Shown here in pieces: positions 1 through 47,546 of a stretch of DNA of 47,546 nucleotides (position 1 is its first letter; the number at the start of each line of letters is the position of its first letter). The stretch covers positions 1 through 47,546 of the forward strand of contig JAACFE010000009.1 in NCBI GenBank assembly GCA_009937525.1, read 5' to 3'. A model generated the notes under the pieces. The model had not been told where the DNA came from, searched no databases, and saw only the letters and a program-made list of their open reading frames with translations. Origin of the DNA: Gammaproteobacteria bacterium (GTDB lineage: Bacteria > Pseudomonadota > Gammaproteobacteria > Steroidobacterales > Woeseiaceae). The position numbers and the translations under genes were made by a program.

Positions 1-329
1 ACGGCGCAGCGCTCGACGAATTTCTCGACGAGGTCGTCGGCGTAATGCCGGTAGCCGAGGATATTCTGGCCGCGGAACAGCATCTGCTGCGGCGTGTTCG
101 GCATCGCCGCTTTCAGGCGGCGGATGCGCTCCCAGGGGTCCTCACCGAGGTAGCGAATGCAGGCGTCGAACGTCGCACCGCCCCAGGACTCGATGGACCA
201 GAAGCCGAGCTTGTCGAGTTTGCCGGCGATGGGCAGCATGTCGTCGATCCGCATCCGCGTTGCCAAAAGGCTCTGGTGCGCGTCGCGCAGCACGAGTTCG
301 GTGATGCCGAGGGGTTTCTTGTTGCTCAT
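1..329 (-). CDS. oadA: Oxaloacetate decarboxylase alpha subunit (partial, N-terminus only)
   Basis: This is the carboxyltransferase subunit of the sodium-pumping oxaloacetate decarboxylase; homologous domains occur in pyruvate carboxylase subunit B. It moves the carboxyl group from oxaloacetate to biotin. The 109 visible residues begin [20 protein letters not shown] and carry the family's metal-site start ([11 protein letters not shown]), the GGATFD segment near residue 50 and LRGQN-like FRGQN near residue 85. The rest of the gene, including any biotinyl domain, lies beyond the left edge. It sits 20 bases after oadG in the same direction, so the order is oadG-oadA, and a membrane beta subunit is expected to follow outside the window. 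Identification is firm. Whether the whole complex pumps Na+ depends on the unseen beta gene. Confidence 0.93.
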
Positions 330-349
330 AGGCTTCTACCGTGTATCAG

Positions 350-556
350 TCAGGACCGGCGGTGCCGGCGAATCGCTGCGGCGATCGCGGCGACCTCTTC
401 ATACGTTACTTGATCATCGGGAGCCGTGGGCCGGAACTTTCTTACCATGTTCGCCATCAGGGACATCACACCGACCAGCACGGTCAGGAAGACGAATACC
501 GTCCCCATGCCGGCGATCATGAGCATCGTGCCCAGTTCGAGCAGGCTTTCTTCCAT
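350..556 (-). CDS. oadG: Oxaloacetate decarboxylase gamma subunit (OadG family)
   Basis: This 68-residue protein has one N-terminal membrane helix (about residues 10-32, with the GMGTVFVFLT segment typical of OadG) followed by a short charged cytoplasmic tail. In the family this subunit anchors the alpha subunit to the beta membrane subunit and binds a Zn ion near its C-terminus; the tail here ends in an Arg/His-rich run (IRRHRRS). It lies 20 bases upstream of oadA, so the two are probably co-transcribed from a promoter in the 125-base divergent gap shared with the outer-membrane protein gene at 682. Size and position match the family. The weak sequence conservation of OadG means the call rests mainly on context. 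Confidence 0.85.
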   Translation of the reverse strand: MEESLLELGTMLMIAGMGTVFVFLTVLVGVMSLMANMVRKFRPTAPDDQVTYEEVAAIAAAIRRHRRS

Positions 557-681
557 GACGTCCGAGGTCTACAAAGCGTGGACGGCCGATTATACTGGAT
601 CGGGTCCGTTGACGAAGCGTTGACCGCAGCGTGTCAATGGTTGCATAAGCTACTGCGGCTTTGACGTAAACGAATCTTTCC

Positions 682-2334
682 ATGCGACACGGTTCTTCCA
701 GCAACGTTGGTCGGGGTGGCATATGCCGATTCCCGGTGCTGCTGGCCGTTGCGTGGGCGGTACAGTCCGGCGCCCAGGAGGCGCCCCTGCCGAAAAACGA
801 GGACCTCGAGGCGGCCGCTGCAGTCATCGGCAATATCGTTCTCGAGAAGCGCAACATCTTCGATCTGTCGGATCCGAAAGAGAACAAGTGGCTCTACCGA
901 TGGGCGAACCGGCTGCACATCGTCACCCGCGACAGCGTCATCCGCAACCAGATCCTGTTCGAGGAAGGGGATACCTTCTCGGGTCGCCTCCTCGAGGAGA
1001 CCGAACGCATCGTGCGGTCGAATCGCTTCATCTATGACGCCACAGTCGAGCCCGTGAGGTACGAGGACGGCGTCGTCGACGTGAAGGTCACGACGCAGGA
1101 TGTCTGGTCACTGACGCCCGATGTATCGTTCTCCCGCAGCGGCGGCGAGAATCGCACGGCCCTCGGTATCGAGGAAACCAATCTCCTGGGCCGGGGTCAG
1201 CTGCTGCGGCTCAAGTGGATCGACAGCGTCGACCGGACGTCGACGCAGTTCGATTTCGAGGACCGGAACCTGGGCAGCAGCTGGGTATCGATGTTCCTGC
1301 GCCTTGCCGACAATTCCGACGGCGATACCAAGATACTGTCCATCGTGCGGCCCTTTCACGCGCTCGACGCGCGCTGGTCGGCTGGCGGCTGGGCGTCTGC
1401 CGACGACCGTCGCACGGCGCTCTACCAGCTGGGAGACGAGGCGGCCGAATACCGTCACGAACGCGATTACGTGACCGGCTTCGGTGGCTGGTCGGCCGGC
1501 CTCAGGGATGGCTGGGTGCGACGCTGGACCGCAGGATACGTGTTCGACGACAACCGTTTCTCGGAGGCCGTCGATCCTACGCTGCCGGCCGTGATTCCGG
1601 AGGACCGCAAGCTGATCTATCCGTTCCTCGGGCTCGAAGTCCTGCAGGACGACTTCAGCACAACCAGCAACACCAACCAGATCGGCCGCACCGAGGACTT
1701 CTACATGGGAACACGCTTCTCGGCATCGGTCGGCTGGGCCGACGAGAGCTTCGGCGCGGATCGCGACGCGCTGATCGTGTCCGCCACGCTCAATCTCGGT
1801 TTCGGCTCGCTGGACAAGACGGCGTTGCTGCTCACCGGTATAACGAGCGGCCGACGCGAAGGCGGCAACAGCAAGAATGCGACCACGTCGATACGCGCCG
1901 GCTTCTACCATCGTCAGTCGGAGAAGCGCCTTTTCTTCATGGAACTCTCGGGCACTGCAGGGCACGATCTCGACCTCGACAACCCGGTGCAACTCGGCGG
2001 CAAATCGGGTCTTCGCGGCTATCCCCTGCGCTACCAGACCGGCGACTCGAAGGCGCTGTTCTCGATCGAGCAGCGCTACTTCACGGACTGGTATCCCTGG
2101 CGGTTGTTCAGGGTCGGCGGCGCGATATTTGCGGATGTCGGGCGCACCTGGGGCGAAAACCCCATCGGTGAGAGAAATTACGGCTGGCTGAAGAACGTCG
2201 GCTTCGGTTTTCGCTTCGCGCCCACCCGTTTCAGCACCAACAAGGTTGCCCACCTCGATTTCGCCTTTCCGCTGGACGGCGATCCGTCGATCGACAGCGT
2301 ACAGATCCTGCTGGAAGCCAAACGCAGCTTCTAG
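682..2334 (+). CDS. Omp85/BamA-superfamily outer membrane protein with short POTRA region
   Basis: This is a 550-residue predicted outer-membrane beta barrel. A signal peptide (about residues 1-31, ending near QSGAQ) precedes a region with a single recognisable POTRA-like fold around residues 70-150 (IVTRDSVIRNQILFEEGDTFSGR ends in LLEETERIVRSNRFI, as in BamA/TamA POTRA domains). A long C-terminal barrel then follows with alternating polar and aromatic residues. A GLRGYPLRY motif near residue 450 matches the conserved (V/L)RGY/F loop-6 motif of Omp85 proteins, and the chain ends in a hydrophobic SF. BamA has five POTRA domains and TamA three, so this is a small lineage-specific member. I see no clear ribosome-binding site before the ATG. 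Two lipoprotein genes follow. The substrate is unknown; it could assemble or export a surface component. Confidence 0.85.
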   Translation: MRHGSSSNVGRGGICRFPVLLAVAWAVQSGAQEAPLPKNEDLEAAAAVIGNIVLEKRNIFDLSDPKENKWLYRWANRLHIVTRDSVIRNQILFEEGDTFSGRLLEETERIVRSNRFIYDATVEPVRYEDGVVDVKVTTQDVWSLTPDVSFSRSGGENRTALGIEETNLLGRGQLLRLKWIDSVDRTSTQFDFEDRNLGSSWVSMFLRLADNSDGDTKILSIVRPFHALDARWSAGGWASADDRRTALYQLGDEAAEYRHERDYVTGFGGWSAGLRDGWVRRWTAGYVFDDNRFSEAVDPTLPAVIPEDRKLIYPFLGLEVLQDDFSTTSNTNQIGRTEDFYMGTRFSASVGWADESFGADRDALIVSATLNLGFGSLDKTALLLTGITSGRREGGNSKNATTSIRAGFYHRQSEKRLFFMELSGTAGHDLDLDNPVQLGGKSGLRGYPLRYQTGDSKALFSIEQRYFTDWYPWRLFRVGGAIFADVGRTWGENPIGERNYGWLKNVGFGFRFAPTRFSTNKVAHLDFAFPLDGDPSIDSVQILLEAKRSF

Positions 2335-2440
2335 CCGACCTCACAAAAACCTCAGCAAACGATCAGCGATCCCGCAGGCCTTTGACGGCGCAGCGTTCGA
2401 TGATGTCTCCGTCGAAAAACGACGCGAAAAGGAGAACATC

Positions 2441-2878
2441 ATGAAAGCCAGTCTTGTTTCATTGTCGCTGCTAGCGACCGCAACGCTCGTACTGTCGGGC
2501 TGCAGCGCCGCGCAGCATCGGGCCGAGGTACGGGATGACGCCGTCGACCGGGTCAGCGTCGGCACGGTGCAGCGCGAAATCCGGGTCGGCATGACATCCG
2601 CCGGAGTCGCCGAAATACTGGGTGCCCCGAATATCGTCTCTACCGATGCCGAACGGCGCGAAGTCTGGATCTGGGACAAGATATCCAGAGAGGTCTCGTA
2701 CTCGCGCAGCAGTGGTGTCGTCGCGGGTCTCGTTGTCGGCAGTTCCGCGGGCGGAGTCGGTGGCGGCAGCAAGAACGCAGGTGCCGCCAGTTCTTCGCAG
2801 CGGACACTGACGGTGATCGTCAAGTTCGACGATGCAGGCCTCGTACGCGACTTCTCATACCGCACATCGAGCTTCTGA
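2441..2878 (+). CDS. BamE/SmpA-OmlA-like lipoprotein
   Basis: This is a 145-residue lipoprotein. The start is fixed by AAAAGGAG at 2427-2434, seven bases before the ATG. The signal peptide ends in a lipobox (VLSGC, Cys22). A segment around residues 45-75 (VQREIRVGMTSAGVAEILG then AP) is the hallmark of BamE/SmpA-OmlA domains, which bind BamD and help BamA fold barrels. A glycine/serine-rich stretch (about residues 100-122) interrupts the fold and is unusual for BamE. The gene follows the Omp85 barrel gene by 106 bases and precedes another lipoprotein by 22, so a dedicated accessory role for that barrel is possible. This may equally be a generic OmlA-like lipoprotein; no direct evidence links it to the BAM complex. 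Confidence 0.7.
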   Translation: MKASLVSLSLLATATLVLSGCSAAQHRAEVRDDAVDRVSVGTVQREIRVGMTSAGVAEILGAPNIVSTDAERREVWIWDKISREVSYSRSSGVVAGLVVGSSAGGVGGGSKNAGAASSSQRTLTVIVKFDDAGLVRDFSYRTSSF

Positions 2879-2900
2879 CGCATCGCCTGAGGAGACCGAA

Positions 2901-3398
2901 ATGAAAAGTTACTCAAGCATGCTACTGATCGCGATGGTCGCCCTGCTCGCGGCTGGCTGCGCGTCGGCGCCACCTGCCGCGAAAAGCGGGGTCGAATTAC
3001 AGGCCTACCAGGCGAGGGAATTCGAGACGAGCAAGCGGGCCGCATTCTCGGCCACCCTGTCGGTATTCCAGGATCTCGGCTTCATCATCGACGACGGTGA
3101 CTTCGAAACCGGGCTGATCACGGCGACCGGCCTGATACGCCGCGAGAAGATGGACGCCGGCGACCTGTTTGCGCAGATATTTGCGGGCGTGGATACCCGG
3201 GTTGCTACGCAGCGCCGGGCGACCGCCTTTGTTGAAGAGATGCCTTCCGGGCTGGTGCGAATTCGCCTGAACTTCGTCGACAACATGGCCATGATCCAGG
3301 GAACGCCACATTCGGCTGCCATAGAGGATCCCGCCTTTTACCAGGCGACCTTCGAACTGATCGACAAGGCGATATTTGTAAGATCGGCAACGACCTGA
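2901..3398 (+). CDS. Hypothetical lipoprotein
   Basis: This is a 165-residue lipoprotein with a good ribosome-binding site (GAGGAG at 2889-2894). The signal peptide runs to a lipobox (LLAAGC, Cys20) followed by ASAPPA. The mature part (about residues 35-160) has a mixed alpha/beta pattern with no cysteines or metal motifs. It starts with a helix-rich stretch in which a variable 'dysfunction at ageing'-like pattern, AFSATLSVFQDLGFIIDDGD, resembles small periplasmic lipoproteins that track how a signal declines to sequence-divergent families. I do not recognise a named function. It lies only 22 bases downstream of the BamE-like gene and is probably in the same transcript as the Omp85 barrel. 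Its function is unknown; an outer-membrane biogenesis role is inferred from neighbours only. Confidence 0.8.
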   Translation: MKSYSSMLLIAMVALLAAGCASAPPAAKSGVELQAYQAREFETSKRAAFSATLSVFQDLGFIIDDGDFETGLITATGLIRREKMDAGDLFAQIFAGVDTRVATQRRATAFVEEMPSGLVRIRLNFVDNMAMIQGTPHSAAIEDPAFYQATFELIDKAIFVRSATT

Positions 3399-3424
3399 AT
3401 GTTGATGGTGCCGCGTCAGGGCGG

Positions 3425-3901
3425 CTACCGGCAGAGCTCGTCCATTCGCGCCTTGGTCTCCCCGACCGTGGCGGCGGCTTCCTTCTCGCTCAGGTACTCG
3501 CGCTCGCCGGCATCGTTGGTTCGATACAGGCGGGGTGCGTTCAGGTAGGACTCGAAAATCTCGGTAGCGCGTTTGCAATAGTACGCATCCGCTGCTTCGC
3601 GTTCGGCGCGCTCCTCGGCGGTTTCGCCGGGATAGGCATAGCCGTCGTCGGCATCGGCGGATCCATCGAGATCCTCCAGCGTGCCGGGAGAGTGCCAGAC
3701 CAGTTCCACGCTTACCGCATCTTCGTGCTCGGGCGTATCGCTGTAATGGCGCTTGCCGCTCTCGTCGATCCACGTGTAGATGGGCCGCATGGTATCCACG
3801 AAGTGGGTCTTGCCGTCTGCATCGACCCATTTCCAGACGTCGGCCAAGGCCGGCACGGACAGGGCGGCAGTCAGCACCAGTATCGTCAGTAATCTCGTCA
3901 T
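3425..3901 (-). CDS. DUF4124-domain periplasmic protein
   Basis: This 158-residue protein starts at the ATG at 3901, which has AGGAG seven bases upstream; an earlier in-frame ATG at 3922 lacks one. A signal peptide (residues 1-20, ending ALA) precedes two tandem DUF4124-type units. The first is VWKWVDADGKTHFVDT and the second is IYTWIDESGKRHYSDTP, each with the W-x-D-x-x-G-x-x-x-(F/Y)-x-D pattern of the family. Family members usually carry one copy near the N-terminus. The rest is acidic, then a helical C-terminal half with two cysteines (in YYCKRA and the final LCR) that could form a disulfide. The family's function is not known. It converges with the lipoprotein gene at 2901 with a 26-base gap. 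Confidence 0.8.
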   Translation of the reverse strand: MTRLLTILVLTAALSVPALADVWKWVDADGKTHFVDTMRPIYTWIDESGKRHYSDTPEHEDAVSVELVWHSPGTLEDLDGSADADDGYAYPGETAEERAEREAADAYYCKRATEIFESYLNAPRLYRTNDAGEREYLSEKEAAATVGETKARMDELCR

Positions 3902-3987
3902 AGTGGCTCCTGGCAGAGCCAAGTATGGTGTTTTGCGCCCATGAAACAGGTGATTCGCGTCACAAAATCGCAGTGGCGAGCATTCTT

Positions 3988-5685
3988 TCAGAGTGGTGCC
4001 GGCGGGCGGATCTCGTACAGGCCGAAGTCAGCCTCGACGATCAGCTTTTGCAGGCGTTGATTCGCGAACGCGTTGACCCGGGCAGCGGTGCGCTCGTCCG
4101 TCGTCGCCAGCCACTGCCGCAAAAGACCCCTGTGAACCACGATGTGGCTGTAGCCGAGCTCGAGCAGGCGGTCCGCGATACGATCGCCGGACGCAGACTT
4201 CTCCGCGATGCTGCTAAAGACTTCGTTCACCACGACGGCGTCGACGGAAAAATAGTAGCGGCGGCCGCCGAGGTACAGTCCGAGTACCTTGCTGCCGGGC
4301 GGAACGACGTGGTTGGCCAGCGCAACCGCCGCATATTCCGGTCGATTCCTGCGTAGGTAGGTCGCATAGTCCTGCTGCCCGGAGACGTATGGCAGGGGAT
4401 CGACCTTGCCGAACAGGGCGTGGGCATAAAGCAGGTTCGGCACGAAGTACGCGGCGAGAACCACACCCGTCACGACAAAAGCCCTTCCCTCCGCGGCCAT
4501 TCGCTCCGCGACCTGCCGCTGGATAGCGCAGAGTCCGTAGGTCGCGAGCACCACGAGCGGCGGGACGATCGTAGCGACCCACCGCAGGCGCATGTCCCTG
4601 AGCAGGAACACCAGCAAGATCATCAACAGGACGTAGACGCCGAAAAGCAGCGACTCGCCCGGGCGGATGTCGGCTCTTCGTGCAAGTACGAGCAGGGCGA
4701 GCGGCAGGAGCAGCAGCAAGGGATTCAGGCGGCCGTCGAAATACTTCGGGTTATCGTCCTCACCTTCGAAGAAGATGCGCAACGGGATGAGCAACGTGTA
4801 TGCCGGGCTTTCTTCGTGAACGAGCCGCCGCGTCAGGAATGGGCCCAGCGGCTTTTCGGCTTTCGCCGCCTGCTCCCGAATGGCGGCACGCGCATGCGTT
4901 TCGGCAGTCGTGGCCTCGTCGGGCGACGGCCACTGGTCAGACCGCGCCGAGAACACGCCCTGCGCCAACGGGTATATCGGGTTGCCCGTGAGGTTGTAGT
5001 TGCGAATCAGCCAGGGCGAGAACACGAGCAGCGAGACAGCGACGAAAAGCGCCCCGAACTTGATCGCGTTGAACTGTTTCGCATGAGGATCGTCATGCCG
5101 AAAACGAAAGAGGTAGACGAATGGCACCAGCAGGCTCAGCACGAGAAAGCTGACCAGAGCGTTGTATTTCGTACCCAGCGCCAGACCGCTGCAGACAGCT
5201 GCCAGCACCAGCCAGCGCATCCTGTCTGTGTCCTCGAGCCAGATCGCAATACTGAAAAGCGCTGCGGTCGTGAAGAATATGAGCCCGAGGTCCACGTATA
5301 CCGTCACGGACAATTTGACGATCAGGGGCAACGTCAGGAACATCAACCCGCCGAGTGCCGCCCAGGACGGCCCGAGCCTCCGCCGCACGAAGAAGAAAAT
5401 GAGTAATGCGGTGAGTAGCGCAAACGTGAAATGCAGGTACTTCGCTGCAATGTCGTCGCCGAGTGCGAGCGGAATCATGTACAGCACATCGAGGAGCTGC
5501 GGGTAGTACGAGAAGAGTATGTCCGGCCGTTCGTGAATTCCGCCACCCTCGAGCCAGAGCTTCGGCACGGCGAGATGATGCGTCAGAGCATCGCGGCTGA
5601 CCGGCGGTACGCTGGCCAGCAGAATGATCCACGACACGTGCAGGATGTACGCGGCGGCGAAAAAGGCTTTTATCCTGGTTGACAT
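3988..5685 (-). CDS. GT-C-type polytopic membrane glycosyltransferase (PMT/ArnT-like)
   Basis: This 565-residue protein has about ten to twelve hydrophobic helices and the layout of GT-C enzymes that use polyprenyl-phosphate sugars. The first periplasmic loop, right after helix 1, carries the acidic motif SRDALTHHLAVPKLW (Asp near residue 32), the position of the catalytic acidic residue in PMT/ArnT-type enzymes. Further helices follow (residues 85-245), then a loop with the acidic EDDNPKYFDGRLN segment, more helices (about 320-420) and a soluble C-terminal domain of about 140 residues. The substrate is unknown; such proteins glycosylate lipids, lipid A or proteins in the inner membrane. It stands alone between a DUF4124 gene and a rhomboid gene on the same strand, 74 bases from the latter. 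Confidence 0.78.
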   Translation of the reverse strand: MSTRIKAFFAAAYILHVSWIILLASVPPVSRDALTHHLAVPKLWLEGGGIHERPDILFSYYPQLLDVLYMIPLALGDDIAAKYLHFTFALLTALLIFFFVRRRLGPSWAALGGLMFLTLPLIVKLSVTVYVDLGLIFFTTAALFSIAIWLEDTDRMRWLVLAAVCSGLALGTKYNALVSFLVLSLLVPFVYLFRFRHDDPHAKQFNAIKFGALFVAVSLLVFSPWLIRNYNLTGNPIYPLAQGVFSARSDQWPSPDEATTAETHARAAIREQAAKAEKPLGPFLTRRLVHEESPAYTLLIPLRIFFEGEDDNPKYFDGRLNPLLLLLPLALLVLARRADIRPGESLLFGVYVLLMILLVFLLRDMRLRWVATIVPPLVVLATYGLCAIQRQVAERMAAEGRAFVVTGVVLAAYFVPNLLYAHALFGKVDPLPYVSGQQDYATYLRRNRPEYAAVALANHVVPPGSKVLGLYLGGRRYYFSVDAVVVNEVFSSIAEKSASGDRIADRLLELGYSHIVVHRGLLRQWLATTDERTAARVNAFANQRLQKLIVEADFGLYEIRPPAPL

Positions 5686-5759
5686 CGACCACCCGGCAGC
5701 AATGACAAGGCAGTCTACACGGGGTCAGTTGCGAAACAAGAACACAGCTCTCATTCGGG

Positions 5760-6536
5760 CTAACGCCGGTCGATGCGGCGCCAGTTGTCCGTCGGCGATC
5801 GTTTCTTCCAGCCGTAGTAGGGATGTCGGTGCAGCAACTCCGGTTTACGGAACAACATGACCAGCACGGCCCCCGCCGCGAATCCGCCGACATGCGCCCA
5901 GAACGCCACGCCGCCTCGAGTCCCGACAGAGCCGAACCCGCCGATCACCTGCAGCAGGAACCAGTAACCGAGCATGAACACGGCCGGCACGGCTATCGTC
6001 GTTACGAAGAAGCCGAGAAATATCAGCAGGTGTACGTGCACGCGCGGATACAGGAGGATGTACGCTCCCATGACGCCGCCGATCGCGCCCGAAGCCCCGA
6101 CCATGGGCACGGTTGACTGCGGATTGGCGCCGACCTGCAGCCCTGCTGCGGCAACGCCGCACAGGACGTAAAAGATCACGAAGCGCACCGACCCCATCGC
6201 ATCTTCGACATTGTTACCGAAGATCCACAGAAACCACATGTTGCCGATGATGTGTAACCATCCGCCATGCATGAACATCGACGTGAGTATCGTCGGCCAG
6301 CGCGTAGTGCTGCCGAGCTCGCACCAGGTATCCGGGCCGAGCTGAACGTGCGTGCCCGCGGGTACCGTGCCGAGCAGCTCGCCCGGTATCAGCCCCAGCT
6401 GGCAGATGGACCCGGCCAGTTGCGAATGCGAACCCAGTCCCTGCACGAAGACCCAGACGAGGACGTTCATGGCGATGATGCCGAACGTGGCATAAGGAAC
6501 GAGGATCTGTGGATTGTCGTCTCGGATCGGGAACAC
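5760..6536 (-). CDS. Rhomboid-family intramembrane serine protease
   Basis: This 258-residue protein is predicted to start at the GTG at 6536, giving the [10 protein letters not shown]-terminus typical of this bacterial rhomboid group; upstream in-frame codons would add a non-homologous leader. It has six to seven membrane helices. The catalytic serine is in GASGAIGG, the catalytic histidine in AHVGGF in the later helix, and the conserved [15 protein letters not shown] segment carries the oxyanion/structural His and Asn. An insertion of about 45 residues after helix 1 contains three cysteines (CQLG, WCELG), which could form a periplasmic disulfide. Rhomboids cleave membrane-anchored substrates within the bilayer; the substrate here is unknown. 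It is divergent from the racemase-like gene at 6598, with 61 bases between them. Confidence 0.9.
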
Positions 6537-6597
6537 GTTCGATTTCCGGCGGCAGTGTGAACTACACTCTCGCTTCCATCGCGGAGCGGCCGTGCAT

Positions 6598-7620
6598 ATG
6601 GAAAACATCATACACATCGTCGGCTGTCATGCCGAAGGCGAAGTCGGCGACGTCATCGTAGACGGCGTCGAGCCACCGCCGGGCGATTCCGTCTGGGAAC
6701 AATCGCGCTGGATTGCGAAAGATGACCGTCTGCGGCGACTCGTCCTCAACGAGCCGCGCGGCGGCGTGTTTCGTCACGTCAATCTCCTCGTCCCGCCGAA
6801 GCATCCGGACGCGGACGCCGCTTTCATCGTCATGGAACCCGAAGATACGCCGCCGATGTCCGGATCGAACGCGATCTGCGTGGCGACCGTAATCCTCGAG
6901 ACCGGCATCCTGGCGATGGAGGAGCCGGATACACGGCTGTTACTCGAGGCTCCCGGCGGTCTGATTGACGTTACGGCGCATTGCGATGCCGGCAAGGTCC
7001 GGTCCGTCAGGATACGCAATGTGCCTTCATTCGCCTGCGCCCTCGACCAGCCGCTCGACGTGCCCGGACTGGGCCGGCTCCGGGTAGACACCGCCTACGG
7101 CGGGGACAGTTTCGTCGTGGTGAATGTCGAAGGCCTGGGATTCGAACTGGTACCCAGGGAGGCCAGAGAACTCGCCGAGCTGGGTGTGCGCATTACCGAG
7201 ACCGCCACGGAGCAGCTCGGCTTCAGCCACCCGGAGAACCCGGACTGGAAGCACATCTCCTTCTGTCTCTTTGCCGCACCGCTGCGGAGAAAGGGCGACA
7301 TTCTCGAAACGCGGCATGCGGTCGCCATCCGGCCCGGCAAGATCGACCGGTCTCCAACCGGCACGGGCGTCTCGGCGCGGCTCGCAGTGCTGCACGCCCG
7401 CCTGGCCATCGCCCCCGGGGAGTCGCTGGTCGCGCATTCGATCATCGACTCCCGCTTCACGGGGCGCATCGAGGGCGAGACATCCGTCGGCGACATGGCT
7501 GCAATCATTCCCAGCGTCGAGGGCCGTGCCTGGCGCACGGGCACGCGGCAGATCTTCGTCGATCCCTGCGATCCCTGGCCCGAGGGCTACAGAGTCTCCG
7601 ATACCTGGCCCGGCGCCTAG
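6598..7620 (+). CDS. Proline racemase superfamily protein with Ser/Thr in place of both catalytic Cys
   Basis: This 340-residue member of the proline racemase / 4-hydroxyproline epimerase / trans-3-hydroxyproline dehydratase superfamily starts at the ATG at 6598. The N-terminal region ([19 protein letters not shown]) is typical. The first catalytic motif reads MSGSNAIC (Ser88, Ser90), where racemases have MCGH. The second reads DRSPTGTG (Asp250, Thr254), where racemases have a Cys before GTG. Thus neither acid/base cysteine is present. From what I recall of the family, the dehydratases keep one Cys with a Thr partner and epimerases use Cys/Cys or Ser/Cys, so a Ser/Thr pair leaves the reaction open. 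It converges with the Lrp gene, sharing the CTAG stop. The substrate is probably an imino acid, but the activity cannot be named. Confidence 0.85.
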
Positions 7621-8084
7621 ATCGGCAGCACGGTCGAATGCTTGATCTCGGAGAGCGCGATGCTCGAGTTGATCTCCTGGATGCCGGGGAGCTGTGACAG
7701 TTTCTCGAAGAAGAACTGCTCGTAGGCCTTGATGTCCTCGGTGACGATGCGCAGCAGGAAATCGACATTGCCGAGCAGCACGTAACAATCGAGAACCTGC
7801 GGATAACTCCTTACCGTTTCCGCGAACGCCGCAAGATTGCTGCGTCCGTGCGAGGTCAGCTTGACGTGGGCGAACACCATCGTGTTCAGGCCGATCTTCT
7901 CGCGATCGATCTTGACGGGCTGTTCGCGAATGATGCCTTCCTCGCGCAGGCCCTGCATGCGGCGCCAGACCGCGGACTGCGACAGCCCGATCCGCTCGCC
8001 GACCGCCGCCGCATTGATGCCGGGCTCCGTCTGCAATAAATGGAGGATTCTTCGGTCGACGGAATCGATATGAACAGGCTGCAT
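7617..8084 (-). CDS. Lrp/AsnC-family transcriptional regulator
   Basis: This 155-residue regulator has an N-terminal winged helix-turn-helix (about residues 8-62, with [21 protein letters not shown] as the recognition part) and a C-terminal RAM/AsnC ligand domain (about 68-150, with [21 protein letters not shown]). Family members bind amino acids and wrap DNA as octamers or hexadecamers. It is divergently transcribed from the leucine dehydrogenase gene, 134 bases away. The gap contains AT-rich inverted repeats, so it probably controls itself and the branched-chain amino-acid genes at 8219-12866. Its 3' end overlaps the racemase-like gene by four bases. Confidence 0.93.
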
Positions 8085-8110
8085 ATTTCTTGCTCTTTCA
8101 CAATTTATAC

Positions 8111-8125
8111 CGCATTAATTATGCG
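8111..8125. promoter_or_regulatory. Inverted repeat in Lrp/leucine dehydrogenase divergent gap
   Basis: The 15-base segment CGCATTAATTATGCG has 5-base arms (CGCAT/ATGCG) around an AT-rich centre. It lies 27 bases upstream of the Lrp-type gene start and about 94 bases before the leucine dehydrogenase start. The size and AT-rich middle match operators of Lrp/AsnC proteins, which is an inference from position and symmetry. Confidence 0.5.
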
Positions 8126-8146
8126 CAATACAGTCGCTTAGGACAA

Positions 8147-8165
8147 CAATTAGCGACAATAATTG
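8147..8165. promoter_or_regulatory. Second inverted repeat, CAATTA-N7-TAATTG
   Basis: Perfect 6-base arms (8147-8152 and 8160-8165) are separated by seven bases. It is in the same divergent gap as the repeat at 8111, with centres 38 bases (between three and four helical turns) apart. Paired sites of this kind suit the multimeric wrapping of Lrp-type regulators. The leucine dehydrogenase start lies 53 bases further on. Confidence 0.5.
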
Positions 8166-8218
8166 GCGTTCAGAGGGATATATTAGCGAAGGCTTTCTGC
8201 ATATCGGGAGTAAGCATC

Positions 8219-9313
8219 ATGGGCGTTTTCAATCATCCCGAATTCGATCACCACGACTCGGTCCACTACTTCGAAGATCCCGCCTCGGGGCTGAAGGCGA
8301 TCATCGCCATCCATTCCACCGCGCTCGGACCCGCCGCCGGAGGATGCCGGCGCTGGACGTACGCCAGTGACGATCTGGCGCTCACCGACGTGCTGCGCCT
8401 GTCGCGGGGCATGACGTTCAAGAACGCCATCGCCGAACTGCCGTTCGGAGGCGGCAAGGCGGTGATTCTCGCCTCTGAACACGCGCCGAAATCGACCGCG
8501 CTCTTCGAGGCGTTCGGCCGTGCCGTGGATTCCCTCGGCGGGCGCTACATCACGGCAGAGGATGTGGGGATCTCCGTCGACGACATGCGCACCGTGGGCA
8601 GCGAGACTCGGTTCGTGTCGGGACTGCCGCAACGTGGCACGGGTGCCGGCGGCGACCCCTCGCCGTGGACGGCGCTGGGCGTCTTCCGCGGTATCGAGGC
8701 TGCCGCGGCCGTACGGCTGGGTCTCGATACCCTGGAGGGCATCACGGTTGCGGTGCAGGGTGTAGGCCACGTCGGCGTGCACCTTTGCAGGCACCTGCAC
8801 GAGGCCGGTGCGCGGCTGGTCGTCGCGGACGTCAACAAGGGCAACCTGAAGCGCCTCTGCGAGCAGGTTCCGGCCGACGTCGTCTCCCCCAGGGACATAC
8901 TTTTCAGCAACGCCGACGTGCTTGCGCCGTGCGCGCTCGGCAACGTACTCAACTCTGAGACCATCCCGCGCATACGCGCCAGGATCGTCGCGGGTGCCGC
9001 AAACAATCAGCTTGCTTCGGTAGAGGACGGCGCGCGGCTCACCGATCGCGGCATACTGTATGCACCCGACTACGTGATCAACGCCGGTGGCGTCATCAGC
9101 GTTGCCTACGAATACCTGGGCAACAGCACGGAAGAGCGCGTCCGAAGCGAAGTCTGCCGGATTCCCGGTCGGCTGCGGCAGATCTTTGCCGATGCCGAGA
9201 GCAGCGCACGACCGACAAACGTGGTTGCCGACGAGCTTGCCCGGAACATCGTCGAGCAGGGTGGACAAAGCGGCGAGACAAACCGGTCAACAGCGGACCG
9301 CCGTATCGCGTAG
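8219..9313 (+). CDS. Leucine/branched-chain amino acid dehydrogenase (Glu/Leu/Phe/Val dehydrogenase family)
   Basis: This is a 364-residue NAD-dependent dehydrogenase that oxidatively deaminates leucine, valine or isoleucine to 2-oxo acids. The ATG at 8219 is preceded by GGGAG at 8205-8209. The substrate domain carries GPAAGGCR (residues about 37-44) and the catalytic-lysine region MTFKNAIAELPFGGGKAV (about 65-82). The Rossmann domain has QGVGHVGVHL (about 179-188). The length fits leucine dehydrogenases better than hexameric glutamate dehydrogenases (about 450). Directly downstream is a branched-chain 2-oxoacid dehydrogenase operon that would consume its products, which supports the substrate choice. 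The C-terminal 20 residues are polar and not conserved. Phenylalanine dehydrogenase activity is the main alternative. Confidence 0.88.
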   Translation: MGVFNHPEFDHHDSVHYFEDPASGLKAIIAIHSTALGPAAGGCRRWTYASDDLALTDVLRLSRGMTFKNAIAELPFGGGKAVILASEHAPKSTALFEAFGRAVDSLGGRYITAEDVGISVDDMRTVGSETRFVSGLPQRGTGAGGDPSPWTALGVFRGIEAAAAVRLGLDTLEGITVAVQGVGHVGVHLCRHLHEAGARLVVADVNKGNLKRLCEQVPADVVSPRDILFSNADVLAPCALGNVLNSETIPRIRARIVAGAANNQLASVEDGARLTDRGILYAPDYVINAGGVISVAYEYLGNSTEERVRSEVCRIPGRLRQIFADAESSARPTNVVADELARNIVEQGGQSGETNRSTADRRIA

Positions 9314-10614
<1,301 letters not shown>

Positions 10615-10615
<1 letters not shown>

Positions 10616-11631
10616 TGGCCCAGATGAACATGATCGAGGCCATTCGCTCGGCCCTCGATATCGTCATGGACAAGGACCCGAACGTCGTCGTACTCGGCGA
10701 AGACGTCGGCTATTTCGGCGGTGTGTTCCGCTGCACGGACGGTCTGCAACGCAAATACGGTGACCACCGCGTCATCGATGCGCCGATTGCCGAAGGCGGC
10801 ATCATCGGCGCCGCGATCGGCATGGGTCTGAACGGGCTTCGGCCTGTTGCGGAGATCCAGTTCGCCGACTACATCTATCCCGGATTCGACCAGGTAGTGA
10901 GCGAACTCGCGAGAATCCGTTATCGGTCCTGCGGCGAGTTTTTCTCGCCGGTCACGATCCGTACGCCCTGCGGCGGCGGTATCCGAGGCGGGCAGACGCA
11001 CTCGCAAAGCCCCGAGGCCATCTTCGCGCACGTCAGCGGCATCAAGACGGTGATGCCCTCCAATCCTTACGATGCGAAAGGCCTGCTGATTGCTTCGATC
11101 GAGTCGGATGACCCTGTGCTTTTCTTCGAGCCCAAACGCATCTACAACGGCCCCTTCGACGGGGACCCCGACAAGCCGGCCGTGGGCTGGAGTTCGCACC
11201 CCAAAGGCGAGGTCCCGGAGGGTCATTACACCGTGCCGCTGGGCGAGGCCGAAGTGGTGCGCGAGGGCAGCGAACTCACCATCATCACCTACGGCACCCT
11301 GGTGCACGTCGCGGTTGCGGCCGCGGAAGCGACCGGCGTGGACGTCGAGGTTGTCGACGTTCGCTCGATTGCGCCGCTCGACGTTGACACGCTGTCCGAC
11401 TCGGTCAAGAAGACGGGGCGGTGCATCGTCGCTCACGAGGCAACGAGATTCGGTGGCTACGGCGCGGAGTTGGCGGCACGCATCCAGAAGGAGTGCTTCT
11501 GGCACCTCGAAGCCCCGATCGGGCGCATCGCGGGCTGGGATACGCCCTACCCCCACGCGTTCGAGTGGCAATACTTTCCCGGTAAGAAACGCATGGCCGC
11601 CGGCATCCGCAGCATGATGGAGATCGAATGA
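10615..11631 (+). CDS. bkdA2: 2-oxoacid dehydrogenase E1 beta (branched-chain type)
   Basis: This 338-residue beta subunit completes the E1 active site. Characteristic segments include MNMIEAIRSALDIVM at the start, VLGEDVGYFGGVFRCT (about residues 24-39), the acidic EGGIIGAAIGMG region and PCGGGIRGGQTHSQSPEA (about 119-136), where the His helps form the TPP site. The transketolase C-terminal domain follows with VVDVRSIAPLDVDTL. YFGGVFR and the GQTHSQSPE run match branched-chain E1 beta. It is translationally coupled at both ends: TAATG with E1 alpha and ATGA with E2. Confidence 0.9.
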
Positions 11632-12866
11632 GCGAGTACATCTTCAAGCTTCCGGACCTGGGTGAAGGCACGGTGGAGTCCGAGATAGCCGAGTGGTTCA
11701 TTGCCGTCGGCGATCAGGTCAACGAAGAGGATTTGGTCGGGACGATGATGACCGACAAGGCGGCGGTCGAATTGTCGTCGCCGGTCTCCGGAAGGGTCGT
11801 CAAGCTCGCGGGCGAACCGGGAGACATCATCGCCGTCGGCGCGCCGCTGGTCGTTTTCGAGACCGACGCCGCGGCCGCCGCGGAATCCGCGCCCGTCGCA
11901 CCGCCGGCTGTCGAAGAAGCGCAACCGGAAACGAAACCGGAGCCGACGCCGGCTGCTCCGGCGCCGCCGGAAGGGGCACTGGACCGGAGGCGCGTGATGA
12001 CGTCTCCGGCGATACGCCGCCGCGCGAAGGACATGGGCGTGGACCTCATGCTCGTGCCGGGATCCGGGCCGGGGGGGCGGATAACGCGCACGGACTTCGA
12101 TCGGTACATCAAGCGGCAGGCCGCGGCAGGTGTGCCCGCCGCCGCCCCTGTCGCCGCGGTACCGGCGCCCGGGACCACCGAAGTCAAGGTCATCGGGCTG
12201 CGACGCATCATCGCCGAGCGCATGTCCGAGGCGAAACGCGAGATCCCGCACTTCGCGTACGTCGAAGAGATCGATATCACCGAACTCGAAGCGCTGCGCA
12301 AGCATCTGAACAGCAAGAAGGCGGATCCGTCAGAGCGTTTGACGCTGCTGCCGTTTCTCGGGCTTGCGCTGATCCGCGCGCTGCGCGAGTTTCCGCAATG
12401 CAATACGACCCACGACAAGTCGCGCAATGTATTGCTCCGGCACGGCGCCGTGAACCTGGGTATCGCGACGCAGACGCCCGACGGCCTAAAAGTGCCGGTC
12501 GTGCACAACGCGCAAGCCTTGTCCATGGATGCGCTCGCCGCGGAAATCAGGCGCGTATCGCAGGCAGCCAAGGACAACAGCGCAAAGAAGGACGAACTGA
12601 GCGGGTCGACAATAACCATCACCAGCCTCGGCAGGCTCGGCGGCATCGTCTCGACACCCGTGATCAACCAGCCCGAAGTGGCAATCATCGGAGTCAATCG
12701 TGCCGTCGAACGGCCTGTGGTCGTGGACGGCCAGGTGGCGGTGCGCCTGATGATGAATCTCTCGTCGTCCTTTGATCACCGTTTCGTAGACGGCTATGAT
12801 GCCGCAGCCATGATTCAGAGCATCAAGGAGATGCTGGAACACCCGGCGACGATATTCCTCCCCTAG
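11628..12866 (+). CDS. bkdB: 2-oxoacid dehydrogenase E2 (dihydrolipoamide acyltransferase)
   Basis: This 412-residue E2 core has a single lipoyl domain at residues 1-78 with the lipoylated lysine in MTDKAAVE (Lys44). An Ala/Pro/Glu-rich flexible linker (about 82-115) leads to the peripheral subunit-binding domain (about 122-162, ASPAIRRRAKDMGVDL-like, GSGPGGRITR). A second Ala/Pro linker precedes the acyltransferase domain (about 180-412), which ends in the catalytic HRFVDG motif. It forms the multimeric core that passes acyl groups to CoA. No E3 (lipoamide dehydrogenase) gene follows, so E3 must be supplied from elsewhere in the genome. Confidence 0.92.
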   Translation: MSEYIFKLPDLGEGTVESEIAEWFIAVGDQVNEEDLVGTMMTDKAAVELSSPVSGRVVKLAGEPGDIIAVGAPLVVFETDAAAAAESAPVAPPAVEEAQPETKPEPTPAAPAPPEGALDRRRVMTSPAIRRRAKDMGVDLMLVPGSGPGGRITRTDFDRYIKRQAAAGVPAAAPVAAVPAPGTTEVKVIGLRRIIAERMSEAKREIPHFAYVEEIDITELEALRKHLNSKKADPSERLTLLPFLGLALIRALREFPQCNTTHDKSRNVLLRHGAVNLGIATQTPDGLKVPVVHNAQALSMDALAAEIRRVSQAAKDNSAKKDELSGSTITITSLGRLGGIVSTPVINQPEVAIIGVNRAVERPVVVDGQVAVRLMMNLSSSFDHRFVDGYDAAAMIQSIKEMLEHPATIFLP

Positions 12867-12886
12867 CTAATCACGGGAAACGCACA

Positions 12887-13471
12887 ATGAAGACAATGAC
12901 TCCGGGCCACGTCCTGACCCTGCTGCTCTGCGCGGCGATCATGCCCGCCGCGGCGGCGCAGCACGAAGAACTCCAGCGGCCGTCTTTCCATGCGTCGCAG
13001 TCGATGACTGTCAGGGCGACGGTCGAAGCGATCGATCATCAAACGCGCGAAGTGACGCTGCGCATGCCCGAGGGCGACACCGTGTCGTTCGTCGCCAGCG
13101 AAGACGCCCGCAATCTCGGGCAGGTTGCCGTCGGCGATGTCGTGAACGCCGAATACGTGGAATCCCTGTCGATCGAGGTCGTGGCCAACGAGGGATTCGA
13201 GCCCGAGTCCGGCGAGATGCAGGCCATGGCACGTACCAAGGAAGGCGAAATGCCGGGCGTTGCCGCCATCGATACTCAGGTCGCGACGGCAACGGTTGAA
13301 GAGATCAATATCGAAGCGAACACCTTCAAGCTGCGCGGACCGGACGGCAGCGTACAGGAGTACGTCGCGCGCAATCCCGGGAACCTGAAGCGCGCAAAAG
13401 TCGGCGACCTCGTCATATTCACGGTGACGACATCCGTCTCCATCGTCGTCGAGCAGGGGCCCTCCCGCTAG
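12887..13471 (+). CDS. Secreted protein with two tandem beta-rich repeats
   Basis: This 194-residue protein has an N-terminal signal peptide ending near PAAAAQ (residue 25). The mature part holds two similar units. The first (about residues 40-100) reads from TVRATVEAIDHQTREVTLR to VVNAEYVESLSIEV. The second (about 134-190) reads from TVEEINIEANTFKLRGPDG to VIFTVTTSVSIVV. Each runs as variation-on-V-x-(A/E)-I-(D/N), a loop, T-(L/K)-x-x-P-(E/D)G, then a strand pair with VGD. This is the pattern of small OB-like or DUF5666-like periplasmic domains. The 33 residues between them are rich in Met and Glu. No catalytic motif is visible. It follows the E2 gene by 20 bases and precedes the FAH gene by 9, so it may be co-transcribed. 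Function unknown. Confidence 0.8.
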   Translation: MKTMTPGHVLTLLLCAAIMPAAAAQHEELQRPSFHASQSMTVRATVEAIDHQTREVTLRMPEGDTVSFVASEDARNLGQVAVGDVVNAEYVESLSIEVVANEGFEPESGEMQAMARTKEGEMPGVAAIDTQVATATVEEINIEANTFKLRGPDGSVQEYVARNPGNLKRAKVGDLVIFTVTTSVSIVVEQGPSR

Positions 13472-13480
13472 GCAATCGAG

Positions 13481-14173
13481 GTGAGCCGATACCTGTTCGA
13501 GCCGGCGGCTCCGGTCTCGGTCGAGATCGCCGGCGTCGACGCGCGTTTTCCGGTAAACAGGGTCTTCTGCGTCGGCCGCAATTACGCCGCGCACGTGCGC
13601 GAGATGGGCTTCGACCCGGAGCGCGAGGAACCCTGCTACTTCACGAAGGCCGCCCTGTGCATCACGCCTTCCGGCAGTGAAATACCCTACCCGCCCGCCA
13701 CGAGTAATTATCATCACGAAATCGAGCTGGTCGTCGCCATAGGGACGGAAGGCTTCGAGCTGTCGGTCGACGAAGCCTTGTCAGTCGTATACGGCTATGC
13801 CTGTGGTCTCGACATGACGCGGCGTGATCTGCAGGTTGCGTCGCGCCAGAGCAAGGGCCCGTGGGACATCGGCAAGGACTTCGAACACTCTGCCGTCATC
13901 AGCCCGATCCGAGCGGCAGAGGAGATCGGCCATCCCGTCGGGGGGCGCATCCGGCTGTCCGTCAACGGTGAGCTGCGCCAGGACTCCGACATCGCGAAAC
14001 TGATCTGGTCCGTGCCAGAGATCATCGCCCACCTGTCGCGATTCTACAGGCTCGAGCCCGGCGACCTCATTTACACCGGTACCCCGGACGGTGTCGGCCC
14101 GGTCGGGCCCGGCGATTCGATAACGGGCAGCGTGGAGGGCGTTGGGGAGATCGCGCTTGCTATCCGCGACTAG
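13481..14173 (+). CDS. Fumarylacetoacetate hydrolase (FAH) family protein
   Basis: This 230-residue FAH-fold enzyme starts at a GTG. The fold signatures are [14 protein letters not shown] (about residues 30-43), PCYFTKAAL (about 48-56), and the metal-binding [12 protein letters not shown] (about 77-88), where the two Glu residues of HHEIE and a downstream Asp ([10 protein letters not shown], about 110-119) bind Mg/Mn. Next come [13 protein letters not shown] and [15 protein letters not shown] near the C-terminus. Small single-domain members include acylpyruvate hydrolases, oxaloacetate decarboxylases/tautomerases and catabolic hydratases. The exact substrate cannot be read from sequence. Its position after branched-chain amino-acid genes and oxaloacetate metabolism elsewhere in the window fits an oxaloacetate or acylpyruvate role. 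Confidence 0.88.
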
Positions 14174-14263
14174 TCGTTTGCGGCAAGGCAAACAGTTTCT
14201 GGCGCGAACTTAACCAGGGCACGGTGGACTAAGTAATGCGGATCACAATAAACGGGGAAGCCG

Positions 14264-16087
14264 TTGAGAAGAATCCTGCTTGCAAGCTTCTTGATACTCA
14301 TCATCACTTCCTGCGGGGGTGACGGGGGAGGCGAAACGACGGCTCAGCCACCGGCACCGTCCGGGCCAAGCGCCTCGGAGCAGCTTGCCGAAGACCTGCA
14401 GGGACTTTCGCTCGACGAGTTCTATTTCGAATCCTTCAAAGCACTGATCAGCCGCAGTCCCGAGACCGTCACCTGGGAGGCGCTGGAGTCCGTGTTTCCG
14501 CTGGACCGCGTCGAACTCGACGATCTGACGGACGAGTTCCAGCGGGAGACGATTGCCATGCACCGTGTCGTGCTCGACATGCTGCGAAGCTATGATCGCA
14601 ATACGCTTACCGCCGACCAGCAGCTCGATTACGACATCTACGACTACTACCTGCAGGATGCGGCAGACCGGCTGGACTTCATTTATCACGACTTCCGCGC
14701 CACATACATGAACTTCAGTGTGCAGCGCAGTACGCAGCGTTTCTTCACGGACATACATCCCCTCGACACGCGCCAGGATGCGGAGGACTACATTACGCGG
14801 CTGAATGCGGTTGACGAGAAATTCGACCAGCTCATCGGCCACCTGAACCGGCAGCGTGACGCCGGGATTGTCGAACCGGCACTGACGATGAATGTCGCCC
14901 TGAACCAGGTAGCGGCGATTGCAAACAGCAGTACCGAAAATAATCCCTATTACTCCGGTTTCGCCGAAAAGGTGCGACAGATTGCCGGCCTGGATGAAGC
15001 CGACCGCAACGACCTGCTCGAACGTGCCAGCGCGGGCACCGTGAACAGTGTCGCTCCAGCCTACGAGCGACTGCGGAACCAGCTGCAGAATCTTCTCAAC
15101 AACGCACCACCCGTGATAGGCGTCGGTCAGTATGCGCGCGGCAATGAATGGTATGCGTACGCGCTACGCCACCACTCGACCACGGACCTGACACCAGCAG
15201 AGGTGCATCAGCTGGGGCTCGACGAACTGGCGCGCATCCATGCCGAAATGCGCCTGGTCTTTGACCAGCTGGGCTATCCGCAAAATGAAACGCTGGAGCA
15301 GCTCTATAGCCGCGTCGCACAAGACGGCGGCATCATCCCCGCAACCGACGTGAAACCAACATACGAGGCTATCATTGCCGAAGCCGAATTCCGCCTTCCG
15401 GAGGCCTTTGATATTTTCCCGGCGGCGGACGTCATTGTATTACCCGATCCGGGTGGCGGTTTTTACATCGCGCCCTCGTTCGACGGGACGCGTCCCGGCG
15501 CATTCTATGCAGGCACCGACAGCGACCAGGCGTATTTCTCCATGCGGTCGCTGACCTACCACGAGTCAGTCCCGGGACACCACACGCAAATTGCGATCGC
15601 CATGGAGCAGGATGTTCCGGCGTTCCGGAAGATTGTCGGCTTCACCGGCTTTGTGGAAGGATGGGCGCTCTATGCCGAGCGCCTGGCGAATGAGCTGGGC
15701 TGGTACGACGGAGATCCTTATGGCGAACTCGGGCGCCTCCAGTTCGAAGCGCTGCGAGCCGCCCGCCTTGTCATGGATACCGGTATCCATAGCCTGGGAT
15801 GGTCGTTCGACGAGGCCGTGCGATTCAATCGGGAAAATGTCGGCGCGTCGCCGGGATCTTCGCAGGGTGCCGCGGGCCGCTATAGCGTCTGGCCCGGCCA
15901 GGCGACCGCGTACCTGATCGGAATGCTGGAGATTCTCGAACAACGTCAACGCGCAATGGACGCGCTCGGACCGCAGTTCGATTTGCGGGCCTTTCATCGC
16001 GCGGTCTTGTCGAACGGAGCCGTGCCGCTGGCGCTCCTCGACGATGTGGTTGACCGATACATCGAAGAGGCGCAGACCGCACCCTAG
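14264..16087 (+). CDS. DUF885-family lipoprotein (putative metal-dependent peptidase)
   Basis: This 607-residue protein starts at a TTG, with GGGGAAG about five bases upstream. The lipobox is IITSC (Cys17) followed by a Gly-rich spacer. The DUF885 domain covers about residues 40-600. The diagnostic motif YHESVPGHHTQ (near residue 435) is an HExxxGHH variant of a zinc-peptidase motif, and a downstream EGWALYAERLANELG (near residue 465) gives the third acidic ligand. DUF885 proteins are gluzincin-like enzymes of uncertain substrate, thought to be periplasmic or surface peptidases. The gene ends by sharing a CTAG with the convergent collagen-like gene. Confidence 0.9.
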   Translation: MRRILLASFLILIITSCGGDGGGETTAQPPAPSGPSASEQLAEDLQGLSLDEFYFESFKALISRSPETVTWEALESVFPLDRVELDDLTDEFQRETIAMHRVVLDMLRSYDRNTLTADQQLDYDIYDYYLQDAADRLDFIYHDFRATYMNFSVQRSTQRFFTDIHPLDTRQDAEDYITRLNAVDEKFDQLIGHLNRQRDAGIVEPALTMNVALNQVAAIANSSTENNPYYSGFAEKVRQIAGLDEADRNDLLERASAGTVNSVAPAYERLRNQLQNLLNNAPPVIGVGQYARGNEWYAYALRHHSTTDLTPAEVHQLGLDELARIHAEMRLVFDQLGYPQNETLEQLYSRVAQDGGIIPATDVKPTYEAIIAEAEFRLPEAFDIFPAADVIVLPDPGGGFYIAPSFDGTRPGAFYAGTDSDQAYFSMRSLTYHESVPGHHTQIAIAMEQDVPAFRKIVGFTGFVEGWALYAERLANELGWYDGDPYGELGRLQFEALRAARLVMDTGIHSLGWSFDEAVRFNRENVGASPGSSQGAAGRYSVWPGQATAYLIGMLEILEQRQRAMDALGPQFDLRAFHRAVLSNGAVPLALLDDVVDRYIEEAQTAP

Positions 16088-17286
16088 TCCGCCATGCGCT
16101 GTTCGAGTTCCTCGATCCTCGCCTGCTGCGCCTGGATGACCCTGGTCAGCACCGCGACGATATCCATGGGACTGAGGCTCGTACGATCCTTGTTTGCCAC
16201 CAGTTCCGGGACGTCTTCGGCAATGAACCCGACGTACGTCTCGGCATCATCGTTTCGGTAATTGAACTGCACGGGCTCGAGTTGCGCGAGAGCCGCGAGC
16301 GCCTCTTCGATACTCAGCGACGCGATGTTCTCCTTGCGCTCACGGGACGAACTGTTCGTCCACACACCACCAGCGGAGACGTAGGCGCCGCTCACCATTT
16401 CGAGAGGATGCTCGGGCCGTTCCACGCCGTAGCCGACATTACCCAGCCTGTCGATCGTGATTCGGTCGATCGAACCGGCGCCGATGGTCAGGGTGCTGGC
16501 GCGGTTGTGCAGGATGTACCCTGTCTCACCCGATGACTGGGTGATCATGAGACCGGCTACGCTGCTGTTCTGCTCGTGAATCTGGATGCTGCCGTTCACT
16601 TCGAGCCGTTGCTTCGGCTCGGTAGTGCCGATGCCGACGAAGTTACCGTCGTCCCAGATCTGCGACGTTCCGCCAACCGTGGGCTTTTTGAACTTGACCA
16701 GGAAGTTTTCGTCGCCTTGCATCTCCACGCCGGCCGCGGCCTCGGTTACCCCGGCCAATCCTGCCGGCCCGGGCGGACCCGGCGGGCCCGGCGGTCCCTG
16801 TGGACCCGGCGGGCCCGGTGGTCCCGGAGGACCGGCAGCCCCAGATGCGAGGCTCTCTTCACCAGGACCGGAGACAAGCTGCTCGGGCTCCTGAGTGTCT
16901 TCGGCAACCGCATCCGGCACCGCCTCGACCGTTTCGGTCTCGGCCGGGGCGCTCGCCTCCTGCACACTCGGCTCTTCGGCTTCGTCTTCCGGCTCACCGG
17001 CCGGTTCCGCTCCCGCATCGGCGACGATGACCGACCAGTCCGAGCTGACGAAACCGCTCGAACCATCGTCGAGTACCACCTCGTGCCAGCCCGCGACCGT
17101 CGCGACGTGTCGCCGTGGCTTGCTCCTGTGCAGGCGCCCGACGATCTCGGCGCTGGCGTCAGGCGCCTCGCGGATCTTGACGTAGGACGTCACCTCGTCG
17201 ACCGGAACGACGTGGTCGGCGGCAGCCAGCAACGGCAGCAGCGCGACCAACGCCCCCGAAAGTAATTGCCCAAGCGAAATCTTCAC
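16084..17286 (-). CDS. SH3b - collagen-like - S74 self-processing surface protein
   Basis: This 400-residue modular secreted protein has a signal peptide (residues 1-23) and a bacterial SH3-like domain (about 30-90, VKIREAPDASAEIVGRL and WHEVVLDDGSSGFV). An acidic Glu/Pro/Ala linker (about 91-150) precedes an uninterrupted collagen-like Gly-Pro-Pro run (residues 152-176). Next comes a beta-rich segment with IWDDGNFVGIGTTEP repeats, as in phage tail-fibre shafts, and a C-terminal peptidase S74 intramolecular chaperone domain (about 312-400). The S74 Ser/Lys dyad is visible in SSSRERKEN (Ser312-314, Lys318), and the domain ends in a coiled coil (VIQAQQARIEELEQ). S74 domains trimerise the protein and then cut themselves off. 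It probably forms a trimeric fibre at the cell surface; the ligand is unknown. Confidence 0.88.
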   Translation of the reverse strand: MKISLGQLLSGALVALLPLLAAADHVVPVDEVTSYVKIREAPDASAEIVGRLHRSKPRRHVATVAGWHEVVLDDGSSGFVSSDWSVIVADAGAEPAGEPEDEAEEPSVQEASAPAETETVEAVPDAVAEDTQEPEQLVSGPGEESLASGAAGPPGPPGPPGPQGPPGPPGPPGPAGLAGVTEAAAGVEMQGDENFLVKFKKPTVGGTSQIWDDGNFVGIGTTEPKQRLEVNGSIQIHEQNSSVAGLMITQSSGETGYILHNRASTLTIGAGSIDRITIDRLGNVGYGVERPEHPLEMVSGAYVSAGGVWTNSSSRERKENIASLSIEEALAALAQLEPVQFNYRNDDAETYVGFIAEDVPELVANKDRTSLSPMDIVAVLTRVIQAQQARIEELEQRMAD

Positions 17287-17425
17287 GACCGTCCCCCAGT
17301 GAGTGGGTCAGCCGTTATTTGTGCCACAGTTGGCAGCGTTTGAATGTGACGCAGGTCCGCCAGGCGCGCCAAGCCTTTGATTTCTGGTTTTTTTGCGCTC
17401 CAGTTTGCCGCGCCGGGAGTCTGAC

Positions 17426-18286
17426 TTATTCTCCGACGGCCTGGAACTGGTACATCGCCTCGACGATCGGCGACAGGGGCTCACCGTAACGACCGAACCA
17501 GTTCTGGTAGATGCGCCGGATACGCGCCGTGCGATACAGCGACGCCAGCGCGCGATCGGCCGCCAGCCGGAACTCCGTATCGCCGCGGCTCAGCATGAAT
17601 GCATAGGGTTCGAACGACAGGGCGCTACGGGTCATCGTGTAGTCATTGGCCACATTGGCATTGCGGAAGACCTGGCCGATAAGCATGGCCCGATCCGAGG
17701 CGTAGCCGTCGACCTTGCCCTTGTTGAGCAACTCCATGCCCTCGTCGTGGGTCTCGATCGGCGTCAGCTTGATGCGAAAGTCGTTGACCTCCGCCACACG
17801 TCGCACGACGTCTTCGGTGGTCGTACCCGCCACGACGGCGATGCGTTTCTTGTCGAGTTCGTCGATGGCGGAAATTGCCTTGTCCTTGCGTGACAGCACG
17901 GCCGATCCCGTAATGAAGGTCATCAGCGTGAAATCGACCCGCTCGCGACGCGAGAGCGTCACGGTTGTCGCACCGCATTCGATGTCGACATCATGATTTT
18001 CCACCGCACTTATGCGGTCCTCCATCGACACCAGCGACTTGAACTCGATGTCTATCTTCTCGAGGCCGAGATCGAAGCGGATCGCCGACGCGATATGCCG
18101 GCACAGGTCTATGGAGTAGCCCACGACATCGCCGTCCTCGTTCTCGAACGACAAGGGCGGCGCATCGGCCACGTAACCGATGCGGACCGTTCCGGTTTCC
18201 GCAATTCGCTTGAGCGTCGGGGATTCGGCAAGCGCATCGCCCGACAACGCGAACAGAACGAGAATGGCGGTCCAGAGACGAAGCAT
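17426..18286 (-). CDS. Family 3 extracellular solute-binding protein (amino-acid type)
   Basis: This 286-residue periplasmic protein starts at the ATG at 18286, with GGAG about seven bases upstream; an ATG two codons earlier lacks good spacing. The signal peptide ends near GDALA (about residue 21). The SBP_bac_3 fold is shown by LKRIAETGTVRIGYVADAPPLSF, then GYSIDLCRHIA. The family signature region follows around residues 90-115 (VDIECGATTVTLSRRERVDFT), then IAVVAGTTTEDVVRR and GYASDRAML. It binds a polar amino acid or related anion. No permease or ATPase gene is adjacent, so it could be an orphan binding protein serving a distant transporter or a sensor. A strong terminator at 18373 on the same strand separates it from the upstream region. 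Confidence 0.9.
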   Translation of the reverse strand: MLRLWTAILVLFALSGDALAESPTLKRIAETGTVRIGYVADAPPLSFENEDGDVVGYSIDLCRHIASAIRFDLGLEKIDIEFKSLVSMEDRISAVENHDVDIECGATTVTLSRRERVDFTLMTFITGSAVLSRKDKAISAIDELDKKRIAVVAGTTTEDVVRRVAEVNDFRIKLTPIETHDEGMELLNKGKVDGYASDRAMLIGQVFRNANVANDYTMTRSALSFEPYAFMLSRGDTEFRLAADRALASLYRTARIRRIYQNWFGRYGEPLSPIVEAMYQFQAVGE

Positions 18287-18372
18287 CGGCAAACTCCACG
18301 TCAGGGTTACGGCGGGCGAGTCTCGCAGCTCGTGTGCGACTTGTCCAGAACCGTTACCGCAGCTGAAAAAAA

Positions 18373-18397
18373 GAAAGCGGCCCGATGGGCCGCTTTC
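18373..18397 (-). terminator. Strong Rho-independent terminator (minus strand)
   Basis: A perfect 11-base stem with a 3-base loop (GAAAGCGGCCC, loop, GGGCCGCTTTC) is followed on the minus strand by seven U's (18372-18366). It would end a minus-strand transcript coming from 18.4-18.84 kb. No convincing protein gene lies there on that strand, which is one reason to suspect an RNA gene. Confidence 0.9.
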
Positions 18398-18840
18398 GGT
18401 GTAAGAGGACGCGTGGGTAGATCTGCTTTGTCGCGCACTCGACTCGTCATCCAGTCCGCCGACCTTGCGGCCCGCTTCCCGAATTCAGACCCGACTACGT
18501 TCTTGATATCGGGCTACCCGGCGTAACACTCCGGCTTCATTTCCGAGATCCACCTTCGCATTCCTTTCGTTCCTTCGGCAAGCTTTCACTATACCGCTCT
18601 CCCGACAGGTTCCGCCTTTTGCGTCCACCGCCCCCGACACTGGACGAGGCTCGGACCTCTTCAAGCAGGGCGGTCGTCAACAAGCGAACTTGCTGGCTAG
18701 AGGCTTTCGCCTCAGCATTTACTCTAGAACTTCTCTGGACCGCTGCAACTCTTTCTTTTGAAACCGTTTCTTCGATTTTTCGAGCTTTTTTCCGTACCTG
18801 CCGTTGGCGTATTAAGTTAAAGTGATTTCGCAAGTGTGTA
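18373..18840 (-). ncRNA. Candidate structured non-coding RNA
   Basis: The 508 bases between the binding-protein gene (start 18286, terminator 18373) and hemerythrin (18906) hold no convincing protein gene. Read on the minus strand, the segment is purine-rich and less GC-rich than its neighbours. It has a 7-base-pair stem (one G-U) with a UUCG tetraloop at 18678-18695, directly next to a 5-base-pair stem with a GAAA tetraloop at 18700-18713. A further CCCGA...TCGGG pairing lies around 18487-18513, and it ends in the terminator at 18373. Both tetraloops are the stable kind only on the minus strand, the same strand as the terminator. I do not match it to tmRNA, RNase P, SRP or 6S RNA. The 5' end is not defined; the value given is approximate. 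Confidence 0.45.
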
Positions 18841-18905
18841 GCGGAGCTTCTCCTGTTATTCTGCGCAAATGCAGCGCGAAACACAGAGCGGGAGCTGCGT
18901 GGGCG

Positions 18906-19319
18906 ATGAGCCTGATCGAGTGGAAGGACGAGTTCAATCTCGGTATCGAGGACGTCGACAGCGAGCACAGAAACCTGGTTGCGTTGATCAACGCCCTGCA
19001 CGATTCCATGCTGGCCGGAGCCGGCCGTGCGGACGTCGTCGAGGGAATCACTGAGATCTATACACTCGTGTCGGCCCACTTCGTGCGCGAAGAGGCCCTC
19101 ATGCGAGAGATGCGCTACCTCGCGTTTGCCGAGCATAAGGAAGATCACGAGGTCTTGCTGGACGACTTGCGCGAGATCATCGAGCAGGTACGGTCCGGGG
19201 GCGGATACGCCGAGGCGAGACTGTCCGCCGACCTGCAGTTTTGGTTTTCAGACCACTTTCGCACGCACGATGCCCGTCTCCATCAACACGCGGACTCCGA
19301 GGAACGTCCGCTCTGGTAA
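18906..19319 (+). CDS. Bacteriohemerythrin
   Basis: This 137-residue single-domain hemerythrin binds O2 at a non-heme di-iron site. The start at 18906 gives MSLIEWKDEFNLGIEDVD, the classic bacterial hemerythrin N-terminus. Iron ligands are visible as His21 (SEHRNL), His58 and Glu62 (AHFVREE), His77 and His81 (EHKEDHE), and His117/Asp122 (DHFRTHD). The length is normal for the family. It probably delivers or stores oxygen, or protects Fe-S enzymes such as the ferredoxin oxidoreductase at 45820, under microoxic conditions. It is divergent from the putative RNA gene at 18.4-18.8 kb. Confidence 0.92.
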   Translation: MSLIEWKDEFNLGIEDVDSEHRNLVALINALHDSMLAGAGRADVVEGITEIYTLVSAHFVREEALMREMRYLAFAEHKEDHEVLLDDLREIIEQVRSGGGYAEARLSADLQFWFSDHFRTHDARLHQHADSEERPLW

Positions 19320-19401
19320 GCCCGGGAAACGAAACGGCAGGCACTCAGGGTGAGCTGCGTGGCGTCGCCGAACGCCAACGCATGGAAATCGAACAGGGTA
19401 C

Positions 19402-19602
19402 TTACGAGTCCCGCTTCTTCAACTCGGCAAGACAGAACTGTCCCGTGCGGTTGTAAGGGTCGCCGCCGGAATCCTCCTCGAGTTCGAGGGTCAGCAAGTC
19501 AATCTGCTGCTGCGGCATCGACGCTGTATCGCCGGGGCGCGACTGGAGTCTGCGCGGGCCACCCTGCAGGGACAGCTCTTCCGTGGTTTTCTGGATTGTC
19601 AT
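19402..19602 (-). CDS. Small hypothetical protein
   Basis: This 66-residue protein starts at the ATG at 19602, with GGAAGG about eight bases before it; an upstream in-frame ATG at 19647 lacks one. It is polar, with a Gln-rich middle (MPQQQIDLLTLELEEDSGG) and a C-terminal GDPYNRTGQFC segment. There is no signal peptide, membrane helix or known motif. The GDPYNRTGQF stretch is the most distinctive part. I do not recognise a family; the ribosome-binding site and clean codon pattern argue that it is real. Confidence 0.55.
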   Translation of the reverse strand: MTIQKTTEELSLQGGPRRLQSRPGDTASMPQQQIDLLTLELEEDSGGDPYNRTGQFCLAELKKRDS

Positions 19603-19740
19603 AATCTCGTCCTTCCGACATTCCCCTGAAGTCCATGGTAGGACCACGGCCGCGCACTGTTAATGTCACTCGTCGGAAGATTACCGCCGTTCGTCGGAAG
19701 GTTGCGAGGATCGGCGTTGCTGCTCGCCGTCGCCGGGGCT

Positions 19741-21939
19741 TCAGTATTGCCAGGTACGCCGGTTGCGCCGGGAACTGAGCGAGATCGGGGTCGACTTGTA
19801 CAGCGGCCGTCTCGTCGGCCGGCCGACGAAAAAACCCTGTGCGAGATCGACGCCAAGATTGCCGAGAAGTTCGAGCGACTGTGCATCCTGCACGTACTCA
19901 GCGACGGTCTGCATGTTGGCTTCACGACCGACTTCGGCAATGAGCTTGATCATCTTCTGGTCGACCGGGTTGTTCATGATATCGTGGACGAACGAACCGT
20001 CGATCTTGATGAAATCGAAATGGAGTTTCTGCAGGTAGCTGAAGGAGCTGTAGCCGGTACCGAAATCATCGAGCGCCAGCTTGCATCCCATCTCGCGCAA
20101 GGCGTCAATCTGCAGTTCGACGTGTCGCGGGCGTCTTACGGCCAGGCTCTCGGTGATCTCGAAGATTATGCGGTTCGCGGGGACACCATACTCTTCGAAG
20201 ACTGTCGCCACGAATTCGGAAAGATTGTCGCTCTCGAAGGCGTTTGCAGACAGATTTATCGACAGCCTCAGCTGCGGAGTCTCCTCGACATACTCTGCGT
20301 ACGCCTCGGCCGAATGGCGGATTGCCCACAAGTCGATCTCCGACATCAGGCCGAATCGGACGGCCGATGGCAGGAACGCATCGGGACTCATCAGCTTGCC
20401 GTCGTCGCCTCGCAGCCGCAGCAGCACTTCGTGATGCGTCGTGACGCCGGAGTCGATCCTGTTGATCGGCTGGAAGCGCAACTCGAAACTGTCCGCGTCG
20501 ACAGCATTGCGCAATCTGTTCATCCATCCCACGTCGGAAGATGCCCTCTCGACGATATGGGAAGACCTTTCGAAGAACTGCATGCGGTTCCGCCCGGCTG
20601 ACTTGGCTTCGCGGCAAGCGATATCGGCTTCGGCGATGATCTCATCAGGATTCGCTTTCGCCCGGTTGATCATCGTAATGCCGATGCTGCAATGAATATG
20701 GAACACGCGCTCGTCTTCCACGTGCGCCAGCCGCCGCATATTGGCCAGTATGCGCTCGGCTATCTCTCGTGCGGATGCCTCATCGGTACCGCAATGAAGG
20801 ATAACGAACTCGTCGCCGCCGAAGCGCGCGACGATGTCTTCTTGCCTCACGCTGCGAATGAGTTCGTCCGAAACCTTGCGGATCAACCGGTCTCCCGCAT
20901 GGTGCCCACAGGTATCGTTGACGTACTTGAACTGGTCGAGGTCGATGAAGAACAGGGCGCTGGTGTGCTCGTGAACCGCGATGTTCGCCAGCTCGACGTT
21001 GAGTTCCTCCATGAAACGACGCCGGTTGAAGAGTCCGGTCAGGTTGTCGTGATTTGCAAGCTGCATGAGCATGGCGTCGCGCTCGCTCAGTGCGGTAGCC
21101 GTCGTTTCCAGCGCCTCCACGATATCGGAGATTTCCCGGTGCTCCGCCGGCTCGAACTTGACCTTCAGATTGCCGCGCGCGAGTTCCTGGATGGGATCCT
21201 GCAGATCCGAGATGGATGACAGCGCCCGCCGCAGGGCCCGCCGACCGTACAGCGCAAACGCGATCAGCAGCGCGAGCAGGATCAGGACGGCGACCTTGAT
21301 GTTGGCGAGCAAACGATCGTGGAAGATGATGAAGTCGAGGTGCATGCCGACAAAACCGATGAGTTCGGTCTTGCTCTCCGTCAACGCAAGCGCCGGATCG
21401 AATGCAAACAGGCCGTCGTCGGCCAGCGACTCGGTCCAGACCGGCGCCAGGATCTCGAATTGCCGCGGATTCACGAAGCTGCTTTGCAGCAGATACGGTT
21501 GGTCGCTGCCGACCAGTGCCCTTGCTGCCTCGAGCATCGACCTGGCGAGACGCGTCGGCGGATCGAGCTGCACGTCGCCATCAATGGAGAACAGCGGTGT
21601 TCCGTCCGGCCGGAAATAGGCGACACGCCCGATTTCCGGGTATTTCCTGACGAAGCTTTCCACGCGCAGCAGCGCCTCGCTGTCATTACTCAGGTACAGG
21701 GGAGAACCGAGTTCGTTCAGCTCCTGCGTCCACTGCAGCGCCCAGCGACTGTAATTGTCCTGAAGCACCCACTGCCCTCCCCAGTAGAGGGCGGCAATCG
21801 CGAACGCACCGACGATGCCGGCGCTCAAAATCTGTATCCAGAGTATCTCGTGGACCAGCACGCGCTTGCTGCTGGGCACGCGGAACCGTTGCAGGATTCT
21901 CGCGACGGGCGTCGTTATGATCGCCATCGCCTGCCTCAT
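19741..21939 (-). CDS. Membrane GGDEF/EAL protein (c-di-GMP synthase/phosphodiesterase)
   Basis: This 732-residue protein has two membrane helices (about residues 35-55 and 213-232) enclosing a periplasmic sensor of about 155 residues. A HAMP-like segment (235-285) follows. Then comes a GGDEF domain (about 290-455) with the intact FGGDEF signature (374-378), and an EAL domain (about 470-715). The EAL signature reads EVL (504-506, in EVLLRL), a substitution found in active enzymes. The DDFGTGYSS loop (624-632) and FIKIDGSF are intact, so both activities are possible. Its start overlaps the stop of the upstream binding-protein gene by four bases (ATGA), so the two are made together. Confidence 0.93.
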   Translation of the reverse strand: MRQAMAIITTPVARILQRFRVPSSKRVLVHEILWIQILSAGIVGAFAIAALYWGGQWVLQDNYSRWALQWTQELNELGSPLYLSNDSEALLRVESFVRKYPEIGRVAYFRPDGTPLFSIDGDVQLDPPTRLARSMLEAARALVGSDQPYLLQSSFVNPRQFEILAPVWTESLADDGLFAFDPALALTESKTELIGFVGMHLDFIIFHDRLLANIKVAVLILLALLIAFALYGRRALRRALSSISDLQDPIQELARGNLKVKFEPAEHREISDIVEALETTATALSERDAMLMQLANHDNLTGLFNRRRFMEELNVELANIAVHEHTSALFFIDLDQFKYVNDTCGHHAGDRLIRKVSDELIRSVRQEDIVARFGGDEFVILHCGTDEASAREIAERILANMRRLAHVEDERVFHIHCSIGITMINRAKANPDEIIAEADIACREAKSAGRNRMQFFERSSHIVERASSDVGWMNRLRNAVDADSFELRFQPINRIDSGVTTHHEVLLRLRGDDGKLMSPDAFLPSAVRFGLMSEIDLWAIRHSAEAYAEYVEETPQLRLSINLSANAFESDNLSEFVATVFEEYGVPANRIIFEITESLAVRRPRHVELQIDALREMGCKLALDDFGTGYSSFSYLQKLHFDFIKIDGSFVHDIMNNPVDQKMIKLIAEVGREANMQTVAEYVQDAQSLELLGNLGVDLAQGFFVGRPTRRPLYKSTPISLSSRRNRRTWQY

Positions 21940-22961
21940 TGCTGGACGCCCTCTCCGGCGTCCGCCGCGACTTCAGGCTTCATCAGGACATCGTTGGTCA
22001 CGACACGCACTTCGGAAAGCCGGGTGATCGGCGGCACGGCATCGATCTCGCCCGCACGTATGCGCTCGAGGACCTGCACGATGGTCGCGGCGATGTCCGA
22101 GGCGATTGTCGACACACTGATCGCCGCGCCGAGCTGCAACATCGCCTCATTCGATACGGCTACCGGTACATGCCGTCGGTTCGCCTGATTAAGGATCTCC
22201 GTCAGGACGCGCGGGCTGAGTATCCTGTTGTCGGGAAACAGCCAGAAACCGTCGATTTCATGAATCATGCGCTTGAAGTGGTATAGCGTCTCCTGGTCCG
22301 ACCCCGCCTCCTGAATGAGGAGTTCAACGCCGTGATTCTGCGCCGCAATCTCGGCATCCGTCCGCAAGTCTTCGTGCCCCGAACCGATAATCATGCCGAC
22401 ACGCGCAAGCGTCGGATCGAGTTTCCGCCATGCCGCGAGGTGGGCATCGAGCGGCGGCAACGCCGAGACACCGCGGCTGGTCTCCGTAAGGAGGCCGTGA
22501 TCCTGGTAGTTGAAAACCTGGCTGAAGATCACCGGCACCTTTGCCATCGCCACGGACGAACGCGCTGCCCTGAGGCCGATCGCAATGACCGCGTCGGTCC
22601 GGGAGTCGTTTATCTGGCGAAAGGCCACGACCGGGGGCTGGCTGCGGTCGCCCAGGTCGTAGATCGCGACGTTGTCCAGACGCTCGTTCAGTTCGTTCGC
22701 GACCGCCTCGTATGCCTCCTGCCGGCTGCTCAGGACGACGGCGACCTGGGGCGGGGGTGGCGCAGGCCGGGCCGGCGGTGGCTCGGGTTGGGGTTCGGGC
22801 TCGGGCACCTCGACCACCGGCTCCGGCACGACGACGATCTCGGGCACCGGCTCGACCACCTCCGGCTCCGCTTCGAGCAACGCACAACCGTGCAGCAGGA
22901 GCAGTCCCGCTGCTGCCGCGAGACGCACCGCGCTCATGGTTCTCGTACCGATCCCGTGCAC
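21936..22961 (-). CDS. ABC-type substrate-binding-like lipoprotein, c-di-GMP partner
   Basis: This roughly 341-residue lipoprotein is best started at the GTG at 22961, with GGAGAGG six bases upstream; TTG at 22976 and ATG at 22937 are alternatives. The lipobox is LLLHGC followed by a Pro/Glu/Val-rich tether of about 50 residues (EPVPEIVVVPEPV and similar). The rest (about residues 70-330) is a two-lobed periplasmic binding-protein fold of the ABC_sub_bind type (VIAIGLRAARSSVAMAKVPVIFSQVFN, IDGFWLFPDNRIL). No ABC permease or ATPase genes are nearby. The ATGA overlap with the GGDEF/EAL protein suggests it is a ligand sensor feeding into c-di-GMP, in the manner of other binding-protein/diguanylate cyclase pairs. 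Confidence 0.85.
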   Translation of the reverse strand: MHGIGTRTMSAVRLAAAAGLLLLHGCALLEAEPEVVEPVPEIVVVPEPVVEVPEPEPQPEPPPARPAPPPPQVAVVLSSRQEAYEAVANELNERLDNVAIYDLGDRSQPPVVAFRQINDSRTDAVIAIGLRAARSSVAMAKVPVIFSQVFNYQDHGLLTETSRGVSALPPLDAHLAAWRKLDPTLARVGMIIGSGHEDLRTDAEIAAQNHGVELLIQEAGSDQETLYHFKRMIHEIDGFWLFPDNRILSPRVLTEILNQANRRHVPVAVSNEAMLQLGAAISVSTIASDIAATIVQVLERIRAGEIDAVPPITRLSEVRVVTNDVLMKPEVAADAGEGVQQ

Positions 22962-23156
22962 CCGGATCCTCTCCAATTCATTAATTCCGGGCGAAACCAG
23001 CGGTTTTCCCGGCCTATTCGATCGCTTTTACTTGATTCGTCAAGGGAGTTCTGTGCGCGGCGTCGTGACTTTGCGAAATTCCCGCGCGAGTTGCCCGTCC
23101 TCCCACCTTATGTAAGATTGCCCGGACTTTCGGCATCTCGGAGGCGGGGCGACACC

Positions 23157-23858
23157 ATGACGGACGAACTATTTCGAAAAGATTCCTACCTGAAGGAATG
23201 TGAGGCCGCGGTCGTGGCTGCCGAGGGCCAGGCGGTGACAGTCGACCGGACCGTCTTCTATCCGCTCGGCGGCGGGCAACCCGGCGACACGGGGTCGATG
23301 CGCTGGTCGGACGGCAACGCACGGATCGTGGACACCCGTTACGGCGACTCCGGCGAGATCCTGCATTTCCTCGAGGAAGGCAGTGCTTTGCCCCCGGTAG
23401 GCGGGACCATCCACCTGGTGCTCGACTGGGACCGGCGTTATCGCCACATGCGCATGCACACCGCGATGCACCTGCTGGGCGCGGTGCTCCGCTACGGTGT
23501 CACGGGGGGCAATATCTCGGCGGAGAAGAGCCGTCTCGACTTCGACATGGAGGACACGGTCGACAAGGAAGCCGTGACCGCGGCGCTACAGGCGCTGGTG
23601 GCGGCAGATCACCCGATCAGCTGTCGCTGGATAAGCGATGCCGAACTCGACGCGAACCCGGAACTCGTGCGCACGATGTCAGTGCAGCCGCCGCGTGGCA
23701 AGGGCGACGTCCGCCTGCTGGAGATAGAGGGTGTGGACCTGCAGCCCTGCGGGGGCACGCACCTGAAGTCGACCGCGGAAGTCGGCAAGGTTCGCATCGG
23801 AAAGGTCGAAAAGAAAGGTCGCCGCAACCGCCGCGTCAACATACATCTCGACGACTGA
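23157..23858 (+). CDS. Alanyl-tRNA editing protein (AlaX-like)
   Basis: This 233-residue stand-alone editing domain is homologous to the second half of alanyl-tRNA synthetase; such proteins hydrolyse Ser- or Gly-tRNA(Ala). The N-terminal beta-barrel part carries VDRTVFYPLGGGQPGDTG (about residues 29-46). The zinc-binding motifs are RMHTAMHLL (about 101-109, two His) and CGGTHLKST (near residue 202, Cys and His). The length fits the AlaX-M class. The start follows GGAGG at about 12 bases. It stands alone between a divergent lipoprotein and a convergent cytochrome-like gene. Confidence 0.92.
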   Translation: MTDELFRKDSYLKECEAAVVAAEGQAVTVDRTVFYPLGGGQPGDTGSMRWSDGNARIVDTRYGDSGEILHFLEEGSALPPVGGTIHLVLDWDRRYRHMRMHTAMHLLGAVLRYGVTGGNISAEKSRLDFDMEDTVDKEAVTAALQALVAADHPISCRWISDAELDANPELVRTMSVQPPRGKGDVRLLEIEGVDLQPCGGTHLKSTAEVGKVRIGKVEKKGRRNRRVNIHLDD

Positions 23859-23866
23859 GGTCTTGC

Positions 23867-25108
23867 CTACGGCAGCGCCCCGTCCGTTATCCACTGGCTG
23901 ATCGCGTCGATCTCGGTCTGCGGCAGCGGGCCTGTGGGCGGCATCTGCTGCGGGTCGGTGCCATCGATCTTGTCCATCAGATAGCTCATGTCCGGCATGC
24001 CGGGCTCCACGCGATCCTGAGTCAGCGGGTCGTTCTGGCTCGGAACGTCGACCAGCGACGCCAGGCTGGCGGTTTCATTGCTGAGATTCATGCTGCCGGG
24101 CAGATTGTTACCGACACCGTCGTGGCAGCTCGCGCATTTCGGCGCGAATACGATGGCCTGGATCTGCGCCAGGGTCGGGCCGATGACGACCGGCGTCGTC
24201 ACGGTAAACTGTACGATGAAATCGCCGCCCGCGACGCCGTTGCCGGACGGCAGACTGCCCGGATACTCGCCATCGAGCGCATTACCGTCGAGATCCATGA
24301 TGGCATTCGTCGCGCCGCCGAGCAGCTCGATGCGATAGGTGTCATCGGCCAGCGTGACGCCCGTGAGATCGAAAACGGCGCTCTGCGGATTCGCGGCAGG
24401 CACGCTGATTGCCGCCGCGTCTATCGGCACTTCGTTGCCGTCGGCGAAGGTGCCGTCACCGCCGCTGGCCGTGAGCAGGAACGTCGTGGCATCGACGGTT
24501 GCCTGGTTCAGTTCGCGACTGAACCCCGCGATGATGCTCACCGGCTGTGCCGTCAGCGCGGCATTCGGCATGGGCGACACCGACGTCACGGTTATCGGGT
24601 CGAGGACGACCGCCCGGTCATCCATCGCGCCGTCCTGGATCCATTGCCGGATCACGTCGATCTCGGACTGCGGCAGGGGCGCACCGGGCGCCATCTGTTG
24701 TCCCGACGAGGCCGTGCCTTCGAGTTTCTGCACCAGGTAGCTGTTATCGGGGTCGCCCGCTTCGACCCGTTGGAAGCCCGCATCCTGGCTGCTCTGGATG
24801 CCGACGAGCATTGCGTAGCTGTTCGCCGCCTCCAGGTTCAGACCTGCGGAGGGGTTGCCCCCGGCGTGGCAGCCAGAGGTCGCACAGTCCGGCGTGAAGA
24901 CGCTCGCCTGGATCTCCGAAAAAATCGGCCCGAAGTCCGCAGCGGGAGGTGGGGGCGGTGGCGGTGGCGATGCCGGCGGGGGCGGCGGCGCCGGTGCGGG
25001 GCTATCGGGAATTCGGGAAACCGCATCTTCGTACGTTTCCACGTCGCAACCGGTCACGGCGGCCGCGGCAGCAGCGACCAGCATCAGCAGCCGCGCTGTA
25101 TTCGACAT
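23867..25108 (-). CDS. Lipoprotein with two c-type haem motifs and a Big-like domain
   Basis: This 413-residue lipoprotein is predicted to start at the ATG at 25108 (MSNTARLLML), with a lipobox of AVTGC. A long proline run (about residues 38-57) follows. The first domain has a haem-binding CX4CH motif (CATSGCH, about residue 74). An Ig-like beta domain of the Big_5 type occupies about 170-300 (SVSPMPNAALTAQPVSI, FSRELNQATVDATTFLL). A second domain then has a canonical CASCH motif (about residue 325). Both haem regions end alike (LPQ(S/T)EID and I-x-QWI(Q/T)DGA), so the domain is duplicated. It is probably an outer-membrane-anchored electron carrier or sensor. An upstream start with no ribosome-binding site is possible. 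Confidence 0.8.
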   Translation of the reverse strand: MSNTARLLMLVAAAAAAVTGCDVETYEDAVSRIPDSPAPAPPPPPASPPPPPPPPAADFGPIFSEIQASVFTPDCATSGCHAGGNPSAGLNLEAANSYAMLVGIQSSQDAGFQRVEAGDPDNSYLVQKLEGTASSGQQMAPGAPLPQSEIDVIRQWIQDGAMDDRAVVLDPITVTSVSPMPNAALTAQPVSIIAGFSRELNQATVDATTFLLTASGGDGTFADGNEVPIDAAAISVPAANPQSAVFDLTGVTLADDTYRIELLGGATNAIMDLDGNALDGEYPGSLPSGNGVAGGDFIVQFTVTTPVVIGPTLAQIQAIVFAPKCASCHDGVGNNLPGSMNLSNETASLASLVDVPSQNDPLTQDRVEPGMPDMSYLMDKIDGTDPQQMPPTGPLPQTEIDAISQWITDGALP

Positions 25109-25296
25109 CAGTCTGCGTGCCTTCACGAATTTCACGATCCCGGAAGCTCCCTTACGCGCCGTCCGATGGTATCGTTTCAGAGGCCGCAAAACGCGATGCC
25201 CGTCACAATCCTGTTGTCGCAAAATGCAGACGGAGCGTGGCGGATGACATAAACAGGGACTGCATAGCGGAGTTCGACGGACACGCGGAGGATCAC

Positions 25297-26037
25297 TTGA
25301 AGGACAAATTCCAGATCACGGCCTACGAGGCCATCGAGGATCCTGTTTCGATCCGCACCGCGCAGCGAGCGCGCGGCTGGATCGAGGAATTGCCGGAGCG
25401 ATTCGCCTATCGATGTCTGCCGCTCGCGATCGCCAACCAGGTGGGGTGGGAACTACTGAATCCCGTCAGTTTCACTGCAAGCTGGAACGGTAAGGATGGC
25501 CTCGACGCCATCAAGATCCGCTTCCACGGGGAACCTTCACCACTGATCGGGTCGCACTTCGGGCACGGGGTACTGACCTTCACGCCCGGCTACCTGTTTC
25601 GCACGACGAAGTCGCACAACCTGTACGTAAAGGGACCGGCGAACAGGCCGAAGGACGGCATCGCGCCGCTGGAAGGACTCATTGAAACCGACTGGGCGCC
25701 CTACTCGTTTACGATGAACTGGCAGTTCACGCGTAAACGCCACAAGGTAACGTTCGGAGAAGGTGAACCCTTCTGCACCATCCTGCCGTATCCCAGGCAC
25801 TACGTGCGCAAGTTCGACGCCACGATCAGGAACCTCAACGAGAACCCGAAGCTCTATCAGCAGTATGTCGACTGGCGTGACGCGCGGCTGAAATTCAACG
25901 AGGAGCTCAAAGTCGCGGGTTCCGACGCCGCAAAGAAAGGCTGGCAACGCTCCTACATGAAGGGCGAGGATAGCGCCGGCAATACGTTCGCCGGCCACGA
26001 AACCAAGATCCAGATGAAGGAGTTCAGGCGCGGCTGA
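25297..26037 (+). CDS. DUF6065-family protein
   Basis: This 246-residue cytoplasmic protein is best started at the TTG at 25297, preceded by GGAGG at the ideal distance; a GTG at 25237 would add 20 residues but sits one base from its GGAG. The core has FAYRCLPLAIANQVGWELLN (about residues 33-52), FGHGVLTFTPGYLFRT and APLEGLIETDWAPYSFTMNW, conserved in the DUF6065 family, whose members are often found near biosynthetic or oxygenase genes. No function is established, and no metal or cofactor motif stands out. The C-terminal 60 residues are charged. Confidence 0.78.
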   Translation: MKDKFQITAYEAIEDPVSIRTAQRARGWIEELPERFAYRCLPLAIANQVGWELLNPVSFTASWNGKDGLDAIKIRFHGEPSPLIGSHFGHGVLTFTPGYLFRTTKSHNLYVKGPANRPKDGIAPLEGLIETDWAPYSFTMNWQFTRKRHKVTFGEGEPFCTILPYPRHYVRKFDATIRNLNENPKLYQQYVDWRDARLKFNEELKVAGSDAAKKGWQRSYMKGEDSAGNTFAGHETKIQMKEFRRG

Positions 26038-26121
26038 AACGGCGGTACGGACCCTGCGCGACCTGCCGTCGTCGAGCAACGATACCGCGGATCCTGACGC
26101 GGATCAGAGTTGGCTCGATTC

Positions 26122-26144
26122 GAAGCCCGCCGGGTCCGGGCTTC
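26122..26144. terminator. Hairpin between convergent genes, no U-tract
   Basis: An 8-base stem (GAAGCCCG/CGGGCTTC) with a 7-base loop lies in the 149-base gap between the convergent genes ending at 26037 and 26187. Its position suits a bidirectional terminator, but no T run follows on either strand, so this is uncertain. Confidence 0.35.
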
Positions 26145-26186
26145 AAGGAAAGCGCCGCCCGTTGCGGGCCCGTCGTGATTCGTGGC

Positions 26187-26636
26187 TCAGTTGCGGCGCC
26201 AGACGTCGACGGCCTCGGCGTCGTCACCTTCGACGATAATGTCACCCACCTTGCACGGCGCCACGACGCCCTCTTCACCACACACCGGCAGGCGCGCCAG
26301 CCGTTCCTGGTGCGATGCCAGTTCGACGGCCGGTCCGGTGTCCTTGATTTCCGGTGCCTGCCAGTTCTCCGTGTCCCGATTCGCTTCCTCGATAGCGCCG
26401 AGACTGGCGAATACCTGTTGCTGGCGCGCCGTCGGGGCGCAACTGGCCCTGGCAGGGTCGATGATGACCGCCTCCGATTCCTGCTTGAGGGATACGAGTT
26501 GCTGCAGTGCATACTCACAGTCTGCCTGGGTCAGAAATTGCAGTTCGAAAGACTGCTCCTGGCAGACCGTCTTTCCGGCAGGTGCGACGCACTCGCTCAG
26601 GGTCAGCACGAAGACCTGTATCCATGCAATATCCAT
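26187..26636 (-). CDS. Hypothetical membrane-anchored protein
   Basis: This 149-residue protein starts at the ATG at 26636, which has GGAGGAAG at 26639-26646; the upstream ATG at 26702 has none. A short hydrophobic N-terminus (MDIAWIQVFVLTLSEC) could act as a signal or anchor. The mature chain has five cysteines (in CVAPAG, VCQEQ, DCEYAL, SCAPTA, VCGEEG and APCKVG counting all copies), suggesting disulfides outside the cytoplasm. The C-terminus is acidic (VEGDDAEAVDVW). I know of no family for it. Confidence 0.65.
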   Translation of the reverse strand: MDIAWIQVFVLTLSECVAPAGKTVCQEQSFELQFLTQADCEYALQQLVSLKQESEAVIIDPARASCAPTARQQQVFASLGAIEEANRDTENWQAPEIKDTGPAVELASHQERLARLPVCGEEGVVAPCKVGDIIVEGDDAEAVDVWRRN

Positions 26637-26757
26637 GGCTTCCTCCGCTCGCTTGTTATTGTATTTATGACCCCGAGAGTAGCAGAAAATTTCGCCGTCC
26701 ATGGGCTATCCTAGACTCCTGCATGTCACCGCCCACATGCGGCGGAGAGACTGACCT

Positions 26758-27051
26758 ATGGCCCGAGAATCAGCCGGCACGAAGCGGGAACGCTGGTCCG
26801 GCCGGGTAACGCGCGAAAGTCACGCACTGCGGCTCGAGGAGGGAGTCTTTACCTGGAAGGACCCCGCGAGGATCGCGCGCTCGCTGCGGGATTCCGCCGA
26901 GGCAAGCACGGAGCGCAAGGCGACACCGTTTCGCTCCGCCATGTCCATGCTGGTCTTTTACGTCAACCGCGCGGGCAGCAACCTGGACGAGGATCAGCGG
27001 AAAGTCCTGGAACGGGCGAAGACCGAACTGCGAAAGCTCTATGGTAGGTGA
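26758..27051 (+). CDS. DUF3175-family protein
   Basis: This 97-residue basic cytoplasmic protein matches DUF3175. It shows RWSGRVTRESHALRLEEGVF at residues 12-31, the WKDPARIARSLRDSAE stretch and a middle MSMLVFYVNRAGSNL segment. The family has no assigned function and often lies near stress and phosphoribosyltransferase genes. It precedes the phosphoribosyltransferase gene by 67 bases on the same strand, so it may be the first gene of that operon. Confidence 0.85.
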   Translation: MARESAGTKRERWSGRVTRESHALRLEEGVFTWKDPARIARSLRDSAEASTERKATPFRSAMSMLVFYVNRAGSNLDEDQRKVLERAKTELRKLYGR

Positions 27052-27118
27052 TTCTCCGTAGTGTCTCGAGACGCGCCTCGGACGATACTGGTGTATCACA
27101 CCGCCAGTGTGACGACTG

Positions 27119-27802
27119 ATGTACAGAGTCTTCGAGGACAGGCGCTCGGCCGGCCGGGCTCTCGTGCCCGAACTGGAGCGGTGTAAGCTCGGCGACCCCA
27201 TTATCCTGGGCCTGCCACGCGGCGGTATTCCACTCGCCTTTGAGATCGCAGTTGCGCTGCACGCGCCGCTGGATACCATCGTTGTCCGCAAACTCGGCGT
27301 CCCTTCGCAGCCGGAGCTCGCCTTCGGGGCCATCGCGTCGGGCGGTATTCGCGTCATTAACGACGACGTCGTCGAGTCGCTGTTCAGCCTTGATGACGAC
27401 ACTATCGAGCGTGTTGCCCAACGGGAAATGACGGAGCTTCGCCGGCGTGAGCAGGCCTATCGGCTGGACAGGCCGTACCCGGAGCTTGGCGGCAAGGACG
27501 TCGTGCTGGTAGACGACGGCCTGGCGACGGGTGCCACGATGCGTGCCGCGGCGGAAGCGGTGAACAGCAAGTCGCCGTCATCGCTGGTCGTCGCCGTGCC
27601 CGTCGGCTCGGCATCCGCGGTAGACAAGGTGGCAGCCATCGTCGACCGGGTGATCTGCCTGGAATCGCCCGCATCGTTCTACGCGGTCGGCCAGTTCTAC
27701 GTCGATTTCGGGCAAACGACCGACAACGAGGTGCGGGAGCTTCTGCGCACGGCCTGGGAATTGACGGATCGGGGCGCTGCGGAGGAGCACGCGAATGAAT
27801 AG
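27119..27802 (+). CDS. Phosphoribosyltransferase-family protein
   Basis: This 227-residue type I PRTase-fold protein has the PRPP-binding motif VVLVDDGLATGATM (about residues 125-138), preceded by the hydrophobic strand and acidic pair typical of the family. ILGLPRGGIPLAFEIA near residue 28 gives the PPi loop. The subgroup (with APLDTIVVRKLGVPSQPELAFGAI) is common in bacterial stress and dormancy loci and has no proven substrate. Its stop overlaps the next gene start by eight bases, so it is part of the operon that includes the site-2 protease, archease and RtcB. Confidence 0.88.
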   Translation: MYRVFEDRRSAGRALVPELERCKLGDPIILGLPRGGIPLAFEIAVALHAPLDTIVVRKLGVPSQPELAFGAIASGGIRVINDDVVESLFSLDDDTIERVAQREMTELRRREQAYRLDRPYPELGGKDVVLVDDGLATGATMRAAAEAVNSKSPSSLVVAVPVGSASAVDKVAAIVDRVICLESPASFYAVGQFYVDFGQTTDNEVRELLRTAWELTDRGAAEEHANE

Positions 27803-28967
27803 CGAAGTACAGCGGGGAGTTCCGTTCCGCGGATTTCACCTGTTCACCCTGTTCGGCTTCGAGGTCAAACTGGACCTGAGCTGGTTATTGCTGGCGCTGC
27901 TCATCAGCTGGTCGCTGGGCGCAGGCTGGTTCCCCGCGCGTTATCCCGAGCTTTCCACCCATGTGTACGCCTGGATGGGCGTATCCGTCGCGGTCGGCGT
28001 GTTCTTCTCCATCGTATTCCACGAGTTTTCCCACTCGGTCGTCGCCAGGCACTACGGCATGCCGATTCGCGGCATCACGCTGTTCATCTTCGGCGGCGTG
28101 GCCGAGATGGAAAGCGAGCCGCCCGATCCGAAGGCCGAGTTCCTGATGGCGATCGCGGGCCCGATTTCGAGTTTTCTCCTCGCGGCGCTCCTGTGGGGCG
28201 GCACCGCGATCGCGCAGGGTGCCGCATGGCCGGATCCCGTGATCGGCGTACTGTCGACGCTTGCGGTCATCAACCTGACGGTCGCCGTATTCAACCTCGC
28301 CCCCGCGTTCCCGCTGGACGGCGGCCGGGTGCTCAGGGCCGCCCTCTGGCACTGGCGCCGCGATCTTCACGAGGCCACGTTCGTCTCCAGCCGGATCGGC
28401 CGGGGATTCGGCACGGCGCTGATGATTTTCGGCGTCGTCGCATTCGTCGGAGGCAACCTGATCGGCGGCATGTGGTGGTTCCTGATCGGTATATTCGTGC
28501 GCGGCGCGGCAAGCAGCTCGTACCAGCAGCTGATACTGAAAGACCTGGTGGAGGGACAGCCGGTACGCCGCTTCATGCGCAGCGAACCGGTCACTGTCGC
28601 GCCATCGGTCAGCATCGCGGAATGGGTGGAGGACTATGTCTACAGGCATCACTACAAGATGTACCCGGTCGTGGACGGCTCGAGGTTGCTCGGCTGTATC
28701 GCGGTCGACAGCCTGCAGGACGTACGGCGCGAAGACTGGTCATCGACGCAGGTCGCCGACCTGATGGAAAACCGTTCGGCGTCCAATACCGTCGATGCCG
28801 GCACGGACACGATGGCTCTGCTGACGAACATATTGAAGCCCGGGGGGCGATCGCGATTCATGGTCGTGGAGAACGATCGCCTGGTCGGAATCATTGCGCT
28901 CAAGGATCTGCTGGAACTCATATCGCTCAAGCTGCAGATCGAATCCCCCGGCGCGAGACCCCGGTGA
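27795..28967 (+). CDS. Site-2 protease (M50) with CBS domain pair
   Basis: This 390-residue membrane zinc metalloprotease of the S2P/Rip3 type has six hydrophobic helices. The zinc motif HEFSH (residues 76-80) and the second motif NLAPAFPLDGGRVLRA (about 162-177, the Asp ligand) are intact. A pair of CBS domains (about 255-380, VEDYVYRHHYKMYPVVDG and SRFMVVENDRLVGII) follows and likely senses adenine nucleotides. Family members cleave anti-sigma factors or other membrane proteins under stress. It overlaps both neighbours (8 bases with the PRTase, GTGA with archease). Confidence 0.93.
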   Translation: MNSEVQRGVPFRGFHLFTLFGFEVKLDLSWLLLALLISWSLGAGWFPARYPELSTHVYAWMGVSVAVGVFFSIVFHEFSHSVVARHYGMPIRGITLFIFGGVAEMESEPPDPKAEFLMAIAGPISSFLLAALLWGGTAIAQGAAWPDPVIGVLSTLAVINLTVAVFNLAPAFPLDGGRVLRAALWHWRRDLHEATFVSSRIGRGFGTALMIFGVVAFVGGNLIGGMWWFLIGIFVRGAASSSYQQLILKDLVEGQPVRRFMRSEPVTVAPSVSIAEWVEDYVYRHHYKMYPVVDGSRLLGCIAVDSLQDVRREDWSSTQVADLMENRSASNTVDAGTDTMALLTNILKPGGRSRFMVVENDRLVGIIALKDLLELISLKLQIESPGARPR

Positions 28968-29395
28968 CGCGGATGCGCAGGCGCAGCTGGGAACATTTCG
29001 AGCACGACGCGGATATCGGGCTGCGCGCCACAGCGCCGTCTCGGGAGGGCTTGTTCGAGGCGATGGCGGAAGCGCTGACGGCCCTTGTTGCCGACCCGGA
29101 GGACGTCCGCCCTGTCGAGTCGGTATCCATCCGCTGCGAAGCACCCGACGACGCCCTGCTCCTGACTGACTGGCTGAACGCGCTGATCTACGAAATGGCG
29201 ACACGCAGAATGCTTTTCGGCGACTGGCGCGTATCGATCGACGGCCACATCCTCGACGCAGTCGCGAGGGGCGAAGCGGTGGACCGGGCCCGTCACAGAC
29301 CCGTTGTAGAGGTAAAGGGCGCGACGTACACGGCGCTGTCAGTCGACCGTGACAGTGCCGGAACGTGGCATGGACAATGCATAGTGGACGTATAG
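28964..29395 (+). CDS. Archease
   Basis: This 143-residue activator of RtcB accelerates RNA ligation and GTP-dependent guanylylation of RtcB. The GTG at 28964 overlaps the preceding stop; an in-frame ATG at 28973 (MRRRSWEHFEHDAD) is an alternative. The family signature WEHFEHDADIGLRA appears at the start. The acidic metal residues are in HDAD, in LLTDWLNALIYE (about 65-76) and near the C-terminus, which ends in IVDV. Three bases separate its stop from rtcB, matching the usual archease-rtcB pairing. Confidence 0.92.
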   Translation: MTRMRRRSWEHFEHDADIGLRATAPSREGLFEAMAEALTALVADPEDVRPVESVSIRCEAPDDALLLTDWLNALIYEMATRRMLFGDWRVSIDGHILDAVARGEAVDRARHRPVVEVKGATYTALSVDRDSAGTWHGQCIVDV

Positions 29396-29398
29396 ACG

Positions 29399-30829
29399 AT
29401 GGATCTGAACAGACTCCGGCAGGACAGTGAATTCGCGTGGCGTATCCCGGTGCAGGCGCCAATGACCGTGCCCGGAGTGCTGTACGGCGACCGTGAGCAG
29501 GTCCTGCAGATGGACGACAAGGTCTACGAGCAACTGCGCAACGTCACGATGTTGCCGGGCCTCGTCGGGCCGGTTTACGCGATGCCGGACGCGCACTGGG
29601 GCTACGGCTTCCCCATCGGCGGCGTCGCGGCATTCGACGCGGACGCCGGCGGCGTCGTCTCCGCAGGCGGCGTCGGATTCGATATTTCCTGTGGCGTGCG
29701 CCTGCTGCATACGGGCCTGCAGGCCGCGGACATCAAGGAGGCCAAATCGGCTCTTGCCGATTCCCTGTACGCAAACATACCGGTCGGCGTGGGCAGCGAA
29801 GGCTCGATCAGCCTCGACCCGGCGACGATGCGTGACATGCTCGAAGGCGGCGCCCGATGGGCGGTCGACCAGGGCTACGGATCCGCCGACGATCTCGAGC
29901 GCACCGAGGAACGCGGCTGCATCTCCGGCGCGAATCCGGGCGCAGTCTCCGAGCGCGCGAGGAAACGGCAACGGCGCGAAATGGGAACGCTCGGTTCCGG
30001 CAACCACTACCTCGAGGTCCAGCGCGTCGCGGAGATCTTCGACGGGCCGATCGCATCCGATTACGGCCTCGAAACGGATAGTCTCGTCATCAGCATCCAT
30101 TGCGGTTCGCGCGGTCTCGGACACCAGATCGGCACGGATTACCTGCGCGAGATGCTGCTCGCCGCCGGCGACTTCGGCCTGACGCTACCGGATCGGGAAC
30201 TCGCCTGCGCCCCGATCCGCTCGGACCTCGGGCAGCGCTATCTCGGCGCGATGCGCGCCGGCATGAATTGCGCGCTCGCGAACCGACAGATCATCACCCA
30301 CCTGACTCGGGCGGTGTTCCGCGAGTACTTTCCCCAGGCCGAACTCACCCTGCTGTACGACGTCTCGCACAACATCTGCAAGGTCGAAACGCATGTCGTC
30401 GACGGCGTTGCGCGTGAACTCTATGTGCACCGTAAGGGCGCGACGCGGGCGTTCGGGCCCGGAAACCCGGACCTCGACGAGTCGCTGCGCGACGCCGGGC
30501 AACCGGTGCTGATCGGCGGGTCGATGGGTACCGGATCATACGTGCTCGCGGGGACGACCGAGAGCGAGGATCGCGCTCTGAGTTCCGCGTGTCACGGCGC
30601 AGGACGCGCCATGAGCCGCCGCAAGGCACGTCGGGAATACGGCGGCAGGCAGGTTGTCGACGAACTCGCGCAGCGCGGCATCGTCATACGCAGCCCGTCC
30701 CTGCGTGGCGTTGCAGAGGAAGCGCCGCTGGCTTACAAGGACGTCAACCGCGTCGTCGACAATGCGGATCGTGCCGGGCTGGCGCGCAAGGTGGCACGCC
30801 TGGAGCCCGTGGTCTGCATCAAGGGATAG
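29399..30829 (+). CDS. rtcB: RNA-splicing ligase RtcB
   Basis: This 476-residue RNA ligase joins 2',3'-cyclic phosphate or 3'-phosphate ends to 5'-OH ends, using GTP and Mn. The Mn-binding region includes MPDAHWGYGFPIGGVAA (about residues 62-78) and GGVGFDISCGVRLL (Cys98). Further ligand motifs are GTLGSGNHYLEVQ (near 200) and HCGSRGLGHQI (near 237). The guanylylated histidine is in SACHGAGRAMSRR (near 400). The length is typical of bacterial RtcB. It is translationally adjacent to archease and ends 11 bases before the convergent hpf gene. Confidence 0.96.
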   Translation: MDLNRLRQDSEFAWRIPVQAPMTVPGVLYGDREQVLQMDDKVYEQLRNVTMLPGLVGPVYAMPDAHWGYGFPIGGVAAFDADAGGVVSAGGVGFDISCGVRLLHTGLQAADIKEAKSALADSLYANIPVGVGSEGSISLDPATMRDMLEGGARWAVDQGYGSADDLERTEERGCISGANPGAVSERARKRQRREMGTLGSGNHYLEVQRVAEIFDGPIASDYGLETDSLVISIHCGSRGLGHQIGTDYLREMLLAAGDFGLTLPDRELACAPIRSDLGQRYLGAMRAGMNCALANRQIITHLTRAVFREYFPQAELTLLYDVSHNICKVETHVVDGVARELYVHRKGATRAFGPGNPDLDESLRDAGQPVLIGGSMGTGSYVLAGTTESEDRALSSACHGAGRAMSRRKARREYGGRQVVDELAQRGIVIRSPSLRGVAEEAPLAYKDVNRVVDNADRAGLARKVARLEPVVCIKG

Positions 30830-30840
30830 TTGCGCCCTTG

Positions 30841-31203
30841 TCAGACTCCTTGTGCTGGCGGCTCGTGTGTCTTGACCTTGCCGCGACGAATCTTGACGTA
30901 ATCCTGTATCTGTCGACGCGCTGCATCAAACGCGTCGCGAATGGCCACGTAGACGTCTTCATGAGCCTGCTGATCGTCGGGAGCACGGCTAACGACGATT
31001 TCCTTGCCCGGGATACGTACGTCGACGACGACGTGGTAGAGCTTGCCTTTGTACTGATGCTTGTGGGGTGATTCGATGGCCACGCGACAGCTGATAATAT
31101 CGCCATTGAAAAACTTCAGCTTGTCCACGTGCTTGCGGACGACGGCTTCAATGGCCGGAGAATAATCCAGGTTTCGGAATTGCAGCTGTAACGGTTGTTC
31201 CAT
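30841..31203 (-). CDS. hpf: Ribosome hibernation promoting factor (short type)
   Basis: This 120-residue HPF/RaiA-family protein binds the 30S subunit near the mRNA and tRNA channel and inactivates ribosomes. It has the beta-alpha-beta-beta-beta-alpha layout (LQFRNLDYSPAIEAVVRKHV, then CRVAIESPHKHQYKGKLYHVVVDVRIPG). There is no C-terminal dimerisation domain, so it is the short form that works with a partner or alone. A strong ribosome-binding site (AAGGAGATAACT before ATG) suggests high expression. It converges on rtcB; the class II RNR gene lies 100 bases upstream on the same strand. Confidence 0.9.
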   Translation of the reverse strand: MEQPLQLQFRNLDYSPAIEAVVRKHVDKLKFFNGDIISCRVAIESPHKHQYKGKLYHVVVDVRIPGKEIVVSRAPDDQQAHEDVYVAIRDAFDAARRQIQDYVKIRRGKVKTHEPPAQGV

Positions 31204-31303
31204 AGTTATCTCCTTCCTCTTTCCCGGCTAAATATGTCCCGGATACAGGGACAATGGTTGCGCCAGACGCATTCCTGTATCGGGAATTCTACTTAGCTTC
31301 ATT

Positions 31304-33043
31304 TCAATCGCACTCTCTCTCCACACCGCAACAATGTGATTCGTCGCGCCTGCGAATAACCTCCCCACGCATCGAACCCGGGCGAAAGACGGTGCATCCC
31401 TTTATTCCCTGTGCGTGCGCGCTTCGGAAGATGTCGTTTACCGTCTCCGCCGTCGCCCCGGGCGTCAGCGTGATGGTCTTCGAGATTGCGTTGTCGACAT
31501 AAGGTTGCAAGCTGGCCTGCATCGCCATATGGGCGTCACCGCCAATAACGTCTGCCGTCACGAAACTCTCGGGTGGGGCGCTCTCCGCTCCGGACTGTCG
31601 ACGCCAGCGTCGCAATGCAAGATCTTCCACCGCGATCTCCCGCATGTGCTGCGTGGAATCGCGAACGGAACGCACGGCCTCGAGCGCGTATATCGGCTCA
31701 ATTCCGCTGGACAGGTTGCCGGCGAGCAGGCTGATCGTGCCCGCCGGAGCGATCGACAGCAGATGGCTGTTTCGAATCCCGTGTTTTGCCAGCGCCTCGC
31801 GCAGATCTCCCGGAAGGCGCTTTACGAACGGCGCCTCGCCGTAGCGCGCGGCATCGAATGCCGGAAACGGGCCCTTCTCGGCCGCCAGTTCGATGGAAGC
31901 GCGATACGCGGAATCGCGGATAGAACGCATGACGTCAGCTGCCAGCTTACGCGCAACTTCACTGTCGTATTGCAGGCCGAGCATTGCCAGGGCGTCTCCC
32001 AGACCCGTGATCCCGAGCCCGACACGTCGGGTCCGACGCGCCTGCGCAGCCTGCTGCTCGAGAGGAAAGCGCGACACGTCAATGACGTTGTCGAGAAACC
32101 GGACGGCGATTCCGGACAGCCTCTGCAGATACTCGTGGTCGATGGCGGCAGCATCGGTGAACGGCGAGGAGACGGCAGCCACAAGGTTGATCGAGCCAAG
32201 GTCGCACGCACCGTAGGGTGGCAACGGAACTTCGCCGCAGGGATTCGTGGCGCTGATCCTTTCGCAATACCGGAGATTGTTCTCGCGGTTGATGGTATCG
32301 ACGAACAGCAGCCCGGGCTCCGCCGACGCGAACGCCGCTTCGACGATGTGCTGCCAGAGCTCTCTCGCCGGTATGCGTTTCTCGACGAGCGGATCGTCGC
32401 CAGGCGGGTAAACGAGCGACCATTCCCGGTCGTCGTCCACGGCGTTCAGGAATTCGTCGGTCACGAGGACCGACAGGTTGAAATTGTGCAGCGCCTCCGT
32501 ATCGCGCTTCGCGTCGATGAATGCGTCGATGTCGGGATGATCGCAGCGTAACGTGCCCATCATCGCACCGCGGCGCCGGCCGGTGGCGAGCAAGGTCTCG
32601 CACATCGAGTCCCAGACGCGCATGAAGGACACCGGCCCCGACGCAGTTGCGCCCGTCCTGATCGCGGGCAATCCGCTCGGCCGCAGCGGTGAAAAATCGA
32701 GGCCGATACCCCCGCCGTGCTGCATGGTGATCGCCGTTTCCTTCAGCGACTCGAGAATTCCCTGCAGTGAATCGACGAGTTGTCCGGCAACGAAACAATT
32801 GAACAGCGTGACGTCCTTGTCGAGCCCGGCGCCTGCCAGGATCCGGCCGCCGGGCAGGAAGCGAAAATCGTCGAGGGCGGATTCGAAGCGCCGGGCCCAC
32901 TCGCGCGGATCGCGCTCGGCCGCCGCGATGCAACGGGCGACCCTGGACCAGGTGTCCGCGATGCTGGAATCCGGCGCCCCGTCCCTGTCCGCACCCCGGT
33001 ATCGCGAGGCCCAGATCAGGTCGGAGATATCTGCCGTCGTCAT
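31304..33043 (-). CDS. nrdJ: Adenosylcobalamin-dependent ribonucleotide reductase (class II)
   Basis: This 579-residue vitamin-B12-dependent reductase makes deoxynucleotides without oxygen. The active-site motif NPCGE is at 267-271 (Asn267, Cys269, Glu271). The reducing cysteine pair is Cys83 (FNCF) and Cys280 (GACDLGSINL). The HGGGIGLDFSPLR loop (about 109-121) and APAGTISLL (late) are intact. The C-terminus ends in HCCGVEREC, which may serve as the swinging dithiol. It starts within the stop of the upstream gene (ATGA), so the two are coupled. It is shorter than many NrdJ proteins, with no N-terminal ATP cone visible. Confidence 0.93.
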   Translation of the reverse strand: MTTADISDLIWASRYRGADRDGAPDSSIADTWSRVARCIAAAERDPREWARRFESALDDFRFLPGGRILAGAGLDKDVTLFNCFVAGQLVDSLQGILESLKETAITMQHGGGIGLDFSPLRPSGLPAIRTGATASGPVSFMRVWDSMCETLLATGRRRGAMMGTLRCDHPDIDAFIDAKRDTEALHNFNLSVLVTDEFLNAVDDDREWSLVYPPGDDPLVEKRIPARELWQHIVEAAFASAEPGLLFVDTINRENNLRYCERISATNPCGEVPLPPYGACDLGSINLVAAVSSPFTDAAAIDHEYLQRLSGIAVRFLDNVIDVSRFPLEQQAAQARRTRRVGLGITGLGDALAMLGLQYDSEVARKLAADVMRSIRDSAYRASIELAAEKGPFPAFDAARYGEAPFVKRLPGDLREALAKHGIRNSHLLSIAPAGTISLLAGNLSSGIEPIYALEAVRSVRDSTQHMREIAVEDLALRRWRRQSGAESAPPESFVTADVIGGDAHMAMQASLQPYVDNAISKTITLTPGATAETVNDIFRSAHAQGIKGCTVFRPGSMRGEVIRRRDESHCCGVERECD

Positions 33044-34353
33044 CTGTTCAGTGCGTGCTCTACCGCTTTCCTGATTTCGCCATCGCCGGCCGGCATGAAG
33101 TATCGGATGCGCATGTGTGGTTTACCGATATCGATGAGACGTGTCAGATCGATCGGCGTCGCTACCAGGACGAGGTCGCAGTCGACCGCATTCACCGTGG
33201 CTTCGAGGTCCCGGACCTGCCTGTCGCCATAGCCCATGGCCGGCAGCAGGGCGCCCGTTTCAGGGTACTGGCGAAACGTCTCGGCAATCTCCCCGACGGC
33301 CCAGGGTCGCGGGTCCACGATCTCCGCCGCTGCGTTTTCGCGGGCGGCCATCACGCCGGCGCCGAACGCCATGCCGCCGTGCGTCGTCGTGGGTCCGTCC
33401 TCGATGACCAACACGCGCTTGCCGCGAATCTGTTCCGGGTGCGGGACGTCCAGACGTGATTCCCGCCGGATGACCCGGGCACCGGGATTGACACGCCTGG
33501 CGTTGGCTTCGATCACCTCGATATCCTGTCGATCTGCCGAACCGGCCTTGTTGATTATGATCAGGTCGGCCCGGGCGAAATTCTCCGTACCCGGAAAATA
33601 CGCCAGTTCGTGACCGGCCCGATGCGGGTCGGCGATCGCGATCCACAGGTCTGGCCTGTAGAACGGCGTGTCGTTGTTGCCGCCGTCCCACACGATGACA
33701 TCCGCCTCTTTCTCGGCTTCGTCGAGAATGGCACCGTAGTCGATGCCCGCATAGACGATAACGCCATTTCTGAGGTGCGGCTCGTATTCCTCGCGCTCCT
33801 CGATCGTGCAGTCATGACGATCCAGGTCTTCGTAGTCTGCAAATCGCTGCACGGCCTGCCTGGCGAGGTCGCCGTAGGGCATCGGGTGGCGCACCGCGAC
33901 GGTCTTCCTGCCGAGTTCCGCGAGAATGCGGGTGATGCGCCGCGAGGTCTGGCTCTTGCCGCAGCCGGTCCTGACCGCGGTCACGGCGATGACGGGTTTC
34001 GACGACGGCAGCATCGTCGCATCGATATCGAATGTCGAGAAAGCCAACCCGCGTGCCTCGACCCGCTTGCGGCGCTCATCGACATAGTCGTGGCTCACAT
34101 CCGAGTAGGCAAACACCACCTCGTCGACGTCTCCGGCGTCGAGCAGTGCCTCCAGGTCCGTCTCCGGGTGTATGGGAATCCCGTCGGGATAAAGGTCGCC
34201 GGCGAGTTCCGCCGGATACAGCCGGTCCTGGATGTGCGGAATCTGGGTGGCCGTAAACGCGAGGACCTGGAATTCCGGATTATCCCTGTAGCAGCAATTG
34301 AAGACATGGAAATCGCGCCCCGCGGCTCCCATGATCAACAGCCTGCGAGTCAT
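33040..34353 (-). CDS. Cyclic 2,3-diphosphoglycerate synthetase-like P-loop protein
   Basis: This 437-residue protein resembles the archaeal enzyme that cyclises 2,3-diphosphoglycerate, as well as related P-loop GTPase-like proteins. The N-terminal Rossmann-like part (RRLLIMGAAGRDFHVFNCCYR) includes the AYSDVSHDYV region. A P-loop is at about residues 125-136 (AVRTGCGKSQTS). A VIVWDGGNNDTPFYRPDLWI segment and an IIINKAGSADRQDIEVIEAN segment (NK-x-D-like) follow. The bacterial members have no well-established role; osmolyte or phosphate storage is inferred from the archaeal function. Its stop overlaps the nrdJ start by four bases. Confidence 0.8.
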   Translation of the reverse strand: MTRRLLIMGAAGRDFHVFNCCYRDNPEFQVLAFTATQIPHIQDRLYPAELAGDLYPDGIPIHPETDLEALLDAGDVDEVVFAYSDVSHDYVDERRKRVEARGLAFSTFDIDATMLPSSKPVIAVTAVRTGCGKSQTSRRITRILAELGRKTVAVRHPMPYGDLARQAVQRFADYEDLDRHDCTIEEREEYEPHLRNGVIVYAGIDYGAILDEAEKEADVIVWDGGNNDTPFYRPDLWIAIADPHRAGHELAYFPGTENFARADLIIINKAGSADRQDIEVIEANARRVNPGARVIRRESRLDVPHPEQIRGKRVLVIEDGPTTTHGGMAFGAGVMAARENAAAEIVDPRPWAVGEIAETFRQYPETGALLPAMGYGDRQVRDLEATVNAVDCDLVLVATPIDLTRLIDIGKPHMRIRYFMPAGDGEIRKAVEHALNR

Positions 34354-34424
34354 AGAATTCTCTGTTCAGCCCCGATACCCGGAGTATGCTACGTCAGTAC
34401 GGCCAGGAGCATGGTGGCTCATAC

Positions 34425-34961
34425 CTATGCCGCACTCATCGAGCCGACCTTTTGCCCGAAGGCGTCGACGGCATCCCAGTCGGTAAACTCGAAGACCCCG
34501 TTCGGATCCGTCGGCCCCTTGGTCATCCACATGATGAAACGGATCATGGTCTTGTCGACGAACCCGTATTTCGGGTAGTCGATCTTGCCGCCGAAGATGC
34601 CGATCACGGGCGGCGCCCAGCTGATCGACTTCAGGAACTTCCTGACGTAGGGGTTGGTGTCCGGGTCACGTTTCTCCGGCTTGCGGGCGACGGCATTGAC
34701 GGAGAAGAAGGCGCTGGGTTTCGATCGCAGCATATCGACGTTCCGTTCGACGAATCCGGCCACTTCGGGTTTGTGTTTGCCGTAGCGAATACTGGCGCCG
34801 ATGACGATCCGCTCGTACGGACCGAGGTCGATGTCGGAACCGGGTTTCAACTCGGTAAGCGCCACCTCGTGCCCCTGCCGTTCGATCACCTCGCGGAGCC
34901 GTTCGCAGATCTTGCGTGTGTGACCGTCCGTCGTCGAATAGACCATGATTACGCTTGCCAT
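34425..34961 (-). CDS. hemG: HemG-like flavodoxin-domain protoporphyrinogen oxidase
   Basis: This 178-residue flavodoxin-fold protein starts at the ATG at 34961, with GGAGG about ten bases upstream. The FMN-binding phosphate loop is VYSTTDGHTRKICE (about residues 7-20), and GASIRYGKHKP (about 58-68) is the signature of HemG. The insertion typical of HemG (VARKPEKRDPDTNPYVRKFL) is present. Length and motifs fit the menaquinone-dependent protoporphyrinogen IX dehydrogenase. A closely related flavodoxin with another partner is the alternative. It precedes the cDPG-synthetase-like gene on the same strand. Confidence 0.85.
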   Translation of the reverse strand: MASVIMVYSTTDGHTRKICERLREVIERQGHEVALTELKPGSDIDLGPYERIVIGASIRYGKHKPEVAGFVERNVDMLRSKPSAFFSVNAVARKPEKRDPDTNPYVRKFLKSISWAPPVIGIFGGKIDYPKYGFVDKTMIRFIMWMTKGPTDPNGVFEFTDWDAVDAFGQKVGSMSAA

Positions 34962-35242
34962 CGTTGTCAGTCCTCCGCGCGCGCCGCGCCTGGTTAGAAT
35001 CAATAATCGCTGCCGTACCCGAATCCTATAGGCGTTTTCCGTAAGTGAAATCCGACATTTGCCGACCGTCCGGACCATCGTATCGTCACGCTTTCCGGCC
35101 GCGGCGTATGGAATCAGGGCCTTACGGGTCCCAATTCGGGCCGAACCCGGAGCCGCGCCGGGGAGCCGCCGAAAACGGCGCGGAAATTTCAGCGAACATT
35201 GCGTTAAGATTACAGAAAACAGAAAGAGAGAGGATCCGGCAG
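34962..35242. other. Divergent intergenic region
   Basis: This 281-base gap separates hemG (minus) from the EF-G paralogue (plus) and must hold both promoters. An AT-rich patch with TAGAATCAATAAT lies near 34995, and another with GCGTTAAGATTACA lies near 35200. I see no riboswitch, repeat or open reading frame worth calling. Confidence 0.5.
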
Positions 35243-37270
35243 ATGGGCTATACATCCACTGATATCCGCAACGTGTGCCTTGTAGGGCCGAGGAACGCTG
35301 GCAAGACCCAGCTCACCGAGGCGCTGCTGCATGCAGGCGGCAAGATTCCCGAGCAAGGTGCGGTCGAAAAGGGCACCACCGTTTCGGACTATACGCAGCG
35401 CGAGCGCGACCTGGGTCACTCGCAGTACGTATCGGTGTGTCATCTCGATCACGGCGGAATCCACGTCAACCTCATAGATACGCCCGGGTATCGGGACTTC
35501 TACGGCCGGGCCGTCTCGGTCCTTCCGGCGGTCGAGACCGCCGCCGTCGTGATCAACGCCGACGGCGGGGTCGAGATGATCGCGCAGCGCATGATGAATG
35601 CGGCAAAAAAACAGCGACTGTGCCGCATGATCATCATCAACAAGATCGATGCGGAGGGCGTGAACCTGGACAAGCTGCTGCAGGAAATTCGCAGTATTTT
35701 CGGTCCCGAATGCCTGCCGCTGAACCTCCCCTCGGCCGATGGCGAGGGCGTCGTGGATTGCTTCTTCCAGCCCGAAGGCGCCGAGACGGCCTTCAGCGAC
35801 GTCGCCACGGCGCACACCCAGATCGTCGACCAGGTGGTCGAGGTCGACGACGCGCTGATGGAGCTTTATCTCGAACAGGGCGAAGAGTTGCAGCCCGAGC
35901 AGTTGCACGACCCCTTCGAGAAGGCGCTGCGATCCGGTCATCTCGTGCCGGTCTGTTTCACGTCGGCAAAGACGGGCGCCGGCGTGCGCCAACTGCTGAA
36001 TATCTTCGAGCGGCTGATGCCGAATCCCATGGAGGGCAATCCGCCACGATTCCTCAAGGGTGAGGGAGAAGATGCGGAAGAGGTCGTCCTCAAGCCCGAC
36101 GCGAACGCGCACGCCATTGGCCACGTATTCATGATCAATATCGATCCCTTCAAGGGCCGGCTGGGCACATTCCGCATTCACCAGGGCACGATCAGGCCCG
36201 GCAACCAGCTGTTTGTCGGCGATGCGCGCAAGCCGATCAAGGTCAACCAGCTCCTGAAGATCAACGGCGAATCGCACGGCAAGGCGGATGTCGGCTTCCC
36301 CGGTGACATTTGCGCCATCCCGCGCGTCGAGGAGGTCCATTTCGACGCCGTGCTGCACGACTCGCACGATGAGGACCATTTCCACCTGAAGTCCATCGAC
36401 CTGCCGAATCCGATGTACGGCCTGGCCATCAAGGCGAAAAACGATGCCGACGCGCAGCGCACGTCGGATGCCCTGAACGCCATGGTTGCGGAGGATCCCT
36501 CACTTGTGCTCGAACACAACGCCGCTCTCAACGAGGTCGTCTTGCGCGGCATGGGCGAACTTCACCTGCGTACGGTGCTCGAGCAAATCCTCGATCGCTA
36601 CAATCTCGAAGTAGTCACGGCGCTGCCTTCGATTGCTTATCGCGAAACCATCACCGCTGCGGCGGAAGGCCATCACCGGCACAAGAAGCAGACCGGCGGC
36701 GCCGGCCAGTTCGGTGAAGTGTATCTTCGCATCGCCCCGCTGCCGCCGGGCGCCGGGTTCGAATTCACCAGCGAGGTCGTTGGCGGCGCAATCCCGTCAC
36801 AGTACATACCGGCTGTCGAAACCGGCGTGAAGCAAGCCATGGAGTCGGGTTCCGTTTTCGGCTACCCGATGCAGGACGTCAAGGTGACCGTCTATGACGG
36901 TAAGCACCATTCGGTCGATTCCAAGGAAATCGCATTCGTGCAGGCCGGCAAGAAGGCTTTCATGGATGCCGTGGCGAAGGCACGTCCCATCGTGATGGAG
37001 CCGATCGTCGACGTGACGTTTACGATACCCACGGATTGCGCCGGCGGTGTCACCGGTGACCTGTCGTCCATGCGCGGCATGGTAACCGGCACCGAGATTC
37101 TGCCGGACAGCCGCATGGTCGTGACCGGGCGGGCGCCGCTCAAGGAGATCCAGGGTTATCACTCGCGGCTGAAATCGCTGACCGGCGGCGACGGCAGCTT
37201 CACCATGGACTTCAGTCATTACGCGGAAGTGCCCAGGGAAGCCCTGGACCAGGTGGCGGCGCAGAACTAG
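35243..37270 (+). CDS. Elongation factor G paralogue (EF-G2-like)
   Basis: This 675-residue translational GTPase has a P-loop at residues 15-22 (GPRNAGKT), a switch II of IDTPGYRDF and NKID for guanine binding. Switch I carries GTTVSDYTQRERDLG, the EF-G2 pattern, instead of the RGITI run of canonical EF-G. Domains II to V follow, including domain IV with KKQTGGAGQFGEV (about 483-495) and a C-terminal region with RGMVTGTEILPD. No tuf, rps or fusA operon genes surround it, so this is probably a second copy rather than the housekeeping factor. It may aid ribosome recycling or function under stress. Confidence 0.9.
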   Translation: MGYTSTDIRNVCLVGPRNAGKTQLTEALLHAGGKIPEQGAVEKGTTVSDYTQRERDLGHSQYVSVCHLDHGGIHVNLIDTPGYRDFYGRAVSVLPAVETAAVVINADGGVEMIAQRMMNAAKKQRLCRMIIINKIDAEGVNLDKLLQEIRSIFGPECLPLNLPSADGEGVVDCFFQPEGAETAFSDVATAHTQIVDQVVEVDDALMELYLEQGEELQPEQLHDPFEKALRSGHLVPVCFTSAKTGAGVRQLLNIFERLMPNPMEGNPPRFLKGEGEDAEEVVLKPDANAHAIGHVFMINIDPFKGRLGTFRIHQGTIRPGNQLFVGDARKPIKVNQLLKINGESHGKADVGFPGDICAIPRVEEVHFDAVLHDSHDEDHFHLKSIDLPNPMYGLAIKAKNDADAQRTSDALNAMVAEDPSLVLEHNAALNEVVLRGMGELHLRTVLEQILDRYNLEVVTALPSIAYRETITAAAEGHHRHKKQTGGAGQFGEVYLRIAPLPPGAGFEFTSEVVGGAIPSQYIPAVETGVKQAMESGSVFGYPMQDVKVTVYDGKHHSVDSKEIAFVQAGKKAFMDAVAKARPIVMEPIVDVTFTIPTDCAGGVTGDLSSMRGMVTGTEILPDSRMVVTGRAPLKEIQGYHSRLKSLTGGDGSFTMDFSHYAEVPREALDQVAAQN

Positions 37271-37290
37271 CGCGCAGCTATGCCGCCGTG

Positions 37291-37770
37291 TCAGTAGCGG
37301 CCGTGTTGTTTGAAGATGTAGTTGCTGAGTTCGATGAACTCGTGATTCATCTGGTGCACGATGCGGTGCGCAGAACGCGTTACCGCTCGCATTACCTTGT
37401 AGACGAGGTGCGGATGCTGTTTGATGATGCCCTCGAAATCCTTGCGCCTCAGTGACAGCACGCGGCAATCGCACAGAGCGCGCAGCCCTACGGTATGCAC
37501 GGCACCGTCAATAAAGCTCATCTCGCCCACCAGCGCGCCCGGCCGCAGTACCGCCAGGCTCGCCGTTTCCCCGGCGCCCGTGTGCTTCACGACCTCGAGC
37601 TTGCCCGACAGCAGCACGTGCAGGGTATCGTCCGTGGCGCCCTCGTCGATCAGGTACTCGCCGTCCACGACGTCACGATGGCTCATCAGGTCGGCGAGCA
37701 CGCCCGCCTCTTCCTGCGAAAGCTCCGACCCCAGGGACGATCCGATCACAAGGTCTGTCGTTTTTTCCAT
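37291..37770 (-). CDS. Stand-alone cyclic-nucleotide-binding-domain protein
   Basis: This 159-residue protein is a single cNMP-binding domain (about residues 15-130) with a helical C-terminal tail and no DNA-binding helix-turn-helix. The phosphate-binding cassette reads LVGEMSFIDGAVHTVGLRA, in which the Glu is kept but the usual Arg is replaced (GAVHT). Nucleotide binding may therefore be lost or altered. Start ATG at 37770 has GAGGGC nine bases before it. It probably acts as a regulatory partner of another protein. It lies on the opposite strand to, and 20 bases after, the EF-G paralogue. Confidence 0.85.
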   Translation of the reverse strand: MEKTTDLVIGSSLGSELSQEEAGVLADLMSHRDVVDGEYLIDEGATDDTLHVLLSGKLEVVKHTGAGETASLAVLRPGALVGEMSFIDGAVHTVGLRALCDCRVLSLRRKDFEGIIKQHPHLVYKVMRAVTRSAHRIVHQMNHEFIELSNYIFKQHGRY

Positions 37771-37861
37771 GTCGCTGCCCTCGTCATTCCGGCCATAAAA
37801 CGCACACGCATTGGATCCTAACGCGCATCGGCCGCCGCGGCTATAAGGGTTTTTATCGCGA

Positions 37862-39001
37862 TCAGCGGGATCCGGGGAACAGCCTCATCTCTATCAGCGA
37901 CTGGCGCAGAGCCGCAGGAAACGACTTGTCGTCGAGGCGGTGGTACTCGATCTTCATCGTCAACGCACTGCCGAACACGATGCTCGCCAGGGACAGCAGG
38001 GAACCGAGGGCCAGCGTGGACATGCCTGTTACGCCCTGCCCGATCGTACATCCGAGTGCGAGTACGCCGCCGAAACCCATCGCGACGCCTCCCACCAGGT
38101 GCCTGACCATATCGCCTCGATCATTGAACGTCTCGAACCGGAAGTTCCCGGTCAGGATGACGTAAAGAAAGGAGCCGAGTATGACCCCGAAAACCGCGGC
38201 GACGCCGAAACCGATGGTCGAGCCGGTAAACGTCAACAGGTACATGAGGCTCTCGCCCGTCGGCGCAACGAAGGTAAAGGACTCGAACCGCACCGGGTCG
38301 AAATCATCGAACCCCACAACGCCGGTCACGTACCAGCCGGCCGGTATGATCAGCCCGATCGTGACGCCGGCAACAATGTTGTTGACACTGCCGCGAAACG
38401 ACTTTGCCATGAACGCATAGAAAACGAGACCGAGACCGAGGAGCACCGAAACGACGAGATTGACGGTTCCCGCATGCTCGAGCCCCGCCGCCGCTGCGAT
38501 GAGGCTGCCGATACCCTGGTTGGCGATACCCGAATCCGAAAGATTGATATTCGTAACCTCGAAGGCATTTACACGAACCAGGGCGAGCAAGCCACGCATG
38601 GTCATATAGGCGGTCAGGCCGAGAATGATCATTACCACCAGGGACTTGAGGTTGCCGCCGCCCATGCGTACCAGCGTTCGCTGGCCGCAGCCCGAGGCGA
38701 GGGTCATGCCGATACCGAACAACGTTCCGCCGACGATGTGGCCGAGCCAGCCGAAGTTGGGCGTGAGGTACATGGCCTGACCGATATCGATAGTTCCCCG
38801 GGCGTGCATGAACTGCGTTGCAAGGATCGCGATTCCGATCGCGAGCAGCCACGCGCGAAATCGGTCCTTGCTGCCCATGTTGACCCAGTCACTGACGGCG
38901 CCCATGGTGCAGAAATTCGTCTTGTTGGCGACCGCACCGAACACGATCCCGATCACGAGGCCCAGCGCTGCGACGCGGTAGACCGGCTCCCATTCCATCA
39001 T
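37862..39001 (-). CDS. YeeE/YedE-family sulfur transporter (TsuA-like)
   Basis: This 379-residue membrane protein has about nine to ten hydrophobic helices. The cysteine-bearing motifs of the family are present: ANKTNFCTMGAVSDW near residue 26, ASGCGQRTLVRMGGGN near residue 103 and LGCTIGQGVTGMS near residue 320. In the characterised homologue these cysteines relay thiosulfate through the membrane. A periplasmic-side loop of about 40 residues (VVGFDDFDPVRFESFTFVAPT) is an insertion. The gene overlaps the thioredoxin-like gene by four bases (ATGA) and belongs to the sox cluster, so it likely imports thiosulfate or a sulfane sulfur compound. Confidence 0.9.
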   Translation of the reverse strand: MMEWEPVYRVAALGLVIGIVFGAVANKTNFCTMGAVSDWVNMGSKDRFRAWLLAIGIAILATQFMHARGTIDIGQAMYLTPNFGWLGHIVGGTLFGIGMTLASGCGQRTLVRMGGGNLKSLVVMIILGLTAYMTMRGLLALVRVNAFEVTNINLSDSGIANQGIGSLIAAAAGLEHAGTVNLVVSVLLGLGLVFYAFMAKSFRGSVNNIVAGVTIGLIIPAGWYVTGVVGFDDFDPVRFESFTFVAPTGESLMYLLTFTGSTIGFGVAAVFGVILGSFLYVILTGNFRFETFNDRGDMVRHLVGGVAMGFGGVLALGCTIGQGVTGMSTLALGSLLSLASIVFGSALTMKIEYHRLDDKSFPAALRQSLIEMRLFPGSR

Positions 39002-39561
39002 TCGCTTTCTCCCGCTGGCGTCACGAGTATTTCTTCACGATCCCCCTGGCCACGTTGCGCGGCGAAGGTTTCGTACTCGGTGTCGAAGTAGCGTTTGCTC
39101 TCGATGTATTCCCCCAGGGTCATGAATTCGTCCGGTGTTTTTACCACGCCGAGATGCCGGTAGATCTCGCGTCCCTCCAGGTCGAAAAAAGCTACCACGG
39201 GCGTCAGATAGATGCGGCGGTGATCGGCGAACACCTTGGACGGCAGCGTAATGCCATCGAAGTCTTTCAGTTCGACATCGCCGTGAATATCCACAGCGAT
39301 GTTGACGAAGCGCTCTCGATACCAGTCCTGTACCCGCCTGTCGCTCAGCACCTTCCTCAGCATGTACCGGCAATACTGACAGTACTCGGACTCGAAGAAG
39401 AGCACCATGCCGAGCTTGCCTTTCTCACGAGCCAACTCCATCTCCTCCGGCAAATCACCGAAGGTCTGGGTAAAGAAGTACTCGCGCGGATCGCGCGTCT
39501 CCTCCTCTGCGGCACACGGGGCACAAGTAACCAGCAAAGCAGCCAGTACGACGAGGCGCAT
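38998..39561 (-). CDS. Periplasmic thioredoxin-fold protein (SoxW-like)
   Basis: This 187-residue secreted protein has a signal peptide (residues 1-19, ending APCAA). The thioredoxin-fold motif is ESEYCQYCRYML (CQYC, about residue 60). FVNIAVDIHGDVELKDFDGITLP and TPVVAFFDLEGREIYRHLG follow, with the conserved cis-Pro (TPVV). It resembles SoxW and other thioredoxins that keep the SoxYZ carrier or c-type cytochrome cysteines reduced. Its ATG shares a base with the TGA of the upstream reading frame, and its stop overlaps the transporter start. Confidence 0.85.
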   Translation of the reverse strand: MRLVVLAALLVTCAPCAAEEETRDPREYFFTQTFGDLPEEMELAREKGKLGMVLFFESEYCQYCRYMLRKVLSDRRVQDWYRERFVNIAVDIHGDVELKDFDGITLPSKVFADHRRIYLTPVVAFFDLEGREIYRHLGVVKTPDEFMTLGEYIESKRYFDTEYETFAAQRGQGDREEILVTPAGESE

Positions 39562-39956
39562 CACCGACTCAAAAACGTTACCCGGAGCGGGGGCTCCGGG
39601 TAACGTTCCCGGGAGGTCCCGAAACATCCGTAACTATTCGACCAGATGCCGGTGACCTGGATGCCGATGCGATCGTCGATGCCTTCGACATTGGCATTCG
39701 GCCCTGCCCCGGCCGGGAAGTTCGCTTCGGCCGAACGGATCTCGTAGTTGAGCGCAACACGCACGCGCGGGTTGAAGAAATACTGGACACCGAGCGTCGT
39801 ACGGTCGAATTCGATCTCGAACTGGTTGCCGTCGAGTCGGTTATAGATGTCGTAACGCAGGTCAAGCTCCCATTTCGATTTCGGGAACCGGAAACCGCCT
39901 TCGACGTACCGGCCGACACCTTCTGCCAGTGCGCCGCTGCCGGGCGCCCCCGGAAT
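39561..39956 (-). pseudogene. Porin C-terminal fragment, 5' end missing
   Basis: This open frame encodes a typical beta-barrel end: GVGRYVEGGFRFPKSKWELD, then FEIEFDRTTLGVQYFFNPRV, RVALNYEIRSAEANF and RIGIQVTGIW. The pattern matches the C-terminal third of phosphate-selective-type porins. It has no start codon or signal peptide of its own and begins abruptly where the DsrE-like fragment stops being homologous, in a different frame. About 30 extra residues after the natural-looking IW end run through the terminator to a TGA at 39561. It is a remnant of a larger gene, or the result of a deletion in this genome or an assembly join. Confidence 0.8.
39576..39605 (-). terminator. Rho-independent terminator upstream of the thioredoxin gene
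   Basis: A perfect 13-base stem (CGTTACCCGGAGC/GCTCCGGGTAACG) with a 4-base loop is followed by TTTTT on the minus strand. It sits 15 bases before the thioredoxin-like start, so it would end most sox transcripts and leave partial read-through into the thioredoxin and transporter genes. It lies inside the tail of the porin remnant, which supports that tail not being real coding sequence. Confidence 0.9.
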
Positions 39957-40134
39957 GCTTGATCAGATTATTGGCAACATTGAGTACGCGAGTCTGTGAT
40001 TCGGCATCGCCGTCCGCGACCTGCAGCACGATCCTTGCCTCGGCGAACGGCTTGCCCTCGTCGTCGGCCAGGGCTTGTGCGCCGGCAATGCCCAGGAGGA
40101 TCAACAACACGGCAAACAGATAAAGGGATTTCAA
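39862..40134 (-). pseudogene. DsrE-like gene, N-terminal fragment
   Basis: The frame starts at a TTG at 40134 with GAGG nine bases before, just 11 bases after the soxB stop. It has a signal peptide (MKSLYLFAVLLILLGIAGAQ-like, ending ALA) and then the DsrE-type segment FAEARIVLQVADGDAESQTR, VLNVANNLIKH. After about residue 60 the homology stops and the frame runs on for 30 Arg-rich residues to a stop at 39862. DsrE-family proteins in sox clusters normally continue for another 80 residues (sulfur-relay fold). The C-terminal half is missing, replaced by porin sequence in another frame. Confidence 0.8.
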
Positions 40135-40145
40135 GTGGCGGTACC

Positions 40146-41909
40146 TCAGCTGTGTCCGGGATAGTCGGCTATCCCCAGGTTGTTCTGCACACCCTTCAAT
40201 ACCGGCGTATTCAAACGCTCGATCTTCGCAATCTTGACGTCGCGCAGGTACTCGGCAACGACCTCCCAGACAGGCGGCCCTGGCGCCTGGCTGACGACCG
40301 TTGCCCAACCGGCAACGCGGTAGCTCTTCCCTGCCTCGATCGGGGTGCCGTCATCCAGCATCATCCCCGATATGCGCTCGCCGGCAGCAGCGGTCGGCTC
40401 GCACACGTAATTCATGCCACCCGTGCGAACCATGTCCCCGCCCTGCTGATAGAAGGGGTCCGGATTGAAGAGGTTGTCGCAGACGTCTTCCAGGATAAGC
40501 TTGATCTGTTCACCCGACATGTCGCGAACGTAGGTTTCCGGGTAGGTAATGCAGGTCTGGTCCATGACCCGCTCCATGGTGACCGTATCGCCCGGCAGGA
40601 CCGTCGTTCCCCAGCGGAATCCGGGCGACAGCGCGATCTGGGCATCGCCGACCGCCCGTTGAGCATCGCAGATGACCTGGTCGAAGGTCCCGTTGAAGTT
40701 GCCGCGGCGGTACAGCAGCAGGTCGGCGGTCGCGAGCGGTTCCTCGAGCGTCCGCAGCCACGGCTCGCGGACCTCGGCGATGTAGGCGCTCATGTCCGCG
40801 TCGGCGGGCAGAAGATTCGAGAACACGGGCAACAGGCGGTAACGAAAATCGCTGATGCCACTGCTGCCGAATTGAAGGTCGAGTACGCCGAGAAACTTGC
40901 CGTTGGAGCCAGCGTTGGTGACGATCGTGCGACCGGCTGCATTATTGACGACCGCTGGCACAGGCACACCGTCGTGTGTATGTCCGCCGAGGATCACGTC
41001 GATACCCGAAACGACGCGAGCAAGCTTCAGGTCGACATCCATCCCGCTGTGCGACAGCAGAACCACTGCGTCGGGTCGTTCCTTCTCACGCACCGCGTCC
41101 ACCAGGCTCTGCAATTCGCCGGCACGGATGCCGAACGTCCAGTCGGGAATGAAACGCGAGGGATTGGCAATCGGAGTGTATGGAAATGCCTGGCCGATCA
41201 CGGCGATCGTCTTGCCGCCTGTATCGCGCAGGGTATAGGGCCGGAATACATGGCCCGTATCTTCGTCGAATGCCTCGGCGCCGGAAAACAGCGCGTCGTC
41301 CGTGAGGCGGACGTTCTGCGCCACGAATTCACCCGCGAACTCGTCGATATTGCGCAGCACCTCGGCATCCTCGTAAGTGAACTCCCAGTGACCGGTCATG
41401 ACATCGACGCCGAGACGATTGCATGCGCCAACCATGTCGCGCCCCCGGGTCCAGTACGCGGTTCCGGAACCCTGCCAGGTGTCGCCACCATCGAGCAGCA
41501 GGCAGTTCTGCGGCCCGGCCTCGTCGCGCAGCTTTTCGATCAGCGTCTTCAGGTGTGCGAAGCCCCCGACCTTGCCGTAGCGTCTCGCCGCCTCCGCAAA
41601 ATCGAGATGCGTGAGAGCATGCGCGAAACGGCTGCCCGGCTCGACGCCTACCTGCTCGAGCAGTGCCTCGCCGACAAGATGTGGCGGCTGGTTCTTTGCC
41701 TCGCCGAAGCCCAGATTGACGCCGGGCTCGCGAAAGTAGACCGGCAACAGTTGGGCATGACAGTCGGTAAAGTGCATCAGTCGCGCCTGCCCGAACGGCT
41801 CGGCCGCGTAAATTTCCGCTTCCGTCGACCGATTGCGCGCTGCACAAGCTGCCGGGCCGGATGCGATGCCGGCGATCGCCAGCAGTCTCAGGAATTCTCG
41901 CCTGTCCAC
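40146..41909 (-). CDS. soxB: Thiosulfohydrolase SoxB
   Basis: This 587-residue periplasmic enzyme hydrolyses the sulfone group from thiosulfate bound to SoxYZ, releasing sulfate. It starts at a GTG at 41909 after AGGG. The twin-arginine signal is visible (DRREFLRLL). The di-manganese motifs are FTDCHAQLLP near residue 48, LDGGDTWQGSG (about 139-149), GHWEFTY near residue 172 and GGHTHDGVP near residue 300. YLRDV and the C-terminal domain follow. The length fits the family (about 560-590). It sits downstream of soxXYZA and the SoxK-like gene. Confidence 0.96.
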   Translation of the reverse strand: MDRREFLRLLAIAGIASGPAACAARNRSTEAEIYAAEPFGQARLMHFTDCHAQLLPVYFREPGVNLGFGEAKNQPPHLVGEALLEQVGVEPGSRFAHALTHLDFAEAARRYGKVGGFAHLKTLIEKLRDEAGPQNCLLLDGGDTWQGSGTAYWTRGRDMVGACNRLGVDVMTGHWEFTYEDAEVLRNIDEFAGEFVAQNVRLTDDALFSGAEAFDEDTGHVFRPYTLRDTGGKTIAVIGQAFPYTPIANPSRFIPDWTFGIRAGELQSLVDAVREKERPDAVVLLSHSGMDVDLKLARVVSGIDVILGGHTHDGVPVPAVVNNAAGRTIVTNAGSNGKFLGVLDLQFGSSGISDFRYRLLPVFSNLLPADADMSAYIAEVREPWLRTLEEPLATADLLLYRRGNFNGTFDQVICDAQRAVGDAQIALSPGFRWGTTVLPGDTVTMERVMDQTCITYPETYVRDMSGEQIKLILEDVCDNLFNPDPFYQQGGDMVRTGGMNYVCEPTAAAGERISGMMLDDGTPIEAGKSYRVAGWATVVSQAPGPPVWEVVAEYLRDVKIAKIERLNTPVLKGVQNNLGIADYPGHS

Positions 41910-41925
41910 GTTTACCCTGTTGCCG

Positions 41926-42237
41926 TCACTTGATGACCCGGTTCTGCCAGGCCGTGGATTCGTATTCGGCCTGCCGGACAGCGGCTTCAGACTGGAAACG
42001 CGCCTTGTCGACCAGTTCCCATGCGGCGTCCATGTCGCCCTCTGCGGCTTGGTCGCGGGCCTGGTCGAGCAATGCCTCCGTCTGCAGCCACTCGGCACCC
42101 GCGGCAGCGGCCTCGAGTCGCAGCTGTTCCGCTTCCGTCCATTGCCGCTCGAATGTCGTCGTGCATCCGGCTGCAGCGAATACGGCGGCCAGGATGATCA
42201 CCGCGAGGCCGGATCTATTTGCGCGCACCGGGACCAT
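41926..42237 (-). CDS. SoxK-like lipoprotein (SoxXA-binding)
   Basis: This 103-residue lipoprotein has a lipobox (FAAAGC) and a helical, Ala/Glu-rich body (AEQLRLEAAAAGAEWLQTEA and LLDQARDQAAEGDMDAAWEL). This pattern is known from the SoxXA-binding protein SoxK, which raises SoxXA activity. Its start overlaps the soxA end by 23 bases, so the two are likely co-translated. The identification rests on size, coiled-coil-like composition and position between soxA and soxB. Confidence 0.72.
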   Translation of the reverse strand: MVPVRANRSGLAVIILAAVFAAAGCTTTFERQWTEAEQLRLEAAAAGAEWLQTEALLDQARDQAAEGDMDAAWELVDKARFQSEAAVRQAEYESTAWQNRVIK

Positions 42238-43042
42238 TGAATTCGAGTCCGTTACCCATGTAGCTCAGAAAATATTCGAGATTCCGGAATTCCTTGCTCT
42301 GCAGTGCGAACGGCTTCGCCCTTACGTCTCGTACACAGCCGAAAAAGCGCTGGTGCAACGAGATCACTGCGCCCAACTTGGAACGGTATACCGGGAAGTG
42401 TGTGGTGTGGCCCAGGCTGGCGCTCAGCCTGTCCGCGCGCACGTGGAGCCCGACCGACGTCACGTGACAATCCGCACACGCGAAGTTCAGCTGCCCGCGT
42501 TTGCTGTAGTAGAAGCGCTTACCGTCCTCGTAGGCGGCGAGCGCTCCCGGCTCGTCTGCGGGAACCCGGGTCGCCACCGGCTTGCCGCGGGCGGCATAGG
42601 CGAGATAGGCCGTGATGCTGATGAGTTCGTCCGAGTCATAGGGCAGAGCCGGCAGCCGGTGCGCCTGCCTGCAATGGTTTATGGCCAGTGCGAGCGTCAC
42701 GACCTCGCCCCTGCCCGCGTCGAATCGGGGATACGCTGGACGGATATCGGCTACGGGCTGAGCGAAACAATCGGCGAGTTTCGCCTCGTCCGGCATGGTC
42801 TCGTGCCACAGGGATTCGCCCTGCTCGATTGCGAATTCGTAGGGCGGAAACTCCTCGATGTCCTGCCACTGGCGACGCGCGTCTTCATCGATCGCGTAGA
42901 TACCGTTGGCGAACTCCGCGAACGGCACGTCGGGAAAACGCGCCTGGTAGTACTCGACGAACGCCTCGCGGTCTTCCTCGGGACCCGCCAGCGACAGGAG
43001 TGGCGCAAGGCCCAGCAACAGCAACGCGGCATAATTCTTCAT
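42215..43042 (-). CDS. soxA: SoxA, cytochrome c subunit of the SoxXA complex
   Basis: This 275-residue periplasmic haem protein, with SoxX, attaches thiosulfate to SoxY. The signal peptide ends near LSLAGP. It has a single canonical haem motif, CADCH (near residue 189), so it is the mono-haem type; a disulfide-like Cys pair (CFAQP, NHCRQ) marks the position of the lost haem in di-haem homologues. The active-site cysteine, which becomes a persulfide ligand, is in FFGCVRDVRAKPF (near residue 235). The usual YDSDEL and VRDVRA segments are present. Confidence 0.93.
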   Translation of the reverse strand: MKNYAALLLLGLAPLLSLAGPEEDREAFVEYYQARFPDVPFAEFANGIYAIDEDARRQWQDIEEFPPYEFAIEQGESLWHETMPDEAKLADCFAQPVADIRPAYPRFDAGRGEVVTLALAINHCRQAHRLPALPYDSDELISITAYLAYAARGKPVATRVPADEPGALAAYEDGKRFYYSKRGQLNFACADCHVTSVGLHVRADRLSASLGHTTHFPVYRSKLGAVISLHQRFFGCVRDVRAKPFALQSKEFRNLEYFLSYMGNGLEFNGPGARK

Positions 43043-43067
43043 CGTCTTGTAGGCTCGCCGCGACCCG

Positions 43068-43382
43068 TTATTTCAGTACGGTCTCGAGTTCGTCGGTAGC
43101 GCCCTTGTTGTCAACCCAGCTGACCTTGAGCGTGTCACCTGCCTTCGCACCACTGAAGCTGAAACCGAAATACGGGTTCTTCGATACGGCCGTGCTTAAA
43201 TTGGCAACCATCACCGTCTTGTCGTTGTTCGTGACAGTCAACTGGGTGATGTGGTGCGCGGGCACCAGCTCGCCGGTGTCAGCGTCCTTTCGCGAGCCGG
43301 TTTCCATGGGATGAAGCATCAGGCTCTTGATTTCCGCTACGTCCCCCGACAGTTTCGCTTTGACCTTTATCTTGCTCGCCAT
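43068..43382 (-). CDS. soxZ: SoxZ, sulfur-carrier partner
   Basis: This 104-residue Ig-like protein pairs with SoxY. The ATG at 43382 has GGAGACGA seven bases before it. The fold shows KIKVKAKLSGDVAEIKSLML HPMETG-like strands, the VPAHHI segment and SKNPYFGFSFSGAKAGD, diagnostic of SoxZ. It lies directly after soxY on the same strand with about 21 bases between. Confidence 0.94.
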   Translation of the reverse strand: MASKIKVKAKLSGDVAEIKSLMLHPMETGSRKDADTGELVPAHHITQLTVTNNDKTVMVANLSTAVSKNPYFGFSFSGAKAGDTLKVSWVDNKGATDELETVLK

Positions 43383-43403
43383 CACTCGTCTCCTTTCGCG
43401 GCG

Positions 43404-43856
43404 CTAGCCACCACAGCCACCGATCGTGACCTTGACCTGCTTCGTTGCGCTGTAAATACCGCCTTGCGTCTTGACGACAGCAACCACATCGGACGTCTCA
43501 CCCATCTTGATTCGGCTGGAGACATTGGGCAGCGTGCCTGCCGGGATCTCGAAACTGGCAGCCAGCGGACGCGGATTGTTTTCGACCACAATACTGATCG
43601 ATTCCACGTTCTCGAGCGTCGTGCTGATCGTGACCGGCACGACGGCGCCGTTTTCAGCGATCTCCGGGACTTTCAGCGTAATCTGGTCCGACGGCGCGGC
43701 CTCGGTCGCACCGAACAGCGCCGACATCGCGGCATCCGCCTCGGTCGCCGCGAACGCCTTCTCCGGCCACACCGCGGCCAGCACCGCTCTCGGCAAGGCC
43801 GCCAGCACCGCAAGCGCGGCACCACCTCTGAGCAATAATCTTCTGCCTACATCCAT
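43404..43856 (-). CDS. soxY: SoxY, sulfur-binding carrier
   Basis: This 150-residue carrier holds the sulfur intermediates on its C-terminal cysteine. It ends in the hallmark VTIGGCGG, with the carrier Cys third from the end. A twin-arginine signal is visible (GRRLLLRGG) with a hydrophobic stretch to VLAAV. The beta domain includes VPEIAENGAVVPVTISTTLE and VENNPRPLAASFEI. SoxYZ are exported as a pair through the Tat system. Confidence 0.95.
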   Translation of the reverse strand: MDVGRRLLLRGGAALAVLAALPRAVLAAVWPEKAFAATEADAAMSALFGATEAAPSDQITLKVPEIAENGAVVPVTISTTLENVESISIVVENNPRPLAASFEIPAGTLPNVSSRIKMGETSDVVAVVKTQGGIYSATKQVKVTIGGCGG

Positions 43857-43884
43857 ACTCCGTTCTCCATTGGGCTACCCGACG

Positions 43885-44271
43885 CTACAGCGTGTACAGG
43901 TAATCGACAATCTGTTCGACTTCATCTTCCGTCAAAATTCCGTGCCTGCAAAAAGGCGGCATCCGCGAATCCGGGTTTCGAATCGTCGCATCGCAGATCT
44001 GTTGCTTCAGCGCCGCGCGTTCCGGGTATCGCAGCTTCATCGCGACCAGCGGGGGGCCGATCGTGCCGGGCAGTTTCCCATCCTCGATCCTGTGACACGC
44101 GAGGCAGTTTCCCTTGCTGCGTTCCATCGCCAGGGACTTGCCAGAAGCGATGCCGCCGGCCGTGCTCGCCTGCGCGGCAGCTATGGCGAGGACCGCAACC
44201 GCGGCGGCCGCGGCCGCCAGCCGACGAACCTGGCACAACAACACGAAAAAAATCAGGTTTTTATGGTGCAT
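43885..44271 (-). CDS. soxX: SoxX, small cytochrome c
   Basis: This 128-residue mono-haem cytochrome pairs with SoxA. The haem motif is CLACH (near residue 56), with a Met ligand in SRMPPF (near residue 104). GTIGPPLVAMKLRYPERAAL between them is typical of SoxX. The N-terminus as read (MHHKNLIFFVLLCQ) is unusual, with a second hydrophobic run (AAAAAAVAVLAIAAAQAS) acting as signal; an internal start is possible. It is the first sox gene of the minus-strand series. Confidence 0.9.
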   Translation of the reverse strand: MHHKNLIFFVLLCQVRRLAAAAAAVAVLAIAAAQASTAGGIASGKSLAMERSKGNCLACHRIEDGKLPGTIGPPLVAMKLRYPERAALKQQICDATIRNPDSRMPPFCRHGILTEDEVEQIVDYLYTL

Positions 44272-44302
44272 CTACTGATATAGGACGCCTGATTCGGGGC
44301 GA

Positions 44303-45034
44303 TTATTCCATTTTCGTTCCGGGACCGGTATTCATCCGGCGGGAGAGAATTATCCGTGCGGCGCGCTCCGCCCACTCGGAGTAGATCGGGGCTCCCGGGT
44401 GAAACCCGTCGGATGCCATCATGCTGGCGTCGGCAACAAAGCGCAGGTTGACGAGCCCGACATCGCGATCTTCCCGCACGGTTTCGCCCAGCGCCTCATT
44501 GAATTCCGTCGCACGACTGCCCAGGTGCCAGCGCAGGGGCTGTGGCAGCGCCGGAAAACTGTGCACGGGCGGCAGTCCCGAGATCACGAGCAGGCGCACG
44601 CCGAACTTCTCCCTGAGCAGCTGGTGGAGCCTTTTCTGGCGCGCAAGCCAGGTGCCGAGGCTCATCAGCGCCAGCACATCGTTGACGCCGAGCGACGTCA
44701 GCGCGACATCGTAGTCGCGCGCCTCGACGTCGTCGAGATACCGCAGGATATCGGCCGTCGTGTACCCGGTCTTCGCGTGCAGGCCGAATTCGACGCGATG
44801 GCGGCGCGAGAGCCGCGACACCACCTGTCCGAGCAAAGCCTCGTCCTGGTGCGAAACGCCGACTCCGGCGGCGGCGGAGTCGCCGATCACCAGGAGCCTC
44901 AGCGGCGGCCCGTCCCCGGCGCAACCCTCCCGTACACCGGGCGGCTCGGGCAAGGTCGGGACCCGCAGGTTCGTCCATATGCCCTGCGGCACGATAACGG
45001 GGGCAAGGCCGATTGTCCGGAACAGGTAGTTCAT
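44303..45034 (-). CDS. SGNH/GDSL-family hydrolase
   Basis: This 243-residue esterase-like protein has the GDS catalytic block LLVIGDSAAAGVG (about residues 47-59), block III LTSLGVNDVLAL (about 112-123) and the Asp/His pair ASDGFHPG (near residue 209). A possible membrane-proximal hydrophobic N-terminus (MNYLFRTIGLAPVIVPQ) could be an uncleaved anchor. Substrates range from lysophospholipids to acetylated sugars and cannot be set from sequence. It precedes soxX on the same strand by 31 bases and could share its promoter region. Confidence 0.88.
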   Translation of the reverse strand: MNYLFRTIGLAPVIVPQGIWTNLRVPTLPEPPGVREGCAGDGPPLRLLVIGDSAAAGVGVSHQDEALLGQVVSRLSRRHRVEFGLHAKTGYTTADILRYLDDVEARDYDVALTSLGVNDVLALMSLGTWLARQKRLHQLLREKFGVRLLVISGLPPVHSFPALPQPLRWHLGSRATEFNEALGETVREDRDVGLVNLRFVADASMMASDGFHPGAPIYSEWAERAARIILSRRMNTGPGTKME

Positions 45035-45087
45035 GCGAGCCGCGCATCATGCGCGACACGGCCAGCCGAGTCCAGCGTGTGGCCCGA

Positions 45088-45459
45088 TCAGGCGTCGGGA
45101 CGGTAGGGATTGGGCGCGAGCCCGGCTTCGTAGATTTCGATCAGTCGCTGGGAATCCCTGACCCAGGTGCAAGGCTCACACGTACACGTGGTCTCGTCGT
45201 GCCGCAGTTCAGTGTGCAGGGACTCGACGAGCTGCACGCCGTATCGCAGCGACGCGTTGAGCGTGTGGGTCGGTTTTCTGCTCAGGTCTTCGAAATCGTT
45301 CAGGCAGCTCGTCCAGTGGCACTCCTGCCCGATCGGGCACTGCTGGCAGCGCTCACTCGTGGCCTCGAACAGGCTGTCGTGCGGGCAGTCCCGTGATTCG
45401 ATGATCTTCAGTATGAGCAGTCTCGGGTAGGTCAGCGCCTCGATCAGTTCTCTCCGCAT
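45088..45459 (-). CDS. Cysteine-rich hypothetical protein
   Basis: This 123-residue cytoplasmic-type protein starts at the ATG at 45459, with AGGAGG five bases before it. Cysteines are clustered as C-PHDSLFEATSER-CQQC-PIGQE-C-HWTS-C in the N-terminal half, and TCTCEPC near residue 92. This layout could bind zinc or an Fe-S cluster. The rest is helical. I do not recognise a family. It is read toward the SGNH gene, 53 bases away, and away from the ferredoxin oxidoreductase. Confidence 0.75.
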   Translation of the reverse strand: MRRELIEALTYPRLLILKIIESRDCPHDSLFEATSERCQQCPIGQECHWTSCLNDFEDLSRKPTHTLNASLRYGVQLVESLHTELRHDETTCTCEPCTWVRDSQRLIEIYEAGLAPNPYRPDA

Positions 45460-45819
45460 GGTCACCTCCTGCAGCGTACCCGGGGCAATATGACCTCCCC
45501 GTGAATTTTAGGCGGCACGACGTCTGGCGTCCATCGGGGTTTCCACCTAGATTCGCTTGGATAGCGCGTATAGCCGCAGGTTCCAATATAGCCCAGTCTC
45601 CGCAGGTACAAGGGGAATCCGGCGGCGGCAGGCACACAGGTAAGTCATTGATTTGATTGATCTTAACATTGTTCCAAGGGGAGATGACAGGAAACACGGT
45701 CGGGGAACAGCACTAGCCGACGCCCAGGTTCGGTGGGACTGTCAGGTCCACAACCCCTGTTAAATCACGCGCAAACAAAGGTACAGCTCCGCGAATGGGG
45801 CTACGGCGAGGAGTAAGGT
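45460..45819. other. Intergenic region upstream of the korA fusion
   Basis: This 360-base divergent gap holds promoters for the Cys-rich gene and the korA fusion. It is AT-richer in the middle (45645-45680, with CATTGATTTGATTGATCTTAAC), where a promoter is plausible. A ten-codon frame at 45684-45716 lacks good spacing from its GGGGAG. No tRNA, repeat or attachment-site core is visible that would mark a captured integrase. Confidence 0.5.
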
Positions 45820-47546
45820 ATGTCAGATTCACATGTCCAGGGCGATACCAGGTACTTGTTCAGACGAGACAAAACCTGGTGGGTGAAGGTCGCCGTACCG
45901 CGGACACTGCGGGACGAACTCGGTTACGACCTGCGCCGTTCGCTGCACACCCATGATCTCGATGCTGCGCGTGAAATCCGCTGGGAGGTCATAGAGGAAT
46001 TCCGGAACGAGATTGAAAAGATGAGAGCCCTCAAAGACGGCGAAAAAGACGACGGGAGCCAGCGCCCGGGTACCGGCAGAAGCGGCAACGGCAAGTCGCA
46101 GGCCGGACCGCTCTCGGTGGATCAGCACATCGTCGAGGTCGTCAGCGACTCCGGTGAGGGCGCACAGAAATGCGGCCAGCTCCTCGGCCTCGTCAGCGGC
46201 AAGATGGGTAACGGTGTCTGGACCGTGGAGATCATCCCGGCTGAAATCCAGCCGCCGGCGCGCTCGCAACAGGGTGCCAGCGGCATCCGCGTGCGCATGG
46301 GCTCGAAGTACATGACCAACATGGGCAACGAAGCGGACATGGTCGTGGCCTTCAACGAGCAGGTCCTCTACTCCCGCATCCAGAACGGCGCCTACAGGTC
46401 AGGCACGGTCGTACTTCTCGAGAACATGTGGGCCGAAGACCCCGACGAGAGAGTTCGCCGGCAATACGCGGAAGCACTCGCCGACTTCGAGGACCGCGGG
46501 CTGATCGTGCACGAGCTGCCAATCCAGCAGGAATGCCTCAAGCTCGTCGCAGATCCGCGCAAGGGCAAGAACATGTTCGTGCTCGGCATGCTCTGCCGGA
46601 TTTACGACCGCGACGCGGACATGGGCAAGGAAGAAATCGCCAGGATCTTCCGTAAGAAGAGCGACAAGGTCATCAAGATCAATCATGAGCTGTTTGACGC
46701 CGGCTACGCGTTCGCCCGCGACAACATCGACTACCAGTACAGCATAACGACGGCGCCGGAGGACCGGCTGAAATCCGCGCTGGTCATGAACGGTAATACG
46801 GCGGCGGGACTCGGCGTTATGGCGGCAGGCATGGATCTCGTATCGATGTACCCGATTACGCCAGCAACGTCGGCTTCCCACTACCTCGCGGAAGATTTCC
46901 ACCTGACGGGCGGCTTCGTCCACCAGGCGGAGGATGAAATCGCCGCGATCGGCTTTGCGATAGGCTCGTCCTATGCCGGCAAGACCGCCTGCACGATCAC
47001 TTCCGGTCCCGGAATAGCGCTGAAAACGGAGATGATCGGGCTCGCCGTCATGGCCGAGATCCCGCTGGTCATCATCGACGTGCAGCGCGGCGGCCCGGCG
47101 ACGGGCCTGCCGACCAAGATCGAGCAGGGCGACCTGCTCGCAAGCCTCTTCGGCGCACCGGGCGATGCACCCAAAGTGGTGCTCGCCGCTTCGACGATCT
47201 CGGAGTGTTTCCACTTCGTGATCCTGGCGCGCAAGCTTGCCGAATCGTTCCGCACGCCGGTACTGATTCTCACCGACGCCAATCTGGCAACCGGCGTGCA
47301 GGCCATCGAACGGCCGCAGGCAACAGAGGAATGGTTTGCACCGCCCATCGACCAGTCGCCCTGGGACGAGAACGTGCCGCCGTATGACTGGGATGCGAAG
47401 ACCGGCCTGTCGGAACGCCCGATCCCCGGCATGCGCGGTGGCGAATACATTCTTACCGGTCTTGCTCACAACCGTAACAGCAAGATTGCCTACGACACCA
47501 AATCCAACCAGGAAGGCATGGACATGCGCAGCCGCAAGCTGGCCGC
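45820..47546 (+). CDS. korA: 2-oxoacid:ferredoxin oxidoreductase alpha chain fused to a tyrosine-recombinase N-terminal domain (partial)
   Basis: The visible 575 residues begin at the ATG at 45820, with GAGGAG nine bases before it, and run open past the right edge. Residues about 10-65 (RYLFRRDKTWWVKVAVPRTL, then LRRSLHTHDLDAAREIRWEV) match the N-terminal DUF6538-type domain of tyrosine recombinases. A charged Gly/Ser/Lys-rich linker (about 68-96) follows. The gamma domain (about 97-310) has DSGEGAQKCGQLLGLVSGKM and RVRMGSKYMTNMGNEADMVV. The POR_N thiamine domain starts near residue 320 (MNGNTAAGLGVMAAG, YPITPATSAS, ITSGPGIALKTEMIGLAVMA, QRGGPATGLPTKIEQGD). A single uninterrupted frame links all parts. 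The enzyme couples 2-oxoglutarate (or pyruvate) oxidation to ferredoxin; the beta subunit should follow outside the window. Confidence 0.9.
   Translation, partial: MSDSHVQGDTRYLFRRDKTWWVKVAVPRTLRDELGYDLRRSLHTHDLDAAREIRWEVIEEFRNEIEKMRALKDGEKDDGSQRPGTGRSGNGKSQAGPLSVDQHIVEVVSDSGEGAQKCGQLLGLVSGKMGNGVWTVEIIPAEIQPPARSQQGASGIRVRMGSKYMTNMGNEADMVVAFNEQVLYSRIQNGAYRSGTVVLLENMWAEDPDERVRRQYAEALADFEDRGLIVHELPIQQECLKLVADPRKGKNMFVLGMLCRIYDRDADMGKEEIARIFRKKSDKVIKINHELFDAGYAFARDNIDYQYSITTAPEDRLKSALVMNGNTAAGLGVMAAGMDLVSMYPITPATSASHYLAEDFHLTGGFVHQAEDEIAAIGFAIGSSYAGKTACTITSGPGIALKTEMIGLAVMAEIPLVIIDVQRGGPATGLPTKIEQGDLLASLFGAPGDAPKVVLAASTISECFHFVILARKLAESFRTPVLILTDANLATGVQAIERPQATEEWFAPPIDQSPWDENVPPYDWDAKTGLSERPIPGMRGGEYILTGLAHNRNSKIAYDTKSNQEGMDMRSRKLA

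Follow-up and report, generated by a model that had tools for sequence, protein, structure and literature searches.

Enzymes acting as regulators of their own operons have precedents. PutA of Escherichia coli is a metabolic enzyme whose DNA-binding part, a ribbon-helix-helix, acts on the operon that encodes it, and BirA, NadR and PepA are other trigger enzymes. The isc operon is regulated by IscR, a member of the Rrf2 family commonly encoded just before iscS in bacteria, and DUF6538, the domain considered here, is an N-terminal piece of phage integrases that is thought to grip DNA. For PutA, binding to the putA-putP spacer only is described in the accessible part of PMC8249747; in that of a work on mobile-element recruitment (PMC8987985), integrases act by rearranging DNA, and the accessible part of a paper on Nfn (PMC6405883) makes no mention of "integrase". 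DUF6538 was not mentioned in the full-text literature searched, a body of work outside which most subscription papers lie, and no description of fusions of the kind reported below was found in it.

The locus analyzed here resembles PutA in that a DNA-binding part is proposed to act on the operon of the metabolic enzyme carrying it, and the spacer between divergent iscS and DUF6538-gltD genes in related loci is comparable to the putA-putP spacer. It differs in that the ribbon-helix-helix has as its counterpart an integrase-type domain found on four different enzymes, for which regulation is proposed only. Tyrosine recombinases have N-termini of the same Pfam family, whereas the enzyme fusions are without a recombinase catalytic domain; IscR, whose place the head may take in genomes with an IscS fusion, is unrelated in sequence, and the head is fused to IscS itself. 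The KorAB family (TIGR03710) supplies the enzyme body behind the head in our locus, whereas the domain-less korA orthologues that we used as controls have no match to the head. What is new with respect to these systems is that the head is of the integrase type, that it has been exchanged among four iron-sulfur (Fe-S) or redox enzymes and that a motif is shared upstream.

Results

An integrase-type head on a 2-oxoacid oxidoreductase

The window, by which we mean the whole 47.5-kb stretch of DNA that was analyzed, ends in a korA-like gene (45820..47544, + strand) encoding a DUF6538 head, a polar linker and a gamma/alpha-fused 2-oxoacid:acceptor oxidoreductase alpha chain, the frame being open at its 3′ side where it is cut by the window end, which is also the end of the contig (C31). 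Its ATG at 45820 follows a GGAG ribosome-binding site (45810..45813, +), and an in-frame TAA directly 5′ of the start codon (45814..45816, +) excludes a start farther upstream in this frame, in agreement with the fusion in one frame behind a ribosome-binding site proposed by the first-pass annotation. The DUF6538 domain (PF20172; residues 12–69; 45853..46026, +), our proposed DNA-binding head, passes the Pfam cut-off of 27 with 38.5 bits (E 9e-10) and was the sole match to this family found in the source assembly. It is followed by a variable polar linker (residues about 70–99; 46027..46116, +) that forms a low-confidence stretch in the structure model, by POR (gamma, PF01558; residues 112–297; 46153..46710, +; 59.6 bits) and by POR_N (alpha, thiamine-diphosphate-binding, PF01855; residues 332–504; 46813..47331, +; 162 bits).

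The best NCBIfam match of the enzyme body is 2-oxoacid:acceptor oxidoreductase subunit alpha (TIGR03710, cut-off 482.75), below which the truncated window copy remains (407 bits) and which a full-length relative (L067, on a 274-kb contig and 87% identical to the window fusion over the first 260 residues) exceeds with 488.5 bits. The oxidoreductase chain had been described as complete; it stops after 575 residues, against 714 in full-length L067. No recombinase catalytic domain was found by Pfam behind the head, which sets the protein apart from tyrosine recombinases and integrases; the Pfam domains behind heads are instead POR/POR_N, DHODB_Fe-S_bind, Pyr_redox_2 or Aminotran_5.

Conservation and selection

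Within a same-genus sample of 73 genomes, 28 korA orthologues (the window's own included) had at least 81% identity among the matches listed, and 27 of these 28, the window's own among them, carry the domain, the 28th (G092) being cut by a contig end. The first-pass annotation had named uniqueness to this assembly, and N-terminal peptides starting near Met68, as findings that would speak against a functional fusion: the fusion recurs in same-genus relatives and in other assemblies, and a methionine near this position occurs only in the window (68) and in L078 (69) among 24 listed relatives, so that it is not a conserved alternative start. Across 24 aligned fusions, omega (Nei-Gojobori, Jukes-Cantor) was low in both the domain (0.11) and the enzyme (0.085) and higher in the linker (0.58), and the head domain is, on these substitution rates, under purifying selection. 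Given this omega pattern and the lack of a conserved methionine near residue 68, the head is most probably translated, with selection acting on it as protein. An alignment of 36 domains on all four partners contains invariant residues, and heads are present in five families, going by the labels of the survey tool. The start of L060 was placed one codon late in the motif, omega and position counts, an offset too small to matter. In L095:7998-10046 (G064), the fused korA is broken into overlapping frames that form one frame in most relatives, probably through a sequencing frameshift.

Enzyme heads compared with integrase N-termini

Against the DUF6538 cut-off of 27 bits, KorA heads scored 38.5 (window) and 33.7 (L067), NfnA heads 32.7 and 39.0, and the GltD heads of families f188 and f269 41.8 (L300) and 34.7 (L293); an IscS-type head (L209, 20.6 bits) and a GltD-type head of family f177 (L186, 21.3 bits), one of each having been tested, fall below it, and their membership is assigned by our own profile and alignment only. 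The f177 heads are recovered, with E-values of 7e-20 to 3e-25, by a profile that we made from the heads of 18 KorA proteins and one NfnA protein. With profile A1, enzyme heads scored 77–142 bits (69 in a copy truncated where its contig stops) versus 30–52 bits for integrases, and the enzyme heads are by this separation in sequence a distinct DUF6538 subfamily. A domain tree of 58 columns was mostly unresolved and placed the IscS-type heads inside the f177 GltD-type group.

The AlphaFold model of the domain is fair (core pLDDT about 80–87) and has the order strand-strand-helix-strand-helix. A Foldseek search of this model against the PDB returned nothing at E≤0.001 (best E 0.75, a ribosome hibernation factor), so the predicted fold gives no independent support, and a PDB sequence search with the domain gave nothing convincing (best E 0.043, an uncharacterized protein). 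The full-length KorA model was poor (mean pLDDT 64) and was set aside. No match to the head was obtained in the phage search; the plasmid search gave four distant matches (33–42% identity), of which two are annotated integrases, one is an unannotated record and one has no listed feature. Six integrase genes (seven loci) were inspected, and none showed clustered AGGTAC sites.

Four partner enzymes in two bacterial groups

The head occurs on four partners, namely KorA, an NfnA-like reductase, a GltD-like flavoprotein and IscS, all of them redox or Fe-S enzymes. The proposal of an integrase-type domain on korA was thus borne out as to the fusion and proved too narrow as to the enzyme: KorA and NfnA-like partners are found in two families of one order, Woeseiaceae being one of them, and GltD-like and IscS partners in the order of genome G479, whose genomes are small and AT-rich and, as a guess, resemble those of SAR86. 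A survey of the window's order gave a DUF6538-head match in 37 of 296 genomes; four matches (G022, G112, G174, G251) resemble integrases by length and sequence, and the remaining 33 comprise 26 KorA fusions (23 in the genus, three in family f15) and seven NfnA fusions (G002, G063, G085, G086, G207, G183, G218). The gene set nfnA-nfnB-korA-korB-ferredoxin-tailed protein of G002 opens with the head-bearing gene, whose product is an NfnA-like FAD/NAD reductase (NF004862, 369.5 bits).

The class survey added one further genome in 369, G479, in which a head on a GltD-like flavoprotein leads a GltD-KorA-KorB operon, and the phylum survey (398 genomes) added two integrases and nothing else new. Matches occur in 73 of 203 genomes across G479's whole order, among which that of G1087 (32 bits, 443-aa frame) is probably an integrase. 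In G479's family, f177, a single match was obtained in each of 35 genomes out of 40. Of the 40, 24 yielded the GltD gene, which bears the head in 23, the 24th (G1048) running into a contig end; the 12 other head genomes have a 474–498-aa frame that on inspection was IscS in all twelve, and in the other four neither head nor GltD was seen. Within this family, head-bearing genomes have the head on GltD where GltD was found (23) and on IscS where it was not (12). In the 11 f177 GltD-type loci examined, the head gene is divergent from a head-less iscS, and in the ten IscS-type loci examined the head is on iscS itself with iscU next; one such frame (L209:2628-4049) passes the IscS model TIGR02006 with 674.6 bits (cut-off 643.2), and L217 has a GTG start. 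All 29 loci examined in f188 and f269 (for L304 of this set, the start is a fallback choice) have the GltD partner, and no isc genes were seen in the f188 stretches examined.

In the gene sets examined, the head gene comes first. In 81 of 81 loci the 118 bp preceding it contain no end of a same-strand ORF of 150 aa or longer, an arrangement that fits a leading gene with its own promoter as far as gene spacing can indicate. On the korA strand, a simple promoter scan gave no sigma-70-like candidate.

A motif upstream of head-bearing genes

The proposed operator of the window, AAAGGTACAG (45777..45786, +), has its GGTAC starting 40 bp before the korA start codon and contains the only AAGGTACA of the 47.5-kb window; a second upstream copy of AGGTACA (45604..45610, +, at −216) lies at a position that is not conserved and is hence weaker. 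The repeated AAGGTACA was first spotted by eye in upstream regions and tested afterwards. In the 230 bp upstream of the discovery set, AGGTAC[AG] occurs in 52 of 52 regions, 41 of which have two or more sites; the 119 sites compare with 2.5 on average and at most 9 in 200 dinucleotide shuffles. Upstream, the sites are 21 to 95 times as dense as elsewhere in these loci. The test set of f188 and f269, scored afterwards, gave 29 of 29 (AGGTACA shuffle mean 0.7, maximum 4). These 81 regions share sequence among relatives and so represent far fewer independent events, falling into 13 clusters; a single region taken from each similarity cluster gave a count of 13 of 13 (0.3 on average and at most 3 in shuffles). 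In an unbiased ranking of every 7-mer, AGGTACA came top, in 81 of 81 regions, the runner-up being present in 71, and six KorA-type loci outside the first count also had it (6/6), which brings the overall figure to 87 of 87.

The motif is closely linked to the domain. Domain-less korA orthologues, none of which matched the head (L092–L146 without L095, for example from Sedimenticola and tubeworm symbionts), had an AGGTACA-type site within 230 bp upstream in none of 51 cases, three of the 54 having been dropped as too short; a wider control window, from −230 of the first methionine to the conserved SDSGEGAQ peptide, contained one site in one of 54 (L107). No site was present in the 230 bp upstream of five further domain-less korA genes and a domain-less gltD (G000, G030, G095, G094). 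To these site-free controls the window's own genome contributes a GltD-KorA-KorB operon that lacks the domain; its GltD shares 61% identity with the GltD that bears it.

Each upstream region holds one to five copies of AGGTACA, and in 64 of 81 loci a copy lies within 60 bp of the start (KorA 23/24, NfnA 7/7, f177 GltD 11/11, IscS 10/10, f269/f188 GltD 13/29), some sites overlapping the ribosome-binding region. Spacing differs by partner: KorA-type loci have direct repeats 18–23 bp apart (10/24 loci), the seven NfnA-type loci have neighboring sites 21–27 bp apart, and IscS-type loci have, directly 5′ of the gene, a facing pair of TGTACCT and then TGGTACA 25–27 bp apart (10/10), with TGTACCTT preceding all ten IscS-type genes scored. 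In many f269 loci, facing sites overlap each other as AGGTACATGTACCT or a near variant of it, at about −115 to −155, and sites at about −130 are found in many GltD-type loci. The occurrence of sites in both orientations favors a DNA rather than an RNA target.

Across 16 whole genomes, paired sites were mostly not above a reversed control pattern, so a wider regulon is not supported. Of 29 paired sites, eight neighborhoods were read, and only that in G479 was operator-like: there a pair AAGGTACA...AGGTAC (L260:1501-1523) is flanked by two genes, one encoding an FTR1 iron-permease domain and the other TonB-receptor domains, and might be a second place of action of the head, in iron uptake.

Discussion

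If the head binds DNA, these fusions would have two properties of trigger enzymes: an enzyme and a putative DNA-binding domain share one polypeptide, and a candidate binding site, AGGTACA, lies upstream in 87 of 87 loci. We consider it probable that the head is an integrase-type DNA-binding module that binds AGGTACA and autoregulates its operon with the enzyme as sensor, as in PutA. Under this model, the first 69 residues would be a DNA-binding head like those at the start of DUF6538 integrases, put to use on a metabolic enzyme to bind an operator; this head would bind the upstream AGGTACA sites and control transcription of its own operon, and the enzyme part (KorA, NfnA-like, GltD-like or IscS) would report its own redox, cofactor or iron-sulfur state, which would serve as the signal. 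The sites near the start codon would suit repression. We infer DNA binding by the head from its family membership and from the motif, and for DUF6538 itself this activity is likewise presumed. The earlier alternative of a true DNA- or partner-binding module is favored by purifying selection, by the four partner enzymes and by the one upstream motif.

The second half of that alternative deserves separate weighing. A head that docks its enzyme to ferredoxin or assembles it with Fe-S machinery, with AGGTACA serving as the site of some unrelated regulator of these operons, would agree with all four partners being redox or Fe-S enzymes, with the ferredoxin-tailed protein in the KorA and NfnA gene sets (Fer4_13 in the copy tested) and with the ferredoxin-like part, by sequence reading, of the gene after iscU; we regard it as unlikely, since the motif tracks the domain and not the enzyme (0/51 domain-less korA, 1/54 with the wider window), is absent before the same genome's domain-less GltD-KorA-KorB operon, and a single docking module would need to fit KorA, NfnA, GltD and IscS alike. 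Less likely again is that the head acts on RNA and controls translation through AGGUACA in its own mRNA leader, as some autogenous regulators do. The proximity of sites to the start codon in 64 of 81 loci, in some cases overlapping the ribosome-binding region, would suit such control, and the closest fold matches, although non-significant, include ribosome-binding proteins; a single-stranded RNA site should, however, keep one orientation, whereas both are used, as in the TGTACCTT of the IscS-type genes, and the sites at about −130 in many GltD-type loci also speak against it.

Passive capture, in which an integrase promoter, start codon and N-terminus were fused by deletion and carried along without a function of their own, draws on the homology to integrase N-termini and on a few KorA and NfnA loci that share a short upstream DNA stretch besides the domain. 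The low omega of the domain next to that of the adjacent linker (0.11 vs 0.58), its retention in five families (by survey label) and on four partners, and the motif in 87 of 87 regions make this highly improbable, and the related first-pass suggestion of a captured integrase 5′ end that supplies only promoter and start leaves the amino-acid conservation and the link to the motif unexplained; domain and upstream sites seem instead to be kept together as one head. A chimeric assembly or misprediction in a metagenome-assembled genome could be suspected from a gene that runs off its contig, yet the identical join in many independent assemblies, for example in L067, refutes a chimera and leaves this explanation next to no probability, and the korA-DUF6538 fusion is real.

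On the autoregulatory reading, the IscS-type loci raise the question of IscR. No Rrf2-family regulator was matched in any of 12 genomes tested of f177, the family with both IscS and GltD fusions, and a match was present in 14 of 14 genomes tested of the window's order; a role of the head equivalent to that of IscR within f177 is plausible, the missing Rrf2 match being no proof of replacement. The Rrf2 loci examined in the window's order had no IscS match and are therefore unusable as isc controls. We put forward, tentatively and with less confidence than autoregulation itself, that operator and integrase-derived domain form a transferable head that has moved among Fe-S and redox operons, taking IscR's place in the small-genome order. 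If so, the first enzyme of a pathway would be its own transcription factor, with the partner swappable while head and operator stay. The autoregulatory model would provide both a testable function and a candidate target sequence for an uncharacterized domain, bring iron-sulfur metabolism within the trigger-enzyme concept by way of a DNA-binding part of the integrase type, and offer a candidate control of isc and 2-oxoacid oxidoreductase operons in bacteria without an IscR-family match. The swap between GltD and IscS at one locus is an unusual natural experiment on head function.

Several gene neighborhoods were observed in passing. In eight of ten IscS-type loci (L209, L211, L212, where it is further off, L214, L215, L218, L221 and L222), an aldehyde-dehydrogenase-like gene, named by sequence reading, lies upstream of DUF6538-iscS on the same strand, occupying the place of the GltD-KorA-KorB operon. 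A third gene of korA-korB operons (L054:10379-12844 and homologues) encodes roughly 720–840 aa; in the copy tested, a C-terminal Fer4_13 ferredoxin domain was the sole match in Pfam (E≤0.001) and NCBIfam (E≤1e-10), and relatives come after korB in many loci, with or without a DUF6538 head. In the window, a sox cluster adjoins the korA fusion on the opposite strand (42215-45034, −) and comprises a SoxA/TsdA-type cytochrome, SoxZ, SoxY and a cytochrome c in the SoxX position, with a GDSL-type hydrolase alongside, a content that likely marks a thiosulfate oxidizer.
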